From an uncultured Roseburia sp. (GTDB lineage: Bacteria; Bacillota; Clostridia; Lachnospirales; Lachnospiraceae), in the NCBI GenBank assembly GCA_947649645.1, contig CANSSP010000006.1, positions 1 through 64,000 of the forward strand: 64,000 nt of DNA, read 5' to 3'. Shown one piece after another: positions 1 through 64,000 of this stretch. Each line of letters starts with the position of its first letter. Position 1 is the first letter of the stretch. Position numbers and translations under genes: made by a program. The notes beneath the pieces were generated by a model. The model was not told where the DNA came from and did not search any database. It was given only the letters and a program-made list of their open reading frames with translations.

Positions 1-53
1 AGAGCACTTGACTTTTAATCAAGTTGTCCGGGGTTCGAATCCCCGATGCCTCA
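1..53 (+). tRNA. tRNA-Lys (TTT), 3' part
   Basis: The 3' end of a tRNA cut by the window edge. The anticodon stem TTGA/TCAA encloses loop CTTTTAA, giving anticodon TTT (Lys). The T arm is at 29-45 with loop TTCGAAT. The acceptor 3' strand ATGCCTC and discriminator A end at 53. No CCA is encoded. The 5' half lies outside the window. Confidence 0.93.
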
Positions 54-55
54 TG

Positions 56-100
56 AAAAGCAGCGGAAAGACGGTGACAAAGGTTTTTCGCTGCTTTTTT
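56..100 (+). terminator. Terminator after tRNA-Lys
   Basis: The inverted repeat AAAAGCAGCG / CGCTGCTTTT is followed by a run of T to position 100. It probably ends the tRNA transcript just before the THF riboswitch. Confidence 0.75.
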
Positions 101-121
101 AGTAACAATAAAATAAGAGTC

Positions 122-216
122 GCAGAGTAGACCCATGTGCGTTAAGTGCCGGATGAACAGGGAGTTGTCAGCCGGACGAAAAGATTATCTTGCGGTACAT
201 GAGTCGCATCCCGCTG
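122..216 (+). promoter_or_regulatory. Tetrahydrofolate (THF) riboswitch
   Basis: The leader carries the conserved blocks of the folate riboswitch class in order: GTAGA, GCGTTAAGTG, GGGAGTTG, ACGAA, GCGGT and GCATCCCGCT. Visible pairings fit the fold: GCAG (122-125) with CTGC (213-216), and CATGT (134-138) with ACATG (197-201). Known THF riboswitches in Clostridia sit before folT or folate synthesis genes, and the next gene is a folT-type S component, so function and context agree. No clear T-tract terminator lies between it and the start codon, so control of ribosome access is the likelier mode (inference). Confidence 0.88.
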
Positions 217-279
217 CATCAGAAGATAAGAAGATTATCTCCGGTTGTGGTAAGAGGTCTGCAAAGGAGGTATTTTTTT

Positions 280-864
280 ATGAAAAAATTCGTCGCTTTG
301 TTCACCGGTTCTTACAGAGAATTAAAGTCGGTGAGAACCGTCACTGTTTCCGCCATGCTGGCCGCCATTGCGGTCATTCTGGGCATGTTTTCCATTGAGA
401 TCGGCAATTACATCAGAATCGGCTTTTCGTCCATCCCCAATGGGGTGGAGGCGTATCTGTTCGGCCCTGTCGTCGGAGGTATTTTTGCGGGGGCGCTGGA
501 TATCCTTAAGTATGTCCTGAAGCCGACGGGGGCTTTTTTTCCGCCGCTCACGCTGGTTGTGATTCTGGCCGGGGTTCTGTACGGATGCATGTACTATAAA
601 AAGAAAATCACACTGGGGAGAGTCCTGGCTGCGAAATTTATTGTGATGCTCATCTGCAATGTGATTTTAAACACGCTGTGTCTCTCCGTCCTGTACGGCA
701 AAGGCTTTTTTCTGCTCCTTCCGGCGAGGGCGCTCAAAAATCTTGTTATGTGGCCGATTGATTCTGTGATCTTTTATACCACTGCAAAGTTTCTGGAGGG
801 CGCCGGCGTCTTTAAGATGATCGCTGCCCGCGCCTGCGGGGCCGGCGGCAGCGGGTGTGAATAG
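280..864 (+). CDS. folT: Folate-family ECF transporter S component
   Basis: A 194-residue membrane protein with about five or six hydrophobic segments, the usual size of ECF S components. The start ATG at 280 follows AAAGGAGG at 263-270; an in-frame upstream ATG at 190 lies inside the riboswitch and is rejected. The conserved early stretch VTVSAMLAAIAVILG and the motif GFSSIPNGVEAYLFGPVVGG fit the FolT-type subfamily. The protein should bind folate at the outer membrane face and work with a shared energizing module (EcfT plus two ATPases), which is not encoded here. The upstream THF riboswitch independently supports a folate substrate. The C-terminal tail is short and Gly/Ala-rich. Confidence 0.87.
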   Translation: MKKFVALFTGSYRELKSVRTVTVSAMLAAIAVILGMFSIEIGNYIRIGFSSIPNGVEAYLFGPVVGGIFAGALDILKYVLKPTGAFFPPLTLVVILAGVLYGCMYYKKKITLGRVLAAKFIVMLICNVILNTLCLSVLYGKGFFLLLPARALKNLVMWPIDSVIFYTTAKFLEGAGVFKMIAARACGAGGSGCE

Positions 865-877
865 TTTGCAGGGTCTG

Positions 878-906
878 TTGACAGCGCCCCGTGCAACTGC
901 TAAAAT
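878..906 (+). promoter_or_regulatory. Sigma-A promoter for the 961 gene
   Basis: TTGACA (878-883), a 17-nt spacer and TAAAAT (901-906). This is a near-consensus housekeeping promoter about 55 nt before the next start codon. Confidence 0.8.
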
Positions 907-960
907 ACTATTATAGAACGAAGGTGTAACAGAGCAGATACAGCTTACTGGGGGGATAGG

Positions 961-1263
961 ATGAAAACAAAGAGAGTGGCGCTGACGGCGGAGATCGAAA
1001 AATATGAGCCGGGCAAAGGCCTGGAAGACGGTTTTGAGCTTTTGTCGGAGGTTGTGACGAAAGGATGGATTGTCACTGATTTTCTGGTGAAGGTGAAACG
1101 GCCGGACGGAAGGATTGTATGTCCGTATATTTTAAACAGGAGAGGGCGTGTCTTTATCGGAGAGGGAGATTATGTTATTCTGGATTCGGACGGCAGCCGG
1201 CATGTCTGCGGAGCAGATAAGATCTGGATGCGTTATGAAAAACCGGAAGATGCGGAACTGTAA
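961..1263 (+). CDS. Small conserved-looking protein, function unknown
   Basis: A 100-residue soluble, charged protein I cannot assign to a family. It has its own near-consensus promoter and a strong downstream terminator, so it is a monocistronic unit. The start ATG follows a weak G-rich site (GGGGGGATAGG). The sequence alternates hydrophobic and charged residues, with patterns such as KVKRPDGRIVCPYILN and GEGDYVILDSDGS that suggest a compact beta-rich domain. It has two cysteines and no signal peptide or membrane segment. The transcription signals make a real gene likely. Confidence 0.7.
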   Translation: MKTKRVALTAEIEKYEPGKGLEDGFELLSEVVTKGWIVTDFLVKVKRPDGRIVCPYILNRRGRVFIGEGDYVILDSDGSRHVCGADKIWMRYEKPEDAEL

Positions 1264-1272
1264 GTGCAAAAT

Positions 1273-1300
1273 GGGCTGTGCCGGCAGGCACAGCCTTTTT
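1273..1300 (+). terminator. Intrinsic terminator after the 961 gene
   Basis: Perfect 9-bp stem GGCTGTGCC / GGCACAGCC with loop GGCA, followed by TTTTT. It lies 10 nt after the stop codon. Confidence 0.92.
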
Positions 1301-1382
1301 GATTTCCTGAGTGAAAATCTTACGGGCGGGATTGCAACGGGGCGCAGAAGAAAGCCGTGGGATTCTTTTTTGTGAAAAACAG

Positions 1383-1411
1383 TTGCATTTCCGGCAGTGC
1401 CGGGTTATAAT
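1383..1411 (+). promoter_or_regulatory. Promoter for tRNA-Leu
   Basis: TTGCAT (1383-1388), a 17-nt spacer and a consensus TATAAT (1406-1411), about 55 nt before the tRNA. The spacer contains the small inverted repeat CCGGC/GCCGG. Confidence 0.78.
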
Positions 1412-1465
1412 TTCTGACAGACTGGCAGAATGGGAACACAGGCTATGGTTTCGGAGTATATTTCA

Positions 1466-1547
1466 GCGGAATTGTCGGAATTGGCAGACGAGCGAGATTT
1501 AGGTTCTCGTGTCCCCGGACGTGTGGGTTCGAGTCCCACATTCCGCA
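1466..1547 (+). tRNA. tRNA-Leu (TAG)
   Basis: The acceptor strands GCGGAAT (1466-1472) and ATTCCGC (1540-1546) pair perfectly, with discriminator A at 1547. The anticodon stem CGAGA/TCTCG encloses loop TTTAGGT, giving anticodon TAG. A long variable arm (TGTCCCCGGACGT) marks a class II tRNA. The T arm has loop TTCGAGT. CCA is not encoded. Confidence 0.95.
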
Positions 1548-1550
1548 TTT

Positions 1551-1826
1551 TCAGCCTGTATATTTTTCTTTCCCGGCGAGCCACTGTTCGTTCATCCAGT
1601 CGACGGCGAGCTGCCTGCCCTCCGGCGTAAAAGGAAAAGCGGCGTATGTCTTTAAGGCGTCTTCTGTCGTCTCGAAGTTGTAGGGGCCTGGCCAGATGCA
1701 GACGGAAAAGACGTCGGAACCGTCAATGCTGTCTTTTTTGATGAGGTAGCGCATCCCCAGATAGCTCCCGGTAAATTTTTCTTTTTTGTAGAAATTCATG
1801 TTCAGAATGTCTTCTGTTGTGATCAT
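1551..1826 (-). CDS. Small conserved-looking protein, function unknown
   Basis: A 91-residue soluble protein on the minus strand. The start is supported by AAAGGAGT six bases upstream and a TATAAT box (1876-1881, minus). It has no signal peptide or membrane segment. It contains many aromatic residues (YKKEKF, YLGMRYLI, CIWPGPYNFETT) and ends in WMNEQWLAGKEKYTG, suggesting a small globular domain. I do not recognise the family. Its stop codon lies three bases from the 3' end of the convergent tRNA-Leu, so transcription from the two sides must overlap or stop within the neighbour. Confidence 0.75.
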   Translation of the reverse strand: MITTEDILNMNFYKKEKFTGSYLGMRYLIKKDSIDGSDVFSVCIWPGPYNFETTEDALKTYAAFPFTPEGRQLAVDWMNEQWLAGKEKYTG

Positions 1827-1875
1827 TGGGAACTCCTTTGTCGTCTGATGTGATTCGTGTTACTGTTTTCCGTAT

Positions 1876-1881
1876 ATTATA
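1876..1881 (-). promoter_or_regulatory. -10 box for the minus-strand small gene
   Basis: TATAAT on the minus strand, 50 nt upstream of the 1826 start. The -35 position (TGTTAT) is poor, so either the promoter is weak or it depends on another factor. Confidence 0.5.
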
Positions 1882-1979
1882 ACAGAAAGATATGCAGAAT
1901 AACAGGGAAATTGTCTGCGCGGAGCGGGGAACGTTACCGGAAAATGCCTGCGCAGGAGGCTTTTTCATATGGAAAGCTA

Positions 1980-2007
1980 TTGACAAATCATGCTTGACAT
2001 GTATAAT
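1980..2007 (+). promoter_or_regulatory. Promoter of the peptide transporter operon
   Basis: Consensus TTGACA (1980-1985), a 16-nt spacer and consensus TATAAT (2002-2007). It is divergent from the 1826 gene and leaves an untranslated leader of about 155 nt before the lipoprotein gene. Confidence 0.88.
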
Positions 2008-2013
2008 AAAAAC

Positions 2014-2169
2014 ATCTTGTTCGTGGACAACATACAAGTGTTTTTGTGAGGTGCAATGGGCAATGGTGTCCCCTGGCACTTTTTTGCTTTACTCTGGTAT
2101 AGGCACAGCCTTCTTCGGAAAGGCGTGTTTATATATAGTTGTTTATCCAAGTTTAAGGAGGAAATCATT
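2014..2169 (+). promoter_or_regulatory. Long leader of the oppA-like gene
   Basis: The leader holds several short potential hairpins: TTGT/GACAA near 2017, a GTGC...GCAC element around 2053-2081 followed by six T, and GCCTT/AAGGC around 2105-2122. The T run after the second element suggests a weak attenuator, but the stem has internal mismatches and no known riboswitch core is visible. It ends in the strong site AAGGAGG before ATG 2170. Confidence 0.3.
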
Positions 2170-4128
2170 ATGAAAAAGAAGCTGATTTCTCTTTTTCTGA
2201 TTGGCGCCATGTCAGCGGGTGTGCTGGCAGGATGCGGCAACGGGGGAGAGACGAATGAAGGCGGCAATTCCGGTTCGAATGCGGAAAACCAGGGCGATGT
2301 GTCCGGTAACGCAGAGGGGTCGGAAATGGAAATGGAAGTGGTAGTGGAGCCCGGTACAGAAACCGGAGGCGGGTCTGCTACATACAGCAATAAGCAGGTG
2401 ATTGTCGGCGAGATCTCTGAGACGAGCGGCGATATCACGCCGTACTGGACGAACAATGCGTCCGATTATGACGCATACAAGCTGGTTGCGAACGGTCTGG
2501 AGCCGATTGTAAACGACCAGGAGGGAAAGTGGATTGAGAATCCGACGGTTTTAGAGAAGCTGGAGACAGTCGACAATGAGGACGGAAGCAAGACCTATAC
2601 GGTCACGATCAAAGACGGCCTTAAGTTCAGCGACGGCAGCCCGGTTACGGCAAAAGAGTATGTGTTTGGAATCATGTTCTTTGCGAGCGATGAGCTGCAG
2701 GTGGATCTGAAGGCGACGGAGGCTTCGGCAGGTCTGTTCCAGTATTACAAGGGATACAGCGCTTATTCTTCCGGTGAGAGCGATACGTTTGAGGGTGTGC
2801 ATCTGATCGACGACAAGACGTTTTCCGTGACGATCGACGCTTCCATGGAGCCGTATTACTACGGACAGGCGCTTGTGGCTGTCGGACCGGAATCCATGGC
2901 TTTATGGGTGCCGGAGGACGTGACCCTGGAGGAGACGGAGAACGGTGTGAAATTCTCCGATAACTTTACGGCAGAGTATATCGGCGAGAAGGTTGAGAAG
3001 GCAAAATACGATTACAATATCAACTGCGGCGCTTATATGCTGACAGGTTATGACGCGGACGCTTATACGTATACGTTGACGAAGAACCCGAACTATCCGG
3101 GCAACTTTGAGGGACAGACGGCGAACATTGAGACGGTCCTGATCAAATACGTGCCGGAAGATACCATGATGGATCAGTTAAAGACCGGCGCAGTTGACCT
3201 TTTATATCAGGTAGGCGACGGCGACAAGATTGAGGCCGGCCTTGATATGGTGGAAGAGGGCGGTTACGATTATCTGACATACGGACGTGCCGGATACGGT
3301 ATGATCTCCTTTAAGTGTAATCAGGGACCGACCCAGTTTAAAGAAGTACGTCATGCAGTGGCATACCTGCTTGACCGCGTGGCGTTTGCGCAGACCTTTA
3401 CAGGCGGACACGGACTGGTTGTACACGGACCGTATGGCTCCCAGCAGTGGATGGTGCAGGAGTACGCAGAGGAAGTGGACGGCTTAAACGCTTACACTTA
3501 CAGCCTTGAATCGGCCGTAGCAGCGCTGGAAGAAGGCGGCTGGGTATACAATGAGGACGGTTCCGACTATTCGGGCGAAGGGATCCGCTACAAGAAATTA
3601 GACGACGGCACATATATGCCTCTTGTCATCGAGTGGCTTTCTTCCGAGAACAACTCGGTATCCGACCTGATTGTGACGTCTCTGATGCAGAATCCGGATG
3701 TGGCATCCGCCGGTATGCAGATCAACCAGACGGTTGTTACCTTTAACGAACTGTTGTCCTACTACTACGACAACTCTGAAGAGAACCCGTATCAGATGTT
3801 CAACCTTGCGACCGGTTTCGGCAACCCGTTCGATCTGGCATATATGTATGAGCCGGGTTCGGGTTCCAACATCAATGCGATTCCGGGAGAGGAAGGACAG
3901 AAGCTGTATGATCTGACCATTGCGATGAATCAGACGGCTGAGGGCGATGATGTGGCTTACGCAGAGAACTGGTTCAATTTCATTTCTTACTGGAATGAGC
4001 TTCTGCCGGAAGTTCCTCTGTACTCCAATGATTATCATGACTTCTTCACGTCAAGACTTCATGATTTTGAGGAGGACGGTTATAACTGGGATATCGTAAA
4101 AGCGATTCTGTACGCAAATATCGAGTAA
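2170..4128 (+). CDS. Peptide ABC transporter substrate-binding lipoprotein
   Basis: A 652-residue extracellular receptor of solute-binding family 5 (OppA/DppA type). The start ATG 2170 follows AAGGAGG; the longer reading from 2056 has no such site and would bury the signal peptide. A lipoprotein signal (MKKKLISLFLIGAMSAG) ends in lipobox LAGC, so the mature protein is anchored to the membrane. A Gly/Asn/Glu-rich linker of roughly 50 residues follows, then the family pattern: LVANGLEPIV, IKDGLKFSDGSPVTAKEYVF (typical of OppA) and a C-terminal PEVPLYSNDYH stretch. It is the first gene of the operon and should capture short peptides or similar solutes for the permeases at 4248 and 5248. The length is above the usual 520-600 residues, partly because of the linker. 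Confidence 0.92.
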   Translation: MKKKLISLFLIGAMSAGVLAGCGNGGETNEGGNSGSNAENQGDVSGNAEGSEMEMEVVVEPGTETGGGSATYSNKQVIVGEISETSGDITPYWTNNASDYDAYKLVANGLEPIVNDQEGKWIENPTVLEKLETVDNEDGSKTYTVTIKDGLKFSDGSPVTAKEYVFGIMFFASDELQVDLKATEASAGLFQYYKGYSAYSSGESDTFEGVHLIDDKTFSVTIDASMEPYYYGQALVAVGPESMALWVPEDVTLEETENGVKFSDNFTAEYIGEKVEKAKYDYNINCGAYMLTGYDADAYTYTLTKNPNYPGNFEGQTANIETVLIKYVPEDTMMDQLKTGAVDLLYQVGDGDKIEAGLDMVEEGGYDYLTYGRAGYGMISFKCNQGPTQFKEVRHAVAYLLDRVAFAQTFTGGHGLVVHGPYGSQQWMVQEYAEEVDGLNAYTYSLESAVAALEEGGWVYNEDGSDYSGEGIRYKKLDDGTYMPLVIEWLSSENNSVSDLIVTSLMQNPDVASAGMQINQTVVTFNELLSYYYDNSEENPYQMFNLATGFGNPFDLAYMYEPGSGSNINAIPGEEGQKLYDLTIAMNQTAEGDDVAYAENWFNFISYWNELLPEVPLYSNDYHDFFTSRLHDFEEDGYNWDIVKAILYANIE

Positions 4129-4161
4129 CCGGTACGGCGGACAGCGCAGTGAGACGGCCTG

Positions 4162-4197
4162 CCGGAGGAGAATGGGAGATCCCATTCTCCTTTCCGG
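4162..4197 (+). terminator. Intergenic hairpin, partial terminator or mRNA stabilizer
   Basis: Perfect stem GGAGAATGGG / CCCATTCTCC with loop AGAT, extended by outer CCGGA/TCCGG. Only three T follow the inner stem. It lies between the receptor gene and the permease genes, where a leaky terminator or 3' stabilizer typically keeps receptor mRNA in excess (inference). Confidence 0.7.
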
Positions 4198-4247
4198 TGA
4201 GGTCTTTTGACACTTCAAAGAATACTCTCATGAAGGTAAGGTGAATT

Positions 4248-5234
4248 ATGTTAAAATACGTTGGGAAGAGGCTTGTGTATATGGTGGGCGTGTTTTTTGT
4301 TGTGTCCATCATTATGTTTATTTTATTTAATAATGTGCCTGGCGACCGCGCGTTAAATCAGGTACAGAGTTTAAGGGGAAAAGTTTCGGACGAAATTTTT
4401 CAGCGCCATTACGAGGAGGCACGGGAGAGACTGGGACTTGACGATCCGATTCCGATCCGCTATGTAAAGTGGATGGGAAATCTGTTGCAGGGCAATCTGG
4501 GCTATTCTACATTCTACAAAAAAGATGTCATTAAGGTTATCGGGCAGCCGATGGTCAATACAATCATTATCAATATTTTTGCGACGATTCTTGCGCTGGT
4601 GATTACGATTCCGCTGGGAATCCACTGTGCGGTAAAAAAATTCTCTAAATTTGACAATACGGTGCAGGTGCTGACGATTGTCGGCTACAGTGTGCCTAGC
4701 TATATAATCGGACTTGTTTTTATCTTTCTCTTTTCTGTTAAGCTGGGATGGTTTCCCATCAGCGGTATGAATTCCCCCAATTTTCAAGGGGCTGGTTTAG
4801 AGGCTGTGCTTGACCGGATGCATTATCTGGCTCTGCCGGTGATCGTTATGACCGTGGCTTCCCTGGGCGGTATGACGCGCTATGTCAGGGCGGCGATGAT
4901 TGACGCGCTGCGCATGGATTATATCCGTACGGCCAGGGCGAAGGGACTGAAGGAAAAAGTCGTTATTTATTCTCATGCGTGGAGAAACGCGCTGCTCTCG
5001 GTTATCACTCTGATTATTGGATGGTTTATGAGTATCTTTATGGGTTCTATTATCATCGAGCAGATTTTTCAGCTCAACGGAATCGGAAAGATGTATTACA
5101 CCGGACTGATGAACCAGGACTACGATATGGCGCTGGCAATCCAGATGCTTTACTGTGTGATCACACTGATCAGCAATCTGATCACGGATTTAAGTTATGG
5201 CATTGTCGACCCGAGAGTCCGTATCAACAAATAG
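4248..5234 (+). CDS. Peptide ABC transporter permease, OppB/DppB type
   Basis: A 328-residue inner membrane permease of the usual length and layout. The first membrane segment is near residues 10-30, followed by the outer loop with LGLDDPIPIRYVKWMGNLLQG and a five-segment BPD_transp core. The cytoplasmic EAA loop is visible as DYIRTARAKGLKEKVVIYSHAWRN and contacts the ATPases. The C-terminus LSYGIVDPRVRINK is typical of the family. The protein pairs with the permease starting at 5248, 13 bases downstream. It is an ordinary family member, in contrast to its partner. Confidence 0.93.
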   Translation: MLKYVGKRLVYMVGVFFVVSIIMFILFNNVPGDRALNQVQSLRGKVSDEIFQRHYEEARERLGLDDPIPIRYVKWMGNLLQGNLGYSTFYKKDVIKVIGQPMVNTIIINIFATILALVITIPLGIHCAVKKFSKFDNTVQVLTIVGYSVPSYIIGLVFIFLFSVKLGWFPISGMNSPNFQGAGLEAVLDRMHYLALPVIVMTVASLGGMTRYVRAAMIDALRMDYIRTARAKGLKEKVVIYSHAWRNALLSVITLIIGWFMSIFMGSIIIEQIFQLNGIGKMYYTGLMNQDYDMALAIQMLYCVITLISNLITDLSYGIVDPRVRINK

Positions 5235-5247
5235 GAGGAAGAAAACC

Positions 5248-7035
5248 ATGAGTATGCTAAAACGTCTTTTCGGGAAGAGGGACGCCGAGCTTGACATTAT
5301 GCAGGAAGAAGCGCTTCAGAGTCCGCTGCGCACGGTGATAAAGAACTTTCTGGAAAACAGACTGGCGACGGGGGGACTGATCGTATTCCTGCTTATTTTC
5401 CTCACCGTGCTGATCGGACCATTGTTTAATCCGATTGACCTGAGCGAGAAGGAGGAAACGCAGATTAACGTGGCGCCGGGAATGAAGATGCTTCAGGTTC
5501 CGGACGGACTGAAGGGAAACGTAAAGCAGATATCCACGGGGTCTACGTTCAGCGTCGGAGTTGACAACGACGGCAAGGTCTATGTGTGGGGACACACAAA
5601 GATTACCAGCAAGATTGATGTGGCAAAGCTGATTCCGTCAAAAGAGGAGCTGGGCAAAGTAGTGGCTGTCTCGGCGGGCTTTGATCATATTATGGCACTC
5701 AATGAGGATGGAAAGGTTATCTGCTGGGGAAGCGACCGTATGGGACAGGGAAAGGTCCCGATGGAAGTTTCCAAGAAAAAGGATATCGTTCAGATTGCCG
5801 CAGGGTATCAGATTTCCTACGCGCTGACAGGCAGCGGCGAGGTATTCTGCTGGGGAAATGAAAACTTAAACGATGTCCGGCTGACAAAGAGAAACGGAAA
5901 CAGCAATATTGCAAAGATTTCCGTGGCAAACACAACGCTGATGGCGCTGACAAAAGACGGCGAGGTAAGACATCTGGGCAGCCAGAAGTCGGAGATCGCG
6001 AACGTACCGGAAGACCTGGGGACGGTAAAGGATATCGCGACGACGGCCGATGCCTGTGTGGCGGTGCTTGAAGATAATTCCATGCGCATCTGGGGCAAGG
6101 CGAACAAGAGTGAGCGCGATCTTCCGGAAGTGGAGGGGAATATCGTATCGATCTTTGGCGGACGATATCACCTTACGGCGCTGAGCGACAGCGGAAAAGT
6201 TTATTCCTGGGGAAGCAACGCGAAGCATCAGACGGAGGTGCCTTCCAAAGCTTCCGGTGTGACCGCGATTTACGGCGGCGGATATCAGAATTATGCGGTG
6301 AAGGATTCCGGTGAGATTGTGACCTGGGGCTTAAAAGGATACCTGCTGGGGAGCGACGAGCTGGGGCGTGACGTTTTCTCGAGAATTTTAAACGGCGGCC
6401 GGATGACGATGACGATCGGTGCGATTGCCGTTATCATATCGACCATTATCGGTATTATCATCGGCGGCGTGTCGGGATTTTTTGGCGGATGGGTCGATAT
6501 CGTGCTGCAGCGGCTGACAGAGATCGTATCCTCCCTGCCGTTTCTTCCGATGGCCATGATTCTGACATCCATTATCGGGAATAATCTGCCGGAGGATGCA
6601 AAGATCGCGCTGATCATGATCGTCCTTGGTGTTTTAAGCTGGCCGAGCCTGGCGCGTCTCGTGCGTGCGCAGGTTCTTGCGGAGCGTGAGAAAGAGTTTG
6701 TCACGGCGGCGAACGCCATGGGCGTAAAGCGTTCCTCGATTGTGTTTAAACATATTATCCCGAATGTCATTTCGGTTATTATCGTGTCTGCGACGCTGGA
6801 TTTTGCTTCCTGCATGCTCACGGAGTCTACCCTTTCCTTCCTGGGATTTGGTGTAAAGCTTCCGCGTCCTACCTGGGGAAATATGTTAAACGGCTGCGTC
6901 AGCTCTGTTGTCATCCAGAATTACTGGTGGAGATGGGTGTTCCCGGCGATTATGCTGAGTATCTGTGTCATCTGCATCAATATGGTGGGCGACGGTCTGC
7001 GCGATGCAATCGATCCGAAGTCGAACGAGAGATAG
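5248..7035 (+). CDS. Peptide ABC permease (OppC type) with inserted RCC1-like seven-repeat propeller
   Basis: A 595-residue permease, about twice the usual 290-310. The start ATG 5248 follows AGGAGG. Residues 42-60 form the first membrane helix. Residues about 91-360 hold seven repeats of roughly 39 residues, each with a core like AxGxxHxxALxxDGxVxxWG (for example GKVYVWG, GKVICWG, GEVFCWG, GKVYSWG, GEIVTWG). This is the pattern of RCC1/BLIP-II-type beta-propellers, and seven repeats would close a seven-bladed propeller. From residue 366 the normal OppC sequence resumes at LLGSDELGRDVFSRILNGGR, with five membrane helices and the EAA loop EFVTAANAMGVKRSSIVFKH. By topology the propeller sits outside the membrane, between helix 1 and the pore domain. 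Reading frame is unbroken and there is no sign of assembly error. The role of the propeller (binding of substrate, receptor or wall) is unknown. Confidence 0.92.
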   Translation: MSMLKRLFGKRDAELDIMQEEALQSPLRTVIKNFLENRLATGGLIVFLLIFLTVLIGPLFNPIDLSEKEETQINVAPGMKMLQVPDGLKGNVKQISTGSTFSVGVDNDGKVYVWGHTKITSKIDVAKLIPSKEELGKVVAVSAGFDHIMALNEDGKVICWGSDRMGQGKVPMEVSKKKDIVQIAAGYQISYALTGSGEVFCWGNENLNDVRLTKRNGNSNIAKISVANTTLMALTKDGEVRHLGSQKSEIANVPEDLGTVKDIATTADACVAVLEDNSMRIWGKANKSERDLPEVEGNIVSIFGGRYHLTALSDSGKVYSWGSNAKHQTEVPSKASGVTAIYGGGYQNYAVKDSGEIVTWGLKGYLLGSDELGRDVFSRILNGGRMTMTIGAIAVIISTIIGIIIGGVSGFFGGWVDIVLQRLTEIVSSLPFLPMAMILTSIIGNNLPEDAKIALIMIVLGVLSWPSLARLVRAQVLAEREKEFVTAANAMGVKRSSIVFKHIIPNVISVIIVSATLDFASCMLTESTLSFLGFGVKLPRPTWGNMLNGCVSSVVIQNYWWRWVFPAIMLSICVICINMVGDGLRDAIDPKSNER

Positions 7036-7050
7036 GAGGAGGGGACGAAA

Positions 7051-8037
7051 GTGGCTTTATTAGAGATAAATGATCTGCATACCTTTTTTAAGACAAAGAA
7101 AGGTATCGTAAAGGCGGTAAACGGCGTTTCCTATTCCGTCGAACCGGGAAAGACGCTTGGCGTGGTCGGGGAGAGCGGCAGCGGTAAGAGCGTATCGGCC
7201 ATGAGTATTTTAAAACTGCTGGATGGCAACGGCTATATTGACAGTGGAGAGATTATTTTCGACGGAAGAAATCTGGCAGACGTTACCGTGAAAGAAATGT
7301 GCAAAATCCGTGGAAATGAGATTTCGGTCATCTTTCAGGAGCCGATGACGAGCTTAAATCCGATTTTTACGATAGAGCGTCAGCTCTCTGAGCCGTTCCG
7401 CATTCACCAGGGGATGAACAGGGCGCAGGCGGCGGAGAAGACGATTGAGATGTTAAAGGATGTAAGGATTCCCAATCCGGAGGCGGTGGCGAAGCAATAT
7501 CCGCATCAGCTCTCCGGCGGTATGCGCCAGCGTGTCATGATCGCGATGGCGCTTGCGTGCCAGCCGAAGCTTCTGATTGCGGACGAGCCGACGACAGCGC
7601 TCGATGTGACGATACAGGCGCAGATCTTAAAGCTGATGAATGACCTGAAGCGGGAAAAAGGGACGTCGATTCTGTTTATCACGCACGATCTGGGCGTGAT
7701 CAATGAGATGGCGGACGATGTCGCGGTGATGTATTGCGGTCAGGTGGTGGAGATGGCGACGGTGCGCACGATTTTCGGAGACAATCGTTATCTACACCCC
7801 TATACCGAGGGACTTTTGTACTCCATTCCGCGGCTTGACACGCCGGCGGGCGTGCGCCTCGATGCGATTCCGGGGGCTGTTCCGCACCCGCTCGACCTGC
7901 CCAGGGGCTGTAAGTTTGCTCCGCGCTGCAAGTATGCGACCGACCGGTGCCGTGAGAAGGAGCCGGCTCTCGCGGAGGTGGAGCCGGGCCACAGGGTGCG
8001 CTGCTTTTATCCGAAGAAAGGGGAAAGAAACGAATGA
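7051..8037 (+). CDS. Peptide ABC transporter ATPase, OppD/DppD type
   Basis: A 328-residue cytoplasmic ATPase with GTG start after AGGAGGAGG. Walker A GESGSGKS (about residues 39-46), Q loop [12 protein letters not shown], signature LSGGMRQR, Walker [13 protein letters not shown] and switch His (ITHDLG) are all intact. The C-terminal oligopeptide-transporter domain carries the cysteine pattern [14 protein letters not shown] plus a later Cys, as in family members that can bind an iron-sulfur cluster (established for some DppD proteins; inferred here). It overlaps the next ATPase gene by ATGA, so translation is coupled. Confidence 0.95.
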
Positions 8038-9533
8038 GTGACGAAAAGAAAATATTGCTGCGTGTCTCGAATCTGAGACAGTATTTCCCGATCGGAAAAA
8101 AGAAAATGGGAAAACCCCAGGCGTACGTAAAGGCAAACGACGGTATTACACTTGATATTTATGAGGGAGAGACATTCGGCCTTGTGGGCGAGAGCGGATG
8201 TGGGAAGTCTACATTTGGCCGGACGTTGCTGCAGCTTTACCATCAGACCGGCGGCCGGACGGTCTATTATGGCCGGACGGTTGAAGATTTTGATTTAAAA
8301 TATGTGGAAGATATTTTTAAGCATCTTTCTGAGAAGAAAAAACAGTGCGAGGAGCTTCGTTCAAAGGCAGAAAAGCTGCGGGAAGAGTATGAGCGGATGC
8401 CGGATGGCAGCAGTGAGGCGGAGCTGGCCAAAAAAGCGGCCGGCCAGCACCTTGGCGAGTGTTACAGCGAAGCGATGAATGCGCTTCTGGATATAACTGC
8501 ACTGATCGGAGGGATTTATACTTTATCGGGTGCGCAGCTCGACGAGGCCGGAAAGCATTATACGGACGAATATCTGGCGATGAAGGAGATCCGCCATATC
8601 CGGGCGCAGATCGCAGAGCTTAAGAAAAACGGAAAAGACGGCGGAAAGATCGCGGAGCTGGAAGGAAAGATCCCTGCGCTGGAAAAGAAGGTAGAGCAGG
8701 AGCTGGCGGAGATTTCCAAAATCCGCAAAGGCTGTGCGAATAACGAGGATTTTGCAAAATATGAGGCGCAGAAAGACAACGGTATCAATCTGGCAAATCT
8801 GACGGACGCAGAGATGCGTTTTCTGCGGCGCGATCTGCAGCTGATTTTCCAGGACCCTTATTCGTCGCTGAATCCGCGTATGACGGTCGGACAGATTATC
8901 GGAGAGGGACTGCAGGCGCATAAGATTTTTAAAAGAGGCGATTCCGGAATGCAGGACTATATTATGGAAGTCATGGAGAAATGCGGTCTTGCATCTTATT
9001 TTATCCACCGCTACCCGCACCAGTTTTCCGGCGGACAGCGGCAGCGTATCGGTATCGCGCGTTCTCTTGCGGTCAATCCGAAGTTTGTGGTCTGCGATGA
9101 GGCGGTTTCGGCGCTTGACGTGTCCATACAGTCACAGATAATCAATCTGCTGCTGGACTTAAAAGAGCAGAACAATCTGACATACCTTTTTATTTCCCAT
9201 GACCTGAGCGTAATCAAATACATCAGCGACCGTATCGGTGTGATGTACCTGGGGAATATGATGGAATTAAGCGAGACGGAAAAGCTGTTTGAACATCCGT
9301 ATCACCCGTACACGGAGGCGTTGCTTTCCGCAATACCGACCACGGATGTGGATGCGAAGAAGGAGTCCATCATTCTCGAGGGGGATATTCCCAGTCCGAT
9401 CAACCCGCCAAGAGGATGTAAATTTCACACCAGGTGCCGTTACTGCACAGAGGTCTGTGAAAATGTGACACCGGAGTTTGAAGAAGTGGAACCGGGGCAT
9501 TTTGTGGCCTGCCACCATAAGCTGGGGATCTGA
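8034..9533 (+). CDS. Peptide ABC transporter ATPase (OppF type) with large helical insertion
   Basis: A 499-residue ATPase, about 170 residues longer than typical OppF. Walker A GESGCGKST ends near residue 60. After about residue 90 the normal path is interrupted by a highly charged, Lys/Glu/Ala-rich helical stretch to about residue 262, with two coiled-coil-like blocks (near 95-125 and 190-235). The normal sequence then resumes as LRRDLQLIFQDPYSSLNPRM. Signature FSGGQRQRIGIARS, Walker B VVCDEAVSALD, switch region FISHDLS and the C-terminal cysteine block CKFHTRCRYCTEVC are present, so the enzyme should be active. The insertion lies between the nucleotide-binding P-loop and the Q loop and would project from the ATPase core. 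It is in the same operon as the propeller-bearing permease. Confidence 0.92.
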   Translation: MSDEKKILLRVSNLRQYFPIGKKKMGKPQAYVKANDGITLDIYEGETFGLVGESGCGKSTFGRTLLQLYHQTGGRTVYYGRTVEDFDLKYVEDIFKHLSEKKKQCEELRSKAEKLREEYERMPDGSSEAELAKKAAGQHLGECYSEAMNALLDITALIGGIYTLSGAQLDEAGKHYTDEYLAMKEIRHIRAQIAELKKNGKDGGKIAELEGKIPALEKKVEQELAEISKIRKGCANNEDFAKYEAQKDNGINLANLTDAEMRFLRRDLQLIFQDPYSSLNPRMTVGQIIGEGLQAHKIFKRGDSGMQDYIMEVMEKCGLASYFIHRYPHQFSGGQRQRIGIARSLAVNPKFVVCDEAVSALDVSIQSQIINLLLDLKEQNNLTYLFISHDLSVIKYISDRIGVMYLGNMMELSETEKLFEHPYHPYTEALLSAIPTTDVDAKKESIILEGDIPSPINPPRGCKFHTRCRYCTEVCENVTPEFEEVEPGHFVACHHKLGI

Positions 9534-9537
9534 CGCG

Positions 9538-9804
9538 ATGATTTTTCAGAGTAAAATTGACAGGGCGTTGAAAAAACTGCATGAGGAAAGTGATGCCGGG
9601 GCGGAGGAGCGCAAGACCGGGCATGCGCAGAGGCAGGGGGCAGAAGACGGGGGCGATGACATTTTAAGTGCGCCTGAGGCGCCTGTGCTTGAGAAGAATG
9701 ATTTTCTGGCGATGATGATCGCCGCGTTTGTCACGTTTGTCCCGGCGGCACTGCTTGTCCTGGGCGTTCTTGCGGCGGCGGCCTATTTTCTGTTTCTGCA
9801 TTAG
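9538..9804 (+). CDS. Small membrane protein, function unknown
   Basis: An 88-residue protein starting 4 bases after the OppF stop, preceded by a weak GGGG site. Residues 1-55 are charged and hydrophilic. Residues about 58-87 are strongly hydrophobic (LAMMIAAFVTFVPAALLVLG then AAAAYFLFL), enough for one long or two short membrane helices, with a short tail. Its position at the end of the peptide transporter operon suggests co-expression, but no family is recognised. Confidence 0.6.
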   Translation: MIFQSKIDRALKKLHEESDAGAEERKTGHAQRQGAEDGGDDILSAPEAPVLEKNDFLAMMIAAFVTFVPAALLVLGVLAAAAYFLFLH

Positions 9805-9814
9805 ATTTTCTGTC

Positions 9815-9843
9815 TTGACAAAAATATGGTTTGCCCGTATGAT
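9815..9843 (+). promoter_or_regulatory. Promoter of the valS transcript
   Basis: TTGACA (9815-9820), a 17-nt spacer and TATGAT (9838-9843), just before the T-box leader. Confidence 0.85.
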
Positions 9844-9849
9844 TAAAAA

Positions 9850-10136
9850 CAATATCAATAGCACCAGAGGTTGTGAGAAAGAGGAGTACGTATAGACGTC
9901 CTGCCAGAGAGAGGAATCCGTCGGCTGTGAGGTTCTTTGAGGAACAGATATACGGAATGTGGCTTTTGAACCGGAATGCCGAGAAAGCGGAGTGCTGCGG
10001 CAGCCTTCGCACAAGCGTTCCCGCGTGGTCCACGTTATCGGACTGATGAGACCGGTTTTCTGAGAAAAACCGGTGAACAAAGGTGGTACCGCGGCCTGTC
10101 CGCCCTTTGCATCCCAGGGATGCAGAGGGCTTTTTT
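9850..10136 (+). promoter_or_regulatory. T-box leader of valS
   Basis: A tRNA-sensing leader. The hallmark T-box sequence AAGGTGGTACCGCGG is at 10080-10094. Upstream, Stem I elements are visible: GAGTA (9884-9888), AGAGAG near 9906-9912 and the pairing CGTATA (9889-9894) with TATACG (9949-9954). A valine codon GTG at 9959-9961 follows GGAAT, close to where the specifier loop is expected; I could not fold the whole leader, so the specifier call is tentative. The leader ends in an intrinsic terminator. Uncharged tRNA-Val should bind and promote readthrough into valS. Confidence 0.9.
10102..10136 (+). terminator. Regulated terminator of the T-box
   Basis: GCCCTTTGCATCCC pairs with GGGATGCAGAGGGC, followed by TTTTTT. 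The alternative antiterminator would use the T-box sequence just upstream. Confidence 0.9.
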
Positions 10137-10273
10137 ATTCGGGTTGAAAGTGTGAAAGTGTGAAAGTTCCGGACGGCGGTCGTGAACAGGGCGGGTCTGC
10201 CTGTGTCGGATGCAAAGTATGACCAGGGCTGGCATATTGGTGCCGGCGTATCAAAAAGAAAAGGAGAAACGTT

Positions 10274-12991
10274 ATGAGTACAGAACAGAATAATACGGGT
10301 GAACTTGCGAAAACCTATGATCCGAAAGGCATTGAGAGCCGTCTTTACCAGAAATGGGAGGAAAACGGTTATTTCCGCGCCAGGGCGGACCGCAGCAGAA
10401 AGCCGTTTACCATCGTGATGCCTCCGCCAAATATCACAGGGAAGCTTCATATGGGACATGCCCTGGATAACACGATGCAGGATATTCTGACCAGGTATAA
10501 GAGGATGCAGGGGTATAACACGCTCTGGCAGCCGGGGACAGATCACGCTTCGATTGCGACCGAGGTAAAGGTAATTGAGAGTCTGAAAGAGCAGGGGATC
10601 GATAAGCAGGAGCTTGGCCGCGAGGGATTCCTGGAAAAATGCTGGGAGTGGAAAGACGAGTACGGAAACCGGATTGTGGAACAGTTAAAGAAGATGGGCT
10701 CTTCGGCAGACTGGGAGCGGGAACGTTTTACGATGGATGCGGGATGCTCCGATGCGGTTCTCGATGTTTTTGTGAAACTGTATGAAAAAGGTCTGATTTA
10801 TAAAGGCTCCCGTATTGTCAACTGGTGTCCGGTCTGCAGGACGTCAATTTCCGACGCCGAGGTAAATCATGAGGAGCAGGACGGCTTTTTCTGGCATATC
10901 AATTACCCGGTTGTGGGCGAGGAGGGACGGTTTGTCGAGATTGCGACCACGAGGCCGGAGACGTTGTTCGGGGATACCGCGGTGGCGGTGAATCCGGAGG
11001 ATGAGAGATATCGCGACATCATCGGGAAGCTGCTTAAACTGCCGCTTACGGACAGGGAAATCCCGGTTATAGCTGATTCCTATGTAGATAAAGAATTTGG
11101 AACCGGCTGCGTGAAAATTACGCCGGCACATGACCCGAATGATTTTGAGGTGGGAAGACGCCATGGGCTTGCGGAGATCACTGTCATAGAGGACGATGCG
11201 ACGATGAACAGCCATGCCGGAAAATATGCGGGAATGGACCGGTATGCGTGCAGAAAGGCACTGCTGTCGGATCTGGAAGAGATGGGGCTTCTCGTAAAGA
11301 CGGAGCCGCACGCTCACAATGTGGGGATACATGACAGATGCGGTACGACGGTGGAGCCGCTGGTAAAACAACAGTGGTTTGTAAAGATGGACGAACTGAT
11401 AAAACCTGCGGTGGAAGCGGTCAAAAACGGTGAGGTCCGTCTGCTTCCGAAACGGATGGAAAAGACATATTATAACTGGACGGATAATATCCGTGACTGG
11501 TGCATATCGAGGCAGCTCTGGTGGGGGCACAGGATTCCGGCGTACTATTGTGCGGATTGCGGCGAGATGGTTGTGGCGAAGGAGGCGCCTTTAGCGTGTC
11601 CGAAATGCGGGTGCAGGACGATGCAGCAGGATGAGGACACGCTGGATACCTGGTTTTCTTCGGCGCTCTGGCCGTTTTCCACGCTGGGCTGGCCTGAGAA
11701 AACAGAAGATCTGGATTATTTTTATCCGACGGACGTGCTTGTCACCGGATATGACATTATCTTTTTCTGGGTAATACGCATGATTTTTTCCGGTTATGCG
11801 TATACCGGGAAAGCGCCGTTTCATACGGTACTGTTTCACGGGCTGATCCGCGATTCACAGGGGCGTAAAATGAGCAAATCGCTTGGAAACGGGATAGATC
11901 CGCTGGAAGTCATTGACAAATACGGGGCGGATGCCCTTCGTCTGACGCTGATTACCGGAAACGCGCCGGGAAATGATATGCGCTTTTACTGGGAGAGAGT
12001 CGAGGCGTCCAGAAATTTTGCAAATAAGGTGTGGAATGCGTCCAGATTTATTCTTATGAATCTGGCGGGGAGCGAAGCGGCCGGTGCGACAGGGGAGGGA
12101 GAGACCTGTTGCGGAACAACGGACGCCCTGCCGGAAGGGCTGCGCCCCGCGGACAAATGGATTCTTTCAAAAGTCAACACGCTTGCGAAAGATGTGACCG
12201 AGAATATGGATAAATTCGAGATGGGAATCGCGGTTCAGAAAGTATACGACTTTATCTGGGATGAGTTCTGCGACTGGTATATTGAGATCACGAAAGTCCG
12301 CACATATGCAAAAGAGCAGGATCCGGTGTCCGCATCTGCGGCGTTCTGGACATTAAAGACGGTGCTCACGGAGGCGCTGAAGCTTCTGCATCCGTTTATG
12401 CCGTTTATCACAGAAGAAATTTTCTGTACGCTGCACCCGGAAAAAGAGACGATTATGCTGGGAGACTGGCCGGTATATCGGGAAGCGTGGAATTTTCAGG
12501 AAGAAGAGGAAATGCTGGAACACTGCAAGGATCTGGTAAAGGCGGTGCGGAACGTGCGTACGCAGATGGATGTGCCCCCGTCGAGAAAGGCAAAGCTGTT
12601 TATCGTTTCCGAAGACGGAAAGCTGCGGGAGGCGTTTGAGACGAACAGGGAGGCATATTGTCATCTGGCGTCGGCGGGCGAGGTGTCGATACAGGCGGAT
12701 AAAGACGGTATCGGGGAAGACGCGGTATCGGTTGTGATTCCCGGGGCGGCGCTGTATCTTCCCCTGGAAGATCTGGTCGATCTCAAAAAGGAAAAAGAAC
12801 GTCTTGAAAAGGAGAAAGAACGTCTTGAAAAAGAGCTTGCGCGCTCCCGCGGTATGCTCTCCAATCAAAAGTTTCTGAGCAAGGCGCCGGAGGCGAAAGT
12901 ACAGGCGGAAAAGGAGAAACTTGCCGGTTATGAACAGATGATGGCGCAGGTTGAGGAACGCCTTGCGCAGATGGGACAGAAAAAAGCCTGA
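10274..12991 (+). CDS. valS: Valyl-tRNA synthetase
   Basis: A 905-residue class I synthetase that charges tRNA-Val in the cytoplasm. The HIGH-type motif is PPPNITGKLHMGHAL (near residue 55) and the KMSKS motif is KMSKSLGN (near 535). The editing domain lies between them (ATTRPETLFGDTAVAVNPED). A four-cysteine element CADC...CPKC fits the zinc site of bacterial ValRS. The C-terminus forms the usual coiled-coil arm, with a short internal duplication of KERLEKE. Start ATG follows AAAAGGAG. Expression is controlled by the T-box leader. A spacer of about 137 nt between leader terminator and start holds nothing I recognise apart from short GAAAGTGT repeats. Confidence 0.97.
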   Translation: MSTEQNNTGELAKTYDPKGIESRLYQKWEENGYFRARADRSRKPFTIVMPPPNITGKLHMGHALDNTMQDILTRYKRMQGYNTLWQPGTDHASIATEVKVIESLKEQGIDKQELGREGFLEKCWEWKDEYGNRIVEQLKKMGSSADWERERFTMDAGCSDAVLDVFVKLYEKGLIYKGSRIVNWCPVCRTSISDAEVNHEEQDGFFWHINYPVVGEEGRFVEIATTRPETLFGDTAVAVNPEDERYRDIIGKLLKLPLTDREIPVIADSYVDKEFGTGCVKITPAHDPNDFEVGRRHGLAEITVIEDDATMNSHAGKYAGMDRYACRKALLSDLEEMGLLVKTEPHAHNVGIHDRCGTTVEPLVKQQWFVKMDELIKPAVEAVKNGEVRLLPKRMEKTYYNWTDNIRDWCISRQLWWGHRIPAYYCADCGEMVVAKEAPLACPKCGCRTMQQDEDTLDTWFSSALWPFSTLGWPEKTEDLDYFYPTDVLVTGYDIIFFWVIRMIFSGYAYTGKAPFHTVLFHGLIRDSQGRKMSKSLGNGIDPLEVIDKYGADALRLTLITGNAPGNDMRFYWERVEASRNFANKVWNASRFILMNLAGSEAAGATGEGETCCGTTDALPEGLRPADKWILSKVNTLAKDVTENMDKFEMGIAVQKVYDFIWDEFCDWYIEITKVRTYAKEQDPVSASAAFWTLKTVLTEALKLLHPFMPFITEEIFCTLHPEKETIMLGDWPVYREAWNFQEEEEMLEHCKDLVKAVRNVRTQMDVPPSRKAKLFIVSEDGKLREAFETNREAYCHLASAGEVSIQADKDGIGEDAVSVVIPGAALYLPLEDLVDLKKEKERLEKEKERLEKELARSRGMLSNQKFLSKAPEAKVQAEKEKLAGYEQMMAQVEERLAQMGQKKA

Positions 12992-13049
12992 AAGCACCCA
13001 GGCTCACGCGCATCAGAAGAAAAAAGTATCATTTCATTACAAGATTTAC

Positions 13050-13078
13050 TTGAAAAAGTACCAATGGACTAGTATTAT
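13050..13078 (+). promoter_or_regulatory. Promoter for the FapA-family gene
   Basis: TTGAAA (13050-13055), a 17-nt spacer and TATTAT (13073-13078), 60 nt before the start codon. Confidence 0.6.
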
Positions 13079-13137
13079 ATAATGTAGAGAAGCTATGAGG
13101 TTGATACAGAAAGTATATAATAGGGAGTTGTGTAAAA

Positions 13138-14538
13138 ATGACAACACTGATAAATGAGAAGCTTTTGGTGCGCGTCAGCTATGACGAGATGGAAGCCTAT
13201 ATCATGCTTCCGACACCGGAGGAGGGAGAAGCAGATTATACTGTTTCCGATCTGATGGGAGCGCTGCGGGAGAAGGGGGTCAGCACCGGCATCGATCAGA
13301 AGCGGTTGTCCGACATTATTGTGGCGAGGAGATACGATCAGGAGCTTCTCGTCGCGAGGGGGAAGCGGCCGGAAGACGGTGTGGACGGATATTATGATTA
13401 CAATTTCAATACAAAACTGGACAAAAAGCCCAAGGTTCTTCCGGACGGTTCGGTGGATTACTGGTCGGTCAATTCCATTGAGTCGGTCGTCGCCGGGCAG
13501 GTCATTGCGATTTACCATCCGGCCATCGAGGGAAAAGACGGCATCACGGTAAAGGGAAAGCCGATTCTCGCGAAAAGGGGCAGAGAGCAGCTCCCGATCA
13601 AGGGAAAAGGCTTTGAGCGCATGAACGACAATCTGACCTATACGGCTTCGATTGACGGGAAGATCGAAAAGCAGAACGACCGGATTGTGATCCTGCCGGT
13701 ACATGAGATTTTTGGAAATGCAGATCTCGCCGGAGGGAATATTAATTTCCGCGGGGATGTCATCGTCCACGGCAATGTGGAGAGCGGCGTCTGCATCAAG
13801 GCTACGGGGACGATTACCATTGACGGTGTCGCTGAGGCATGTGAACTGGAGGCGGCAAAGGACATTATATTAAGAAGCGGTATGCTCGGCGGAAATAAGG
13901 GTCTCGTCAAGACAAAAGGAAATATCACGGCCAAGTTCTTTGAGTTTACCAAAATTGAGTGCGAGGGAGATATCCAGGCTGACGTGTTGATGGACTGTAC
14001 GGTATATTGCCAGGGGAATGTCATTATGGACGGAGCGCGTGGCAGTATTATCGGCGGCGTGGTTTCTGCGGTGCGCGGAATTGAGGTTTCGTCGCTCGGC
14101 AATGACGCGGAGAAGAAAACAGAAGTATATGTGGGAGCGGGCGTGGATGTGTACAGCAGGCTCAGGGTACTGGAGAAGAAGATCGAGGCGACCAGAGAAA
14201 ATCTGGAGAAGATTGAGAATGGTCTTCATCAGTTTGAGCTTCTTGAGAAGGAACGCGGAGTCAGCTATGCGAAAGACGCGCGCAGAATGTCGCTGCTCAG
14301 AATAAAGATAAGGGATACGGCGACGCTTGCAAACGACGAGGCGGAATCCAGAAAGCTCAAGGCGCTCTCCGACGCCTCGCGGGGCGCATGTGTTTCTGTA
14401 CTCAAAGATGTGTTTCCCGGCGTGATCGTCAGCATAGACGATATGAAATTTACGCTGAAAAACAAAGGAAGATCCGTTGAGTTTTACAAAATGCCGGATA
14501 AAATTAACACACGGCCCTGCTACAGGGATGTCGATTAG
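13138..14538 (+). CDS. FapA / DUF342 family protein
   Basis: A 466-residue cytoplasmic protein of the DUF342 (flagellar assembly protein A) family. The N-terminal part (to about residue 100) contains the typical LLVARGKRPEDGVDGYYDY segment. The central part is a repetitive beta-solenoid-like domain (residues about 150-340) with hexapeptide-like steps such as GNINFRGDVIVHGNVESG and GTITIDGVAEACELEA. A coiled coil follows (residues about 340-385), then a small C-terminal domain. The family is linked to flagellar assembly or polar placement in some bacteria; the chemotaxis receptor and the sigma-D promoter further downstream make a motile host plausible. The start follows GGGAG at a long spacing. 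A perfect terminator follows the gene. Confidence 0.85.
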   Translation: MTTLINEKLLVRVSYDEMEAYIMLPTPEEGEADYTVSDLMGALREKGVSTGIDQKRLSDIIVARRYDQELLVARGKRPEDGVDGYYDYNFNTKLDKKPKVLPDGSVDYWSVNSIESVVAGQVIAIYHPAIEGKDGITVKGKPILAKRGREQLPIKGKGFERMNDNLTYTASIDGKIEKQNDRIVILPVHEIFGNADLAGGNINFRGDVIVHGNVESGVCIKATGTITIDGVAEACELEAAKDIILRSGMLGGNKGLVKTKGNITAKFFEFTKIECEGDIQADVLMDCTVYCQGNVIMDGARGSIIGGVVSAVRGIEVSSLGNDAEKKTEVYVGAGVDVYSRLRVLEKKIEATRENLEKIENGLHQFELLEKERGVSYAKDARRMSLLRIKIRDTATLANDEAESRKLKALSDASRGACVSVLKDVFPGVIVSIDDMKFTLKNKGRSVEFYKMPDKINTRPCYRDVD

Positions 14539-14600
14539 GCTTCTAATTTGCGATAATACGGATATTTCTTCAAAAAAAGAAAAACTTAAAAGAAATTTAC

Positions 14601-14628
14601 TTGATTATTGGCATCACTATATTATAAT
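14601..14628 (+). promoter_or_regulatory. Candidate promoter overlapping a terminator
   Basis: TTGATT (14601-14606), a 16-nt spacer and TATAAT (14623-14628). The -10 box lies inside the left arm and loop of the terminator at 14612-14659. If real, it would drive the genes at 14860 and 15014. Confidence 0.4.
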
Positions 14629-14659
14629 GTAACAAGGCGATAATATAGTGATGTTTTTT
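14612..14659 (+). terminator. Intrinsic terminator after the FapA-family gene
   Basis: Perfect 14-bp inverted repeat CATCACTATATTAT / ATAATATAGTGATG, with a 14-nt loop, followed by TTTTTT. From 14660 to 14859 I see no further gene; an open frame from 14701 lacks a ribosome site and is an upstream extension of the next gene. Confidence 0.88.
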
Positions 14660-14859
14660 ATTTCATGTGAATCTCGTGTTTTTGTTTTTTCACTGGTCAT
14701 ATGAGAGGGCACGGGAGCGGCAGAGACGGATGCACAGAGCACGCGCAGAGGACCGGCGCCGCACGGAGTCCGCGGTGGAGCGGCATTGCTGCGACGCAGG
14801 GGGATATCGGATCCTGGAAAGCGCTGCTTTTCCGTAAAAGTCAGGATATGGAGGATTTT

Positions 14860-15003
14860 ATGATAAATTTTGAGGAAGAATTAAAGAATTTTAAACCGAG
14901 TCTGGAGGTAGAGGAGGCGGAGCAGGCGATTTACAGTCATGAGCTGGCCGATATGACTGACATTCTGCAGGAAATGGTGCAGGAACTGAAACAGAACGGA
15001 TAG
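14860..15003 (+). CDS. Small acidic protein upstream of the zinc-ribbon/TPR gene
   Basis: A 47-residue, strongly acidic, probably all-helical protein (MINFEEELKNFKP, ending LQEMVQELKQNG). The start ATG 14860 is supported by GGAGG five bases upstream, which also argues against the longer in-frame readings from 14701 or 14848. The gene lies 10 bases before the zinc-ribbon/TPR gene and is probably co-transcribed with it. No family is recognised; a partner role for the neighbour is only a guess. Confidence 0.65.
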   Translation: MINFEEELKNFKPSLEVEEAEQAIYSHELADMTDILQEMVQELKQNG

Positions 15004-15013
15004 GGGGACAGGA

Positions 15014-16381
15014 ATGGAGTGTTACAACTGCGGCGCAAAGCTTGGCAGGTCAGACGTCTGCCCTAATTGCGAGACAAACGTAAGGATATATAAGAAAATT
15101 ATTATGACATCCAACGCATATTACAACGAAGCGCTGGAAAAGGCCGGAGTGCGCGATCTCTCGGGCGCCATAGACAATTTAAAGATCAGTCTTAAATTCT
15201 ACAAACTGAATATCAATGCGAGGAATCTTCTGGGACTGCTCTATTTTGAGATGGGAGAAGTAGTGGAAGCGCTGACCGAGTGGGTGATCAGCAAAAATTA
15301 CAAACCGAAAGACAACGATGCGAGCCGTTACCTGGATGAGATTCAGACCAACCGTTCACGGCTGGATGCGATCAATCAGACAATTAAAAAATATAACCAG
15401 GCGCTGGTCTACTGCAGACAGGACAGCAGGGATCTGGCGATAATCCAGCTTCGGAAAGTGCTGTCGATGAACCCGAATTTTGTACGTGCCTATCAGCTCC
15501 TGGCGCTTCTGCACATACAGGACCGGAAGTTTGAGCCGGCGCGCAAGGCGTTGCGGAGCGCGGAGAAGATCGATGCGAACAACACGGTGACAAGGCGCTA
15601 TCTTATGGAGGCAGACGCGGAGCTGGGAAACAGCTCCCAGAGCAAAAAGAAAAAGGCGGACGAGCAGATTTCTTACCGGAGCGGCAACGAGACGATCATA
15701 CAGCCGCGCTATTTAAAGGATACTTCTGCTATCGGAACGATCGTCAATATGGTGATCGGAATTGCCATCGGCGCGGCGATCACCGGATTTCTGATCGTGC
15801 CGGGGGTAAAGCGACAGATGTTAAACGAGGCAAAGGACGAGGTCATTGAGGCCAACAACACGATTTCTTCCAAGAACCAGACGATCAGCACGCTTGAGGC
15901 GCAGATAGATGAGCTCATGTCTCAGATGGACGCGGCGAAGGGAGAGGAGGAGAATACCGTCAGCCGGATCAGCAGCTATGAGCAGCTGATTGTTGCATTT
16001 TCTGCCTATGTGGGTGAGGATATTGCCGCGGCCGGGGATGCGCTTGCAAATGTGAATCTTGAATATCTAAACGATGAGTCGAAGAACGTTTACAATACCA
16101 TCAATGCCCAGGTGAATGCGGATTATATCAAAACGCTGTATGAGACGGGATATAGTGCTTATTCGGCGCAGAATTTTGCGGAGGCGGCGACGAACCTTCA
16201 AAAGGTTGTGGATATGGATGAAAATTACGAGGACGGTTACGCAATTTATTATCTGGCACAATCCTACCGCAAGAGTGACAATCTGGAATCGGCCAAAATA
16301 TATTATCAGAAGATCATAGAGCTGTATCCGGGAACAGAGCGGGCGAGAACGGCCCAGAATTATGTGGATGCAGAGCAATAG
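15014..16381 (+). CDS. Membrane-anchored zinc-ribbon and TPR protein
   Basis: A 455-residue protein. The N-terminus is a zinc ribbon (CYNCGAKLGRSDVCPNC, residues 3-19). Tetratricopeptide-like helical repeats fill about residues 30-205. A single membrane helix (about 235-262, IGTIVNMVIGIAIGAAITGF) is followed by a coiled coil (about 270-310) and a second set of TPR units near 375-450 (YSAYSAQNFAEAATNLQKVV, YYLAQSYRKSDNLESAKIYY). Topology is probably N-in, C-out. TPR domains mediate protein contacts; no enzymatic motif is seen. The gene follows the 47-residue gene and ends before a terminator. Confidence 0.82.
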   Translation: MECYNCGAKLGRSDVCPNCETNVRIYKKIIMTSNAYYNEALEKAGVRDLSGAIDNLKISLKFYKLNINARNLLGLLYFEMGEVVEALTEWVISKNYKPKDNDASRYLDEIQTNRSRLDAINQTIKKYNQALVYCRQDSRDLAIIQLRKVLSMNPNFVRAYQLLALLHIQDRKFEPARKALRSAEKIDANNTVTRRYLMEADAELGNSSQSKKKKADEQISYRSGNETIIQPRYLKDTSAIGTIVNMVIGIAIGAAITGFLIVPGVKRQMLNEAKDEVIEANNTISSKNQTISTLEAQIDELMSQMDAAKGEEENTVSRISSYEQLIVAFSAYVGEDIAAAGDALANVNLEYLNDESKNVYNTINAQVNADYIKTLYETGYSAYSAQNFAEAATNLQKVVDMDENYEDGYAIYYLAQSYRKSDNLESAKIYYQKIIELYPGTERARTAQNYVDAEQ

Positions 16382-16396
16382 GAAAGATAAGGTTAC

Positions 16397-16443
16397 AAAA
16401 GACGTTGAAAAAGCGCAGGTGCACTTTGGAAGACGTCTTTTTT
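16397..16443 (+). terminator. Terminator before the sigma-F operon
   Basis: AAAAGACGT (16397-16405) pairs with ACGTCTTTT (16433-16441) and further T follow. A second inner hairpin AAAGCGCA / TGCACTTT lies in the loop. Confidence 0.72.
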
Positions 16444-16451
16444 ATTTCATA

Positions 16452-16476
16452 AGGAAAGATATCGCCGCCATGAAAT
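16452..16476 (+). promoter_or_regulatory. Possible sigma-H promoter of the spoIIA operon
   Basis: AGGAAAG (16452-16458) and, about ten bases further, an ATGAAAT element (16470-16476) resemble the sigma-H pattern RnAGGAwWW...RnnGAAT, with one mismatch in the -10. In Bacillus the spoIIA operon is sigma-H-dependent. No good sigma-A promoter is visible here. Confidence 0.35.
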
Positions 16477-16553
16477 GTTAAAGTATCTGGCGTTTTAATG
16501 ATCGCAAGGAGCGTTACATGCCGCACGGCAGACGCTCCGGAATGGAGAATATT

Positions 16554-16907
16554 ATGGAAAAATATTGTGAGTTGAAGGACGGATATCTGCTTGTGCATGT
16601 GCCCAGAGAACTGGATCACCATCGCGCGGGGGGACTTCGAATGGAGGCGGACCTTCTGATTGATGCTTATCAGGTCAGAAAGGTGGTGTTTGATTTTTCG
16701 GGAACCGAATTTATGGACAGTTCCGGTATCGGTGTGATTATCGGAAGAAGCAGGAATATGGGCTATTGCGGCGGGGAAGTGATGGCACGGAACCTAAACG
16801 AGCGCATCCGGAAGATATTTATGGTGTCGGGGCTGCATAAAATCGTGAAAACCGAGGGCGGCATGGCCGGAAATACAAATAGAATGGAGAAAAATCATGC
16901 AGAGTAA
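16554..16907 (+). CDS. spoIIAA: Anti-anti-sigma factor SpoIIAA
   Basis: A 117-residue STAS-domain protein. When dephosphorylated it binds SpoIIAB and frees sigma-F in the forespore. The phosphorylation site is in the motif EFMDSSGIGVIIGR (Ser of DSSG, about residue 58). Start ATG 16554 follows TGGAGA at good spacing; in-frame ATGs at 16518 and 16542 are worse placed. The C-terminal tail (GGMAGNTNRMEKNHAE) is slightly longer than usual. The gene overlaps spoIIAB by 11 bases, as expected for coupled, stoichiometric expression. Confidence 0.93.
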   Translation: MEKYCELKDGYLLVHVPRELDHHRAGGLRMEADLLIDAYQVRKVVFDFSGTEFMDSSGIGVIIGRSRNMGYCGGEVMARNLNERIRKIFMVSGLHKIVKTEGGMAGNTNRMEKNHAE

Positions 16908-17331
16908 AAATGAGATGAGGATGTGGTTTGACGCGCGTTCTGTCAACGAGGGATTTGCACGGGTGGCGGTGGCCTCTTTTGTCGCGGAGATGAATCCGAC
17001 GCTGGATGAGATCTCCGATATCAAGACGGCTGTTTCCGAAGCTGTGACAAATGCAATTATTCATGGGTACGAGCGGCCGGAGGATAAGGTTTTACTGTCC
17101 TGTGTGATCGAAGGAGACACGGTGGAGATCGTGGTGGAGGATACCGGGAGAGGGATACCGGACATTGAAAAGGCGATGGAACCATTTTATACGACAAAGC
17201 CGGAACTGGAACGGTCCGGGATGGGTTTTTCGTTTATGGAGGCGTTTATGGATGATGTGCAGGTATCTTCTGCTGTCGGAAAGGGGACAAGCGTGCGGAT
17301 GCGGAAAAAAATCGGTGTGCAGGAAGGTTGA
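16897..17331 (+). CDS. spoIIAB: Anti-sigma-F factor / serine kinase SpoIIAB
   Basis: A 144-residue GHKL-fold kinase that holds sigma-F inactive and phosphorylates SpoIIAA. The N box is SEAVTNAIIHGY (near residue 50), the G1 box DTGRGIPD (near 84) and the G2 region GMGFSFMEAFMD (near 110). Length and motifs are standard. Start ATG 16897 follows TGGAGA. The gene is second in the conserved order spoIIAA-spoIIAB-sigF. Confidence 0.95.
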   Translation: MQSKNEMRMWFDARSVNEGFARVAVASFVAEMNPTLDEISDIKTAVSEAVTNAIIHGYERPEDKVLLSCVIEGDTVEIVVEDTGRGIPDIEKAMEPFYTTKPELERSGMGFSFMEAFMDDVQVSSAVGKGTSVRMRKKIGVQEG

Positions 17332-17340
17332 ATACATAAA

Positions 17341-18078
17341 ATGAGTCATTTGGCTGAGCTGATGGAACGGGCACACGCGGGGGATAAAGAGGCCAGGGAC
17401 CGGCTTGTGGCTGAGAACCTTGGTCTGGTACACGCCGTTGCGCGGCGGTTTCAGGATCGCAGGCATGACAGGGAAGAGATTTTTCAGATTGGCTGTATCG
17501 GGCTGATGAAGGCTATCGATAAATTTGATCTGTCGCTTCATCTCGCGTTTTCCACATATGCAGTCCCGATGATCATGGGAGAGATACGGCGCTTTCTGAG
17601 GGATGACGGTATGGTAAAGGTGAGCCGTACATTGAAGGAGAACGCGTACAAGGTGGGACGGGCGCGGCAATTGCTCGCCGGAAGACTTGGAAGAGAGCCG
17701 GGGATTGCCGAGCTGGCGGAAGAGACGAAGCTTCTGCCGGAAGAGATCGTCATGGCGACAGAAGCTGCGCGGGATGTGGAGTCGATTTACCAGCCGGTAT
17801 ATGAGAAGGATGGGGACGAACTGTTTCTGATCGACCAGCTTGCCGGGGAAGACAAAGGATTCGGGCGGGAAGAGCCGGAAAAAGAAGCGGTATTAAACCG
17901 GATTGTGATCGGACAGCTTTTAAAAACGCTCACAGAACAGGAAAACAAGCTGATTCAGTTCCGGTATTTTGAGAATAAAACCCAGAGTGAGACGGCACGG
18001 ATACTGGGAATGACACAGGTACAGGTCAGCCGTGCGGAAAAGAAAATTTTGCTGAGATTGCGTGAAAAGATGCGCTGA
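17341..18078 (+). CDS. sigF: RNA polymerase sigma-F factor (forespore)
   Basis: A 245-residue sigma-70 family factor for early forespore transcription. Region 2 is clear (NLGLVHAVARRF, EEIFQIGCIGLMKAIDKFD, FSTYAVPMIMGEIRRFLRDD), with the sigma-F/G type core recognition. Region 3 spans about residues 95-150. Region 4 ends in a helix-turn-helix (QSETARILGMTQVQVSRAEK). The gene starts 9 bases after spoIIAB with a weak ribosome site, so translation may rely on coupling. No clear terminator follows. Confidence 0.95.
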   Translation: MSHLAELMERAHAGDKEARDRLVAENLGLVHAVARRFQDRRHDREEIFQIGCIGLMKAIDKFDLSLHLAFSTYAVPMIMGEIRRFLRDDGMVKVSRTLKENAYKVGRARQLLAGRLGREPGIAELAEETKLLPEEIVMATEAARDVESIYQPVYEKDGDELFLIDQLAGEDKGFGREEPEKEAVLNRIVIGQLLKTLTEQENKLIQFRYFENKTQSETARILGMTQVQVSRAEKKILLRLREKMR

Positions 18079-18222
18079 ATGCTTGAATCGGCTGCCAAAA
18101 CGTGGTACATTTTTACTATAGACGATTGTATCCAAAAGGGCAGGAGCGTCTCGGGTCTGTGTCTGCGGCTGCATCCACAGACTTGAAATATGCGATAGTG
18201 CAGCACGGAAATGAGGTAATTT

Positions 18223-19686
18223 ATGAACAAAAGAGCGGTTTCCGATCTGGAACGGAACAACAAAGTGGCGCTGATCTGTCACGCGACTGAGGCAGTGATT
18301 ATCGCGGGCACATTTCTCACAGAGGCGGCTGTGGGAAGCCGGACGGTATGGTACGGACTGATTGTCGCTGTTCTCGCACTGGTTCCGGTGGCGGCAGAAC
18401 TTTTTTTCTGGTTCCGCGACCACGAAACAAAAATGATCAAGCACCTGGCAGCGCAGGGTTTTGCCGTCATGTATACATTTATCCTTTTTACGACGACGAA
18501 CAGCATGACGTTTCTGTATGTGATACCGATGCTGGTGATGATCACGATTTTTAACGATCCGGCATATTCGGTAAAAATCAACATCGGGACTACATTGGAG
18601 AGTTTTATTGTGGTCATCGGAGGTGCCATGACAGGAAAGTTCGGATTCCGCGATATGGGTTCGGGGCTTTTGCAGCTTCTTGTTATGGTGCTTGTGGGGG
18701 TCTATTCTTATCTGGCGTCCAAAACGATGAACGACAACAACGGGCAGAAGCTTGAGACGATCCGCAGGGCGCAGAGCGAGACGGAGACATTGCTTGACGA
18801 TGTGTCCGGAACTTCGCGGAAGATGCAGGAAGGGATCAATGATATCTACGAAAAAGTGGAACAGCTGAAGGCGGAATCCAGGACGACGCGTGGGGCGATG
18901 GAAGAAGTGGCTTCTGGTGCGAACGATACGGCGGAAGCAGTGCAGCTTCAGCTGCGGCAGACGGAGGCCATCGTTGAGAACGTTGAGCGTGTCGGAGGAG
19001 CTGCGGCAGAGATCACGAACCGGATGCAGCAGACGCTTGCCGTACTCTCTGCGGGAAAGCGGGACGTGGAAGAGCTGGTGCGTGAGGTGGAGATTTCGGT
19101 CAGGGACAGCGAAAATGTTGCAGGACAGTTAAAAACATTGGATGAGTACATTGACGAGATGAATTCCATTGTGGAGATTATCGGCAACATTACGGCGCAG
19201 ACGAGTCTGCTTGCGCTGAATGCGAGCATTGAAGCGGCGAGAGCGGGAGAGGCCGGCCGGGGGTTTGCGGTGGTGGCGACGGAGATTTCCACGATGGCGT
19301 CGCAGACAAAGGAAGCGACGGCGCATATCACGGAGCTTATCGGAAACGTTTCGGGGGCGATCAGCAGCGTTGTGGCAGTGATTCGCGGGATGATTGAGGG
19401 GATTAATATGGAAAAAACTTCTACCCGGAATACGGCGGAGAGCTTTGCGGCGATCGAACAGCACACGTTTGCAATCCGCGACAATGTGGCGCGGCTGATG
19501 GCCGATGTGGAAGTTCTGGAATATGCAAATCAGGAAATTACGAAATCCATTCACACAATTTCGGCAGTGTCGGAGGAGGTTTCTGCGCATGCGAACGAGA
19601 CGCTTGCGGCGGAGGAGCGGAATATGGAAAATCTGATACAGATTGCATCAAAATCGGGGAAGATGATGGAATTGACAAAGCATTGA
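18223..19686 (+). CDS. Methyl-accepting chemotaxis protein with six membrane segments
   Basis: A 487-residue receptor. Residues 1-170 hold about six hydrophobic segments with very short loops, so no large outer sensor domain is present. The signalling domain (about 190-487) is a long coiled coil with the conserved hairpin tip ITAQTSLLALNASIEAARAG and flanking EAGRGFAVVATEISTMA. No HAMP domain is obvious. It should signal through CheA/CheW to the flagellar motor, sensing something within or across the membrane. The start follows GAGGT. The 144 nt before it hold a possible GTCTGTG/CACAGAC hairpin (18149-18182) but no convincing promoter; readthrough from sigF is possible. Confidence 0.92.
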   Translation: MNKRAVSDLERNNKVALICHATEAVIIAGTFLTEAAVGSRTVWYGLIVAVLALVPVAAELFFWFRDHETKMIKHLAAQGFAVMYTFILFTTTNSMTFLYVIPMLVMITIFNDPAYSVKINIGTTLESFIVVIGGAMTGKFGFRDMGSGLLQLLVMVLVGVYSYLASKTMNDNNGQKLETIRRAQSETETLLDDVSGTSRKMQEGINDIYEKVEQLKAESRTTRGAMEEVASGANDTAEAVQLQLRQTEAIVENVERVGGAAAEITNRMQQTLAVLSAGKRDVEELVREVEISVRDSENVAGQLKTLDEYIDEMNSIVEIIGNITAQTSLLALNASIEAARAGEAGRGFAVVATEISTMASQTKEATAHITELIGNVSGAISSVVAVIRGMIEGINMEKTSTRNTAESFAAIEQHTFAIRDNVARLMADVEVLEYANQEITKSIHTISAVSEEVSAHANETLAAEERNMENLIQIASKSGKMMELTKH

Positions 19687-19737
19687 ATAAAAAGCGGATG
19701 TTTCATGCCTGTTTTTGTCTGTTTCATGACAGAAACA

Positions 19738-19765
19738 TAAAGAAGGCGGGACTTTTTGCCGATAA
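19738..19765 (+). promoter_or_regulatory. Sigma-D (FliA, sigma-28) type promoter
   Basis: TAAA (19738-19741), a 16-nt gap and a perfect GCCGATAA (19758-19765). The consensus of the flagellar sigma factor is TAAA-N15-GCCGATAA. It lies 94 nt before the start at 19859, downstream of a chemotaxis receptor gene, which fits a motility-regulon promoter. Confidence 0.75.
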
Positions 19766-19858
19766 AAGAGTATAAGAGAACGCATGTATGGCATTGCATT
19801 TTGTGTCAGGAAGATGAAAGATGGGCTGGATGTCCAGGACGTATGGGAGGAATGAAAG

Positions 19859-20875
19859 ATGGGAATTTCGGTACAGGCCGGATGGCTGAACAGTTTAAGA
19901 GCGGCGAACAGCCAGGCAATGGAACAGAACAGGACGGGGCGTGCGACTGAAAGCATTGACGGCGGCAATCTGAATCTGTCTGCAGATCCGATTGCGCTGC
20001 GCAGGAAACAGGCGCAGGCACAGGCATGGAATGTTGTAAAAAATGCATGGGATAACGATAAGGATATCGACGGTCAGATCCGGAACCGGAAAGAGCATTA
20101 TTCACAGATGGAGAAGCTTCGGGATGAGGCTTACGACGCGCTCACAGATGTGGGTAATGACAAAGAGGCACTGAGAGAGTTTTACGATGTGGACAAAGAC
20201 GGACAGGAGCAGAAAGATCTGGAGCTTCTGGAACGCGAAAAGGAGATGTACGCCGGTCTTGGCGGTGATTTCAGCGAGGAAGAGTGGGAGCGGCTCGCAG
20301 AGCTTCATTCCGGGACGCTGACAGAATATCAGCAGCGTGCGCTTGATATGCATGACCGCGCCGTCAACTTTAAAAAGCAGAGGCGGGACGCTGAAAATGA
20401 GATGAAAGCAGATACGGCGATGGTCCGCGGTATTGAAGAGGAAAGACGCAAACACAATCCGATGCTGGAGGCACAGCAGGCAGCGGATGAGATTATGGAT
20501 GGGGCGAACGACGAGATCGAGGGAATGCTTGTGCAGGAGGCAGTGGATCATATCGACGAAGTGACTGAGGAGGCGGAAGAGAAAGCCGAGGAGGCGACGG
20601 AAGAAAAAGAAGAGCGCGAAGAGCAGATGGATGAGATTGCGCTTAAGCGTGCGATTCAGAAGGCGATGGCTGAGGGTACGAAAGAAGCGGTGGAGGAAGT
20701 CAGGGCGGCGCAGCGCAAAAATGAAGCGCCCGATATGGATACGAGCGAGCTGACCGATATTGTGAAGGGCGACAGCCAGGCGGAGGACGTCGGCCAGAGC
20801 CTTGAAGAGATAAAAAACAGTATGAAACTGGTTGAAGCAGACCTGAAGGGGATAAAGGTAGACGAGGGAGTCTGA
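19859..20875 (+). CDS. Highly charged coiled-coil protein in the motility regulon, unknown
   Basis: A 338-residue protein without signal peptide, membrane segment or cysteine. Residues 1-50 are Asn/Ser/Gln-rich (MGISVQAGWLNSLRAANSQA) and the rest is Glu/Lys/Arg-rich helix, with an extremely acidic segment near residues 235-260 (EEAEEKAEEATEEKEERE). Start ATG follows GGGAGG. A sigma-D-type promoter immediately upstream and a chemotaxis receptor as neighbour point to a flagellar or chemotaxis function, but I recognise no family. The Asn/Ser-rich N-terminus resembles starts of secreted axial flagellar proteins only loosely. A 37-nt hairpin lies downstream. Confidence 0.75.
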   Translation: MGISVQAGWLNSLRAANSQAMEQNRTGRATESIDGGNLNLSADPIALRRKQAQAQAWNVVKNAWDNDKDIDGQIRNRKEHYSQMEKLRDEAYDALTDVGNDKEALREFYDVDKDGQEQKDLELLEREKEMYAGLGGDFSEEEWERLAELHSGTLTEYQQRALDMHDRAVNFKKQRRDAENEMKADTAMVRGIEEERRKHNPMLEAQQAADEIMDGANDEIEGMLVQEAVDHIDEVTEEAEEKAEEATEEKEEREEQMDEIALKRAIQKAMAEGTKEAVEEVRAAQRKNEAPDMDTSELTDIVKGDSQAEDVGQSLEEIKNSMKLVEADLKGIKVDEGV

Positions 20876-20917
20876 GTGTGGCGCGCTCTGGGGCGGGCTG
20901 CCAGTTTATTCCGCCGG

Positions 20918-20954
20918 TGCCATCCAATGCCGTCGTCGACGGCATTGGATGGCA
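20918..20954. repeat. Near-perfect 37-nt palindrome without T-tract
   Basis: Two 18-base arms, TGCCATCCAATGCCGTCG and its exact complement, flank a single central T. On the plus strand it is followed by TAAAAAAAAC, so it lacks the U-tract of an intrinsic terminator. It lies between the 19859 gene and the promoter of the DUF3048 gene. It may be a 3' mRNA hairpin or a protein-binding site. Confidence 0.85.
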
Positions 20955-20964
20955 TAAAAAAAAC

Positions 20965-20992
20965 TTGTGGAATCATGCAGATATGATATAAT
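20965..20992 (+). promoter_or_regulatory. Promoter of the DUF3048 lipoprotein gene
   Basis: TTGTGG (20965-20970), a 16-nt spacer and consensus TATAAT (20987-20992), 55 nt before the start codon. Confidence 0.72.
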
Positions 20993-21047
20993 AGGGAAGT
21001 ATTATTGTTTACCTTGTAGAATATTGTATGATGAGAGGGATACGGAA

Positions 21048-22151
21048 GTGAAAAAAAGATTGACAGCTTTGCTGGCGCTTGCGGTAATGACGATATCTTT
21101 GACTGCATGCGGCGGCAACGACAAAGAGACGGTGGAAAATATTCCGGCAACGGAGGAAATCAAGGTGACGGAAGAGCCGGCGCAGGTACCGGAGCCTGAG
21201 ACGGAGGACGATGTGATTCCGGAAGGAATGTACCGGAGCGAGCTTACCAATGAACTGCTCGATGAGAGCCTGAAGAATCAGAGGCCGATTGCGGCAATGG
21301 TTGACAACGAGTCCATAGCGCTTCCGCATTACGGAATGTCCCAGGCGGATATCGTGTACGAGATGATGAACAGTACGCTCAACGGACGTATCACGCGTTT
21401 TATGGTCCTTGTCAAAGACTGGGAGAAGATCGAACAGCTTGGCAGTATCCGCAGCGTGCGCCCGACGAATATTATTCTGGCATCCGAGTGGAATGCGCTC
21501 ATCTGCCATGACGGCGGACCATTCTACATAGATCAGTATATGGTGGAACCGTATATTGACAACTTCAGCGGATCGTTTTCGCGCGTGGACAATGGAAAGT
21601 CAAGAGAATACACAGAGTATATCTTAAAAGGAGATGTGGAGCAGAATCTGGAACGGACCGGTGTGTCGAGAGAGTACACAGAGTATTATCAGGGGCCGCA
21701 TTACCAGTTTGCCACGGAAAAGAATCCGGTGGATCTCACTGGAAAGGACGGTGTCATCGACGCGTCGCTGGTAGATCTGCCGTACCCGCACAATGGTTCT
21801 TTTCTTGAGTATAATGCAGAAGATCAGCTTTATTACTATTCAGAATATGGAAAACCGCATCTGGATCCCGGTAATGACAATGCGCAGCTGCGATTTAAAA
21901 ATCTGCTGATACAAAGGTGTGAGTTTAGTCAGTATGACGAGCATGGATATATGATTTTCTACTGCATTACGCAGGGAGAAGCATACTATATTACGAACGG
22001 AAAAGCGGAGAAGGTTACCTGGAAGAAAGAATCCATGGATTCCCCGACACGCTATTATGATGCTTCCGGCAATGAGATTACACTGAACACCGGAAAGACA
22101 TATGTTGGCATTGTTCCGGTTGACGATTGGGACGATCTGGTGATTGAATAA
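21048..22151 (+). CDS. DUF3048 (YerB-like) lipoprotein
   Basis: A 367-residue extracellular lipoprotein. The start is GTG 21048, which gives a proper signal (KKRLTALLALAVMTISLTAC) with lipobox LTAC; nearby ATGs at 21028 and 21031 are out of frame. An acidic Pro/Glu linker runs to about residue 55. The DUF3048 core follows, recognisable by QRPIAAMVDNE, QADIVYE, RITRFMVL, LGSIRSVRPTNI and a late CITQGEAYYITNGKAEKVTW. YerB-type proteins are widespread in Firmicutes and their role is not established. The gene is monocistronic, with its own promoter and a strong terminator. Confidence 0.88.
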   Translation: MKKRLTALLALAVMTISLTACGGNDKETVENIPATEEIKVTEEPAQVPEPETEDDVIPEGMYRSELTNELLDESLKNQRPIAAMVDNESIALPHYGMSQADIVYEMMNSTLNGRITRFMVLVKDWEKIEQLGSIRSVRPTNIILASEWNALICHDGGPFYIDQYMVEPYIDNFSGSFSRVDNGKSREYTEYILKGDVEQNLERTGVSREYTEYYQGPHYQFATEKNPVDLTGKDGVIDASLVDLPYPHNGSFLEYNAEDQLYYYSEYGKPHLDPGNDNAQLRFKNLLIQRCEFSQYDEHGYMIFYCITQGEAYYITNGKAEKVTWKKESMDSPTRYYDASGNEITLNTGKTYVGIVPVDDWDDLVIE

Positions 22152-22193
22152 GATTCTGCCGCATGGACGTAGTTCCATGCGGCAGAATCTTTT
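22152..22193 (+). terminator. Intrinsic terminator after the DUF3048 gene
   Basis: Perfect 15-bp stem GATTCTGCCGCATGG / CCATGCGGCAGAATC, starting just after the stop codon, followed by TTTT. Confidence 0.92.
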
Positions 22194-22194
22194 C

Positions 22195-22223
22195 TTGTGC
22201 ACGGCGGAAAAATATGGTAGAAT
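22195..22223 (+). promoter_or_regulatory. Promoter of the glycopolymer locus
   Basis: TTGTGC (22195-22200), a 17-nt spacer and TAGAAT (22218-22223), directly after the terminator and 71 nt before rfbB. It probably drives much of the long operon to 50727. Confidence 0.65.
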
Positions 22224-22293
22224 TTAATAAATTTTGTTGAAAATGGAATACTAGATTTTATATCGTTGTGTGATCAGCAGAAAGGGGGCAGAT

Positions 22294-23379
22294 ATGAAAA
22301 CATATCTGGTGACAGGGGGAGCCGGTTTTATCGGATCCAATTTTATTCATTATATGTTTCGCAAATATGGGGATACAATCCGTGTGATCAATCTGGATGT
22401 ACTGACCTATGCGGGTAATCTCGAAAACTTAAAGGAGGTTGAGGGAAGGGATAACTACACCTTTGTAAAAGCGGATATCACGGACAGAGAAGCGGTCAGC
22501 CGTGTTTTTGCAGAAAATGATATCGATCTGGTTGTGCATTTTGCGGCGGAGAGCCATGTGGACCGCAGTATCCGCAATCCGGAAGTGTTTGTCAGAACGA
22601 ATGTGCTTGGAACGGCGGTAATGTTAAACTGTGCGCGGGCCGCATGGGAGAAGGAGGACGGAACTTATCCGGAGGGAAAGAAATTTCTGCACGTGTCCAC
22701 GGATGAGGTGTACGGTTCACTGGAGGAAGATGGCACGTTTTTTTATGAGACGACGCCGTATGCGCCGCACAGTCCTTATTCGGCCAGCAAAGCATCCTCA
22801 GATCTTCTGGTAAAATCATATATTGATACCTATAAATTTCCGGCCAATATTACGAACTGTTCCAATAATTACGGACCATATCAGTTTCCGGAAAAGCTGA
22901 TTCCGCTGATTATCAACAATGCGTTGCAGGGGAAAAAGCTTCCGGTTTACGGTGACGGAAAAAATGTAAGGGACTGGCTGTACGTGGACGATCATGCAAA
23001 AGGGATTGATATGGTGCTTAAGAAAGGGCGTCCCGGAGAGACGTACAACATCGGAGGGCACAATGAAAAGCAGAATATTGAGATTGTTAATATTATTCTT
23101 GAAACCTTACAGGAGATGCTTCCGGCCGGTGACCCGAGAAGAAGCTATGTGAGTAAGGATCTGATTACCTACGTGGAAGACCGCAAGGGGCATGACAGAC
23201 GTTATGCGATTGCGCCGGACAAGATCAGGACCGAGATCGGCTGGGAGCCGGAGACGATGTTTGCGGACGGAATACGTAAGACGATCGCGTGGTTTTTTGA
23301 GCACGAAGAGTGGATGAAGCATGTGACAAGCGGGGCTTATCAGAAATATTATGATGAGATGTATACAGACCGGAGCTGA
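22294..23379 (+). CDS. rfbB: dTDP-glucose 4,6-dehydratase
   Basis: A 361-residue extended SDR that converts dTDP-glucose to dTDP-4-keto-6-deoxyglucose with bound NAD. The cofactor motif is TGGAGFIGSNF near the N-terminus. The signature stretch VHFAAESHVDRSI, the STDEVYG strand and the catalytic YSASK are present. The start ATG 22294 follows AAGGGGG; the upstream in-frame ATG at 22270 has a poorer site. It is the first gene of the surface polymer locus, with rfbA and rfbC next. Confidence 0.95.
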   Translation: MKTYLVTGGAGFIGSNFIHYMFRKYGDTIRVINLDVLTYAGNLENLKEVEGRDNYTFVKADITDREAVSRVFAENDIDLVVHFAAESHVDRSIRNPEVFVRTNVLGTAVMLNCARAAWEKEDGTYPEGKKFLHVSTDEVYGSLEEDGTFFYETTPYAPHSPYSASKASSDLLVKSYIDTYKFPANITNCSNNYGPYQFPEKLIPLIINNALQGKKLPVYGDGKNVRDWLYVDDHAKGIDMVLKKGRPGETYNIGGHNEKQNIEIVNIILETLQEMLPAGDPRRSYVSKDLITYVEDRKGHDRRYAIAPDKIRTEIGWEPETMFADGIRKTIAWFFEHEEWMKHVTSGAYQKYYDEMYTDRS

Positions 23380-23404
23380 TTGTCCGGGCAGAAAGGAATA
23401 AGCA

Positions 23405-24283
23405 ATGAAGGGAATTATATTGGCAGGAGGGGCCGGAACGAGACTTTACCCGCTGACAAAGGCGATCAGCAAGCAGATTATGCCGATTTATGATAAGCCG
23501 ATGATTTATTATCCGCTGTCTACGCTGATGCTTGCGGGAATCAGGGAGGTACTGATTATTTCGACGCCGCGGGATCTGCCTGTATTTGAAGAACTGTTCG
23601 GAGACGGCGGCCAGCTGGGAATGCGTTTTTCTTATGCCGTACAGGAAGAGCCGCGCGGGCTTGCCGACGCGTTTATCATCGGGGCGGGGTTTATCGGAAA
23701 TGATGCAGTTGCCCTTGTGCTGGGAGATAATATTTTTTACGGACAGAGCTTTTCGAGAGTGTTACGGAGCGCTGCGGAGCGTGTGCAGTCGAGGGAGGGC
23801 GCAGTGATTTTTGGCTATTACGTCAGAGATCCGAGAGAGTATGGCGTTGTGGAATTTGACGAAAACGGAAAGGCGCTCTCGATTGAGGAGAAGCCCGAAC
23901 ATCCGCGCTCCAATTATGCAGTGCCGGGCCTGTATTTTTATGACAATAATGTCGTGGAGATTGCCCGGAATGTAAAACCGTCGGCGCGGGGAGAGATAGA
24001 AATCACGTCCGTCAACAATGCGTATTTAAACCATGGCACACTGCAGGTCGAGACGCTGGGGCGTGGTTTTGCCTGGCTGGATACCGGAAATCATGACATG
24101 CTGCTGGCGGCGGCGGATTTCGTATCCACATTTCAGAAAAGGCAGGGACTGTACATCTCCTGTATCGAGGAGATTGCTTATAAGAGAGGGTTTATTGACA
24201 GAGAGCAGCTTATGCGGCTGGCACAGCCGCTCTTAAAGACGGATTATGGAAAGTATCTGGTTGAGGTTGCGGAAGGACTTTGA
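23405..24283 (+). CDS. rfbA: Glucose-1-phosphate thymidylyltransferase
   Basis: A 292-residue nucleotidyltransferase that makes dTDP-glucose from dTTP and glucose-1-phosphate, the step before rfbB. The N-terminal signature [16 protein letters not shown] is followed by [18 protein letters not shown] and the metal-binding VLGDNIFYG. The C-terminal part [19 protein letters not shown] is typical. Start follows AAAGGAAT. Its length is normal for RmlA. Confidence 0.96.
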
Positions 24284-24312
24284 CAGGAAGACTGCCCAAA
24301 AGGAGAAAAAAG

Positions 24313-24912
24313 ATGGGAAAGATAAAGGTGACAGAGAACTGCGGGGGGATTTCGGGACTTCATGTCATTGAGCCGGCAGTGTTTGGTGATGCGCGCGGTT
24401 ATTTTATGGAGACGTATAATTACAATGAGTTTGCAGAGGCGGGGATTGACTGCAGATTTGTGCAGGATAATCAGTCGTCATCTGTAAAGGGGGTGCTGCG
24501 CGGCCTTCATTTTCAGATTCAGTATCCGCAGGATAAGCTGGTGCGTGTCATTAAAGGGGAAGTATTTGACGTGGCGGTCGATCTGCGGGAGGGATCGGAT
24601 ACGTTTGGAAAGTGGTTTGGCATTGTTTTATCGGCTGAGAATAAAAAGCAGCTTTTTGTACCGAAGAATTTTGCACATGGTTTTATTGTTCTCTCTGAGG
24701 AGGCGGAGTTCTGCTATAAGGTAACGGATTTTTATCACCCCAACGATGAAGGCGGGATTTTCTGGCGTGACGCGGAGATTGGGGTGTCCTGGCCGATGCC
24801 GGAGGGCATGACGGAGGAAGATCTGGTTTTGTCTGACAAAGATAAGGCTTTAAAAAGCTTTGCCGAATATAAGGCGGAGCGTGGTCTGGGCTGCCCGGGA
24901 GAAAATGAATGA
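24313..24912 (+). CDS. rfbC: dTDP-4-dehydrorhamnose 3,5-epimerase
   Basis: A 199-residue cupin-fold epimerase acting on dTDP-4-keto-6-deoxyglucose. Motifs include ARGYFMETYN, QDNQSSSVKGVLRGLHFQ (catalytic His in LRGLHFQ) and PKNFAHGF. The start ATG 24313 follows AAAGGAG; a longer in-frame reading from 24280 overlaps rfbA and is less likely. The gene overlaps the next one by ATGA. The reductase rfbD that would complete dTDP-rhamnose is not seen in this window. Confidence 0.94.
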   Translation: MGKIKVTENCGGISGLHVIEPAVFGDARGYFMETYNYNEFAEAGIDCRFVQDNQSSSVKGVLRGLHFQIQYPQDKLVRVIKGEVFDVAVDLREGSDTFGKWFGIVLSAENKKQLFVPKNFAHGFIVLSEEAEFCYKVTDFYHPNDEGGIFWRDAEIGVSWPMPEGMTEEDLVLSDKDKALKSFAEYKAERGLGCPGENE

Positions 24913-25742
24913 CAGAAAGAAAAAGGGACACGTCGCTTTTCGGAAGCCTTGTTTCAAACCGGATTCTGATCTGGAATCTGGCAAAAAATGATATCAAAAA
25001 AAAGTTTGCGGGTTCTTATTTCGGGATCGCATGGGCGTTTGTGCAGCCTGTCATTACGGTCCTCCTGTACTGGTTTGTGTTTGAAGTCGGTCTGAACTCA
25101 AAGGTTTCGGATCTGCGGACCGGGATCAAAGTGCCTTTTGTTCTGTGGCTGATGGCGGGGCTGGTGCCGTGGTTTTATTTTCAGGAGGCGGTGAACGGAG
25201 GCACGGGTGTTTTAGTTGAGTACAGTTACCTGGTCAAAAAGGTTGTGTTTCAGATCGATATGCTTCCGGTTGTGAAAATGATCTCCTCGTTGTTCACACA
25301 TGTTTTTTTTGTGTCGTTCGCACTCGTCGTTTTTGCGTGTATGGGTTATTATCCGGATGTCTATACACTTCAGATCGTTTACTATTCGATGTGCATGATT
25401 TTGTTTACCACGGGAGTGGTCTATGCGACGGGGGCAGTCACTGTTTTTTTCAGAGACATGAAAGAAGTGGTCACAATCATTTTACAGATTGGAATCTGGA
25501 TTACGCCGATTATGTGGAACTTTGAAGATATGAAAATGATACCGGGATGGGCGGCTGCGATTTTACGGCTCAATCCGATGTATTATGTCGTCTCGGGCTA
25601 CCGGGATGCGCTGATTCACAAGATTGGTTTCTGGGAGCGTCCGGGGCTGACGGCATTTTTCTGGCTGATGACCGTTCTGATGTATCTGCTCGGAACAGGG
25701 GTGTTTAAGCGGCTGAGACCGCATTTTGCGGATGTACTGTGA
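24909..25742 (+). CDS. Polysaccharide ABC exporter permease, Wzm/TagG type
   Basis: A 277-residue ABC-2 type membrane protein with six hydrophobic segments. The amphipathic N-terminus DIKKKFAGSYFGIAWAFVQP is the hallmark of polysaccharide export permeases, and VFFRDMKEVVTIILQIGIWITPIMW is the conserved late stretch. It pairs with the ATPase encoded next and should flip a lipid-linked glycan across the membrane. It overlaps rfbC by 4 bases. Confidence 0.93.
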   Translation: MTERKRDTSLFGSLVSNRILIWNLAKNDIKKKFAGSYFGIAWAFVQPVITVLLYWFVFEVGLNSKVSDLRTGIKVPFVLWLMAGLVPWFYFQEAVNGGTGVLVEYSYLVKKVVFQIDMLPVVKMISSLFTHVFFVSFALVVFACMGYYPDVYTLQIVYYSMCMILFTTGVVYATGAVTVFFRDMKEVVTIILQIGIWITPIMWNFEDMKMIPGWAAAILRLNPMYYVVSGYRDALIHKIGFWERPGLTAFFWLMTVLMYLLGTGVFKRLRPHFADVL

Positions 25743-25768
25743 CGGAGGGCAGAAGGAGAGGAAATCGG

Positions 25769-27043
25769 ATGGATAAGACGGCAATCAGAGTGGATGATGT
25801 CTGTAAGGTTTATAAGCTTTATAACCGCCCTGCGGAGCGGCTGTTTGACGCGCTCGGATTTGCAAAAAAGGGGCGGTTTAAGGAGCACATGGCATTAAAT
25901 CATGTCTCGTTTGAGGTCAAAAAGGGGGAAACGGTCGGTATTATCGGGACGAACGGTTCTGGAAAATCGACGATTTTAAAGATTATCACCGGCGTGCTCC
26001 ATCCGACCAGCGGCAATGTCAGGATAGAGGGCAGAGTTTCGGCGCTGCTGGAGCTGGGCGCCGGGTTTAATATGGAATACACGGGCATTGAAAATGTCTA
26101 CTTAAACGGCATGATGATGGGGTTTACACGCGAAGAGATGGATGCGCGGATGGAGGATATCTTAAGTTTTGCGGATATCGGGGAGTTTGTAAATCAGCCC
26201 TGCAAGACGTATTCGAGCGGTATGTTTGTGCGGCTCGCCTTTGCCGTATCAATCAATATCGATCCCGAAATATTAATCGTGGATGAGGCTTTGTCGGTGG
26301 GCGATGTCTTTTTCCAGGCGAAGTGTTATAAAAAGTTTGAGGATTTTAAGGTGCAGGGAAAGACGATTGTTTTTGTCAGCCATGATATCAGCAGTGTCGC
26401 CAGATATTGTGACCGCGTGATTCTCTTAAACCAGGGAGTCAGGCTTGCCGACGGGAAACCGAAAGAGACGATCAATCTCTATAAAAAAGTGCTTTTAAAC
26501 CAGTCGCAGAATATTGAGAGCGGTCAGGTCCTTTCTGGTGCAAAGCAGGCGGACGGTGTTCTCTGGAAATCAAATTATCAGCTGAATCCCGATGTGAACG
26601 AATATGGAACCGGAGAGGCGGAGATTATTGATTTTGCGGTGATTGATGAATATGGAACTTATACGAACTGTATCCAGAAAGGCACATCGTTTCAGATCCG
26701 GTCCAAAGTCTTATTTCAGTCTGAGATTAAAGACCCCATTTTCACATACACATTTAAAACGGTGCAGGGGACGGCGGTGACCGGAACGAATACGATGTAC
26801 GAGCGGGCCGGAATCGGGCTTGCGAAGAGCGGGGAGATTTATGTCGCCACGTTCCGGCAGAACATGGATCTGCAGGGGGGCGAGTATCTGCTTTCGCTCA
26901 GCTGTACCGGTTATGTAGGAGGCGAATTCAGAGCGTATCACCGGCTGTACGATGTGATGGGAGTAACTGTGATTTCGGATAAAAATACGGTCGGTTTTTT
27001 TGATATGAATTCCGAGACGACTGTGGAGCGGGCAGAGGCATAG
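25769..27043 (+). CDS. Polysaccharide ABC exporter ATPase with Wzt-type C-terminal domain
   Basis: A 424-residue ATPase. Residues 1-250 are the nucleotide-binding domain with Walker A GTNGSGKST, the LLELGAGFNMEYTGIENVYLNG stretch split as usual for this family, signature YSSGM, Walker B LIVDEALSVGD and switch SHDIS. Residues about 260-424 form an extra beta-rich domain (GTGEAEIIDFAVID, GTSFQIRSKVLF, LQGGEYLLSLSCTGY) like the C-terminal carbohydrate-binding domain of Wzt, which reads a modified chain end before export. Start ATG 25769 follows AAGGAGAGG; GTG 25739 is an alternative. The second exporter ATPase at 44755 lacks this domain. Confidence 0.92.
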   Translation: MDKTAIRVDDVCKVYKLYNRPAERLFDALGFAKKGRFKEHMALNHVSFEVKKGETVGIIGTNGSGKSTILKIITGVLHPTSGNVRIEGRVSALLELGAGFNMEYTGIENVYLNGMMMGFTREEMDARMEDILSFADIGEFVNQPCKTYSSGMFVRLAFAVSINIDPEILIVDEALSVGDVFFQAKCYKKFEDFKVQGKTIVFVSHDISSVARYCDRVILLNQGVRLADGKPKETINLYKKVLLNQSQNIESGQVLSGAKQADGVLWKSNYQLNPDVNEYGTGEAEIIDFAVIDEYGTYTNCIQKGTSFQIRSKVLFQSEIKDPIFTYTFKTVQGTAVTGTNTMYERAGIGLAKSGEIYVATFRQNMDLQGGEYLLSLSCTGYVGGEFRAYHRLYDVMGVTVISDKNTVGFFDMNSETTVERAEA

Positions 27044-27057
27044 AGGAGGAAGTCCGG

Positions 27058-29196
27058 ATGCAGGAGAGACTGAGCGATCTGTATGAAATTGTAAAACAAA
27101 ACAAAGAGGGAGCGTTCGATTCGGTGATCGAGGAGAGGGCTTCGTTTTCCTGTCTCTATCATCTCTCAGAGATTCGCGCAAATCTCGTCAGTTTCCTGCC
27201 GATCGGCCGCGAAATGTGTATATTGGAACGAAATGCCGGGTGCGGTGCGCTGACCAGGCATCTGCTTGGGCTTGCGGGCCGTGTTGTCAGTGTGGCTGAC
27301 AGTGAAGAGTGTGCCGCAATCATTAAGGAGCGCTGCCGGGATGCTGGGGAGCGGCTTACGGTCTGTGTCAGAAGCATACCGGAGGACATATCGTTTGACC
27401 TGATTCTGCTCGTCGGGGACGTCTGGCGTTATGCAAAAGAGTTTTCGGCGTGGCGGTGTCTCTTAAAAACGGGAGGGAAGCTGATCATTGCAGATGCAAA
27501 CCGTCTGGGGCTTCAATATCTGGCGGGCTGCCAGGAGGAATACCGGGGCGGTTATTTTGCCGGGGTGGAAGGGTATCCCGGGGACGACGCCGCATCTTCC
27601 CGGCCGTCCGCAGAGCAGGGAAGGTGTTATACCAGGGGGGAATATATCGCAATGTTAAGAGATGCGGGGTATGATAAACCGGAGGTTTATTATCCGTATC
27701 CGGATTTTGCGTTTCCTTCTGTCATATTTTCCGACCGCCGTCTTCCCGAAAGGGGGGAATTGTCCGATAACCGCAGAAATTTTAAAAGAGACCGGATACA
27801 GCTTTTTGACGAGCGGAGGGTTTATGACACGCTGCTGGCGGAGGGGCTCTTCGAATGGTTTTCCAATGCATTTCTGATGGCGGCGGGAATAGAGGGAGAA
27901 GAAAACAGTTCTCCCCGGGAACGCACGATCTATGTAAAATATTCGAACGAGCGTGCCGCGCAGTTTCGGATCCGCACGGATATCGTGGAGGAAACGTCGG
28001 GGCGGCGGTATGTCTGTAAATATGCGCTGGCGAAAGAGGGAGAGCAGCATATCCGGCGGATACGAACGAGATACGGGCAGCTTGGCGAGGCGTATGAGGA
28101 GGGTGGATTTACTTTTTGCAGATGCGCCGGGCCTGGGGAAGCGTTTATGCCGGATGAATCGTCCGGGGAATGCGCCGGGAAGCGTTCTGACATAAAAAGA
28201 GGCAGTGTGGCATTTGCCTATGTGGAGGGCGAGACACTGCAGGAAAGGATGGAACGGGCGGTGGGAACGGGAGACAATGCCGCGGTAAAAGGGCTGATCT
28301 GCGAGTATATCAGACGTGTCAGGACTTATGGCGGGAACGTGCCGTTTGCAGCTACGCCTGCGTTTGTGGAAGTGTTTGGAGACGTGCTGCCGGAGCCTGG
28401 AATACCCTGTGCCGTCGTCAGTGATATCGATCTTATTTTTTCGAATATCATGGTGGGACCGCAGGTGCCGGGTGGCCCCGCGGCCTGGGAAGAACAGGCT
28501 GTCTGGACGGTGATTGATTATGAGTGGACGTTTGATTTTCCGGTTCCGAAAGATTTTATTGTCTATCGCGCGCTTTATTTTGCGTATTACCAGATTTTAA
28601 ATGATACGGATTTCACGCTTCAGGCTTTGTACGAGATGGCGGGGCTGACAGAAGAGCAGACGGAAGTGTTCGGCCGGATGGAAGCGCATTTTCAGGCGTA
28701 TCTTGGAAAAGGCGCTCTTCCGGTGCGCAATATGCAACGGCTGCTCGGGACAAAAATAGTTGTACCGCAGGAGCTGGGAAGGACGGATGCTTCTTCTGTG
28801 GCGTCTTTAGAAACAGCCGGGGAGTCTGCGTGGATAAAGGTGCGCAGGATCGAGTATCATATAGACAGGCAGGAATTTCAGGATGGCAGTATGATCTGCT
28901 GCGGCTGGGCGTTTGCCAGCACAAAAGACGGGAGATATCTCCCGGTGGATATCAGGGTGACGGACGGCACAGGAGCGGTGCTCCCGGCCGAAATTCACCG
29001 CCTTAGGAGACCGGATGTGGCGCAGGCACTTAAAATACACAGGGTTTCCACGCCCCTGTGGGGATTTGACTGTGTCTGGCTGGCCGCGCCCGAAGCAGAT
29101 TTTACGATCTGCTTTTCGCTGGGAAACGGCAGGGCGTCATACCGGTCGGGGGCAAAGAAGCGGGCCGGAAGGTCCGGCATTTTGCGCAGAGGATAA
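27058..29196 (+). CDS. Methyltransferase / kinase-like fusion, possible chain terminator
   Basis: A 712-residue soluble protein with three parts. Residues 1-230 are a SAM-methyltransferase-like Rossmann domain (ILERNAGCGALTRHLLG, ADSEECAA, FDLILLVGDVW, LLKTGGKLIIADANR). Residues about 240-570 look like a kinase fold: a candidate lysine in YVCKYALAKEG, a catalytic-loop-like SDIDLIFSNIM (Asp, then Asn five residues on) and a metal-site-like VIDYEWTFDFP. Residues about 600-712 are a beta-rich domain. A methyltransferase joined to a kinase beside Wzm and Wzt with C-terminal glycan-reading domain recalls WbdD, which caps E. coli O-antigens with methyl phosphate before export. That role is inferred. 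Start follows GAGGAAG. Confidence 0.78.
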   Translation: MQERLSDLYEIVKQNKEGAFDSVIEERASFSCLYHLSEIRANLVSFLPIGREMCILERNAGCGALTRHLLGLAGRVVSVADSEECAAIIKERCRDAGERLTVCVRSIPEDISFDLILLVGDVWRYAKEFSAWRCLLKTGGKLIIADANRLGLQYLAGCQEEYRGGYFAGVEGYPGDDAASSRPSAEQGRCYTRGEYIAMLRDAGYDKPEVYYPYPDFAFPSVIFSDRRLPERGELSDNRRNFKRDRIQLFDERRVYDTLLAEGLFEWFSNAFLMAAGIEGEENSSPRERTIYVKYSNERAAQFRIRTDIVEETSGRRYVCKYALAKEGEQHIRRIRTRYGQLGEAYEEGGFTFCRCAGPGEAFMPDESSGECAGKRSDIKRGSVAFAYVEGETLQERMERAVGTGDNAAVKGLICEYIRRVRTYGGNVPFAATPAFVEVFGDVLPEPGIPCAVVSDIDLIFSNIMVGPQVPGGPAAWEEQAVWTVIDYEWTFDFPVPKDFIVYRALYFAYYQILNDTDFTLQALYEMAGLTEEQTEVFGRMEAHFQAYLGKGALPVRNMQRLLGTKIVVPQELGRTDASSVASLETAGESAWIKVRRIEYHIDRQEFQDGSMICCGWAFASTKDGRYLPVDIRVTDGTGAVLPAEIHRLRRPDVAQALKIHRVSTPLWGFDCVWLAAPEADFTICFSLGNGRASYRSGAKKRAGRSGILRRG

Positions 29197-29209
29197 GGAA
29201 GGGTCTGAT

Positions 29210-30631
29210 ATGTACCAAACGAGAGAAAGAATACAGGACGTAATTTTATTAGTGGCTGATCTGGCGTGCTTTATCCTGAGCTATCTGGGCGGCGGGTATC
29301 TGTGGCTGGTGGGATTCCGGAACGTATCGGTGCAGAATATGAAGCTTGAGCTGATGGACAGTTTTGGCATTGTGCTGGTGGCGTATATGCTGGTGATGCT
29401 GTTTTCCAATATTGAGGACCGGTTTATCCGCAGGAGTATCTATCAGGATTTCTGGGCGGCTGTGAAGGCAGGCGTGATCCTGGTATTTATCACGGCGCTG
29501 ACAATTTTTTTGCAGCACAATAACGCGGAGGCTTCCCGCGGCGCGTATTTCTGTATCGCAGGGATCAATCTGGTGCTTTATTTTGTGACACACGTCATAT
29601 TGAAATATTATCTGCTCAAGGTTTACCGCAATAAGCGTGGAACGAACCAGGTCTATCTGGTGACGACATCGGACAGGGTCGCGCATATTATGGCCGAGGC
29701 AGATAATTCCAGAGACTGGGCGCACCGCCTGGCAAGCATTGCGATTATTGACGACAACCAGGTGGGTACCTGGTACGAGGGTGTCCCGGTAGTCGCGACC
29801 TACGACAATATGTTCCAGTATGCAAAGGAACAGGTGGTGGACGAGGTTTTTATCAATGTGCCATATGATACCGGGGAAGCGCTCTCGAAGGTGGTCAATA
29901 CGTTTGGCGATATGGGGGCGACGGTTCATGTCAGTATCGAGCTTTTGAATCGTTTTGACGATTACCACAAAAGTTTTAATATGATGGGAAATCTTCCGGT
30001 CGTGACTTTTACAAATCAGCATTATGACTGGAAAATGGTGCTGGTAAAGCGGCTGATGGATATTGTCGGGGCGCTGGCAGGGCTTGCCATCACAGCGGTT
30101 GTGACGGTGTTTTTGGCCCCGCCGCTTCTGATTGAGTCGCCCGGACCTCTGTTTTTTGCGCAGCAGCGCGTCGGCAAAAACGGCCGTTTCTTTAAAATTT
30201 ATAAGTTTCGCTCCATGTACCGGGACGCGGAGGCGCGTAAGAAGGAGCTGGAAAGCCAGAATGAGATGAACGGCTTTATGTTTAAGATGAAGGACGATCC
30301 GCGTATCACGAAAGTCGGAAAGTTTATCCGCAAAACCAGTATCGATGAGCTGCCGCAGTTTTACAATGTGCTGAAGGGAGACATGAGCCTGGTCGGAACG
30401 AGGCCGCCGACCGTGGATGAGTTCCGTCAGTACGAGTCTCACCAGAAAAGACGCTTAAGTGCCAGGCCGGGGATCACCGGACTCTGGCAGGTGAGCGGGA
30501 GGAACAATATCAAGGACTTTGAGGATGTCGTGCGGCTGGATGTACAGTATATTGACAACTGGAGCGTCGGCCTGGATATCAAGATCCTTTTAAAGACAAT
30601 CCGCGTGGTGTTTGAAAAGGGCGGCGAGTGA
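29210..30631 (+). CDS. Initiating sugar-phosphate transferase (undecaprenyl-phosphate, PHPT family)
   Basis: A 473-residue membrane enzyme. The N-terminal half has four to five membrane helices and a CoA-binding-like loop domain (LVTTSDRVAHIM, VDEVFINVPYD). The C-terminal half is the bacterial sugar transferase domain: KRLMDIVGALAGL, IESPGPLFFAQQRVGKNGR, FKIYKFRSMYRDAE, KTSIDELPQFYNVLKGDMSL, VGTRPP, RLSARPGITGLWQVSGRN. It should load the first sugar-phosphate on undecaprenyl phosphate. Start ATG 29210 follows GGAAGGG. Length matches WbaP/WcaJ-type proteins. Confidence 0.95.
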   Translation: MYQTRERIQDVILLVADLACFILSYLGGGYLWLVGFRNVSVQNMKLELMDSFGIVLVAYMLVMLFSNIEDRFIRRSIYQDFWAAVKAGVILVFITALTIFLQHNNAEASRGAYFCIAGINLVLYFVTHVILKYYLLKVYRNKRGTNQVYLVTTSDRVAHIMAEADNSRDWAHRLASIAIIDDNQVGTWYEGVPVVATYDNMFQYAKEQVVDEVFINVPYDTGEALSKVVNTFGDMGATVHVSIELLNRFDDYHKSFNMMGNLPVVTFTNQHYDWKMVLVKRLMDIVGALAGLAITAVVTVFLAPPLLIESPGPLFFAQQRVGKNGRFFKIYKFRSMYRDAEARKKELESQNEMNGFMFKMKDDPRITKVGKFIRKTSIDELPQFYNVLKGDMSLVGTRPPTVDEFRQYESHQKRRLSARPGITGLWQVSGRNNIKDFEDVVRLDVQYIDNWSVGLDIKILLKTIRVVFEKGGE

Positions 30632-30671
30632 GTGCACAAAAAGGCGCAGACGGCGTGGGATGGAGGTAACC

Positions 30672-31955
30672 ATGGATAAGGAATACAGGACGGACAGGGA
30701 GTACAGTCCATCGGAGATCTTCCGGTTTAATCTTAAAATGTGGTGGCTTGCAGGGCTTCTGGGCCTTGTCTGCGCGGCGGTGCTGGGGGGATACAAGTAT
30801 GTATCCCTTGAGCCATATCTGGAAGAGCATCTTTACGTGGAGCAGACACAGATACAGGCGGCCCTGTTTCTGAGCAACTACAGTGAGGGAAGCGCCGGGG
30901 AACGCGCCAACAATATTATGCGGATGGCAAAGAGCAACCGGGCGTATCAGGCTTTCTGCCGGAACACAGGTTATGTGCTCACCCTGGAGGAATACCAGGA
31001 TATATTTCAGATGGAGCAGACGGAGGCGTCTGATGTTGTGTCGCTTTCTGTGGTTTATCCCGCTGCCTGTGAGACATTCGGACTTGAGGGGGAAGAGGAG
31101 GCGCTTGTCTTTGCCGGGAGTCTGATTGCAGTCATTCAGGAAGTGGCGGAAGAAATGATAAAGGAGCCGTGTGTCGGTATTCTGGACGAGCCGTATGCGG
31201 TGAGTCACCGGGTGAAACTGCAGGGGTATTCTCTCAGCCGGGCCGAATATATGAACGGCATACTTAAAGCGTCGACGGCGGGATTTTTTCTGGGCGTCCT
31301 TGTGGAAGTGGTGTTGTATAGTTTCTGTCTGATACTTTCCCGTCGGCCGGTGAATGCGGATGAAGTCAGAACGTGTCTGGACACGGCGGTGATTGATGTG
31401 GTAAAAGAGGAAACGGACAGACGGACCGGGGCAGAGAAGGCGGCGCTCTTTTTGCGTCAGGGGACGTCAGACTGTAACCGTGTGTGCTGCCTTCCGGTAG
31501 GCATCGACGGAAGTGAAACGGCGAAAATGCTTGCCGAAAGCTTTGCGCGAGAGCAGAGGAGGACGTTGTTTGTCGATCTGTCGCCCCGGAAGGGCGGAGA
31601 GAATACAGTCAGCGCCTATATTATGGGAACTGCGGAGCGGGTACTTCCACTCTCCGTGAATCCATATCTGGACATTGTCAGCAGGGACATATCTCAGGAA
31701 GCAGGGATGACGATCGCCGGAAACAAAAGGTTTGCGTCATATCTGGATGAAATGGACGGCGCGTATGACTGTATTGTGATTAACGGCGGCGATCTGGCAG
31801 AAAGGGCGGAGGGCTATGTCGCAGCAAAGCTGTGTACAAAGGTGTTTGTCGTCTGCGCAAGGAAAGCGGTAAAGTGTGAGACGCTGTACCGGGTAAGAAA
31901 TACGGCGGAGACAGACGCGATTGCGATCAACGGGGTTCTGATTTATGAGTATTAG
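30672..31955 (+). CDS. Wzz-like chain-length protein with degenerate tyrosine-kinase domain
   Basis: A 427-residue membrane protein. Two helices (about 24-44 and 205-228) enclose an outer helical domain, as in polysaccharide co-polymerases. The cytoplasmic part (about 260-427) has the fold order of BY-kinases (PVGIDGSETAKMLAESFA, RTLFVDLSPRKGG, YDCIVINGGDL, KVFVVCARKAVK) but the P-loop is replaced by GIDGSETA, with no GK[ST], and no C-terminal tyrosine cluster is present. It is therefore probably not an active kinase and may set chain length by structure alone. Start ATG 30672 follows TGGAGG. It overlaps the next gene by 11 bases. Confidence 0.8.
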   Translation: MDKEYRTDREYSPSEIFRFNLKMWWLAGLLGLVCAAVLGGYKYVSLEPYLEEHLYVEQTQIQAALFLSNYSEGSAGERANNIMRMAKSNRAYQAFCRNTGYVLTLEEYQDIFQMEQTEASDVVSLSVVYPAACETFGLEGEEEALVFAGSLIAVIQEVAEEMIKEPCVGILDEPYAVSHRVKLQGYSLSRAEYMNGILKASTAGFFLGVLVEVVLYSFCLILSRRPVNADEVRTCLDTAVIDVVKEETDRRTGAEKAALFLRQGTSDCNRVCCLPVGIDGSETAKMLAESFAREQRRTLFVDLSPRKGGENTVSAYIMGTAERVLPLSVNPYLDIVSRDISQEAGMTIAGNKRFASYLDEMDGAYDCIVINGGDLAERAEGYVAAKLCTKVFVVCARKAVKCETLYRVRNTAETDAIAINGVLIYEY

Positions 31956-33012
31956 AGAAATGGTATATCTGGTCATGCTGTTTGTTGCAGTGCCGATGTG
32001 GACGGGTGTGATCTGGGTAAAAATTTTAAAGATAAAAGGCATATGGGACCAGATTCTGCACGCCTGGGTGTTCGGTTTTGTGACGATACTTGCCGTGGCA
32101 CAACTGATTCTGGTTCCTCTGGTGGCCTTAAAGCAGACGCTGACCATGGCGCTGCTGTTATTTCAGATTCTGCTGACGGTTCTGGCGTCAGTGTCATTTG
32201 TGCTGGTACTCTGCCGCAGGGGCGGCGTGGAAAAAAGAATGAGACAGCGCAGGAAACCGGAAGGGGACAGACGGTGGACGCTTGTATTCGGTGTGCTTGC
32301 CGGGATTCTTATTTTTATACAGGCGTATATTCCGGCCCGGTATGAACACAGCGACGACGACGACGCCCGTTTTGTGGCGGAGGAGGTGTCGGCGGTCGTC
32401 CATGATACCATGTATCAGGACAGCCCGATCGGGGCAGAGTTTCTTTACTGGAATACAGGAGAGGTCCGCAAAGATCTGACGTCGCCCTGGGCGATGTATA
32501 TCGCGATGAGCTGCAGAATCAGCGGGATTCCTCCAGCGGTGCTGTCTCACTCGTATCTGCCCTTTTTTCTGATTCTGTTGTGTTATGCTGTCTATATGCT
32601 GATTGGAAAGTGCCTGTTTCGGGAGGATGCGGAAAAGACGGCGCTGTTTCTGATCTTTCTCTCGGTGATTCATCTCTGGGGCTATACGTCGACTCACACG
32701 CTGGCCGCAATGCTTCTGCTACGCATCTGGCAGGGAAAGGCGGTGTGCGCAGGTTTTATGCTTCCGGTTTTCTTTTATGTGTTTTACCAGGTGATGAAGC
32801 GTGAATACAAAGCGGGCTTTGTGATATTTTTATATGTGGCTGCCATGGCGTCCTGCCTGTTGTCGGGCATCGGGATTGTGACGGCACCCATTATTCTGTT
32901 TCTTTATGGGATTGTGGATTATATTTATTACCGGAGATGGAGAAAAACGCTTGCCGTGTGGATGGCTGCGCTGCCGTGCGCGGTGTATCTTTTGTACTAT
33001 CTGATGGGGTAA
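31945..33012 (+). CDS. Polytopic membrane protein of the polymer locus, possibly GT-C-like
   Basis: A 355-residue protein with about eight to nine membrane helices. A first outer loop (about residues 125-180) contains the acidic cluster EHSDDDDARF and a conserved-looking LTSPWAMYIAMSC stretch. An acidic motif in the first outer loop is typical of GT-C glycosyltransferases or polymerases, so it may use lipid-linked sugar donors (inference). I cannot name the family with confidence. It overlaps the Wzz-like gene and lies 10 bases before another membrane protein gene that may be its partner. Confidence 0.7.
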   Translation: MSIREMVYLVMLFVAVPMWTGVIWVKILKIKGIWDQILHAWVFGFVTILAVAQLILVPLVALKQTLTMALLLFQILLTVLASVSFVLVLCRRGGVEKRMRQRRKPEGDRRWTLVFGVLAGILIFIQAYIPARYEHSDDDDARFVAEEVSAVVHDTMYQDSPIGAEFLYWNTGEVRKDLTSPWAMYIAMSCRISGIPPAVLSHSYLPFFLILLCYAVYMLIGKCLFREDAEKTALFLIFLSVIHLWGYTSTHTLAAMLLLRIWQGKAVCAGFMLPVFFYVFYQVMKREYKAGFVIFLYVAAMASCLLSGIGIVTAPIILFLYGIVDYIYYRRWRKTLAVWMAALPCAVYLLYYLMG

Positions 33013-33022
33013 GGAGAGAAAG

Positions 33023-33808
33023 ATGCGGGATTACATTTTTGCGGTCTGGGATGAATTTGTCAATTTCATAGGAGGAAGAACAGGAATTTTGCACTGGGTA
33101 ATTTTTCTGCTGGCGCTTATGGCCTGTATGTTTATCGGCAGGGGGATGCGCAGACGCCTGTTCTGGCCATCCGTGCTTGTGCTGGTATTTTTCTTCAACC
33201 CACTGTTTTTCGGTATGGTCGGGACACGGTTTTTATCCGGCGTGTACTGGCGTCTGCTGTGGATGCTGCCGGTTTCTTTTGTTATCGCCTATGCCCTGAC
33301 ACAGCTGGCGTGCCGTATGAAGCGGGGGATTTTAAGGGCGGTGGGAATCGTGCTGTTCTGTGCCGGTATCGCAGTGACAGGGAAACCGGTTTTTTCAGGA
33401 GAGACGTACCGGGAAAAAGAGAATGCGTATGAGCTTCCGCAGGCTGCGATAGAGATTTCCGATGTCGTCATGGCGCGGCTTCAGGACTGGAAAGAGACGA
33501 TCATTGTGCCGCATGAGCTGATCTGCGATATTCGCCAGTACAGCTGCTCGATCGGCCTGCTGTACGGGCGAAATGTGGGAGGGTTTATCTCCGATATCGA
33601 GGAGGACGAGACGAGGGTTTATGAGGAAATGGGGAAGGAAAGGCCGGATGTGGCGCTGATTACCGACATCGCGAAGGCGAGGAACTGCAGATACATCGTG
33701 TTTAACACGTCGTTTCATCAGATTCCGGAGGACTTGTCGGAATATGGCTATGAGCGGGTGGCGGAGGCAGGCGAAAGCTATGTGATATATTGCAAAATCC
33801 CGGGATGA
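33023..33808 (+). CDS. Membrane protein with C-terminal outer domain, unknown
   Basis: A 261-residue protein with about four membrane helices in residues 20-130 and a soluble domain from about 135 to 261 (VMARLQDWKETIIVPHELICD, GRNVGGFISDIEED, YGYERVAEAGESYVIYC). This layout resembles the C-terminal half of large GT-C-type proteins, and the preceding gene resembles an N-terminal half. Start ATG follows AAGGAGAG, so it is a proper gene rather than a frameshift product. Function unknown. Confidence 0.7.
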   Translation: MRDYIFAVWDEFVNFIGGRTGILHWVIFLLALMACMFIGRGMRRRLFWPSVLVLVFFFNPLFFGMVGTRFLSGVYWRLLWMLPVSFVIAYALTQLACRMKRGILRAVGIVLFCAGIAVTGKPVFSGETYREKENAYELPQAAIEISDVVMARLQDWKETIIVPHELICDIRQYSCSIGLLYGRNVGGFISDIEEDETRVYEEMGKERPDVALITDIAKARNCRYIVFNTSFHQIPEDLSEYGYERVAEAGESYVIYCKIPG

Positions 33809-33864
33809 ACGGAGAGCAGAGCTTTCGGCCGCGCGCAAAAATGTGCGCAGAAATGAGGTTAAAG

Positions 33865-35100
33865 ATGGAAAATGTCAGACAGTACCGGATTTTGCAGGTA
33901 CACAATTTTTATCAGATTCCGGGCGGAGAGGATGTGGTCGTGCGGAACGAAAAGCGGCTTTTAGAGGAGCACGGGCATAAAGTGTTTACGTATTACCGGA
34001 CAAATAAGGAGCTTAATGAGCGGGGAATGATCGGAAAGCTGCTGCTTCCGTTTACGGCAGTCTATTCATTCCGCACGTGCAGGGAGGTAAAGGCGCTGAT
34101 ACGGAAAAATAAGATTGATATCGTACATGTACACAATACGCTGACGATGGTGAGTCCTTCTGTATTTTATGCGGCGTTTCAGTGCAATGTCCCTGTGGTG
34201 CAGACGCTGCACAATTTCCGTATGCTTTGTCCTGCGGGGTCTTTTTTCCGCAATAACATGATCTGTGAGGAATGTGTTTCCGGCGGGCTTAAGTGCGCGG
34301 TAAAACACAGCTGTTATCGCGCAAGCAGACTGCAGACGATCGTGAGCACGCTGATATTAAAGATACACCGGATGCTAGGGACTTATCGGAGAGTCAGTTT
34401 TATCTGTCTGACGGAGTTTAATAAAAATAAGCTGCTCGATTCTTTTGATGTTTCCCGTAAGCCGGAGCGCAGACGGATTGTCGATCCGTCGAGGATTTTT
34501 ATCAAACCGAATTTCACGTTTGCAGAAGGGATACAGCCGAGCAGCGAACCGGAATCGGAAGAGTATTTTCTGTTTGCCGGGCGGGTGGAGGCGTTAAAGG
34601 GCGTCGATATTGCGATCAGGGCGTTTGAGCGCATTCCGGACAAGCTGCTTTATATTGCCGGAACCGGGCCGATGCTGGAGGAAATGCAGACGTATGTGAG
34701 GGAACACGGTCTTTCCAACGTGAAGTTTCTCGGCTATCTGCAGAAAGAAGAGATGTCGGAGCGGTTTTATCATGCGAAGGCCGTCATTATGACGTCGCAG
34801 TGTTATGAGGCGTTTGCCATGACGATCGCGGAAGCGTATTCTTATGGCGTGCCGGTGATCGCCGGTCGTGTCGGAAATATGGAAGGCATGGTAAAGGAGG
34901 GTATCACGGGCGTAAAGTTTCAGTATGATTCCTCCGCGGATCTGGCGCGGAAAGTAAAAGAATTTGAAGAGATGGATATCGCGGCGCTCAAAGAGAACGC
35001 GCGTGAATTTTATCAGAAGCGTCTGCGCCCGGAAGACAATTACCGGAAGCTGGTGGAGATTTACGGGAGTATATCCCGCGGCAGAAAGGAAAGACAATGA
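33865..35100 (+). CDS. Glycosyltransferase family 4
   Basis: A 411-residue GT-B fold glycosyltransferase. The N-terminal acceptor domain has VHNFYQIPGGEDVVVRNEKR and IVHVHNTLTM; the donor domain has FLFAGRVEALKGVDIAIRAF and the family E-x7-E motif in CYEAFAMTIAEAYSYGVPVI. Start ATG 33865 follows GAGG at six bases; longer readings from 33790 overlap the previous gene. A four-cysteine loop (CPAG...CEECVSGGLKC) is seen in some members. The sugar transferred cannot be told from sequence. Confidence 0.92.
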   Translation: MENVRQYRILQVHNFYQIPGGEDVVVRNEKRLLEEHGHKVFTYYRTNKELNERGMIGKLLLPFTAVYSFRTCREVKALIRKNKIDIVHVHNTLTMVSPSVFYAAFQCNVPVVQTLHNFRMLCPAGSFFRNNMICEECVSGGLKCAVKHSCYRASRLQTIVSTLILKIHRMLGTYRRVSFICLTEFNKNKLLDSFDVSRKPERRRIVDPSRIFIKPNFTFAEGIQPSSEPESEEYFLFAGRVEALKGVDIAIRAFERIPDKLLYIAGTGPMLEEMQTYVREHGLSNVKFLGYLQKEEMSERFYHAKAVIMTSQCYEAFAMTIAEAYSYGVPVIAGRVGNMEGMVKEGITGVKFQYDSSADLARKVKEFEEMDIAALKENAREFYQKRLRPEDNYRKLVEIYGSISRGRKERQ

Positions 35101-36209
35101 AACGAGCCGTATTTATCACAAATATACCGTCCCCGTACCGGGTGGATTTTTTTTCCTATATGCAGAAAAATGTTCCGGAGTATGAATTTCATATTATTTT
35201 TTCCGGAGCGGGCATGGAGAACCGGAAGTGGAGTGTTGAACTTGCCGGACTCTCAAATTACCGGTTTTTAAAATCACGCACGATCATTATCCGCAGACGG
35301 TTTGATGACCGCTATGTTTTTCTGCCGTTGGGGGTGGAGGCGGCGTTAAAAGAGATAAGGCCGGATTTTGTCTTTGCAATGGAGTATAACCCGACGATTT
35401 TAAGGGCAGTGCACTGGTGCAGGAAAAAACATGTGCCGTTTATCAGCTGGACGGATGGAACGCTGCACTCGGAGCGGGCGATCGGAAAGGTACAGCGGTT
35501 ATCGAGGCGCTATATTATAAAACGGGCGGCGGCTTTTATCGCGAGCAGCACGGCTTCGCGGGAGGCACAGATCGCCTACGGAGCCGACCCGGCAAAGTGT
35601 TTTATTTCTTATCTGACAGTGGATATCAGAAAATATCTGGCGAAAAAAGATTCGTATGAGGCAAGGCAGCTTATCTATGTGGGCAGTCTGATTCAGCGCA
35701 AGGGGCTGGATCTGCTGCTGCCGGCGCTGGCAAAGACAGCGGACGATATCCGCCTTGTGATCGTAGGAGAGGGGCAGGAGCTGCCGCTCTTAAAGGAGCA
35801 GGCCAGGAAGCTTCGCATTGCAGAGCGGATATCTTTTAAAGGCTTTGTGGAGGGAGAGGGCCTGCGCAGCCTCTATCGGGATTCCGATGTTTTTATTTTG
35901 CCGACACGGGAGGATTGTTACGGACTCGTTATTTTAGAGGCGATGTGCGCGTCTCTTCCGGTTATCTCGTCAAAATATGCGGACGGGGCGCGGGACCTGG
36001 TCGTTGACGGGGAGAACGGCTATATTGTCGACCCGGAGGACACGGAAGCGTTTGCACGCGTTATCGACCGGATTTTTTCAGAGGGACGCCTGGCGCAGAT
36101 GGGGAACAACAGCTATGAAAAAGCACAGTCATTTTCGTTTTCCCGGGTGGCGGAGGGGTGTATCGCGGCGCTTCGGTATGTGGAGAGACAGCCGGCTGGG
36201 GAGGAGTGA
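35097..36209 (+). CDS. Glycosyltransferase family 4
   Basis: A 370-residue GT-B glycosyltransferase. The N-terminus TNIPSPYRVDFFSYM is typical of a GT4 group acting on surface polysaccharides. The donor domain has LIYVGSLIQRKGLDLLLPAL, VGEGQELPLLKEQA and TREDCYGLVILEAMCASLPV with the E-x7-E pair. Overlaps the previous gene by ATGA. The substrate is unknown. Confidence 0.92.
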   Translation: MKRAVFITNIPSPYRVDFFSYMQKNVPEYEFHIIFSGAGMENRKWSVELAGLSNYRFLKSRTIIIRRRFDDRYVFLPLGVEAALKEIRPDFVFAMEYNPTILRAVHWCRKKHVPFISWTDGTLHSERAIGKVQRLSRRYIIKRAAAFIASSTASREAQIAYGADPAKCFISYLTVDIRKYLAKKDSYEARQLIYVGSLIQRKGLDLLLPALAKTADDIRLVIVGEGQELPLLKEQARKLRIAERISFKGFVEGEGLRSLYRDSDVFILPTREDCYGLVILEAMCASLPVISSKYADGARDLVVDGENGYIVDPEDTEAFARVIDRIFSEGRLAQMGNNSYEKAQSFSFSRVAEGCIAALRYVERQPAGEE

Positions 36210-36277
36210 CGAAGCGCGGCCTGAAATCAGAGATTTCAGGTGTTTCTGCGCAAAAACAGCTTCGCAAGGAGGTTCGT

Positions 36278-37423
36278 GTGAGGAAAAAGAAGATTTTGTT
36301 TAATGGACTGGGAAACCGGGGATGGATCGGAGGCCTGTATTATCTGAAAAACATTTTGTTCAGCTGTCTGCAGAGTGACAGGATCAGAAAGAATTTTGAT
36401 CTTGTCGTGCTTATTGACCCGGAGCATGCGGATATTTTCGACTGCTTTCGGGACGGCGCCGGGGAGGAGGCATGCGTCGATATCCGTGTGCTTTCCGGTG
36501 AGCCAAAGTGGAAACTGGCTTTATATGAGATGAATCTGATCTGGCTTTGCGGCGTAAAATATTGTTATGCGCTGGAACTCAATAAAATCGGGCGTCTGTT
36601 CAAAAAGAGAGGGATTTTCTGGATTCCGGATTTTCAGCACAAAAATCTGCCGGAGTTTTTCGGGAAGGAGGAGCTGGCGGCGAAGGACGCTAATTTTCTC
36701 GCGGTGACGCAGATGCCAAATCCGCTTGTTTTAAGCAGTTTTGACGCAAAGAGGGATCTGGAGCGTTTTTACCCGGAACACAGATGCAGCGTCGCCGTGG
36801 TTCACTTTGTCTCGTATATCGAGTACGAGATCAGAGCCGTCACACCGGAGCTGGAGCAGAAGACAGCGCAGGCGTTCGGATTGAAGAAAAAGTATATTTA
36901 TCTGCCAAATCAGTTCTGGCAGCATAAAAATCATATTGTGGCGGTGAAGGCGATCGCGCTGCTTAAGGAGCGCGGCGCTCTGGCGGATTATGATTTTGTG
37001 TTTACCGGAAATCTTAAGGATTACCGTAATCCCGATTATATCGACCGTTTAAAAGAGGTTCTGGACGCGCCGGAAGTACGTGACTGTATCAGGGTGCTCG
37101 GCTTTGTCGACCGGATACAGCAGCTTGCCATCATGAAGAACGCCTGTTTTATTGTACAGCCTTCCCTGTGTGAGGGCTGGGGGACCGTTCTGGAGGACGC
37201 CAAAGTACTGGATAAGACCGTACTTTTGTCAGATATCCCGGTGCACAGAGAGCAGAAAAATGAGAAATGTTTTCTCTTTGACCCGCACAAGCCAGAAGAG
37301 CTGGCGGATCTGATGGAAGAGATGAGCGGCAGAGTGTTTTCGGAACAGATTAAGGACGGGATTGCCAATATGTACCGGGAGGCGCGCGAATACGCGAAAG
37401 CGCTGGAGGAGATTTTTGTCTGA
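36278..37423 (+). CDS. Glycosyltransferase family 4
   Basis: A 381-residue GT-B glycosyltransferase. The start is GTG 36278, five bases after AAGGAGG; an upstream open stretch overlaps the previous gene and lacks a site. N-terminal FNGLGNRGWIGGLYYLKNIL is followed by FWIPDFQHKNLPEFF. The donor domain includes YLPNQFWQHKNHIVAVKAI and SLCEGWGTVLEDAKVLDKTV. The substrate is unknown. The stop codon is followed by a gene remnant rather than by a tightly coupled gene, unlike elsewhere in this locus. Confidence 0.9.
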   Translation: MRKKKILFNGLGNRGWIGGLYYLKNILFSCLQSDRIRKNFDLVVLIDPEHADIFDCFRDGAGEEACVDIRVLSGEPKWKLALYEMNLIWLCGVKYCYALELNKIGRLFKKRGIFWIPDFQHKNLPEFFGKEELAAKDANFLAVTQMPNPLVLSSFDAKRDLERFYPEHRCSVAVVHFVSYIEYEIRAVTPELEQKTAQAFGLKKKYIYLPNQFWQHKNHIVAVKAIALLKERGALADYDFVFTGNLKDYRNPDYIDRLKEVLDAPEVRDCIRVLGFVDRIQQLAIMKNACFIVQPSLCEGWGTVLEDAKVLDKTVLLSDIPVHREQKNEKCFLFDPHKPEELADLMEEMSGRVFSEQIKDGIANMYREAREYAKALEEIFV

Positions 37424-37438
37424 AAAATAAAAAGATGG

Positions 37439-37525
37439 ATGCTGCTCCTGGCCGTGGTCACGGCGGCTGCGATATTGCCTGGCTTTCTGTTGTTTAACAT
37501 CTACCGGGATGATCATACACCATAA
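37439..37525 (+). pseudogene. Remnant of a membrane-anchored protein in a 397-base gap
   Basis: The stretch 37424-37820 is the only long gap in the polymer locus. It opens with a 28-residue reading (37439-37525) that looks like a real membrane anchor, MLLLAVVTAAAILPGFLLFN then IYRDDHTP and stop, preceded in frame by KIKRW. No continuation of a domain is found afterwards: a 71-residue reading at 37509-37724 has no ribosome site and an unconvincing composition. This looks like the start of a deleted gene. It could instead be a small membrane peptide. Confidence 0.4.
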
Positions 37526-37820
37526 GACGGCGGCGGGGCTCTTAACGGACGGGTGGAATCTGATGGGGAATGACTGTACAGCCATGCTTTCCGGTGTTAA
37601 AATAACAGAAGAGGTGCGGTATAGTGCAAAGTGGACTGGCAACGATATCACCGGCGGCCGGATTATCCCGGCGGTTTTCGGATCGTGCTTTTGCAATGTT
37701 GAGAGCGGCGGTACGGCCCGATGAGGTGTCGATCATGTGGGTTCGCAGAAAAAATAAAGGGAAAAAGCGCTTACTTTGGGGAGATCGTCTGGAAACCAAT
37801 GTGAGAAGAAAGGCAGCGTT

Positions 37821-38741
37821 ATGAAGAAGATGGTTATCACCGGCGTCAACGGTTTTATCGGGAGGAACGCCAAAGCATATTTTCAGAAGGAGTATGAAAT
37901 CACGGGAATTGATCTTGCGGCGCAGTATGGCGGCACGGGACCGATTTCGTATTTCCAGTGTAATCTGTCCCAAAATCCGGCGGAGCTTGCGGCGATTTTT
38001 ACAGACGTGCAGCCGGATGTCATTCTGCACTGTGCGGGCAGCGCCAATGTGGGAGCTTCCGTCATAAACCCGATGGCGGATCTCGACGGCAATCTTCACA
38101 GCCTTTATCAGCTCCTGCTGGCGCTGCGCTCTTTTGAGAAGAGGCCGAAGATTATTTTTTATTCGAGTGCGGCCGTCTATGGAAATCCGGTGCGCCTTCC
38201 GGTCGGGGAAGGAGATGCGCTGGCTCCTATCTCGCCCTACGGAGTGCACAAGCTGATGTGTGAGGAATTGTGCCGGTATTTTAACCGGGTGCACGGTTAC
38301 CGGATTCGTTCTGTCCGTATTTTCTCTGCCTATGGAAACGGAATACGCAAACAGATTTTGTGGGACATTTTTCAGAAATATCAGAATACCGGAAAGATTG
38401 AGCTGTTCGGGACGGGAAACGAGACGAGAGATTTTATCCATATATCGGATATTTTAAAGGCGCTGGCGCTTATTTTAGATTACGACGGCCCCGAGGAAGT
38501 GTTTAACGTGGCAAACGGCCAGGAAGTATCCATCCGGGCGCTCGCGGAAATTTATGCGAAGAAACTGGGGGCGGATGTGAACGTCGTGTCGTTTAACGGA
38601 GAGACGAAAGTCGGAGATCCACAGAACTGGAGGGCGGATATCTCTCTGCTCAAGAGGATCGGTTATGTCCGTGAGAAAGAACTGGAAGAGGGCGTCGCGG
38701 ACTATGTGGACTGGGTGAAAAGCGAGGGAACATATGAGTGA
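37821..38741 (+). CDS. NAD-dependent sugar epimerase/dehydratase (extended SDR)
   Basis: A 306-residue extended SDR. The cofactor motif is TGVNGFIGRNAKAYF; the strand IIFYSSAAVYG and catalytic-type YGVHK are intact; RDFIHISDILKALALIL is typical of nucleotide-sugar epimerases. It probably modifies a nucleotide sugar for one of the nearby transferases, but the substrate cannot be assigned. The start follows GAAAGG. The next gene overlaps its end by 8 bases. Confidence 0.88.
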   Translation: MKKMVITGVNGFIGRNAKAYFQKEYEITGIDLAAQYGGTGPISYFQCNLSQNPAELAAIFTDVQPDVILHCAGSANVGASVINPMADLDGNLHSLYQLLLALRSFEKRPKIIFYSSAAVYGNPVRLPVGEGDALAPISPYGVHKLMCEELCRYFNRVHGYRIRSVRIFSAYGNGIRKQILWDIFQKYQNTGKIELFGTGNETRDFIHISDILKALALILDYDGPEEVFNVANGQEVSIRALAEIYAKKLGADVNVVSFNGETKVGDPQNWRADISLLKRIGYVREKELEEGVADYVDWVKSEGTYE

Positions 38742-39678
38742 GAGAGGGAAGACGGCCCCGGTGATTCTGTTTACGTATAACCGGCCGGAACACACGATGA
38801 GAACAATAGAAGCGCTCGCGGCCAATGAGCTGGCGGATCAGACGGAGCTTTTTATTTATTCCGACGCCGCGAAAAAAGAAAGCGATGCGGCGAAAGTGCA
38901 GAAGATCCGCAATTATGCGGTAAAGCTGACAGGATTTTCGTCCGTGACGTTGACGGCGCGGGCGGAAAACTATGGGCTTGCCCGCAACGTGATCGAGGGT
39001 GTGACGGAGGTGGTAAATCGATCTGGCAGGGTGATCGTGCTTGAGGATGATCTGGTGACAAACCGCTATTTCCTGCGTTTTATGAACGACGGGTTAAACC
39101 GCTACGAGAATGAAAAAAGAGTTACGGGGATTACAGGTTTTTCGCATTTCAGAGATGATTTTTCTTATCCGTATGAGAGCTATTTTCACACGCTGACGGG
39201 GACGAGCTGGTCGTGGGCGACCTGGGCGGACCGCTGGGCACATTTTGACGCGGTCTGCAGTGACTGGACGGATATGATTGGCGACAGCCGGCTGCGCAGG
39301 GCTTTTAATTACGATAACACCTATGATTTTTATAAGATCATGAAGATGCAGCAGACCGATACAGGGACAGATTCGTGGGCCATCCGCTGGTACTGGACAA
39401 ATTTCCGGCGGAACGGTTTTATCCTCTCTCCGGCGAAATCGCTTGTGAATAATGAGGGGTGGGACGGAAGCGGGACGCACTGCGGGGCGGAGACAGAATC
39501 TGTTTTTGAACACAGGCTTAAGACGGATCATGCGATCACATATTTTCCGGACGAGATCTGTGAGACAAAGGAAGCACACAGGCTGATGAAGCGGATGCTG
39601 ATCAGGGAATCACAGCCGAATCTGTTAAAGCGCTTCTATCACGTGGTGGCGCGCAGGAATTATATAGGGCAGACGTAA
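38734..39678 (+). CDS. GT-A-type glycosyltransferase
   Basis: A 314-residue GT-A fold enzyme. The N-terminus APVILFTYNRPEHTMRTIEA is a GT2-like start, and RVIVLEDDLVTNRYFLRFMN supplies the metal-binding acidic motif (EDD). A tryptophan-rich stretch SWSWATWADRWAHF follows, known in a subgroup of capsule glycosyltransferases. Start ATG follows GAGGGA inside the preceding gene. The donor and acceptor are unknown. Confidence 0.85.
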   Translation: MSERGKTAPVILFTYNRPEHTMRTIEALAANELADQTELFIYSDAAKKESDAAKVQKIRNYAVKLTGFSSVTLTARAENYGLARNVIEGVTEVVNRSGRVIVLEDDLVTNRYFLRFMNDGLNRYENEKRVTGITGFSHFRDDFSYPYESYFHTLTGTSWSWATWADRWAHFDAVCSDWTDMIGDSRLRRAFNYDNTYDFYKIMKMQQTDTGTDSWAIRWYWTNFRRNGFILSPAKSLVNNEGWDGSGTHCGAETESVFEHRLKTDHAITYFPDEICETKEAHRLMKRMLIRESQPNLLKRFYHVVARRNYIGQT

Positions 39679-39691
39679 GGGGGAAAAGGCG

Positions 39692-40591
39692 GTGAATGTC
39701 AGTTTTGTGATTTTAAATTATAAGGCATACACGGAGGCGGAGGCCTGTGCTTTGTCCATTCTTCGCACACAGACTTATCCCGACATCCGCATTGTCATCG
39801 TGGATAACGGTTCCGGAAATGGGAGCGTGGAAAAATTAAGGCAGCGTTTTTCGGAAGAAAAGCGGGTGCACGTCATCGCTTCGGAGAAAAATCTGGGGTT
39901 TGCATGCGGCAACAATCTGGGGATACAGTATGCGAGAAAAGAATTTCACCCTGCGTTTATTGTGGTGGCAAACAGCGATATCCTGTTTGAGCAGAGTGAT
40001 TACTGTGAGCAGCTTTTTGCGATTTACCGCGACAGACCATATGCCGTTTTAGGCGGAGATATCGTCGATGCCGGGAGGACGCAGCATTTTAATCCCGTGG
40101 CACGGGAGCGCCGGTATACACGGAATTATATGAGAAAGCAGGTGGCTGTTTCCTGGGCGAAAGCGGTTGCTTATAAGCTTCTGCGTGTTATCGGATGTAA
40201 AAGGAATAGCGGGGAGAGGGGAGATGCGAAGCCTGCCGCCACGCGCGAAATCGGCGGGCGGCATGTAGCGGCGGACAGCCGGGTGGAGGAGCCGATGGAA
40301 GGCGTGCTTCTGCACGGCTGCTGTCTTGTCTTTTCGGAGGATTTTTTTGCTGAAATGGACGGCTTTTATGACAGGACATTTTTGTATGCAGAGGAGGAAA
40401 TTCTGTATTATCTTGCCGGAAAGAAAGGACTGACCATGTTGTATTCGCCCAGGGTGACATGTGTGCACAAAGAGGCCGCAACGACAAAAACCATCCGGAA
40501 AGACTTCTGTGACGCGAAAGTTTTTTATTTTTCCCATATCACGTGGTCGTACCGGGTTTTTCTGAAGCTGATGAAGGAATATGAGCGATGA
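39692..40591 (+). CDS. Glycosyltransferase family 2
   Basis: A 299-residue GT2 enzyme with GTG start after AAGGGGGAAAAGG. The N-terminus SFVILNYKAYTEAEACALSI, nucleotide-binding VIVDNGSGNGS, EKNLGFACGNNLGIQYA and the DxD-like NSDILFE are typical of rhamnosyltransferase-like GT2 members. The motif YDRTFLYAEEEILYYLAGKK fits the acceptor side. A rhamnosyltransferase-like role would fit the rfb genes but is inferred. Overlaps the next gene by ATGA. Confidence 0.9.
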   Translation: MNVSFVILNYKAYTEAEACALSILRTQTYPDIRIVIVDNGSGNGSVEKLRQRFSEEKRVHVIASEKNLGFACGNNLGIQYARKEFHPAFIVVANSDILFEQSDYCEQLFAIYRDRPYAVLGGDIVDAGRTQHFNPVARERRYTRNYMRKQVAVSWAKAVAYKLLRVIGCKRNSGERGDAKPAATREIGGRHVAADSRVEEPMEGVLLHGCCLVFSEDFFAEMDGFYDRTFLYAEEEILYYLAGKKGLTMLYSPRVTCVHKEAATTKTIRKDFCDAKVFYFSHITWSYRVFLKLMKEYER

Positions 40592-41781
40592 GCAGAAAAA
40601 AGCTATTAATGCTCTGTTACAGGGCGCCATACCCGCTGAAGTCGGGAAGTGAGATCAGGATGTATCAGTTCCTGGAGATTCTGTCCGGAAAATATGATAT
40701 CACGCTTTTATATCTGCAGGAGGGCAAAGAAACCGCCTCTATGCGTCCTTTGTACGAAAAGTGCAGACAGGTTGAATCGTTTCGGGTTGCGAAGTGGAAA
40801 AGATACCTGCAGGCACTGTATGGGTATTTCTTTTTAAGGCAGCCGCTGCAGATTGGCTATTTCCATTCAGATGCCATGCAGCGGTGGATGGATACGCACA
40901 TCGGGGAATATCCCGATATTTTGTGTATGCATGTCAGGACCATACAGTATGTCCTTGGCGTTAAAGAGGAAAAGCGGCGCGGAAAACGGATATTTCTGGA
41001 CGGAATCGACGCCATCACGCTGAATTATTACAATTCGTACCAGACATCGCACGGCGTCCGGAAGCTGGTAAACAGAATGGAATATCGGAGAATGGCAGAG
41101 TATGAGAGAAAGGCGTATTCGAAGGCGGATGAAACCATCCTGATTTCAGAGCGCGACAGGGATTATATCGTCGGACACCTTAATGCAGACTGCAGCCCGT
41201 CGGTAATCTTTAACTATGCGATTGATTATGGATATCAGCCGGAACTGAAAAAACAGGAGTATACCATTGCGTTTATGGGAAAAATGAATTATGCCCCGAA
41301 TGTGGACGCCGTGCTTTTCTTTGTAAAGAACAGTTATCACAGGCTGAAACGCCGGTATCCGGAATTACAGTTCAGGATTATCGGGGGCAATGCGACGGCA
41401 GAGATCAGAAAGCTGGGGGAGACGGACGGTATCCGGCTGCTGGGATTTGTCGAGAATCCGGCACGGCATCTGCAGGAGGCGTCTGTCGTGATTGCCCCGA
41501 TGATCAGTGGTTCGGGGCTGCAGAATAAGATTGTGCAGGCGATGTATCTGGGGTGCGCGGTTCTGACGACGCCTGTGGGCGCAGACGGATTAAAGAACGT
41601 GACCGGACAGGAACTGATTATTGCGGACAGGGAAAACATCGGTGAAAAACTGGCATACTATCTGCGGCCGGAGGCAAAAGAGGAGCTCAGAGAAATCGGG
41701 CAGAATGCCCGCGCATATATTGAGCGGTATTACAGCCGTGGAAAAATCGAGCAGGATGTTCTGAGACTGTTTTCGCCGTAA
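40588..41781 (+). CDS. Glycosyltransferase family 4
   Basis: A 397-residue GT-B glycosyltransferase. N-terminal LLMLCYRAPYPLKSGSEIRM, middle FLDGIDAITLNYYNSY, donor domain IAFMGKMNYAPNVDAVLFF, LLGFVENPARHLQEASVVIA and GSGLQNKIVQAMYLGCAVLT. This pattern is shared with exopolysaccharide transferases of the sugar transferase/TuaH-like group. It is the last gene before an internal promoter, so it may end the first transcription unit. Confidence 0.9.
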   Translation: MSRKKLLMLCYRAPYPLKSGSEIRMYQFLEILSGKYDITLLYLQEGKETASMRPLYEKCRQVESFRVAKWKRYLQALYGYFFLRQPLQIGYFHSDAMQRWMDTHIGEYPDILCMHVRTIQYVLGVKEEKRRGKRIFLDGIDAITLNYYNSYQTSHGVRKLVNRMEYRRMAEYERKAYSKADETILISERDRDYIVGHLNADCSPSVIFNYAIDYGYQPELKKQEYTIAFMGKMNYAPNVDAVLFFVKNSYHRLKRRYPELQFRIIGGNATAEIRKLGETDGIRLLGFVENPARHLQEASVVIAPMISGSGLQNKIVQAMYLGCAVLTTPVGADGLKNVTGQELIIADRENIGEKLAYYLRPEAKEELREIGQNARAYIERYYSRGKIEQDVLRLFSP

Positions 41782-41790
41782 AGCGCTTGT

Positions 41791-41819
41791 TTGACTTTAA
41801 AAATGTGATATGATAAAAT
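41791..41819 (+). promoter_or_regulatory. Internal promoter before licD
   Basis: TTGACT (41791-41796), a 17-nt spacer and TAAAAT (41814-41819). The start codon at 41834 is only 14 bases beyond the -10 box, so the transcript would have a very short leader with part of the GGGGG site at 41822-41826. Confidence 0.68.
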
Positions 41820-41833
41820 GACGGGGGTTTCTT

Positions 41834-42628
41834 ATGGAGTCCGGATTGGAAAAACTGCAGGGCCGGCTGCTTGAAATGTATGACGCATTTTCCGGTCTGG
41901 CAGAAAAAGAGCATCTTACGGTTTTTCTCGTGGGCGGGTCTGCTCTGGGCGCCGTCCGCCATCAGGGGTTTATCCCCTGGGATGACGATATCGACGCCGC
42001 GATGCTGCGCGCGGATTTTGAGAAGATGGAGCATATTCTGGCGGCCCGGGACAACCGGATCGGGGAGTTTCGGTATCTTCCGGCAGAGAATGAGACGTAT
42101 CCGGACGCGCCGGTCGGACACCTTTATGACGGGCACGTGGTGGACAGGAAGGGATACCGCGGGGCCGTAAAGATCGACATTCATCCGCTGGACGGGGTGC
42201 CCGAGAGCGGTATCTTAAGAAAGGTACAGAATATCAGTTCAAAGATTTATTATTTATATGTATACCATCATCCGGCAAAGAACAAAGGGCGTCTGATGCG
42301 TTTTCTTACGAGGCTGATTCTTCTGGCAACGCCGGAATGCATGCGCAGAGGGCTGGTAAAGAGGCTGAAAAAAAGGATTACCGCCTGGAACAGTGGGGAT
42401 GTGCGTGCGGTCTGCAGTCTGTTCGGGGAGGCCGGATACGTAAGAGAGATTCTTCCGGTTTCTGTCGTGCAGCCGCCGCGTTCCATCACGTTTGCCTCGC
42501 GTGAGTATAAAACGTTTCACGAGGTGGAACGGTATCTGTCGCAGCGTTACGGTCCGGATTATATGGAACTGCCGCCTGTGGAGGAGAGGAGGCCGCGACA
42601 CGGGACGGATACAGCCAGTATCTCATAG
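41834..42628 (+). CDS. LicD-family phosphotransferase
   Basis: A 264-residue cytoplasmic enzyme of the LicD family, which transfers phosphorylcholine or related phospho-alcohols to teichoic acids and surface glycans. The family core is unmistakable: FLVGGSALGAVRHQGFIPW followed by DDDIDAAM, the nucleotidyltransferase-fold metal site, then VKIDIHPLDGVP and the C-terminal YLSQRYGPDYMELPP. It stands at the head of the teichoic-acid-like half of the locus, behind its own promoter. The exact phospho-group is unknown; no choline uptake or CTP:choline genes are in view. Confidence 0.92.
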   Translation: MESGLEKLQGRLLEMYDAFSGLAEKEHLTVFLVGGSALGAVRHQGFIPWDDDIDAAMLRADFEKMEHILAARDNRIGEFRYLPAENETYPDAPVGHLYDGHVVDRKGYRGAVKIDIHPLDGVPESGILRKVQNISSKIYYLYVYHHPAKNKGRLMRFLTRLILLATPECMRRGLVKRLKKRITAWNSGDVRAVCSLFGEAGYVREILPVSVVQPPRSITFASREYKTFHEVERYLSQRYGPDYMELPPVEERRPRHGTDTASIS

Positions 42629-42688
42629 GATGTTGACGGATGCTCTGATCGATGAAAACACCGCAGAGGATTTATCGGGAAGGATAAG

Positions 42689-43963
42689 ATGCTTCGCAGA
42701 ATAAAAAAGACAGCAAAACATTTTATTGATTATACAATAGAAGATGACATCAGAATATACCGTCTGAAGCATACACCGTTTCAGATCAGGAAGCCGCTGA
42801 CGAAAGCATTTCTGGCGAAATACGGGGATCTTGCGATAAAGCCGGATAAAATTGTGATTGACAATTATATGGGCCAGGGGTATGGATGTAATCCGAAATA
42901 TGTTGCGGAACGTCTTCTGCAATCCGGCAGAGAGTATGAGCTGGTATGGGTGGTGAAGGATGCTGCAGCAAAAAAAAATTGTTTTCCGGAGACAATCCGT
43001 CTTGTGGAGTACGGAACGCCGGAGGCGGTGTATGAATATGCGACGGCCGGGGTATGGCTTTGCAATTATCATCTGATCGCATATTTTAATAAGGGGCTTG
43101 TGAAAAAAAAGGGACAGACTTATATTCAGATGTGGCACGGCTCGTTCGGGATCAAAAAGATCGAGAATGACTGCCCGATTCTGACGGAAAATAAAAGCTG
43201 GACGTATCTTGCCAGAAAAAATGCGGACAGTACGGATTACTGGATTTCAAACAGCGGGTTTGAGACGGCGGTGTACCGGAGTGCCTTCTGGAATACCGGA
43301 GTAATTTTAGAATACGGACATCCACGCAACGACGTGTTTTTCGGGGAGGATACGGGTGAGATAAGGCGGCGGGTCGGACAGTATCTTGGTATTGCGGATA
43401 CCGAAAACGTTTTTTTATATGTTCCGACGTTTCGGGAACGGGGGAGTTCCTCGGCGGCCAGGCTCAATCTGGATCTGGTGCGGGAGGCGCTGAAAAAAAG
43501 TGAGGCGTTTGGCAGGCAGAGGAGATGGCAGATTGTGGTCCGGTTTCATCCGCGGATGAACGCGGCGGAAAAGGAAGCTTTTTTTGGAAAGTGGAAGGGT
43601 GTAAAAGATGCGACTGCCTATCCGGACATCCAGGAGCTTCTGGTGCGTGCGGATGCGGCGATGACGGATTATTCGAGCTGTCTGTTTGATTTTTTGCTGA
43701 GCGGGCGGCCGGGATTTCTGTATGTCCCGGACCGTGGGGAGTACGACGAGGAGCGCGGGTTTTATTATCGGCTCGAGGAGAGTCCGTTTCCGGTCGCCGA
43801 AACAAATCGGGCGCTTGTGGATAATATCCTTTTCTTTGACAGGCAGACATACAAAAGTCGCCTGGAACATTTTTTACAGGAGAGGGAATCAAAGGAGGAC
43901 GGCCGGGCTGCGGAGCGCGTGGCGGAGCTGGTGAGTCGTTTGACAGAGGGAAAAAGAATATGA
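42689..43963 (+). CDS. CDP-glycerol glycerophosphotransferase-family protein
   Basis: A 424-residue peripheral membrane enzyme of the TagB/TagF family, which builds poly(alditol phosphate) chains from CDP-alcohols. Key stretches are YIQMWHGSFGIKKI (catalytic His region), GHPRNDVFF, LYVPTFRERG and the donor-side RADAAMTDYSSCLFDFLLSG. An N-terminal basic amphipathic segment (MLRRIKKTAKHFIDYTI) could attach it to the membrane. Start follows AAGGATAAG. It overlaps the exporter permease gene by 4 bases. The alcohol (glycerol or ribitol) is uncertain. Confidence 0.9.
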   Translation: MLRRIKKTAKHFIDYTIEDDIRIYRLKHTPFQIRKPLTKAFLAKYGDLAIKPDKIVIDNYMGQGYGCNPKYVAERLLQSGREYELVWVVKDAAAKKNCFPETIRLVEYGTPEAVYEYATAGVWLCNYHLIAYFNKGLVKKKGQTYIQMWHGSFGIKKIENDCPILTENKSWTYLARKNADSTDYWISNSGFETAVYRSAFWNTGVILEYGHPRNDVFFGEDTGEIRRRVGQYLGIADTENVFLYVPTFRERGSSSAARLNLDLVREALKKSEAFGRQRRWQIVVRFHPRMNAAEKEAFFGKWKGVKDATAYPDIQELLVRADAAMTDYSSCLFDFLLSGRPGFLYVPDRGEYDEERGFYYRLEESPFPVAETNRALVDNILFFDRQTYKSRLEHFLQERESKEDGRAAERVAELVSRLTEGKRI

Positions 43964-44745
43964 AAGCAATGATAAAATCATTTAAATTGTTCTGGAGCCG
44001 CAGACATCTGCTGGCGGAGCTGGTGAGAAAAGGAATCCGTTTAAAGTACCGGAGATCTTATCTGGGGATTATATGGTCGCTTCTGGAGCCTGTTCTTACG
44101 ACGATTGTTCTCACGATCGTTTTCGGAACGCTGCTTGGGAGAAAGGACCGCTCGTTTCCGCTCTATATCCTGTGCGGGAGACTGTTATATTCTTATTTTT
44201 CCCAGGCGACGAAGGCGGCGGCAAAGTCGATCAGAACCAATTCCGGAATGATAAAGAAGGTGTATGTGCCCAAATATCTGTATCCGCTTTCAAGCGTGCT
44301 GTACAACTATATCATCTTTCTGATTTCGTTGCTGGTTTTGTTTCCACTTGGGATTTACGGAAAGGTAAGCTTAAGTTTTCGTATGGCCGGAATTGTGATT
44401 CCGCTTCTGGTGCTTTTGTGTATGACATATGGAGTCGGTCTGATTCTGGCAACAGTAAATGTATTTTTTCGTGATATGGAGTATATCTGGGATGTAGTGC
44501 TGATGATTATCATGTACACATGCGCTATTTTTTATGATCCGGAAAAGCTGTTGAAAAGCGGTTATGACTGGATTTTAAATTATAATCCGCTTTACGGTGT
44601 GATTGCAAATTTCCGAAATCTGATGTTCGGGGATCCGTTTGAGTGGGACAGGCTTCTCTACAGTATTCTGTTCAGTGTGGCGGTGCTCCTCATTGGGAAT
44701 ATTATTTTTTACAAAAAGCAGGATAAGTTTATCCTGCACATATAG
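43960..44745 (+). CDS. Teichoic-acid-type ABC exporter permease (TagG type)
   Basis: A 261-residue ABC-2 permease with six membrane segments. The N-terminal amphipathic helix and first helix LVRKGIRLKYRRSYLGIIWS and the late VNVFFRDMEYIWDVVLMIIM are hallmarks of polysaccharide and teichoic acid exporters. It is the second such permease in the locus and differs clearly from the one at 24909. It pairs with the ATPase at 44755. Start ATG 43960 follows AGAGGG. Confidence 0.93.
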   Translation: MKAMIKSFKLFWSRRHLLAELVRKGIRLKYRRSYLGIIWSLLEPVLTTIVLTIVFGTLLGRKDRSFPLYILCGRLLYSYFSQATKAAAKSIRTNSGMIKKVYVPKYLYPLSSVLYNYIIFLISLLVLFPLGIYGKVSLSFRMAGIVIPLLVLLCMTYGVGLILATVNVFFRDMEYIWDVVLMIIMYTCAIFYDPEKLLKSGYDWILNYNPLYGVIANFRNLMFGDPFEWDRLLYSILFSVAVLLIGNIIFYKKQDKFILHI

Positions 44746-44754
44746 GTGAGACGT

Positions 44755-45603
44755 ATGGCGAAGAAGGCACTGGTCGTGGACCATGTAAGTATGAAATTTA
44801 ATCTGAGTGAAGAGAAAGTGGACAATATAAAAGAATATGTCATCCGGCTTCTGACGGGAAAATTAAAGTACAACGAGTTCTGGGCGCTGCGCGATGTGAG
44901 CTTTACGCTGCAGAGAGGAGACCGGCTCGGAATCCTGGGATTAAACGGCGCCGGGAAGAGCACACTGCTTAAGATCATCGCGGGGGTGTTTAAGCCGACG
45001 GAAGGCACGGTGAAGCGGTACGGTAAAATCGTGCCGCTTTTAGAGCTGGGAGCCGGGTTTGAGAAACAGTATACGGGCAGGGAAAACATTTATCTTTACG
45101 GCTCCGTACTCGGCTACAGCAGAGAGTTTATCGACAGTAAGTATGAGGAGATTGTGAAATTTTCCGGTCTGCGCAAATTTATCGATGTGCCGGTGAAAAA
45201 CTATTCCTCCGGAATGCGCGCAAAACTCGGTTTTTCCATTGCTACGGCGGCGGATCCGGAAATCCTGATTCTGGATGAAGTATTTTCGGTCGGAGATGTG
45301 AAGTTTCGCAGAAAGAGTATGCGCAAGATCAGGCGTATGATGGCCGACGGGACGACCGTGTTATTTGTCTCCCATTCCACGAAGCAGGTGCAGAAGATCT
45401 GCAACAAGGCGATGATCCTGGAGCATGGAAAGGTAACGGCATTCGGTGAGGTGGCGGAAGTAATCGCACTATACGAAGAAAAGAACGGTACCGAAGATAT
45501 CGATGGAGGAAAAGGGAAAATGAAAAAGGCGGCTCGGGAAGATGTGACAACTGGAACATCAGAGGAGACTGTTACTACAGAGGAGGAGACAAAGAAGAAA
45601 TGA
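44755..45603 (+). CDS. Teichoic-acid-type ABC exporter ATPase (TagH type)
   Basis: A 282-residue ATPase with Walker A GLNGAGKST, LLELGAGFEKQYTGRENIYL, signature YSSGMRAKLGF, Walker B LILDEVFSVGD and switch SHSTKQV. After residue about 240 it carries only a short charged, Thr/Glu-rich tail, with no glycan-binding domain, unlike the ATPase at 25769. Start ATG 44755 follows AGGTGAG; GTG 44746 is an in-frame alternative. Overlaps the next gene by ATGA. Confidence 0.93.
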   Translation: MAKKALVVDHVSMKFNLSEEKVDNIKEYVIRLLTGKLKYNEFWALRDVSFTLQRGDRLGILGLNGAGKSTLLKIIAGVFKPTEGTVKRYGKIVPLLELGAGFEKQYTGRENIYLYGSVLGYSREFIDSKYEEIVKFSGLRKFIDVPVKNYSSGMRAKLGFSIATAADPEILILDEVFSVGDVKFRRKSMRKIRRMMADGTTVLFVSHSTKQVQKICNKAMILEHGKVTAFGEVAEVIALYEEKNGTEDIDGGKGKMKKAAREDVTTGTSEETVTTEEETKKK

Positions 45604-47435
45604 AAAGTCTGGTTGATCAGAATCTGCTGCATGCCGCAGTCGTGGGGATCCGGTGGGAGAGAATTTTTTTGTATCTGGATGTCTGTGTGTCATTTTCTGA
45701 AAGGGCGGATCGCAGCAGGCCGCTTGATTTTTATGCCGTGAACGGTCTTTATGCTGCGAAAACGCATTTTAAGACAGAGAAAGTCAGTGACAGTGTCTGG
45801 AGGCTTAAAATAAATGTCACAAATTGTGGAACCAACCGTTGTCTTCCGGCCGGAACATACAGTATTTTTGTCTGCCAGGGGGATGAGAAACTGGCCGACT
45901 GTGTGGCGGATGCATCGCTTGTGCCATCTATGAATGATTCTTCCAGGAACTTTCTTTATGGAGGGATGAACAAGGTATATACGATCACATTTTTTATTCA
46001 GGAGGGAGGAGAGACATTGCCGTTTCGTTTTCGCGCGCTTACTGCCGCCCGCAATGGAATGGAATTTCCTAAGAATCCCTCTTACTTCCGTTCTCTGCAT
46101 GTGTTTCAGAATTTTAAGAAAAACTTTCTGAGTTCCCGGGTTTTTCTGCGCAGAATATACGCGTTATTCGCGAGAAAGGCACATGATCTTTCAAAACCGA
46201 CGGTTCTTTTTATGACAGAACAGAGCGATGTCTTAAAGTCCAACCTCAAGGCGGTTTACGACCGGATGCTCGCGCGGGGGATGGATAAGGATTACCGGAT
46301 TCTCGTGTCAGCGCGTGCTGCCACAGCAGGTCCGCAGTCTAAAATGAGCTGGATTGAGCTGACAAAAAAAATGGCACAGAGCGATATAATTTTTCTTGAC
46401 GACCATGCTCCGGTTCTGGACTGGCTTTTACTGAAAGAGAATACGAAGGTTGTGCAGCTCTGGCATGCAGGCGCTGGTTTTAAATCGTCCGGTTACAGCC
46501 GGTGGGGGCATGAAGGGTGTCCCAGTCCGGTTTCCTGCCACAGACAGTACCGGTACGGAATTGCAGGTTCAAAAAATATTGCACCGTTTTTTTCGGAGGT
46601 CTGGGGGATCAACGATGAACTGGTTCTGCCGACGGGAATGCCGCGGATGGATGAATATCTGGACGCAGAGCACAGGAAGGAGACTACGGAAGCGCTTTAC
46701 CGTAAGTATCCGATGTGTAAAGGGAAAAAGGTCATATTGTTTGCGCCGACTTATCGCGGACGTAATCAGCGGACTGCTTATTATCCATATGAGCTGATTG
46801 ATTTTGAACGTCTCTACAGAGAGTGTGGGGAAAAATATGTGGTTTTGTTTAAGATGCATCCCTGGGTCAACAATGATATTGCGATCAGCCCGAAATATGC
46901 GGATCGGTTTGTGGATGTGAAAACGTATCCCGATATCAATGATCTGTTTTACATCACAGATCTTCTTATTACGGATTACTCTTCCAATATTTTTGAATAT
47001 TCACTTATGAGAAAACCGATGCTTTTTTTTGCGTTTGATAAGATACAGTATTCTTTCTCCCGTGGTTTTCATCGGGATTACGAAGAGGCGGCGCCGGGAA
47101 AAGTCTGCTATACATTTACGGAGCTGATGGATGCTCTGGCGGCGGAGGATTTTGAGTTCGAAAAGGTAGAACAGTATGTGGAACATCATTTTGACTATAT
47201 CGACAGTAATGCGTCCGATCGGGTGATTGACTGGATTGTCAGAGACGAGATGCCAGAGGAGCTGCGGCATGAGATTGAGGTACAGAGCGCGGATGTGGCG
47301 CGCCTTCAGACGCTGGATTTTACGCCCGAACTGATCGGAGAAAAGGTAGATTCGAGAGTCCGTATGCTGGAGCGGGAGGGGAAAAAAGAAGAGACGGATC
47401 CTGAGGCGGGGGATGTTTCTGGTTCCGTTGAATAG
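45600..47435 (+). CDS. CDP-glycerol glycerophosphotransferase-family protein with N-terminal beta domain
   Basis: A 611-residue enzyme. Residues 1-190 are a beta-rich accessory domain (LPAGTYSIFVCQGDEK). The catalytic GT-B part follows: KPTVLFMTEQSDVLKSNLKA, VQLWHAGAGFKSSGYSRWG (catalytic His), LPTGMPRMDEYL, ILFAPTYRGR, YVVLFKMHPW and LLITDYSSNIFEYSLM. The C-terminus is acidic. TagF/TarL-type polymerases share this layout. With the 42689 enzyme and the TagG/TagH pair between them, it suggests synthesis and export of a poly(alditol phosphate) or phosphate-bridged polymer. Confidence 0.9.
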   Translation: MKSLVDQNLLHAAVVGIRWERIFLYLDVCVSFSERADRSRPLDFYAVNGLYAAKTHFKTEKVSDSVWRLKINVTNCGTNRCLPAGTYSIFVCQGDEKLADCVADASLVPSMNDSSRNFLYGGMNKVYTITFFIQEGGETLPFRFRALTAARNGMEFPKNPSYFRSLHVFQNFKKNFLSSRVFLRRIYALFARKAHDLSKPTVLFMTEQSDVLKSNLKAVYDRMLARGMDKDYRILVSARAATAGPQSKMSWIELTKKMAQSDIIFLDDHAPVLDWLLLKENTKVVQLWHAGAGFKSSGYSRWGHEGCPSPVSCHRQYRYGIAGSKNIAPFFSEVWGINDELVLPTGMPRMDEYLDAEHRKETTEALYRKYPMCKGKKVILFAPTYRGRNQRTAYYPYELIDFERLYRECGEKYVVLFKMHPWVNNDIAISPKYADRFVDVKTYPDINDLFYITDLLITDYSSNIFEYSLMRKPMLFFAFDKIQYSFSRGFHRDYEEAAPGKVCYTFTELMDALAAEDFEFEKVEQYVEHHFDYIDSNASDRVIDWIVRDEMPEELRHEIEVQSADVARLQTLDFTPELIGEKVDSRVRMLEREGKKEETDPEAGDVSGSVE

Positions 47436-47462
47436 GAGATGACGAAGGAATGGGAGGTTCGG

Positions 47463-48266
47463 ATGAATATTGCGATTGTTTTTGCGGGGGGAAGCGGCGT
47501 TCGAATGGGAGCCGGTGTACCCAAACAGTTTCTAGAGATCAACGGGCGGCCAATTATTATCCACACATTGCAGTTATTCCAGTATCATGGCGGGATTGAT
47601 AAAATCTATCTATCTGTCCTTGCGGACTATATACCGTATATGGAAGAGCTTGTGGAGGAATACCGGCTGCGAAAGGTTACGTGTATCCTGCCTGGCGGTG
47701 AGACAGCGCAGGATTCGATTTATAATGCGCTTAAAATGGCGGAGGCCGAAAATCCTGCAGATTCGATTGTGCTTATCCACGACGGTGTGCGGCCGTTTGT
47801 CTCCTACGACGTGATCAGCAGAAATATTGAGGGCGTCAGAAAGAATGGAAATGCAATTACCTGTACGCCTTGTTATGAGACGATTCTCATCAGCGAAGAA
47901 GGTGAGACTGTGAAGGAAGTTCCGTTCCGGAAAGAGACATTTGCGGCGCAGGCACCACAGAGTTTCTATTTAAAAGATATCATTGCGGCACATGATGCTG
48001 TCCGGAAAACGGAAGCACGCTATGAAAATATGGTGGATGCATGCACCATAGTAAGAAGCCTTGGTATAGCGGCGCATATGGTGGAAGGAAATCGGGGTAA
48101 TATAAAGGTTACGACACCGGAAGATGTCTATATGTTCCGGGCGCTTCTGCAGTACAAGGAAAATGAGCAGGCATTCGGCCTTGGTATCACGAACCGCATT
48201 GAAACGCGGATGAGCCGGGCTAAGGAGAAGAAAAATAGTTTAACGGAGGAAGGTGAAAAGTATTGA
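47463..48266 (+). CDS. IspD/TarI-family cytidylyltransferase
   Basis: A 267-residue CTP-dependent nucleotidyltransferase. Signature AIVFAGGSGVRMGAGVPKQF, LPGGETAQDSIYNAL, VLIHDGVRPFVS, AQAPQSFYLKDI and NRGNIKVTTPEDVYMF. The family includes IspD (isoprenoid route) and TarI (CDP-ribitol). Location beside two CDP-alcohol phosphotransferases favours the surface-polymer role. The usual reductase TarJ is not adjacent; an extended SDR follows instead. The start ATG 47463 follows GGGAGG; ATG 47439 overlaps a poorer site. Confidence 0.88.
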   Translation: MNIAIVFAGGSGVRMGAGVPKQFLEINGRPIIIHTLQLFQYHGGIDKIYLSVLADYIPYMEELVEEYRLRKVTCILPGGETAQDSIYNALKMAEAENPADSIVLIHDGVRPFVSYDVISRNIEGVRKNGNAITCTPCYETILISEEGETVKEVPFRKETFAAQAPQSFYLKDIIAAHDAVRKTEARYENMVDACTIVRSLGIAAHMVEGNRGNIKVTTPEDVYMFRALLQYKENEQAFGLGITNRIETRMSRAKEKKNSLTEEGEKY

Positions 48267-49345
48267 TGACAGAAAGTCCGGATAATAAAGTTTTGCAGGA
48301 AGATCTTGAGATTCTTGCAGATAGCGATATCGGAAGTATGGACTGGCACGATGCAGCCGTATTTGTGACGGGGGCGACAGGGCTTCTGGGTTCGCAGATT
48401 GTAAAAGCGCTTGCATGTCTGAATCGTGTGAAGAACGCCGGAATGCACATTCTGGCGTTTGTGCGGAGCGAGGAGAAAGCAAGAACTGTTTTTGGGGCTT
48501 TACTGGACAGGGGAGATGTAGAGCTTGTCATTGGAGACGTCAATATGCCGATTTCTTTTACAGGAAAGGTGGACTATCTGATTCACGGTGCCAGTCCGAC
48601 CAGCTCCAGATATTTTGTGACAAATCCTGTGGAGACGATTTACACGGCGGTTGACGGGGCAAAGAATATCCTGGAGTTTGCCAGAGAGAAGCAGGTGAAA
48701 GGAATGGTTTACCTCTCGTCTCTTGAGGTATATGGGACACCGCTGAAGGAGGACGGACTGATTGCGGAGCAGGACTATGGGATGATCGATCCTTTAAGTG
48801 TCCGCAGCAGCTATTCGGAGGGAAAGCGGCTTGTAGAGTGTCTCTGTGCTTCCTATGCAAAGGAATATCATGTTCCGGTTAAGGTGGCGAGACTTTCCCA
48901 GACATTCGGAGCTGGCGTGGACTACCAGGATGGCCGTGTTTTTGCAGAATTTGCCAGATGTGCGACAGAGAAAAGAGATATCGTGCTGCACACACAGGGG
49001 CGGACGGTGCGCAGCTATTGTTATACCAGGGATGCGGTCAGCGCGATTTTTTATATCCTGCAAAAAGGTGGGGCGGGGGAGGCCTATAATGTGACAAATA
49101 TGGATACCACCGTTTCCATCCGGGAGATGGCAGAGCTGGTCTGTAAAACGATTGGGGAGTCGGAGATTAAGGTAGTTTACGACATTCCGGAGGATGTGTC
49201 CGCATTTGGGTATAACCCGGAGATGGTAATACGGCTTGACGCGGGCAGACTTATTTCACTGGGCTGGAAGGCTACTGTGGGATTGGAGGAGATGTATCGC
49301 CGTATGACAACGGACGGGTGGAATGGACAAGGAGGGATTGTGTAA
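48266..49345 (+). CDS. Extended SDR (epimerase/dehydratase), coupled to the cytidylyltransferase gene
   Basis: A 359-residue NAD(P)-dependent extended SDR. Rossmann motif VFVTGATGLLGSQIVKAL, strand MVYLSSLEVYGTPL and catalytic SYSEGKRLVE (Y-x3-K). The late part RSYCYTRDAVSAIFYIL is typical of UDP-xylose synthase-like and dTDP-sugar enzymes. The start ATG overlaps the preceding stop (TGATG), so the product is made with the cytidylyltransferase and may act on the same CDP-linked compound (inference). It is not TarJ-like, which is a medium-chain dehydrogenase. Confidence 0.87.
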   Translation: MTESPDNKVLQEDLEILADSDIGSMDWHDAAVFVTGATGLLGSQIVKALACLNRVKNAGMHILAFVRSEEKARTVFGALLDRGDVELVIGDVNMPISFTGKVDYLIHGASPTSSRYFVTNPVETIYTAVDGAKNILEFAREKQVKGMVYLSSLEVYGTPLKEDGLIAEQDYGMIDPLSVRSSYSEGKRLVECLCASYAKEYHVPVKVARLSQTFGAGVDYQDGRVFAEFARCATEKRDIVLHTQGRTVRSYCYTRDAVSAIFYILQKGGAGEAYNVTNMDTTVSIREMAELVCKTIGESEIKVVYDIPEDVSAFGYNPEMVIRLDAGRLISLGWKATVGLEEMYRRMTTDGWNGQGGIV

Positions 49346-50727
49346 TGAAACTGGCATCCATTAAAAAAAAGGTTGAGAGGAAAGCGCAGGCACTTAGAAG
49401 GAAGATCAATTCTACGCCGGAAGAAGAGATTGTTAAGGTGCTTCTTCTGACAAACCGGGATTCGGATAATGTGGGAGATCAGGTGATTGAAGTCTGTGAT
49501 ATCAGTCTGATTACGGCAGTTATGAAGAATTTAAAACGGGAATGCCGGATTCGAAGTGCCGCGGCATCAATTGTGTCACCTAAATATCTGCAGACAAGAG
49601 CTCCTGAACTGCTGGCTTCTGCGGATGCGGCAGTGCGGCAGGCGGATGTTGTTATTTTTGGTGGTGCGCCGATGTTTAATTATCTGTATCAGAATTTTTA
49701 TGAACGGACGGCGGTTACGCTGGAACTGGCGCAGAAGTACAATAAACCGGTTATCTTCTCTGCAATTGGAATTGAAGGATACAGTGAAGAAGATGAGAAA
49801 TGTCAGAGAGTAAAAAAGGCGTTGAATTTTGAATGTGTGAAACAGGTGACGACCAGAGATGATTTCGAATCGTTGCAAAAATATAAAGATAATGAACAAA
49901 TGGTAGTGGAGAAGGTTTCGGATCCGGCTGTTTTTTCATCTGGTATTTTGCAAAATTATAAAGTAGAAGGGACGAAAAAGAAAAAAATAGGTATCTTTGT
50001 TCTGCGGCACAATGGATTTGTGGATAACAAGATTGATTTTTCGGGACAGAAAGCAGCAGCGTTCTGGGTAGATCTGATTCGTATTTTAGAGGAAAAGGGT
50101 TATGATTATGAGCTGCTGACGAGCGGGCATTTTGCGGATGAAGCTTTTATTGATTATCTGATACGAAAATATAATGTAAATCAGAAGAAGTGTGTCTTTA
50201 ACATGAATTCTCCCGAACGGCTTATAAAGAAAATTTCTTCATACGCGGGCGTGATTTCCTGTCGTCTTCATCCGAGTATCATTTCTTTTTCCCTGGATGT
50301 GCCATCGCTGGGAGTTGTGTGGAATCCGAAGGTGAAGGGGTTCTATGAGAGTATCGGTTACGAGGACAGAGTGATTGAAACAAAAGATATCTGTGCAGAA
50401 GGGGTTGTCGAAAAACTGGAGCAGGCCATTGCGGAGGGGATAAAGAAAAGCGAAGAATTTCAGATGAGCGTGTACAATTCATTGTTTTATGGCATAAAAC
50501 GTGCCATCGGAATGGAAGACAGCACGCTTGTGCCATTCGGTTATGAAGAACTTGTCAAAAAGTTGCCTGTCTATGAGGGGGATTCAAAAAAGGAGCGGGA
50601 AAATAAACTGGAAAGAAAATTTCGCAGAACATATCAGAAATACAATGACCGTTTTGAAAAGAATGAAAGTCAGAGAAAGAAAATTAAGAAGCTTGAAGAA
50701 GAGATTCAACGTCTGAGAGAAAACTAA
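49345..50727 (+). CDS. Polysaccharide pyruvyl transferase family protein
   Basis: A 460-residue enzyme of the PS_pyruv_trans family (CsaB-like), which adds a pyruvate ketal from phosphoenolpyruvate to sugars of surface polymers. Features are TNRDSDNVGDQVIEV near residue 35, ADVVIFGGAPMFNYLYQ, and the late SCRLHPSIISFSLDVPSLGV with GVVWNPKVKGF. The C-terminal 60 residues form a Lys/Glu-rich coiled coil, an extra over typical members. Pyruvylated glycans often anchor SLH-domain proteins; none is seen here. The start overlaps the preceding stop (TAATG) and follows AAGGAGGG. Confidence 0.88.
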   Translation: MKLASIKKKVERKAQALRRKINSTPEEEIVKVLLLTNRDSDNVGDQVIEVCDISLITAVMKNLKRECRIRSAAASIVSPKYLQTRAPELLASADAAVRQADVVIFGGAPMFNYLYQNFYERTAVTLELAQKYNKPVIFSAIGIEGYSEEDEKCQRVKKALNFECVKQVTTRDDFESLQKYKDNEQMVVEKVSDPAVFSSGILQNYKVEGTKKKKIGIFVLRHNGFVDNKIDFSGQKAAAFWVDLIRILEEKGYDYELLTSGHFADEAFIDYLIRKYNVNQKKCVFNMNSPERLIKKISSYAGVISCRLHPSIISFSLDVPSLGVVWNPKVKGFYESIGYEDRVIETKDICAEGVVEKLEQAIAEGIKKSEEFQMSVYNSLFYGIKRAIGMEDSTLVPFGYEELVKKLPVYEGDSKKERENKLERKFRRTYQKYNDRFEKNESQRKKIKKLEEEIQRLREN

Positions 50728-50769
50728 GAAAAACCAGGAGAATGCTTATGCGTTCTCCTGGTTTTTCTT
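50726..50769. terminator. Bidirectional terminator between convergent genes
   Basis: Perfect 17-bp inverted repeat AAGAAAAACCAGGAGAA / TTCTCCTGGTTTTTCTT. It ends the glycopolymer operon on the plus strand and the beta-helix gene on the minus strand. Confidence 0.93.
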
Positions 50770-50782
50770 AAATGTCCTGAAA

Positions 50783-53134
50783 TTATAGTTTACTGGAAAC
50801 AGCTGCGCTCTGGCTGCCGCCTAATGTAATGCCAGAAACTTTTGTGAAGGCGGCGATTTTGTAATAATATGTTTTGCCGGATTTCAGTTTTTTGTCAGTG
50901 TATCTCGTCTTGGAACTGCCGGATATGGTTGCGCACTTTGTATAATTGCCGTTTTTTGATGTAGAACGGTATACAATATATCCGGATGCGCCGGAAGTCT
51001 TTTTCCAGCTCAGATTGATGCTGTCTTTTCCTTTTTTGGAGGCTTTAAAAGACTTCGGAGCTGCAGGGCTGTCATATCCTGCCATGTTGATTGTGATTTT
51101 GCCTTTGTTCTTTTTTAAGATATTCGATTCTACAGATCCGCTTGCGTTTGCCGTAAGCATAATCGGAACATTTGTGGTCGAAATGGTGTTTTCGATAATG
51201 CTGACTTTTTTTCCGTCAAAAAAGATGCCCGACTGACTGGAGGTCCCGGTCAGCGTATTTTTTTTGATGGTAACCATTTTGTTGCAGGAACCGGTGCTGA
51301 ACTGGATCAGATCGCCTGCGCATTTTGAAATCTTGTTGGAAGAGATTTCAAGTTTGTCTTTCAGACTGGCAACTGTGATGCCATTTCCCTTACAGTTGGT
51401 AATCGTATTACTCTTGATTGCTTTTGCCGAGCTGTTCTCGTAAATCACAATACCATGGTAAGTGCAGGATTTAATTTTATTCTTTTCAATCAGTGTCGCA
51501 CTGGCAGTTCCCTGCAGATTGATTCCATAGCCCTTGGAAGAGGAAATGACATTCCGGCTTATGGAGCTGGCGGAAGAACCCGTATAAATATAGATGCCAT
51601 TGACATTGGGGGATACGATGGTATTGTCGTTGATCTTGTTACCGGTACTCTTGGCAGACAGATAGATACCGCTGCCCTTATTGCTTTTGGTATAATTGAT
51701 TTTGTTTTTTGTCACGGACGATTTTTTTGCGTCAGACAATTCGATGCCGTTGCCTGATGTTTTGACGGTATTGCCCGAAACAGTGGCTCCGCTGATAAAG
51801 TAATCGCCTTTCGGAATTTTGTCTCCATTTCCTTTTATCGCGCTCGCCGCCAGAAAGCCGTTGACAGAGATCGCAGCGGTATCATAGTCCACATACGGGT
51901 CCTGTCCGGAAACAGTGACATTGTTGTTTTTGATCACAATATTCTGGTCAGAGACAGGTCTGACATAGGAATTGGAAGTCTTTGTGGGTATTTTTCCCTG
52001 GCCTGCAAGCGTAGAAGGAAGATAGATTCCGTTCTGACGCAGTGAATCGACTCTGATACCACGCGGGGTGCCGGAGATCGTGTTTCCCGAGATCTCGCAG
52101 TTGATCCAGTTCAGACCCTGGATCGCAGCACTCTTCACTTTGGAAAATTTACATTTTGTAATTTTGATGTTGTCCACCGGATTGTTTAAAACAGCAGTAT
52201 GGCTTCCGACGCCGCGCGGGACGTTTGTGAAGGTACATTGGTCGATTGTGAGGTTCTTGACCGGGAGATCCTCGAAACGGTATCCGGTCATATGACCTTT
52301 TACCAGAACGTCAACCTGAATGGCTTCGTATGTCATGTCTTTGGCGTTTTTCGGCAGCTCCTGATCTTTAAAGGTACACCCTCTGATCGTGACGTCTTTT
52401 GCGCCCGCAATTTCCATGAGGTGACCGTTCTTTACATTTTTAACGGTCTGGTTGATCATGGTAAAATTGGCAGCGTGCGCAACTTTCACGGCTGTGGTGT
52501 TATTTTGGTTTTCATCCCACACACCGCCGTCCAAAGTAATGTTTTTGTAATAATAACCGGATTTGTTGTCCTCGACTTCCCCCACTTTGAGCATATTTGA
52601 CTTACCATTTCTGGGGAGCTTGAAAGTAACGCCGGTCATGGACAGGTAAGTATTGCTGTAGATATAAAGACTATGCTCCAGTGTATAAGTTCCTGCCGGG
52701 ACTACAATTTTGTACGGAGCAGCGTCTGTGGCGTTGTCGCGTGCTTCATCCAGAAGGTCCTGGACAGCACGAAAAGCGCCTCTCGCTGAGATATCGCTTC
52801 TGGATACGTTTAAAACTTTGTATTGTCCGGCTGTCTTGTCAGAGGAAGCTTCGGCTTCTCTGGATGTGTCTGACGCTTCAAGGGAAACTGGATTGTCCTG
52901 TTCAGATCCGGATAACTGCTCCGTAGATTCCGGAAACAGTTGTGTGTTTTCCGTAAGCGCTTTGGTGTCTTCCCTGTAGCCGGTGCTTTCCCCGTCAGAA
53001 AAAGCAGCTTCGCTGGCAGAAAAAAATGCTTCGTCTCCGCTCCCGGCTGCGTACAGCAGAGAGCTGTCTGTAAGAATGACGGCAGCGCACAGGAAACCAG
53101 ACACAGCAATTTTCAGGTATTGCCTGAGTTTCAT
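50783..53134 (-). CDS. Secreted right-handed beta-helix protein with C-terminal fibronectin III domain
   Basis: A 783-residue exported protein. Signal peptide at residues 1-30 (MKLRQYLKIAVSGFLCAAVI, cleavage near LLYAAG). A Ser/Glu-rich linker runs to about 105. Residues about 120-680 are a parallel beta-helix with many turns of the form NxxISGNTIxxxxxGIxx, like pectate-lyase or NosD-type domains. The C-terminal 95 residues form one fibronectin III-like domain (INLSWKKTSGASGYIVYRST, KSGKTYYYKIAAF) that closely resembles the repeats of the autolysin at 57643. It may cleave or bind a glycan, possibly the polymer made next door. The start follows AAAGGAGG. Confidence 0.88.
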   Translation of the reverse strand: MKLRQYLKIAVSGFLCAAVILTDSSLLYAAGSGDEAFFSASEAAFSDGESTGYREDTKALTENTQLFPESTEQLSGSEQDNPVSLEASDTSREAEASSDKTAGQYKVLNVSRSDISARGAFRAVQDLLDEARDNATDAAPYKIVVPAGTYTLEHSLYIYSNTYLSMTGVTFKLPRNGKSNMLKVGEVEDNKSGYYYKNITLDGGVWDENQNNTTAVKVAHAANFTMINQTVKNVKNGHLMEIAGAKDVTIRGCTFKDQELPKNAKDMTYEAIQVDVLVKGHMTGYRFEDLPVKNLTIDQCTFTNVPRGVGSHTAVLNNPVDNIKITKCKFSKVKSAAIQGLNWINCEISGNTISGTPRGIRVDSLRQNGIYLPSTLAGQGKIPTKTSNSYVRPVSDQNIVIKNNNVTVSGQDPYVDYDTAAISVNGFLAASAIKGNGDKIPKGDYFISGATVSGNTVKTSGNGIELSDAKKSSVTKNKINYTKSNKGSGIYLSAKSTGNKINDNTIVSPNVNGIYIYTGSSASSISRNVISSSKGYGINLQGTASATLIEKNKIKSCTYHGIVIYENSSAKAIKSNTITNCKGNGITVASLKDKLEISSNKISKCAGDLIQFSTGSCNKMVTIKKNTLTGTSSQSGIFFDGKKVSIIENTISTTNVPIMLTANASGSVESNILKKNKGKITINMAGYDSPAAPKSFKASKKGKDSINLSWKKTSGASGYIVYRSTSKNGNYTKCATISGSSKTRYTDKKLKSGKTYYYKIAAFTKVSGITLGGSQSAAVSSKL

Positions 53135-53217
53135 ATTACTCCTCCTTTATGTTTGCAGATATTTAAATGTTTGTGCATGACATCTATGTATAAAAAGATG
53201 GATGCAGATACAGATTT

Positions 53218-53246
53218 ATTATATCATAGGCAGATTTGGGTGGCAA
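53218..53246 (-). promoter_or_regulatory. Promoter of the beta-helix gene
   Basis: On the minus strand TTGCCA (53246-53241), a 17-nt spacer and consensus TATAAT (53223-53218), 84 nt before the start codon. Confidence 0.78.
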
Positions 53247-53333
53247 GGAAGGATGAGCGAATTTTTACACTTTACACATCAGTGGAGCCGGAGACAGAAT
53301 GGCTGTTATATACTTAAGGAAAGGAAAAGGAAC

Positions 53334-53362
53334 TTGCAAACAGGCTGGGACAATGATATGAT
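53334..53362 (+). promoter_or_regulatory. Promoter of the ligase-like gene pair
   Basis: TTGCAA (53334-53339), a 17-nt spacer and TATGAT (53357-53362), 54 nt before the start codon. It is divergent from the beta-helix promoter; the space between them holds nothing else I recognise. Confidence 0.75.
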
Positions 53363-53415
53363 AATAGACATTCAGTTAAAGCAGGTTTTGGTATGGAATA
53401 GGCGGGGGAAAGCAT

Positions 53416-55419
53416 ATGGAGAGTCGTCTGATCGGAAAGGTTATCTGGCTTTCTGTAGGATGTATACTGGGATTGATGGCAGCGCTTATGATTGTCAGCG
53501 GGAGTAACAGCCTGAATGAGTTTTATGACGGAGGCAGGGTCTGTGATATAACCCTGGGGATGAGGAGTGCAGAGTTCTATGGAGCGCAATATGATGCAGC
53601 TGAAGAGAAGTTCCAGATCATAGATGAAAATGCATATAAGGTTTTTTCACTGTATGGGATGGAAAGAAACTGGAATTATATTGTTCTTGAGCTGTCAGAG
53701 GTAAACTGTGAGTCTTTTGATGTGGTGTTTGAATATTATAATCAGAAAGGAGAATGTATTTATACAAAAGATGTCAGGCTTCTGGAGGGGGAGAATGTAG
53801 TAGAGACGGATCACATCGGATATGTTATGGTGGTCATCAGAATGTCTGGTCAGACAGGGGCAACGGTTTCGTTTGATAAAGTACAGTTTCGGGAGAAGGC
53901 TGTAGATTTTGAGGATGAGAGATTTCCACTTGTATGGTGCGCAGTCTTTTTGGTGTATCTTATCGTAACCATTGCATTGTCAAAGTTATGCGGAGGCATG
54001 TTAAACCAAATTCCAGACTGGTATGTCGTAATTGGGTTTTTGCAGGGTATTTATATCAGGATGGGGGAAGCCCTTGGAAGAAAAACGCTGCAGATTGGAA
54101 GCAGGGGGAAAAGCAGGATACGGACATGCATATTTTTGTTTTTGATTCTGTATATGCAGGTGATCACAGATCTGCATTTGTACGAGTCGGATCAGTATTA
54201 TAAAATACAGATGCTGGTGTGTTCGCTGGCGGTTGTTGTCATAGGGATTTTGTGTTATGAAAAGAAGCTGGTACATGTCGATTGGAGAAATCCGCTTGTG
54301 TGGTCATGGCTGATTTTATGGATTATGGCCTGTGTGTCTGATTTCTTTGTGGCAAAAAGATATTCTTTTCTGGGATATATCATGCTGGCTGCGATTGGTT
54401 TTTTTATTTTTATGTGGAATAATATGGAGCAGAAAGAGTGTATTGTCCACGAATTTATATCGGCGATTCTGATCAGTTTTATATTTACATCGGCATTTTG
54501 TTTTCTGTGCAGACCGTGGCAGGAAGGAATGCGCTACCTCGGATCTTATTACAATCCCGGAATGTATGCGATGTACGCGCTGTATGTCTGGATTGCGTTC
54601 TGGGGGGATATCGATGAGAAAATCGGCAGAGATAAGTTGCCGCCTTTTATCTTTCTGGAGATCGTGGGGGCCGTGTCTGCCGGTCTGATGGTGTGGCTGA
54701 CGCAGTCTGCGTCGGGTGTTATTCCGGCATTCCTCGCAATGGCTGTTTTTGTTTTCAGACAGTTTTTTTTATCCGGTCTGACGACTGCGAGGAAAAAGAG
54801 AGCGCTGCTTATCCTGGCTTTTACGATGGTGATTGCGCTGCCTGTCGCAAAGATCGAAACCTGGGGGCTGACGTATCTGCCCGCAGTATTCGGAACGGAG
54901 ATCAGAATGCAGGATGACGTGGTAATCTCTTCGTCACAGATGTTTCCGGAACCGACGCATGTATATGCAGCAGAGGCCGGTGATACGGAGAAAAAAGGGG
55001 TGATGAATAACCGTATCATTCAGAAACTGTTTGGAAAACAGTCCTTTGAAAAATTTACTTCCAGAAGAAATCTGTATTGGGCAGGATATGTGAGGGAACT
55101 GAATCTGCTTGGGAACAGAAACAAGGTGAATTTGTGGGGAGTCAACCGCTGGCCGCATAATGGGTTTATTGCCATTATGTACCGGTATGGAATCTTTGCG
55201 GGCATTCCATATACGATTATGGTTTTTGCAAATCTTTTCTTTGCATGGAAATATATGATCACACAAAAAAACAGGTATGGATATTTTTTGTTTACAGGAA
55301 TGCTGGCCGCGCTGGTTCTGATTCTGATGGAAAATCTGGAGCTGCCATTTTTGTTTTTGTGCTGGCCTAATATGTATCTGATGATGGGGACTTATTTTGC
55401 GCAGGAAGAAAAGGATTAG
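53416..55419 (+). CDS. O-antigen ligase/polymerase-like membrane protein (first of tandem pair)
   Basis: A 667-residue protein. One N-terminal helix (about 8-28) is followed by an outer beta-rich domain (about 30-165, WNYIVLELSEVNCESFDVVF) and then about ten membrane helices. The outer loop near residues 490-590 ends in NRWPHNGFIAIMYRYGIFAG, matching the His-Asn motif of the Wzy/WaaL family before the last helices; YLGSYYNPGMYAMYALY also fits. Such proteins ligate or polymerise lipid-linked glycans outside the membrane. The outer N-terminal domain is an addition to the usual core. The start follows GGGGGAAAG. Confidence 0.8.
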   Translation: MESRLIGKVIWLSVGCILGLMAALMIVSGSNSLNEFYDGGRVCDITLGMRSAEFYGAQYDAAEEKFQIIDENAYKVFSLYGMERNWNYIVLELSEVNCESFDVVFEYYNQKGECIYTKDVRLLEGENVVETDHIGYVMVVIRMSGQTGATVSFDKVQFREKAVDFEDERFPLVWCAVFLVYLIVTIALSKLCGGMLNQIPDWYVVIGFLQGIYIRMGEALGRKTLQIGSRGKSRIRTCIFLFLILYMQVITDLHLYESDQYYKIQMLVCSLAVVVIGILCYEKKLVHVDWRNPLVWSWLILWIMACVSDFFVAKRYSFLGYIMLAAIGFFIFMWNNMEQKECIVHEFISAILISFIFTSAFCFLCRPWQEGMRYLGSYYNPGMYAMYALYVWIAFWGDIDEKIGRDKLPPFIFLEIVGAVSAGLMVWLTQSASGVIPAFLAMAVFVFRQFFLSGLTTARKKRALLILAFTMVIALPVAKIETWGLTYLPAVFGTEIRMQDDVVISSSQMFPEPTHVYAAEAGDTEKKGVMNNRIIQKLFGKQSFEKFTSRRNLYWAGYVRELNLLGNRNKVNLWGVNRWPHNGFIAIMYRYGIFAGIPYTIMVFANLFFAWKYMITQKNRYGYFLFTGMLAALVLILMENLELPFLFLCWPNMYLMMGTYFAQEEKD

Positions 55420-55420
55420 T

Positions 55421-57436
55421 ATGGGTAGATTTAAGCGAGTGACGGTTCTGCTGGCAGGAATTTTGTGTGGCATTATGGCCGGGCTGATGTATCTGGGCGG
55501 ATCAGTATCTGTATCTTCTTTTCTAAAGGAGGGTATGGTTTATGATTTTTCACGGAGCAGCCTGACTGCGTCCGGTAATACATGGGTATATGATGAGGAA
55601 AACAAGTCTTTTACGCTGGTGTCGGATAAGGCGGTCAAACGATTTGCGCTCGACGGAGAAAGCAGTGGATGGAGATATCTTTATCTCACCATTGACAGGC
55701 TGAGTGTGCAGGAACTGCCTGCGGAGCTGCGCTATTATAACAATGATTATGAGGTGTTGTTTTCACAGGAGGTGACGCTGGTTTCGGGAGAAAACGTGAT
55801 CCTGCTTAATCCGGAGCTGCAGCCAGTCCATATCGGGTTATATGTGAAAAAGCAAAAGGGAGTAACTATTTCGCTTTTGTCCATGCAGATGCGTGAGAAA
55901 GAACGCACGGATTATGCAGTCGGCGAATTTCTGGCAGTGGCAGCGGCTGTATTCCTGTTGTTCCTGATTTTGTGGACACTGATAGAGAGAGCACGGCGAA
56001 GACATCCCCGGATACATTGTTTTATTTTGCCGGGAGCGCTGACGGAGTATCTTTTTCTGCAGCTTGCCAGGGTTACGGGAAATATGGCCGGTGGAAGGAT
56101 GGAGAGGACAAACCGGCGGTCTGTACAGACGCTGCTGTTTAGTCTGTTGTTTTTCTGGCTTATTTTTACGAATGTTGTTGGATGGGGCGCAGACCCGCAG
56201 ATGTACCGTTATCAGGTATTGGGCAGTATGGTTCTGTTGTTTGCTGCGGGCGGATTCTGTCTGGGAAGAGATTCCAGGGACGTAAGATGGAATTCGCCGG
56301 TTGCCATTTTCTGGGTGCTGTTCTGGGTTGGGACGATGATATCTGATTTTTTTGCGGGAGGGAAGTTTCATTTTTATGGATATGGGATGCTTCTTGCCGG
56401 TGGTTTTTTTATTTATCAGTGGAACCGGATGGAAAAACCACAGCAGATGTTTGAAATCTGGAGCGATGCACTGGAAATTGTGTTTTTTCTTTCCATGCTG
56501 TTTTGTCTTTTGTTTCGTCCGAAACTCCTTGCCGTGCAATATAATGGTGTATTTTTAAATCCACAGGAAAACGCAATGTTTGCATTGCTTCTTTTTGTTA
56601 CGTTTGCTGTCGATTTAGAAAGACAGATGAAAAAAAACAGGAAAGGGATAAAAGTTTTTTTGTGTTTTTCCGGAATGGCGCTGGCAGTATATATGGTGCT
56701 TCGGGCAGAAGATAAGATGGGATATGTTGTGGCAGTGATTTCAGGTATGGCCTTACTCATCAGGGCTGTTATAGAACATGATGTCTATATCGGCTGGGTC
56801 AGGGAGAATACAGCCGCATTTGCCGGGGCGGTTTTCGTGTCTGTGATGGTTTCGGCGGGATTTCATATGGGGATTAATGTGGTTCCGGATATGTTGGGGA
56901 CATCCCTGGAATACAAAAGAGACATGAGGTTATCTGCCGAGTCAGAAGAAATTCTGGCCGGTCTTGCAGCCGTCAGTCCCGATTATGTGAAGAATATTGT
57001 GACAGAGACGGACGGCCCGGACGCCAGGATAGTCCGCATGGCCTATGTGCGTGAGCTGAGTCTTTTTGGAAACGGAGGTGAGGTCAGGGTATCCGGAAAA
57101 GCGGTATCCGCTGATAACGGGTATCTTTTCATGGCGTATCGCTATGGGATTTTTATTCTGGTACCGTTGCTGATGTATCAGATTGCAGTATTGCACACAG
57201 GGATTTCAGGGATTTTATCTGCGAGGAAAGAAGGAAGAGAAAAACTGTGGATTTTCGGAGTTATGGTGAGTTATGTTGTTTTTTTGGTTAAGGGAAATGT
57301 GCAGCTTCGTTTTGCCCATCCGTTGTGGATGTGCGTTTATCTTGGGAGTGGATTCTGGTTTACAGACAATGATATCTCCGATTGCATTGAGACAGATGAA
57401 GGGAGGAAGAAAGAAGTTAAAGAAGAAAAAGAGTAA
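55421..57436 (+). CDS. O-antigen ligase-like membrane protein, paralog with altered motif
   Basis: A 671-residue protein with the same layout as its upstream neighbour: N-terminal helix, outer beta-rich domain (WRYLYLTIDRLSVQELPAEL), about ten helices, and parallel motifs (WNRMEKP against MWNNMEQKE; AYVRELSLFG against GYVRELNLLG). At the His-Asn site it reads VSADNGYLFMAYRYGIF, with Asp in place of His. The catalytic role may be altered or lost. It starts one base after the upstream stop codon, with AAGGA in the preceding gene, so the two are coupled and arose by tandem duplication followed by strong divergence. Confidence 0.78.
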   Translation: MGRFKRVTVLLAGILCGIMAGLMYLGGSVSVSSFLKEGMVYDFSRSSLTASGNTWVYDEENKSFTLVSDKAVKRFALDGESSGWRYLYLTIDRLSVQELPAELRYYNNDYEVLFSQEVTLVSGENVILLNPELQPVHIGLYVKKQKGVTISLLSMQMREKERTDYAVGEFLAVAAAVFLLFLILWTLIERARRRHPRIHCFILPGALTEYLFLQLARVTGNMAGGRMERTNRRSVQTLLFSLLFFWLIFTNVVGWGADPQMYRYQVLGSMVLLFAAGGFCLGRDSRDVRWNSPVAIFWVLFWVGTMISDFFAGGKFHFYGYGMLLAGGFFIYQWNRMEKPQQMFEIWSDALEIVFFLSMLFCLLFRPKLLAVQYNGVFLNPQENAMFALLLFVTFAVDLERQMKKNRKGIKVFLCFSGMALAVYMVLRAEDKMGYVVAVISGMALLIRAVIEHDVYIGWVRENTAAFAGAVFVSVMVSAGFHMGINVVPDMLGTSLEYKRDMRLSAESEEILAGLAAVSPDYVKNIVTETDGPDARIVRMAYVRELSLFGNGGEVRVSGKAVSADNGYLFMAYRYGIFILVPLLMYQIAVLHTGISGILSARKEGREKLWIFGVMVSYVVFLVKGNVQLRFAHPLWMCVYLGSGFWFTDNDISDCIETDEGRKKEVKEEKE

Positions 57437-57445
57437 ATTTCTGCA

Positions 57446-57471
57446 AGCCCGCTTGTTAAAGCGGGTTTTTT
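57446..57471 (+). terminator. Intrinsic terminator after the ligase-like pair
   Basis: CCCGCTT / AAGCGGG with loop GTTA, followed by six T. The next 170 bases to 57642 hold a possible -10 box TAGAAT (57590-57595) and no gene. Confidence 0.9.
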
Positions 57472-57642
57472 CATTTTTAAGAGAAACTTAATTGAATTTT
57501 AATGATTGTGATGATACGATGTTTTCCAGGCGATTCAGATCCGTCTTTTCTGGCAGTGATTTACAGTGTTCTGTGTAGAAAAGCTGTGCTAGAATAAGGC
57601 GGAAAAAACGTAATAAACCATCATGAGAGGAAAGGAAGGATA

Positions 57643-60600
57643 ATGAAGAAACGGATATTGACAGCGCTGCTGGCTCTGTGCGTGGCGTTTACGTCGGTTC
57701 CTGTGGATTTCCATCTGCATGCAGAGGAACAGGCGGCGTATTCCCAGAGCGAGACAGAAGAAAGTACAGAGGAGGAAGAAGGGACGGAGCGGACCGGAGA
57801 GACAGAGGAGCCCGCAGAAGAGCCGTTTTCCGGAACAGAGCAGCCAGGGGCTGCAGAAGAGACAGATGAAAATACACAGATACAGCCCGATGTGGAGCAG
57901 CCATCGGAATCGGAAGGAGAAACCGGGGAGACTCCGGAAGCTGTTTCTGGTACAGAGGGTATAGAGGTTCCGGAAAACACAGAAGATGCAAAAGAGTGGG
58001 GAACTGTCGAAGAACCGGAGATTCCGGAGGAGACGGAAAAGCCGGAAGAGACAACAGAAGAAGAAAAACCGGAAAGCACTGAAGGAACGGAGATTCCGGA
58101 AGAGGCAGAAAAACCAGAAGAGCCGGAAGAAACAGAAAAACCGGATAAAGCTGATAATACGGAAATTCCGGGGAAGCCCGAAAAACCGGAAAAAAATGTG
58201 ACAGAGGAAATGGACCGGCAGGATGACGGAGATGAAGAAGCGTCAAAGATACCGGTCGGTTACCTGATGGTTGAGTCCGAGGATATCACAACGCCCGGAA
58301 CGCAGAATATCGTGGCAGGCCTGGGAGAAAAGGGAAAGATACCGGAGCAGGTAAAACTGCATTATCGGAACAGGACGACCGGACGGGAGTATGAAGCGTC
58401 TTCGTCCGCCAGCGCCGAAGATATGTTTCTTTTTTCACTGGATTTTGCGGACAAGAGTTCTGGCGGGATCTATGAGCTGACGGAGATTTCGTATGTTCTT
58501 GACGGAAAAGAGGGAAGACTTTCTCTGAAAGAGGAAGGATTTGATATCCGGTTTGGTGTGAATGCGCAGGCAGGTGCGCAGCCGGATGCGAAGATCTTTG
58601 ACGTGGAGGCGGCGGAAGCGGCACAGGCGGAGCTGGATGCGAGTGTGATTACGCTCGACGGGCAGGGTAATGTCATATCCGAGACAAAAGTGGAAGATGT
58701 TCTCGGCAGCGGCTGGAACGGCCGGCTGAATGCGCGGGCGGATTTCAAAGGAGCGAACAGTCCGCTGAAAGTAGTGCTGGACCCGGGGCACGACAGTACG
58801 CATGCGGGAGCGCGATATAACAACAGTGCCGAAGAAACGCTGGTATTAAAGATTGCAAAATTCTGCCGGGATGAATTAAAGACTTATGGCGGCGTCGAGG
58901 TGTATATGGTGCGTGAAGGGGAGAACTGTCCTTATGGCCTGCCTGCCGGATCGTCCGTTACCTGTAATGCAAACCGCGTGGAGTATGCAAAAAGCGTGGG
59001 CGCCAACGTATATGTCAGTTTTCATCTGAATGCGAGTACGAGCAGCAGCGCCAACGGAGTCGGAGTTTATTACCCGAACAGCAATTACCGTCCGGATCTC
59101 GGGGAGGTGGGGAAAGGACTCGCGTGGCAGATATTTCAGAAGCTGCGGGAACTGGGACTCTCTCAGTGGGCCGACGGTATTCTGATCCGTGATGCAAACT
59201 ATGACAAATATCCGGACGGCTCCACGGCAGATTACCTTGGGGTGATCCGCAGATGTAAAGAAGCAGGGATTCCGGCTGTTCTGATCGAGCATGCATTTTT
59301 AAGCGGAACGTCGGATTACAATAATTTCTTAAGCACGGACGACGGGTTAAAGAAGCTTGGCGTTGCAGATGCGACGGCGATCGCAGAGTATTATGGATTG
59401 AAAAAAGGAGCGGCGTCGGCTCCTGTGATCAGTTATGCGCGGTCACAGTCTGATGGAACACTCGAATTAAAGTGGAATGCACTTGAAAATGTTTCTTATT
59501 ATGAGGTATACCGCAATACAAGCAATACGCCGGATTATACAAAGCTTTCCAACGTCACGGAAGGAACGGCTTACACGGATGACAGTGCCAAAGCCGGAAA
59601 AAAATATTATTACATTGTGCGCGCCGTATTTAAAGACGGAAAACAGGGAGAGTATTCCCAGCCCGTCACAGGACGTGTTTTAAAGAGCGTTGCGCTCTCC
59701 TATGTAAAGACAACCGGAAGCAAAAAACTGACGCTCGCGTGGGAAGGCGTGACAGGAGCGGAGGGATACCGGATCTTAAGGAAAGACGGTTCCGACGGAA
59801 AGTATAAAGAGATGGAGAGAGTGTCCGCCGATAAGAAAAGTTATACGGACAGCGTGCCTTCCAATAATAAAGAATACAGTTACATGGTGCAGGCTTACCA
59901 CACAAGCGGCGGCGGAGAGGGAAGAGGCATTTCTTCGGAGGAAATGAGCGCAAGGTCGATTGCGAAGGCGGAGATTACTTCTGTAAAGGCGGAAGATGAA
60001 GACGCACTTGTCGTAACCTGGAAAAAGGTTGGGGGTGCACAGGGGTATTATATCTCGAGAAGCACAAGTGAGAACGGGACTTACAAACGGATTAAAACGG
60101 TGAAATCCGGCAGTACGACCAGCTATAAAGATAAAGATGCGAAAATGGGTCAGACGTATTACTATAAGGTAGAGGCATACCGGAAGGATAACGGACAGAC
60201 CGGAAAAAGCGGCGCATCAAAGGCAGTCAGCGGACGGCTTTCCGCCGCGCCAAAGATCAGCTATGTGATTTCCAAAAACAGCAAAACGATTGAGATTGGC
60301 TGGGGAAAGAAGAGCGGGGTCTGGGGGTATCGTATTTCCAGAAGCACCTCGTCCAAGGGAAATTATCAGGTTTTAAAAACGGTCAAGGGAAAAAGCACGA
60401 CAACCTACAAGGATACAAAAGTATCCGCCGGGAAAAAGTATTACTATAAAGTCGAGGCAGTCTACAATAACGACGGGAACAGGACATACAGCGACGCGTC
60501 TGCGGCAAAATCGGGGATGGCGCTCGCAAAAACGACGATCACTTCGGTGAAAGCTTCGGACAGCCGGACGCTGACTTTGAAGTGGAAAAAAGTAGAAGGG

Positions 60601-61878
60601 GCGGGAGGCTACCAGATTTATCGCAGTACTTTTAAGAGCACAGGGTATAAGCTGGTTGCGGAGGCCGGTTCCGATAAAGTGAGTTACAAAGACAGCGGGC
60701 TGAAGGCGGGACAGACTTATTATTACAAAGTAAGGGCCTATAAAAAGTCCGGATCGAAAAAAGGTGTCGCAGATTTTTCAGCTGTGCAGAAGGCGTGGAC
60801 GCTGAAAAAAGCGGAAATCACGGAGGTAAAGGCAGAGAGCGGGAAGATCAGGATCGGCTGGAAGAAAATAAGTAAAGCGGACGGATATAAAGTGTACCGT
60901 AGTACCAGTGCATCAGGCAGTTTTAAGCTGGTAAAGACGATCAGCGACAATGATCTGGTTACTTATACGGACAAGTCTGTGAAAGAAGGAAAGGTTTACT
61001 ATTACCGCGTTGCGGCAACGAATAAAATTAAGGGCAGCACCGAGGGAAGAGGAAGCTACAGTGATACGATGCGTATCCCCCTGCTCTCCGGCACACAGAT
61101 TGCTTCGGCTGTGACGGAGCAGTACAACCTGATCAGAGTTTCCTGGAATAAAGTAAAAAATGCCGACGGTTATCAGCTTTCGGCGGCACTTGGAGAAAAG
61201 GAAAAATACAGGACGTTGATGCAGGGAAATACACTTTCCTATGCGCACGGCAATCTGCAGCCGGGGGTCACATATTATTATAAAGTACGGCCGTATGCGC
61301 AGCTCTCAAATGGGACAAAGGTGTACGGGGCCTGGTCATCCGTGAAAAAACAGGCTGCCGGCCATATGATTATGGGGAGCAGCAATGTGACGGCGAAGCA
61401 GATGACGGCATATTTTAACCGTTTTTACCAGTATCCGTCTGAGGTTTATTCACAGAAAGGAGCGGCTACTGCGGACGAATTTTTTAAGATTGTAAAAGAA
61501 GAGGCGGAGGCCGAAGGAGTGAAGTCTGAGGTATTGTTTGCACAGGTGATCCTCGAGACGGGAGGACTGCGGTTCGGCGGTGATGTCCAGGTATGGCAGT
61601 GTAACTTTGGCGGGCTTGGCGCGACCGGAAACGGGGCTGCCGGAGAGACATTTCCGGACGTGCGGACAGGTCTGCGCGCACAGGTACAGCATTTAAAGGC
61701 GTATGCCAGCACAGACCCGCTCAACAACAGCTGTGTTGACACCCGGTTTTCCTATGTAACGCGCGGCTCGGCACCCTATGTGGAATGGCTTGCGATTCCT
61801 AAGAACCCTTACGGAAAAGGGTGGGCGACGGATCCGGATTATGGGACGAAACTGATCCGGATTATGGATAGTCTGTAA
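57643..61878 (+). CDS. Large secreted autolysin: amidase, seven Fn3-type repeats, glucosaminidase
   Basis: A 1411-residue exported wall hydrolase. Signal peptide at 1-27. Residues about 28-200 are a Glu/Pro/Thr-rich low-complexity linker (PEETEKPEE-type repeats). Residues about 375-586 form an Amidase_3 domain (N-acetylmuramoyl-L-alanine amidase) with zinc and catalytic residues in LDPGHD (His 383), NNSAEE, VSFHLNAS and VLIEHAFLS. Residues about 592-1242 contain seven fibronectin III-like repeats of about 90 residues with recurring YKVYRSTSxSG and GxxYYYKVxAY. Residues about 1250-1411 are a glucosaminidase-type domain (FAQVILETGG, Glu 1305; WQCNFGGLGATG). It should cut both peptide and glycan strands of peptidoglycan, perhaps in cell separation. 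The start follows AAGGAAGG. Confidence 0.93.
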   Translation: MKKRILTALLALCVAFTSVPVDFHLHAEEQAAYSQSETEESTEEEEGTERTGETEEPAEEPFSGTEQPGAAEETDENTQIQPDVEQPSESEGETGETPEAVSGTEGIEVPENTEDAKEWGTVEEPEIPEETEKPEETTEEEKPESTEGTEIPEEAEKPEEPEETEKPDKADNTEIPGKPEKPEKNVTEEMDRQDDGDEEASKIPVGYLMVESEDITTPGTQNIVAGLGEKGKIPEQVKLHYRNRTTGREYEASSSASAEDMFLFSLDFADKSSGGIYELTEISYVLDGKEGRLSLKEEGFDIRFGVNAQAGAQPDAKIFDVEAAEAAQAELDASVITLDGQGNVISETKVEDVLGSGWNGRLNARADFKGANSPLKVVLDPGHDSTHAGARYNNSAEETLVLKIAKFCRDELKTYGGVEVYMVREGENCPYGLPAGSSVTCNANRVEYAKSVGANVYVSFHLNASTSSSANGVGVYYPNSNYRPDLGEVGKGLAWQIFQKLRELGLSQWADGILIRDANYDKYPDGSTADYLGVIRRCKEAGIPAVLIEHAFLSGTSDYNNFLSTDDGLKKLGVADATAIAEYYGLKKGAASAPVISYARSQSDGTLELKWNALENVSYYEVYRNTSNTPDYTKLSNVTEGTAYTDDSAKAGKKYYYIVRAVFKDGKQGEYSQPVTGRVLKSVALSYVKTTGSKKLTLAWEGVTGAEGYRILRKDGSDGKYKEMERVSADKKSYTDSVPSNNKEYSYMVQAYHTSGGGEGRGISSEEMSARSIAKAEITSVKAEDEDALVVTWKKVGGAQGYYISRSTSENGTYKRIKTVKSGSTTSYKDKDAKMGQTYYYKVEAYRKDNGQTGKSGASKAVSGRLSAAPKISYVISKNSKTIEIGWGKKSGVWGYRISRSTSSKGNYQVLKTVKGKSTTTYKDTKVSAGKKYYYKVEAVYNNDGNRTYSDASAAKSGMALAKTTITSVKASDSRTLTLKWKKVEGAGGYQIYRSTFKSTGYKLVAEAGSDKVSYKDSGLKAGQTYYYKVRAYKKSGSKKGVADFSAVQKAWTLKKAEITEVKAESGKIRIGWKKISKADGYKVYRSTSASGSFKLVKTISDNDLVTYTDKSVKEGKVYYYRVAATNKIKGSTEGRGSYSDTMRIPLLSGTQIASAVTEQYNLIRVSWNKVKNADGYQLSAALGEKEKYRTLMQGNTLSYAHGNLQPGVTYYYKVRPYAQLSNGTKVYGAWSSVKKQAAGHMIMGSSNVTAKQMTAYFNRFYQYPSEVYSQKGAATADEFFKIVKEEAEAEGVKSEVLFAQVILETGGLRFGGDVQVWQCNFGGLGATGNGAAGETFPDVRTGLRAQVQHLKAYASTDPLNNSCVDTRFSYVTRGSAPYVEWLAIPKNPYGKGWATDPDYGTKLIRIMDSL

Positions 61879-61894
61879 GCGGTTGGCTCAATGA

Positions 61895-61944
61895 AAAAAT
61901 GCCATTGTGGAAGGTGAAGAAATGCTTTCTGCAATGGCATTTTT
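61895..61944 (+). terminator. Terminator after the autolysin gene
   Basis: AAAAATGCCATTG (61895-61907) pairs with CAATGGCATTTTT (61932-61944); a small AGAA/TTCT pairing lies in the loop. The A/T ends could let it work in both directions. Confidence 0.88.
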
Positions 61945-61973
61945 GGGAATAATAAAGTCTTGAAAATAGATAT

Positions 61974-62002
61974 TTGCCTTGTATGTGCGGGTGTGGTACA
62001 AT
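61974..62002 (+). promoter_or_regulatory. Promoter of the 4,6-dehydratase gene
   Basis: TTGCCT (61974-61979), a 17-nt spacer and TACAAT (61997-62002), 54 nt before the start codon. Confidence 0.72.
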
Positions 62003-62056
62003 GTTTGCGAAAATAAGGGTACAAATTTTTGTGAGAAAGACGGAAGGTAATGATAA

Positions 62057-63928
62057 ATGAAACAATTGATCAAGGACAGGCAGTTGTTTATACGCAGAAT
62101 ATTTTTAATATGTTATGATATGCTGGCAGTATTTACGGCCGGTATGCTCGCATTGCTTGTAAGATTTGATTTTCACCTGAATGCGATACCGGCACAGTAT
62201 CTGGATGAAGTCTGGGGTTCATTGCCGTATCTGATGATTTGTACGGTTATTATTTTCTGGTTTTTACGGCTGTATTCCAGTCTGTGGAGTTATGCAGGAG
62301 CACTGGAGATGACGTATATTGTGTCGGCATGTATCTTAGATACATTGTCGTCTGCGGCTGTAATTCTTGCTCGTAACTGGGGCGATATGTTTCCGGTTCC
62401 GAGAAGTTTTTATATTTTGTATGGGATTTTTTTGGTAATACTTGTAATTGGATGCCGCTATTCTTACCGGGCACTCCGGGCGGCTAAGAATATGTATAAA
62501 AACGGTGCTTATCGGCGCAATGTGCTTGTGATTGGTGCGGGAGATGCAGGAAATCAGCTTATCAAAGAAATAAATAACAGCAGTTATGTCAAAAAACGTG
62601 TTGTGGGTGTTATCGATGATGATAATACGAAGATCGGAAATTATATTCACGGTGCAAAAGTGGTAGGAGATCGCAACAGTATTTTGGAGAAGGTGCAGGA
62701 ATTACATGTACATGAGATTATTGTCGCTATGCCGTCTGCTTCGCCAAAGCAGATGAAAGGGCTTCTTGATGTATGTAAGGAAAGTGGTTGTGAATTAAAA
62801 CGCCTTCCCGGCATCTATCAGCTGGTTAATGGTGAAGTGAGTGTAAATAAGCTAAAAGATGTTGATGTCAATGATCTTCTTGGGCGTGACCCTGTCTGTG
62901 TAGATTTAAATTCTATTATGGGATATGTGTCTGGTAAGCGTGTTATGGTTACCGGGGGAGGAGGGTCGATTGGCAGTGAATTGTGCCGACAGATTGCGGA
63001 TCACAGGCCCAGTCAGCTGATTATTGTAGATATTTATGAAAATACCACATATGATATTCAGAACGAATTAAAACAAATCTATCCGGAACTGGATCTGGTG
63101 GTGCTGATTGCTTCCGTGCGAAATACAAAGCGTATGCAGCAGATTTTTGAAAGCTACTGCCCGGAAATCATTTATCACGCCGCGGCGCACAAACATGTTC
63201 CATTGATGGAGGACAGCCCGAATGAGGCAATTAAGAATAACGTTCTTGGGACCTGGAAGATGGTAAAAGCGGCAGATGCGTTTTCGGTGAAGCGTTTTGT
63301 GCTGATTTCTACCGACAAAGCCGTAAATCCTACAAATATTATGGGGGCGAGCAAGCGTATCTGCGAGATGATCGTGCAGACCTATAATAAGAGATCGGAT
63401 ACAGAGTTTGTGGCAGTACGGTTCGGGAATGTACTGGGAAGTAATGGCAGTGTGATACCATTGTTTCGCAGGCAGATCGAACAGGGGGGGCCAGTTACGG
63501 TCACGCATCCGGACATTGTCCGGTATTTTATGACAATACCGGAGGCGGTGTCTCTGGTTTTACAGGCGGGTGCGTATGCGAAAGGTGGTGAAATATTTGT
63601 TCTTGACATGGGAGAACCGGTTCGTATATTAGAACTGGCAAGGAATCTGATCCTTCTGTCCGGACACAGACCGGATGACGATATTCCGATTATATTTACG
63701 GGATTACGGCCGGGTGAGAAGCTTTATGAGGAAATGCTGATGCGGGAAGAGGGGATGCAGGAGACAGAAAACAGGCTGATTCATATCGGACACCCGATTG
63801 AGATGGATGAAGAGAAATTTCTGGAACAGTTGGATGAACTGAGCGGATATGTGGTGACGGAACCGGACGATATCAGAGATTGGGTAAAAAAGATTGTGCC
63901 GACATATCATCCCGAAGAGGGAGCATAA
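62057..63928 (+). CDS. Membrane nucleotide-sugar 4,6-dehydratase (FlaA1/PglF/CapD family)
   Basis: A 623-residue protein. Four membrane helices (residues about 10-135) are followed by a Rossmann-like domain (VLVIGAGDAGNQLIKEI, about 150-265) and an SDR dehydratase domain (about 285-600) with VTGGGGSIGSELCRQ, YHAAAHKHVPLMED, LISTDKAVNPTNIMGASKR and FGNVLGSNGSVIPLF. As usual in this family the catalytic Tyr of Y-x3-K is replaced (MGASK) and the TDK triad is present. Known members convert UDP-GlcNAc to a 4-keto-6-deoxy sugar, the precursor of bacillosamine-type or aminodeoxy sugars. It may feed another surface glycan unit that continues past the window. The start follows GAAGG. Confidence 0.93.
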   Translation: MKQLIKDRQLFIRRIFLICYDMLAVFTAGMLALLVRFDFHLNAIPAQYLDEVWGSLPYLMICTVIIFWFLRLYSSLWSYAGALEMTYIVSACILDTLSSAAVILARNWGDMFPVPRSFYILYGIFLVILVIGCRYSYRALRAAKNMYKNGAYRRNVLVIGAGDAGNQLIKEINNSSYVKKRVVGVIDDDNTKIGNYIHGAKVVGDRNSILEKVQELHVHEIIVAMPSASPKQMKGLLDVCKESGCELKRLPGIYQLVNGEVSVNKLKDVDVNDLLGRDPVCVDLNSIMGYVSGKRVMVTGGGGSIGSELCRQIADHRPSQLIIVDIYENTTYDIQNELKQIYPELDLVVLIASVRNTKRMQQIFESYCPEIIYHAAAHKHVPLMEDSPNEAIKNNVLGTWKMVKAADAFSVKRFVLISTDKAVNPTNIMGASKRICEMIVQTYNKRSDTEFVAVRFGNVLGSNGSVIPLFRRQIEQGGPVTVTHPDIVRYFMTIPEAVSLVLQAGAYAKGGEIFVLDMGEPVRILELARNLILLSGHRPDDDIPIIFTGLRPGEKLYEEMLMREEGMQETENRLIHIGHPIEMDEEKFLEQLDELSGYVVTEPDDIRDWVKKIVPTYHPEEGA

Positions 63929-63979
63929 GGATAAAGTTTTCACGGGAAGGAAATGGCACGATCGGGGAAGGAGAAGAGG

Positions 63980-64000
63980 ATGAGAAAAAGGAGAAAACAT
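63980..64000 (+). CDS. Start of a further gene, cut by the window edge
   Basis: ATG 63980 follows GGGGAAGGAGAAG and opens a very basic reading, MRKRRKH, to the last base. ATG 63953 is an in-frame alternative. A basic start is common in membrane proteins, but nothing more can be said. Confidence 0.5.

Follow-up and report, generated by a model that had tools for sequence, protein, structure and literature searches.

A predicted seven-bladed propeller in the outer loop of OppC from clostridial oligopeptide-type importers

Opp importers are among the best-studied ABC systems. Those closest to the locus analysed here are OppABCDF and DppABCDF, with solved structures from E. coli (8z21, 8z1v-8z1z) and M. 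tuberculosis (8j5q-t, 8wd9-b). The OppC/DppC chains in these structures are 287-302 residues long and therefore have no room for a propeller, whereas the OppC described here has 595 residues; the OppF/DppF chains of E. coli, at 322-328 residues, compare with 499 here. Solved OppC and DppC have short outer loops, whereas the clade described here carries a full propeller, mostly together with a helical insert on the partner ATPase: a textbook importer predicted to be elaborated on both sides, recurring in many related bacteria.

BceB-type permeases, which belong to a different ABC class, have a large extracellular domain involved in outer sensing. MalFGK2, of another importer subfamily than Opp, offers a likeness to the OppC propeller in MalF P2, a large folded outer permease region with an Ig-like fold in a later loop of MalF; we claim no homology between the two. 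MalF P2 comprises residues 91-271 of MalF and contacts MalE (accessible portion of PMC3150292). Within the Opp/Dpp group, the accessible text of PMC12136057 describes DppA as capping the permeases from outside, with a DppB loop entering the DppA cleft. This scoop acts on the substrate-binding protein (SBP) and, like the propeller, is an outer segment after the first transmembrane helix (TM1), but it has only about 30 residues and lies in the other permease subunit, OppB, which is of normal length here. BLIP-II (1jtd_B, 3qhy, 3qi0), a secreted binder according to the accessible part of PMC9218822, has the same fold type as the propeller, which is here inserted in a membrane permease. That paper, on propeller families, names RCC1/BLIP-II, and no mention of a transporter or permease was found in its accessible text; nor was a mention of RCC1 found in the accessible text of PMC9682168, which mentions Opp clusters in a peptide-using isolate. 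Among the papers listed in our literature search, which left preprints and most subscription papers outside its scope, none was seen to describe a propeller-bearing OppC, and the architecture may already be published elsewhere.

The operon and its propeller-bearing permease

The window, by which we mean the whole stretch of 64,000 nucleotides analysed, contains the following features:

2170..4128, + strand: SBP_bac_5 lipoprotein, the cognate receptor (Pfam SBP_bac_5, 1.8e-39)
4248..5234, + strand: OppB permease, 328 aa, without a large insert (BPD_transp_1, 5.3e-37)
5233..5238, + strand: probable ribosome-binding site AGGAGG for the ATG at 5248, read from the sequence
5248..7035, + strand: OppC permease with inserted propeller, 595 aa (ORF, Pfam, AF2)
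5359..5427, + strand: TM1 of OppC, residues 38-60 (AF2 helix 38-60; OppC_N 25-77)
5521..6330, + strand: predicted seven-bladed RCC1/BLIP-II-type propeller, residues 92-361
6337..7023, + strand: conserved GYLLGSDELGRD junction and permease core, residues 364-592
7051..8037, + strand: OppD ATPase, 328 aa, without insertion (ABC_tran, 1.7e-30; oligo_HPY)
8034..9533, + strand: OppF ATPase with internal insertion, 499 aa (ABC_tran in two pieces; oligo_HPY)
8298..8765, + strand: OppF insert, four long predicted helices, residues about 89-244 (AF2; between Walker A and Q-loop)

The SBP_bac_5 lipoprotein, OppB, OppD and OppF (oligo_HPY) of an Opp/Dpp-type operon are thus all present, and OppC combines OppC_N (25-77) with a BPD_transp_1 core (402-591, 1.6e-32) bearing the G[ST]DxxGRD motif of such importers. 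About 53 residues of polar linker come after the lipobox cysteine of the SBP. An ECF transporter S component lies upstream of the operon (window 232-864); after OppF come a 108-aa ORF without a Pfam match (9478-9804) and a large ORF (10274-12991) that resembles valyl-tRNA synthetase as judged by eye.

The reading frame, coordinates and start codon originally predicted for OppC all hold. In Pfam, the repeats match RCC1_2 (E 9.9e-38, over five separate stretches) and RCC1 (4.5e-12), and OppC scores just below the cut-off of 150 bits for WD40_RLD (149.6 bits, E 1.9e-43). In a phmmer search against solved structures, residues 364-592 match OppC 8z21_B (3.4e-55) and the repeats match BLIP-II 1jtd_B (5.8e-26). 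The AF2 model places seven three-stranded blades after the TM1 helix (38-60), at residues 92-115, 138-161, 180-203, 221-242, 260-283, 299-322 and 338-361; the LLGSDELGRD motif comes next, and a long helix (TM2) starts at 376. The last propeller residue lies three positions ahead of the conserved GYLLGSDELGRD segment, from which the chain continues into TM2. With seven blades and the RCC1 repeat signature, this structure prediction bears out the BLIP-II-type propeller that had been proposed from the repeats. Its insertion site is the loop between TM1 and TM2, which by homology to OppC would be outside, on the SBP-facing side as in DppABCDF. Two details of the original prediction need adjustment: the repeats are present, but their spacing varies between blades from 39 to 46 residues rather than being about 39, and of the seven blades, 4 and 5 lack the full A-G-H-AL..DG.V..WG pattern.

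The blade number is nearly constant. A profile HMM for the blade, built from these proteins, gives 7 matches in the window OppC and exactly 7 in 91 of 94 distinct propeller-type permease sequences, the exceptions being L146 (876 aa) with 11, L044 with 6 and the truncated L148 with 4; among entries without a propeller, three give one match each. In the alignment all seven blades, including those of L044, are at least 80% filled in 61 of 61 deduplicated rows (L148 excluded), in agreement with the complete set of seven originally proposed. The long loop of the L146 protein (L146:5184-7811) perhaps holds two propellers or one enlarged domain.

The best NCBIfam models for the operon are Opp4C, Opp4B (2.7e-85 for OppB) and Opp4A, all scoring under their cut-offs. 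OppC scores 313.8 bits against the Opp4C equivalog, below the curated cut-off of 350, and is best regarded as a relative of Opp4C and a non-member under the cut-off rule. Together with the five-subunit set, these models point to oligopeptides as the probable substrate. Oligoendopeptidase F family members are expected to be cytoplasmic. An M3-family oligopeptidase F-like gene was found near six distinct loci (seven rows, in which L010 and L197 represent a single contig), with 51-100% identity to the L003 copy (L003:11405-13207, downstream of the operon; also L006, L007, L010, L153 and L194); at three others a remote relative (24-27% identity) lies nearby. No such gene was noticed next to the operon of the window. 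As a hint of peptide import this neighbour is only suggestive. Among the largest neighbour families, none beyond the five subunits occurs in more than 23 of 135 loci (the 23-locus cluster being partly resolved). Seven loci, among them L146:10680-12482, encode a protein of some 600 aa that has a hydrophobic N-terminal stretch and matches S41 peptidases weakly, below the cut-off; in most cases it lies about 2.8 kb beyond OppC.

Distribution and ancestry of the fusion

The fusion is patchily distributed, even inside the genus. It is present in at least 11 of 299 genomes of the family (best candidates per genome scored), in 24 of 392 genomes of the order (26 match at E <= 1e-72, two of them, G382 and G325, in the permease part only), in 14 of 398 genomes of the phylum at the same threshold and in 8 of 30 genomes of the genus; these samples overlap, with G000 present in each. 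In the phylum-wide sample it appears under five family labels beyond the window's own family. A scan of contigs confirmed 116 stretches, of which 80 were kept and 46 of the 80 carry the fusion (L003-L047, L055); these counts cannot be added to those of genomes, because some stretches share assemblies with them. The window genome (91% complete) encodes the propeller OppC and one distant OppC elsewhere (29% identity over 364-591), and all four of its RCC1_2 matches (E <= 0.001) fall within the OppC gene. We rejected a chance fusion or assembly chimera, since the same fusion occurs in MAGs and in named isolates: Acetivibrio ethanolgignens (L011), Soehngenia longivitae (L017), Clostridium sp. Cult3 (L022) and Merdimmobilis hominis (L034).

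We built a quick IQ-TREE phylogeny of the permease part (101 rows after removal of near-copies, SH-aLRT support only, midpoint root). A branch with support 99 sets apart the 62 propeller rows, including the truncated L148, for which the simplest reading is a single gain of the propeller in a clostridial OppC clade. Rows from the window's family are scattered over several places of this clade, which hints at transfer among lineages. Among the closest propeller-free relatives, L143 has a complete operon with an OppC 53% identical over 365-594, and the module is therefore not needed for this importer type as such; L144 has no SBP match on the stretch read.

Further RCC1-like sequences were seen in some of these genomes. 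G394 encodes a free RCC1-repeat lipoprotein downstream of its propeller operon (L172:11937-13448, 504 aa, 5 blade matches), which may be related to the source of the propeller. It also has another propeller OppC, accompanied by an SBP and OppB (L162, G394:C5), with no OppD or OppF on the adjoining stretch read. In G1052:C71, of the same genus, frames of 509-639 aa give RCC1-like matches to the propeller part only.

Insertions in OppF and in other OppC loops

The original prediction described the outer propeller and overlooked a second insertion in the same operons, in OppF. In the AF2 model of this ATPase (pTM 0.85) the insert forms helices at 98-120, 127-163, 166-198 and 203-233, and the distance from Walker A to the Q-loop is 212 residues in the window; in OppD it is 47-51 in the propeller operons where it was scored. 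The insert is found in most propeller operons, with a conserved base and a variable middle. Two examples gave no Pfam match over cut-off, and a structure search with the whole OppF model returned a list filled by ABC ATPases, which therefore carries no information on the fold of the insert.

Among the 392 order genomes, 22 have both inserts, 2 the propeller only (one of them at a contig end), 1 the OppF insert only and 367 neither. On the tree the propeller changes state once and the OppF insert twice, the second change being a nested loss, and both inserts change state on the same branch; their co-occurrence rests on one joint origin. The nested lineage (L169, L194 and L196, under two genus labels, one of them the window's) keeps the propeller OppC alongside a normal OppF (46 residues from Walker A to Q-loop). 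L210 (G387:C21, locus 5600-7979) is an OppD-OppF pair with the OppF insert; the little sequence left up to the end of the contig showed neither OppB nor OppC, and the search of that genome gave no propeller OppC.

Also overlooked in the original prediction was a further type of OppC encoded in many genomes of the family (L051, L093, L095-L109, L111, L154-L159, L161). These proteins have about 510-715 aa, and their large insert occupies the same outer loop as the propeller but differs from it. In four of them the insert gave no Pfam match above the cut-off. OppF is normal (42-43 residues from Walker A to Q-loop) in 7 of 7 scored operons of this type (L154-L159, L161), and in the tree most OppC with the different insert group together, apart from the propeller clade. 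The loop between TM1 and TM2 is thus a recurrent site for outer modules, where large domains were acquired on more than one occasion. Yet another large loop region is particular to L050.

Possible roles of the propeller

We tentatively favour, at somewhat short of even chances, a role of the propeller as a docking and gating platform for the SBP, comparable to that of the unrelated MalF P2 for MalE. In this five-subunit SBP-OppB-OppC-OppD-OppF importer, the propeller added to the outer loop of OppC would capture the lipoprotein receptor above the translocation path, acting alongside the OppB scoop; receptor binding would be coupled to TM2 movement; and the OppF insert may, on the cytoplasmic side, regulate or stabilise the ATPase that pairs with OppC. 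If it docks the receptor, the propeller would have arrived independently, through another fold, at the solution seen in MalF P2, and one may ask what these peptide importers require it for.

Evidence on the partner comes from partial correlations of pairwise distances among seven parts in 43 operons (300 permutations); the rest of the 61 deduplicated rows lack a complete SBP, OppB, OppD or insert-bearing OppF. Propeller and SBP correlate at 0.42 (0/300 permutations as high; 0.29-0.53 in other settings, 0.27-0.53 as the 5-95% range on subsampling), the highest value for either partner. Known contacts were recovered (SBP-OppB 0.29, 0/300; permease-OppB 0.72), and values were low in the main analysis for propeller-OppB (0.08, 31/300) and propeller-OppD (0.07, 45/300), the latter rising to 0.27 in the close half. 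However, the propeller and the OppF core, for which no contact is expected across the membrane, reach 0.39 (0/300) and exceed propeller-SBP in some settings (0.42 vs 0.38 with ranks, 0.34 vs 0.30 in the close half, 0.43 vs 0.33 without cluster 1 and 0.30 vs 0.29 without cluster 3), so the test may only reflect shared rates. Covariation thus gives weak to moderate support to the SBP as partner. Among the three roles originally proposed (receptor docking, binding of substrate or wall fragments, and ligand sensing), docking is the best supported, by indirect evidence and with the OppF core as an awkward control.

Mean identity to the window is 38% for the propeller vs 64% for the permease, and at 10 of the 16 junction columns (360-375) a single residue is shared by 75% of rows or more, a pattern suggestive of a variable binding head on a fixed joint. 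The idea of a conserved face was unsupported: mean conservation is similar between A-B turns (0.475) and B-C turns (0.489), with inter-blade loops at 0.362, and singles out no propeller face. Nor did we find support for a long SBP tether reaching a docking site raised by the propeller. Measured roughly, by motif, the tethers of 60 distinct SBPs are between 6 and 84 residues long, and such variable lengths give no support for a fixed docking height; only one of the 60 comes from a propeller-free operon (34 residues, L160), which is therefore no real control.

The propeller may have a different binding partner outside the cell, either a protein (a secreted protease or a peptidase) or a polymer such as the cell wall, in the way that BLIP-II binds its target enzyme, and the importer may thereby be held beside a peptide source; the fold is a known protein-binding scaffold, and the variable inter-blade loops and fast evolution of the propeller would fit. 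We regard both the binding and the tethering as unlikely, since no conserved outer peptidase was recognised among the largest neighbour families, and the oligoendopeptidase F-like gene occurs near few loci and would act inside the cell. The low conservation outside the blade motifs and the tolerance of the loop for a different insert in other OppC would also suit a structural spacer or stabiliser without a specific ligand, kept after a chance fusion. The retention of seven blades in every deduplicated copy and the spread over five further family labels make this reading improbable.

The propeller could instead be the outer half of a two-sided sensor, responding to an outer ligand (SBP state, free peptide or a wall fragment), a role we consider doubtful; with equally little confidence, the OppF insert might be its cytoplasmic output or regulator-binding site, through which the importer gates or reports transport. 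The shared branch on which both inserts change, their mostly joint retention and the contact of DppC with DppF (accessible text of PMC12136057) speak for such an arrangement. Yet the co-occurrence traces to the single joint origin, the nested lineage keeps the propeller with a normal OppF, the second propeller OppC of G394 has no OppD or OppF alongside on the stretch read, and no regulator was recognised among the largest neighbour gene families in 135 loci. Propeller and OppF insert show no specific rate covariation in the 43 operons (0.06, 38/300), although this does not reject a coupling because the insert is near saturation (mean distance 2.08). If the propeller senses, a transporter-receptor in common anaerobes becomes testable. 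Rather unlikely, too, is that the outer propeller and the inner four-helix insert, both acquired jointly in the OppC-OppF half of the transporter, form a transmembrane relay in which peptide capture gates the ATPase or signals to the cytoplasm; if true, this would be a transporter-receptor hybrid built from an ordinary Opp system. Whether either insert depends on the other could be read from the lineage of L169, L194 and L196, which serves as a natural experiment.
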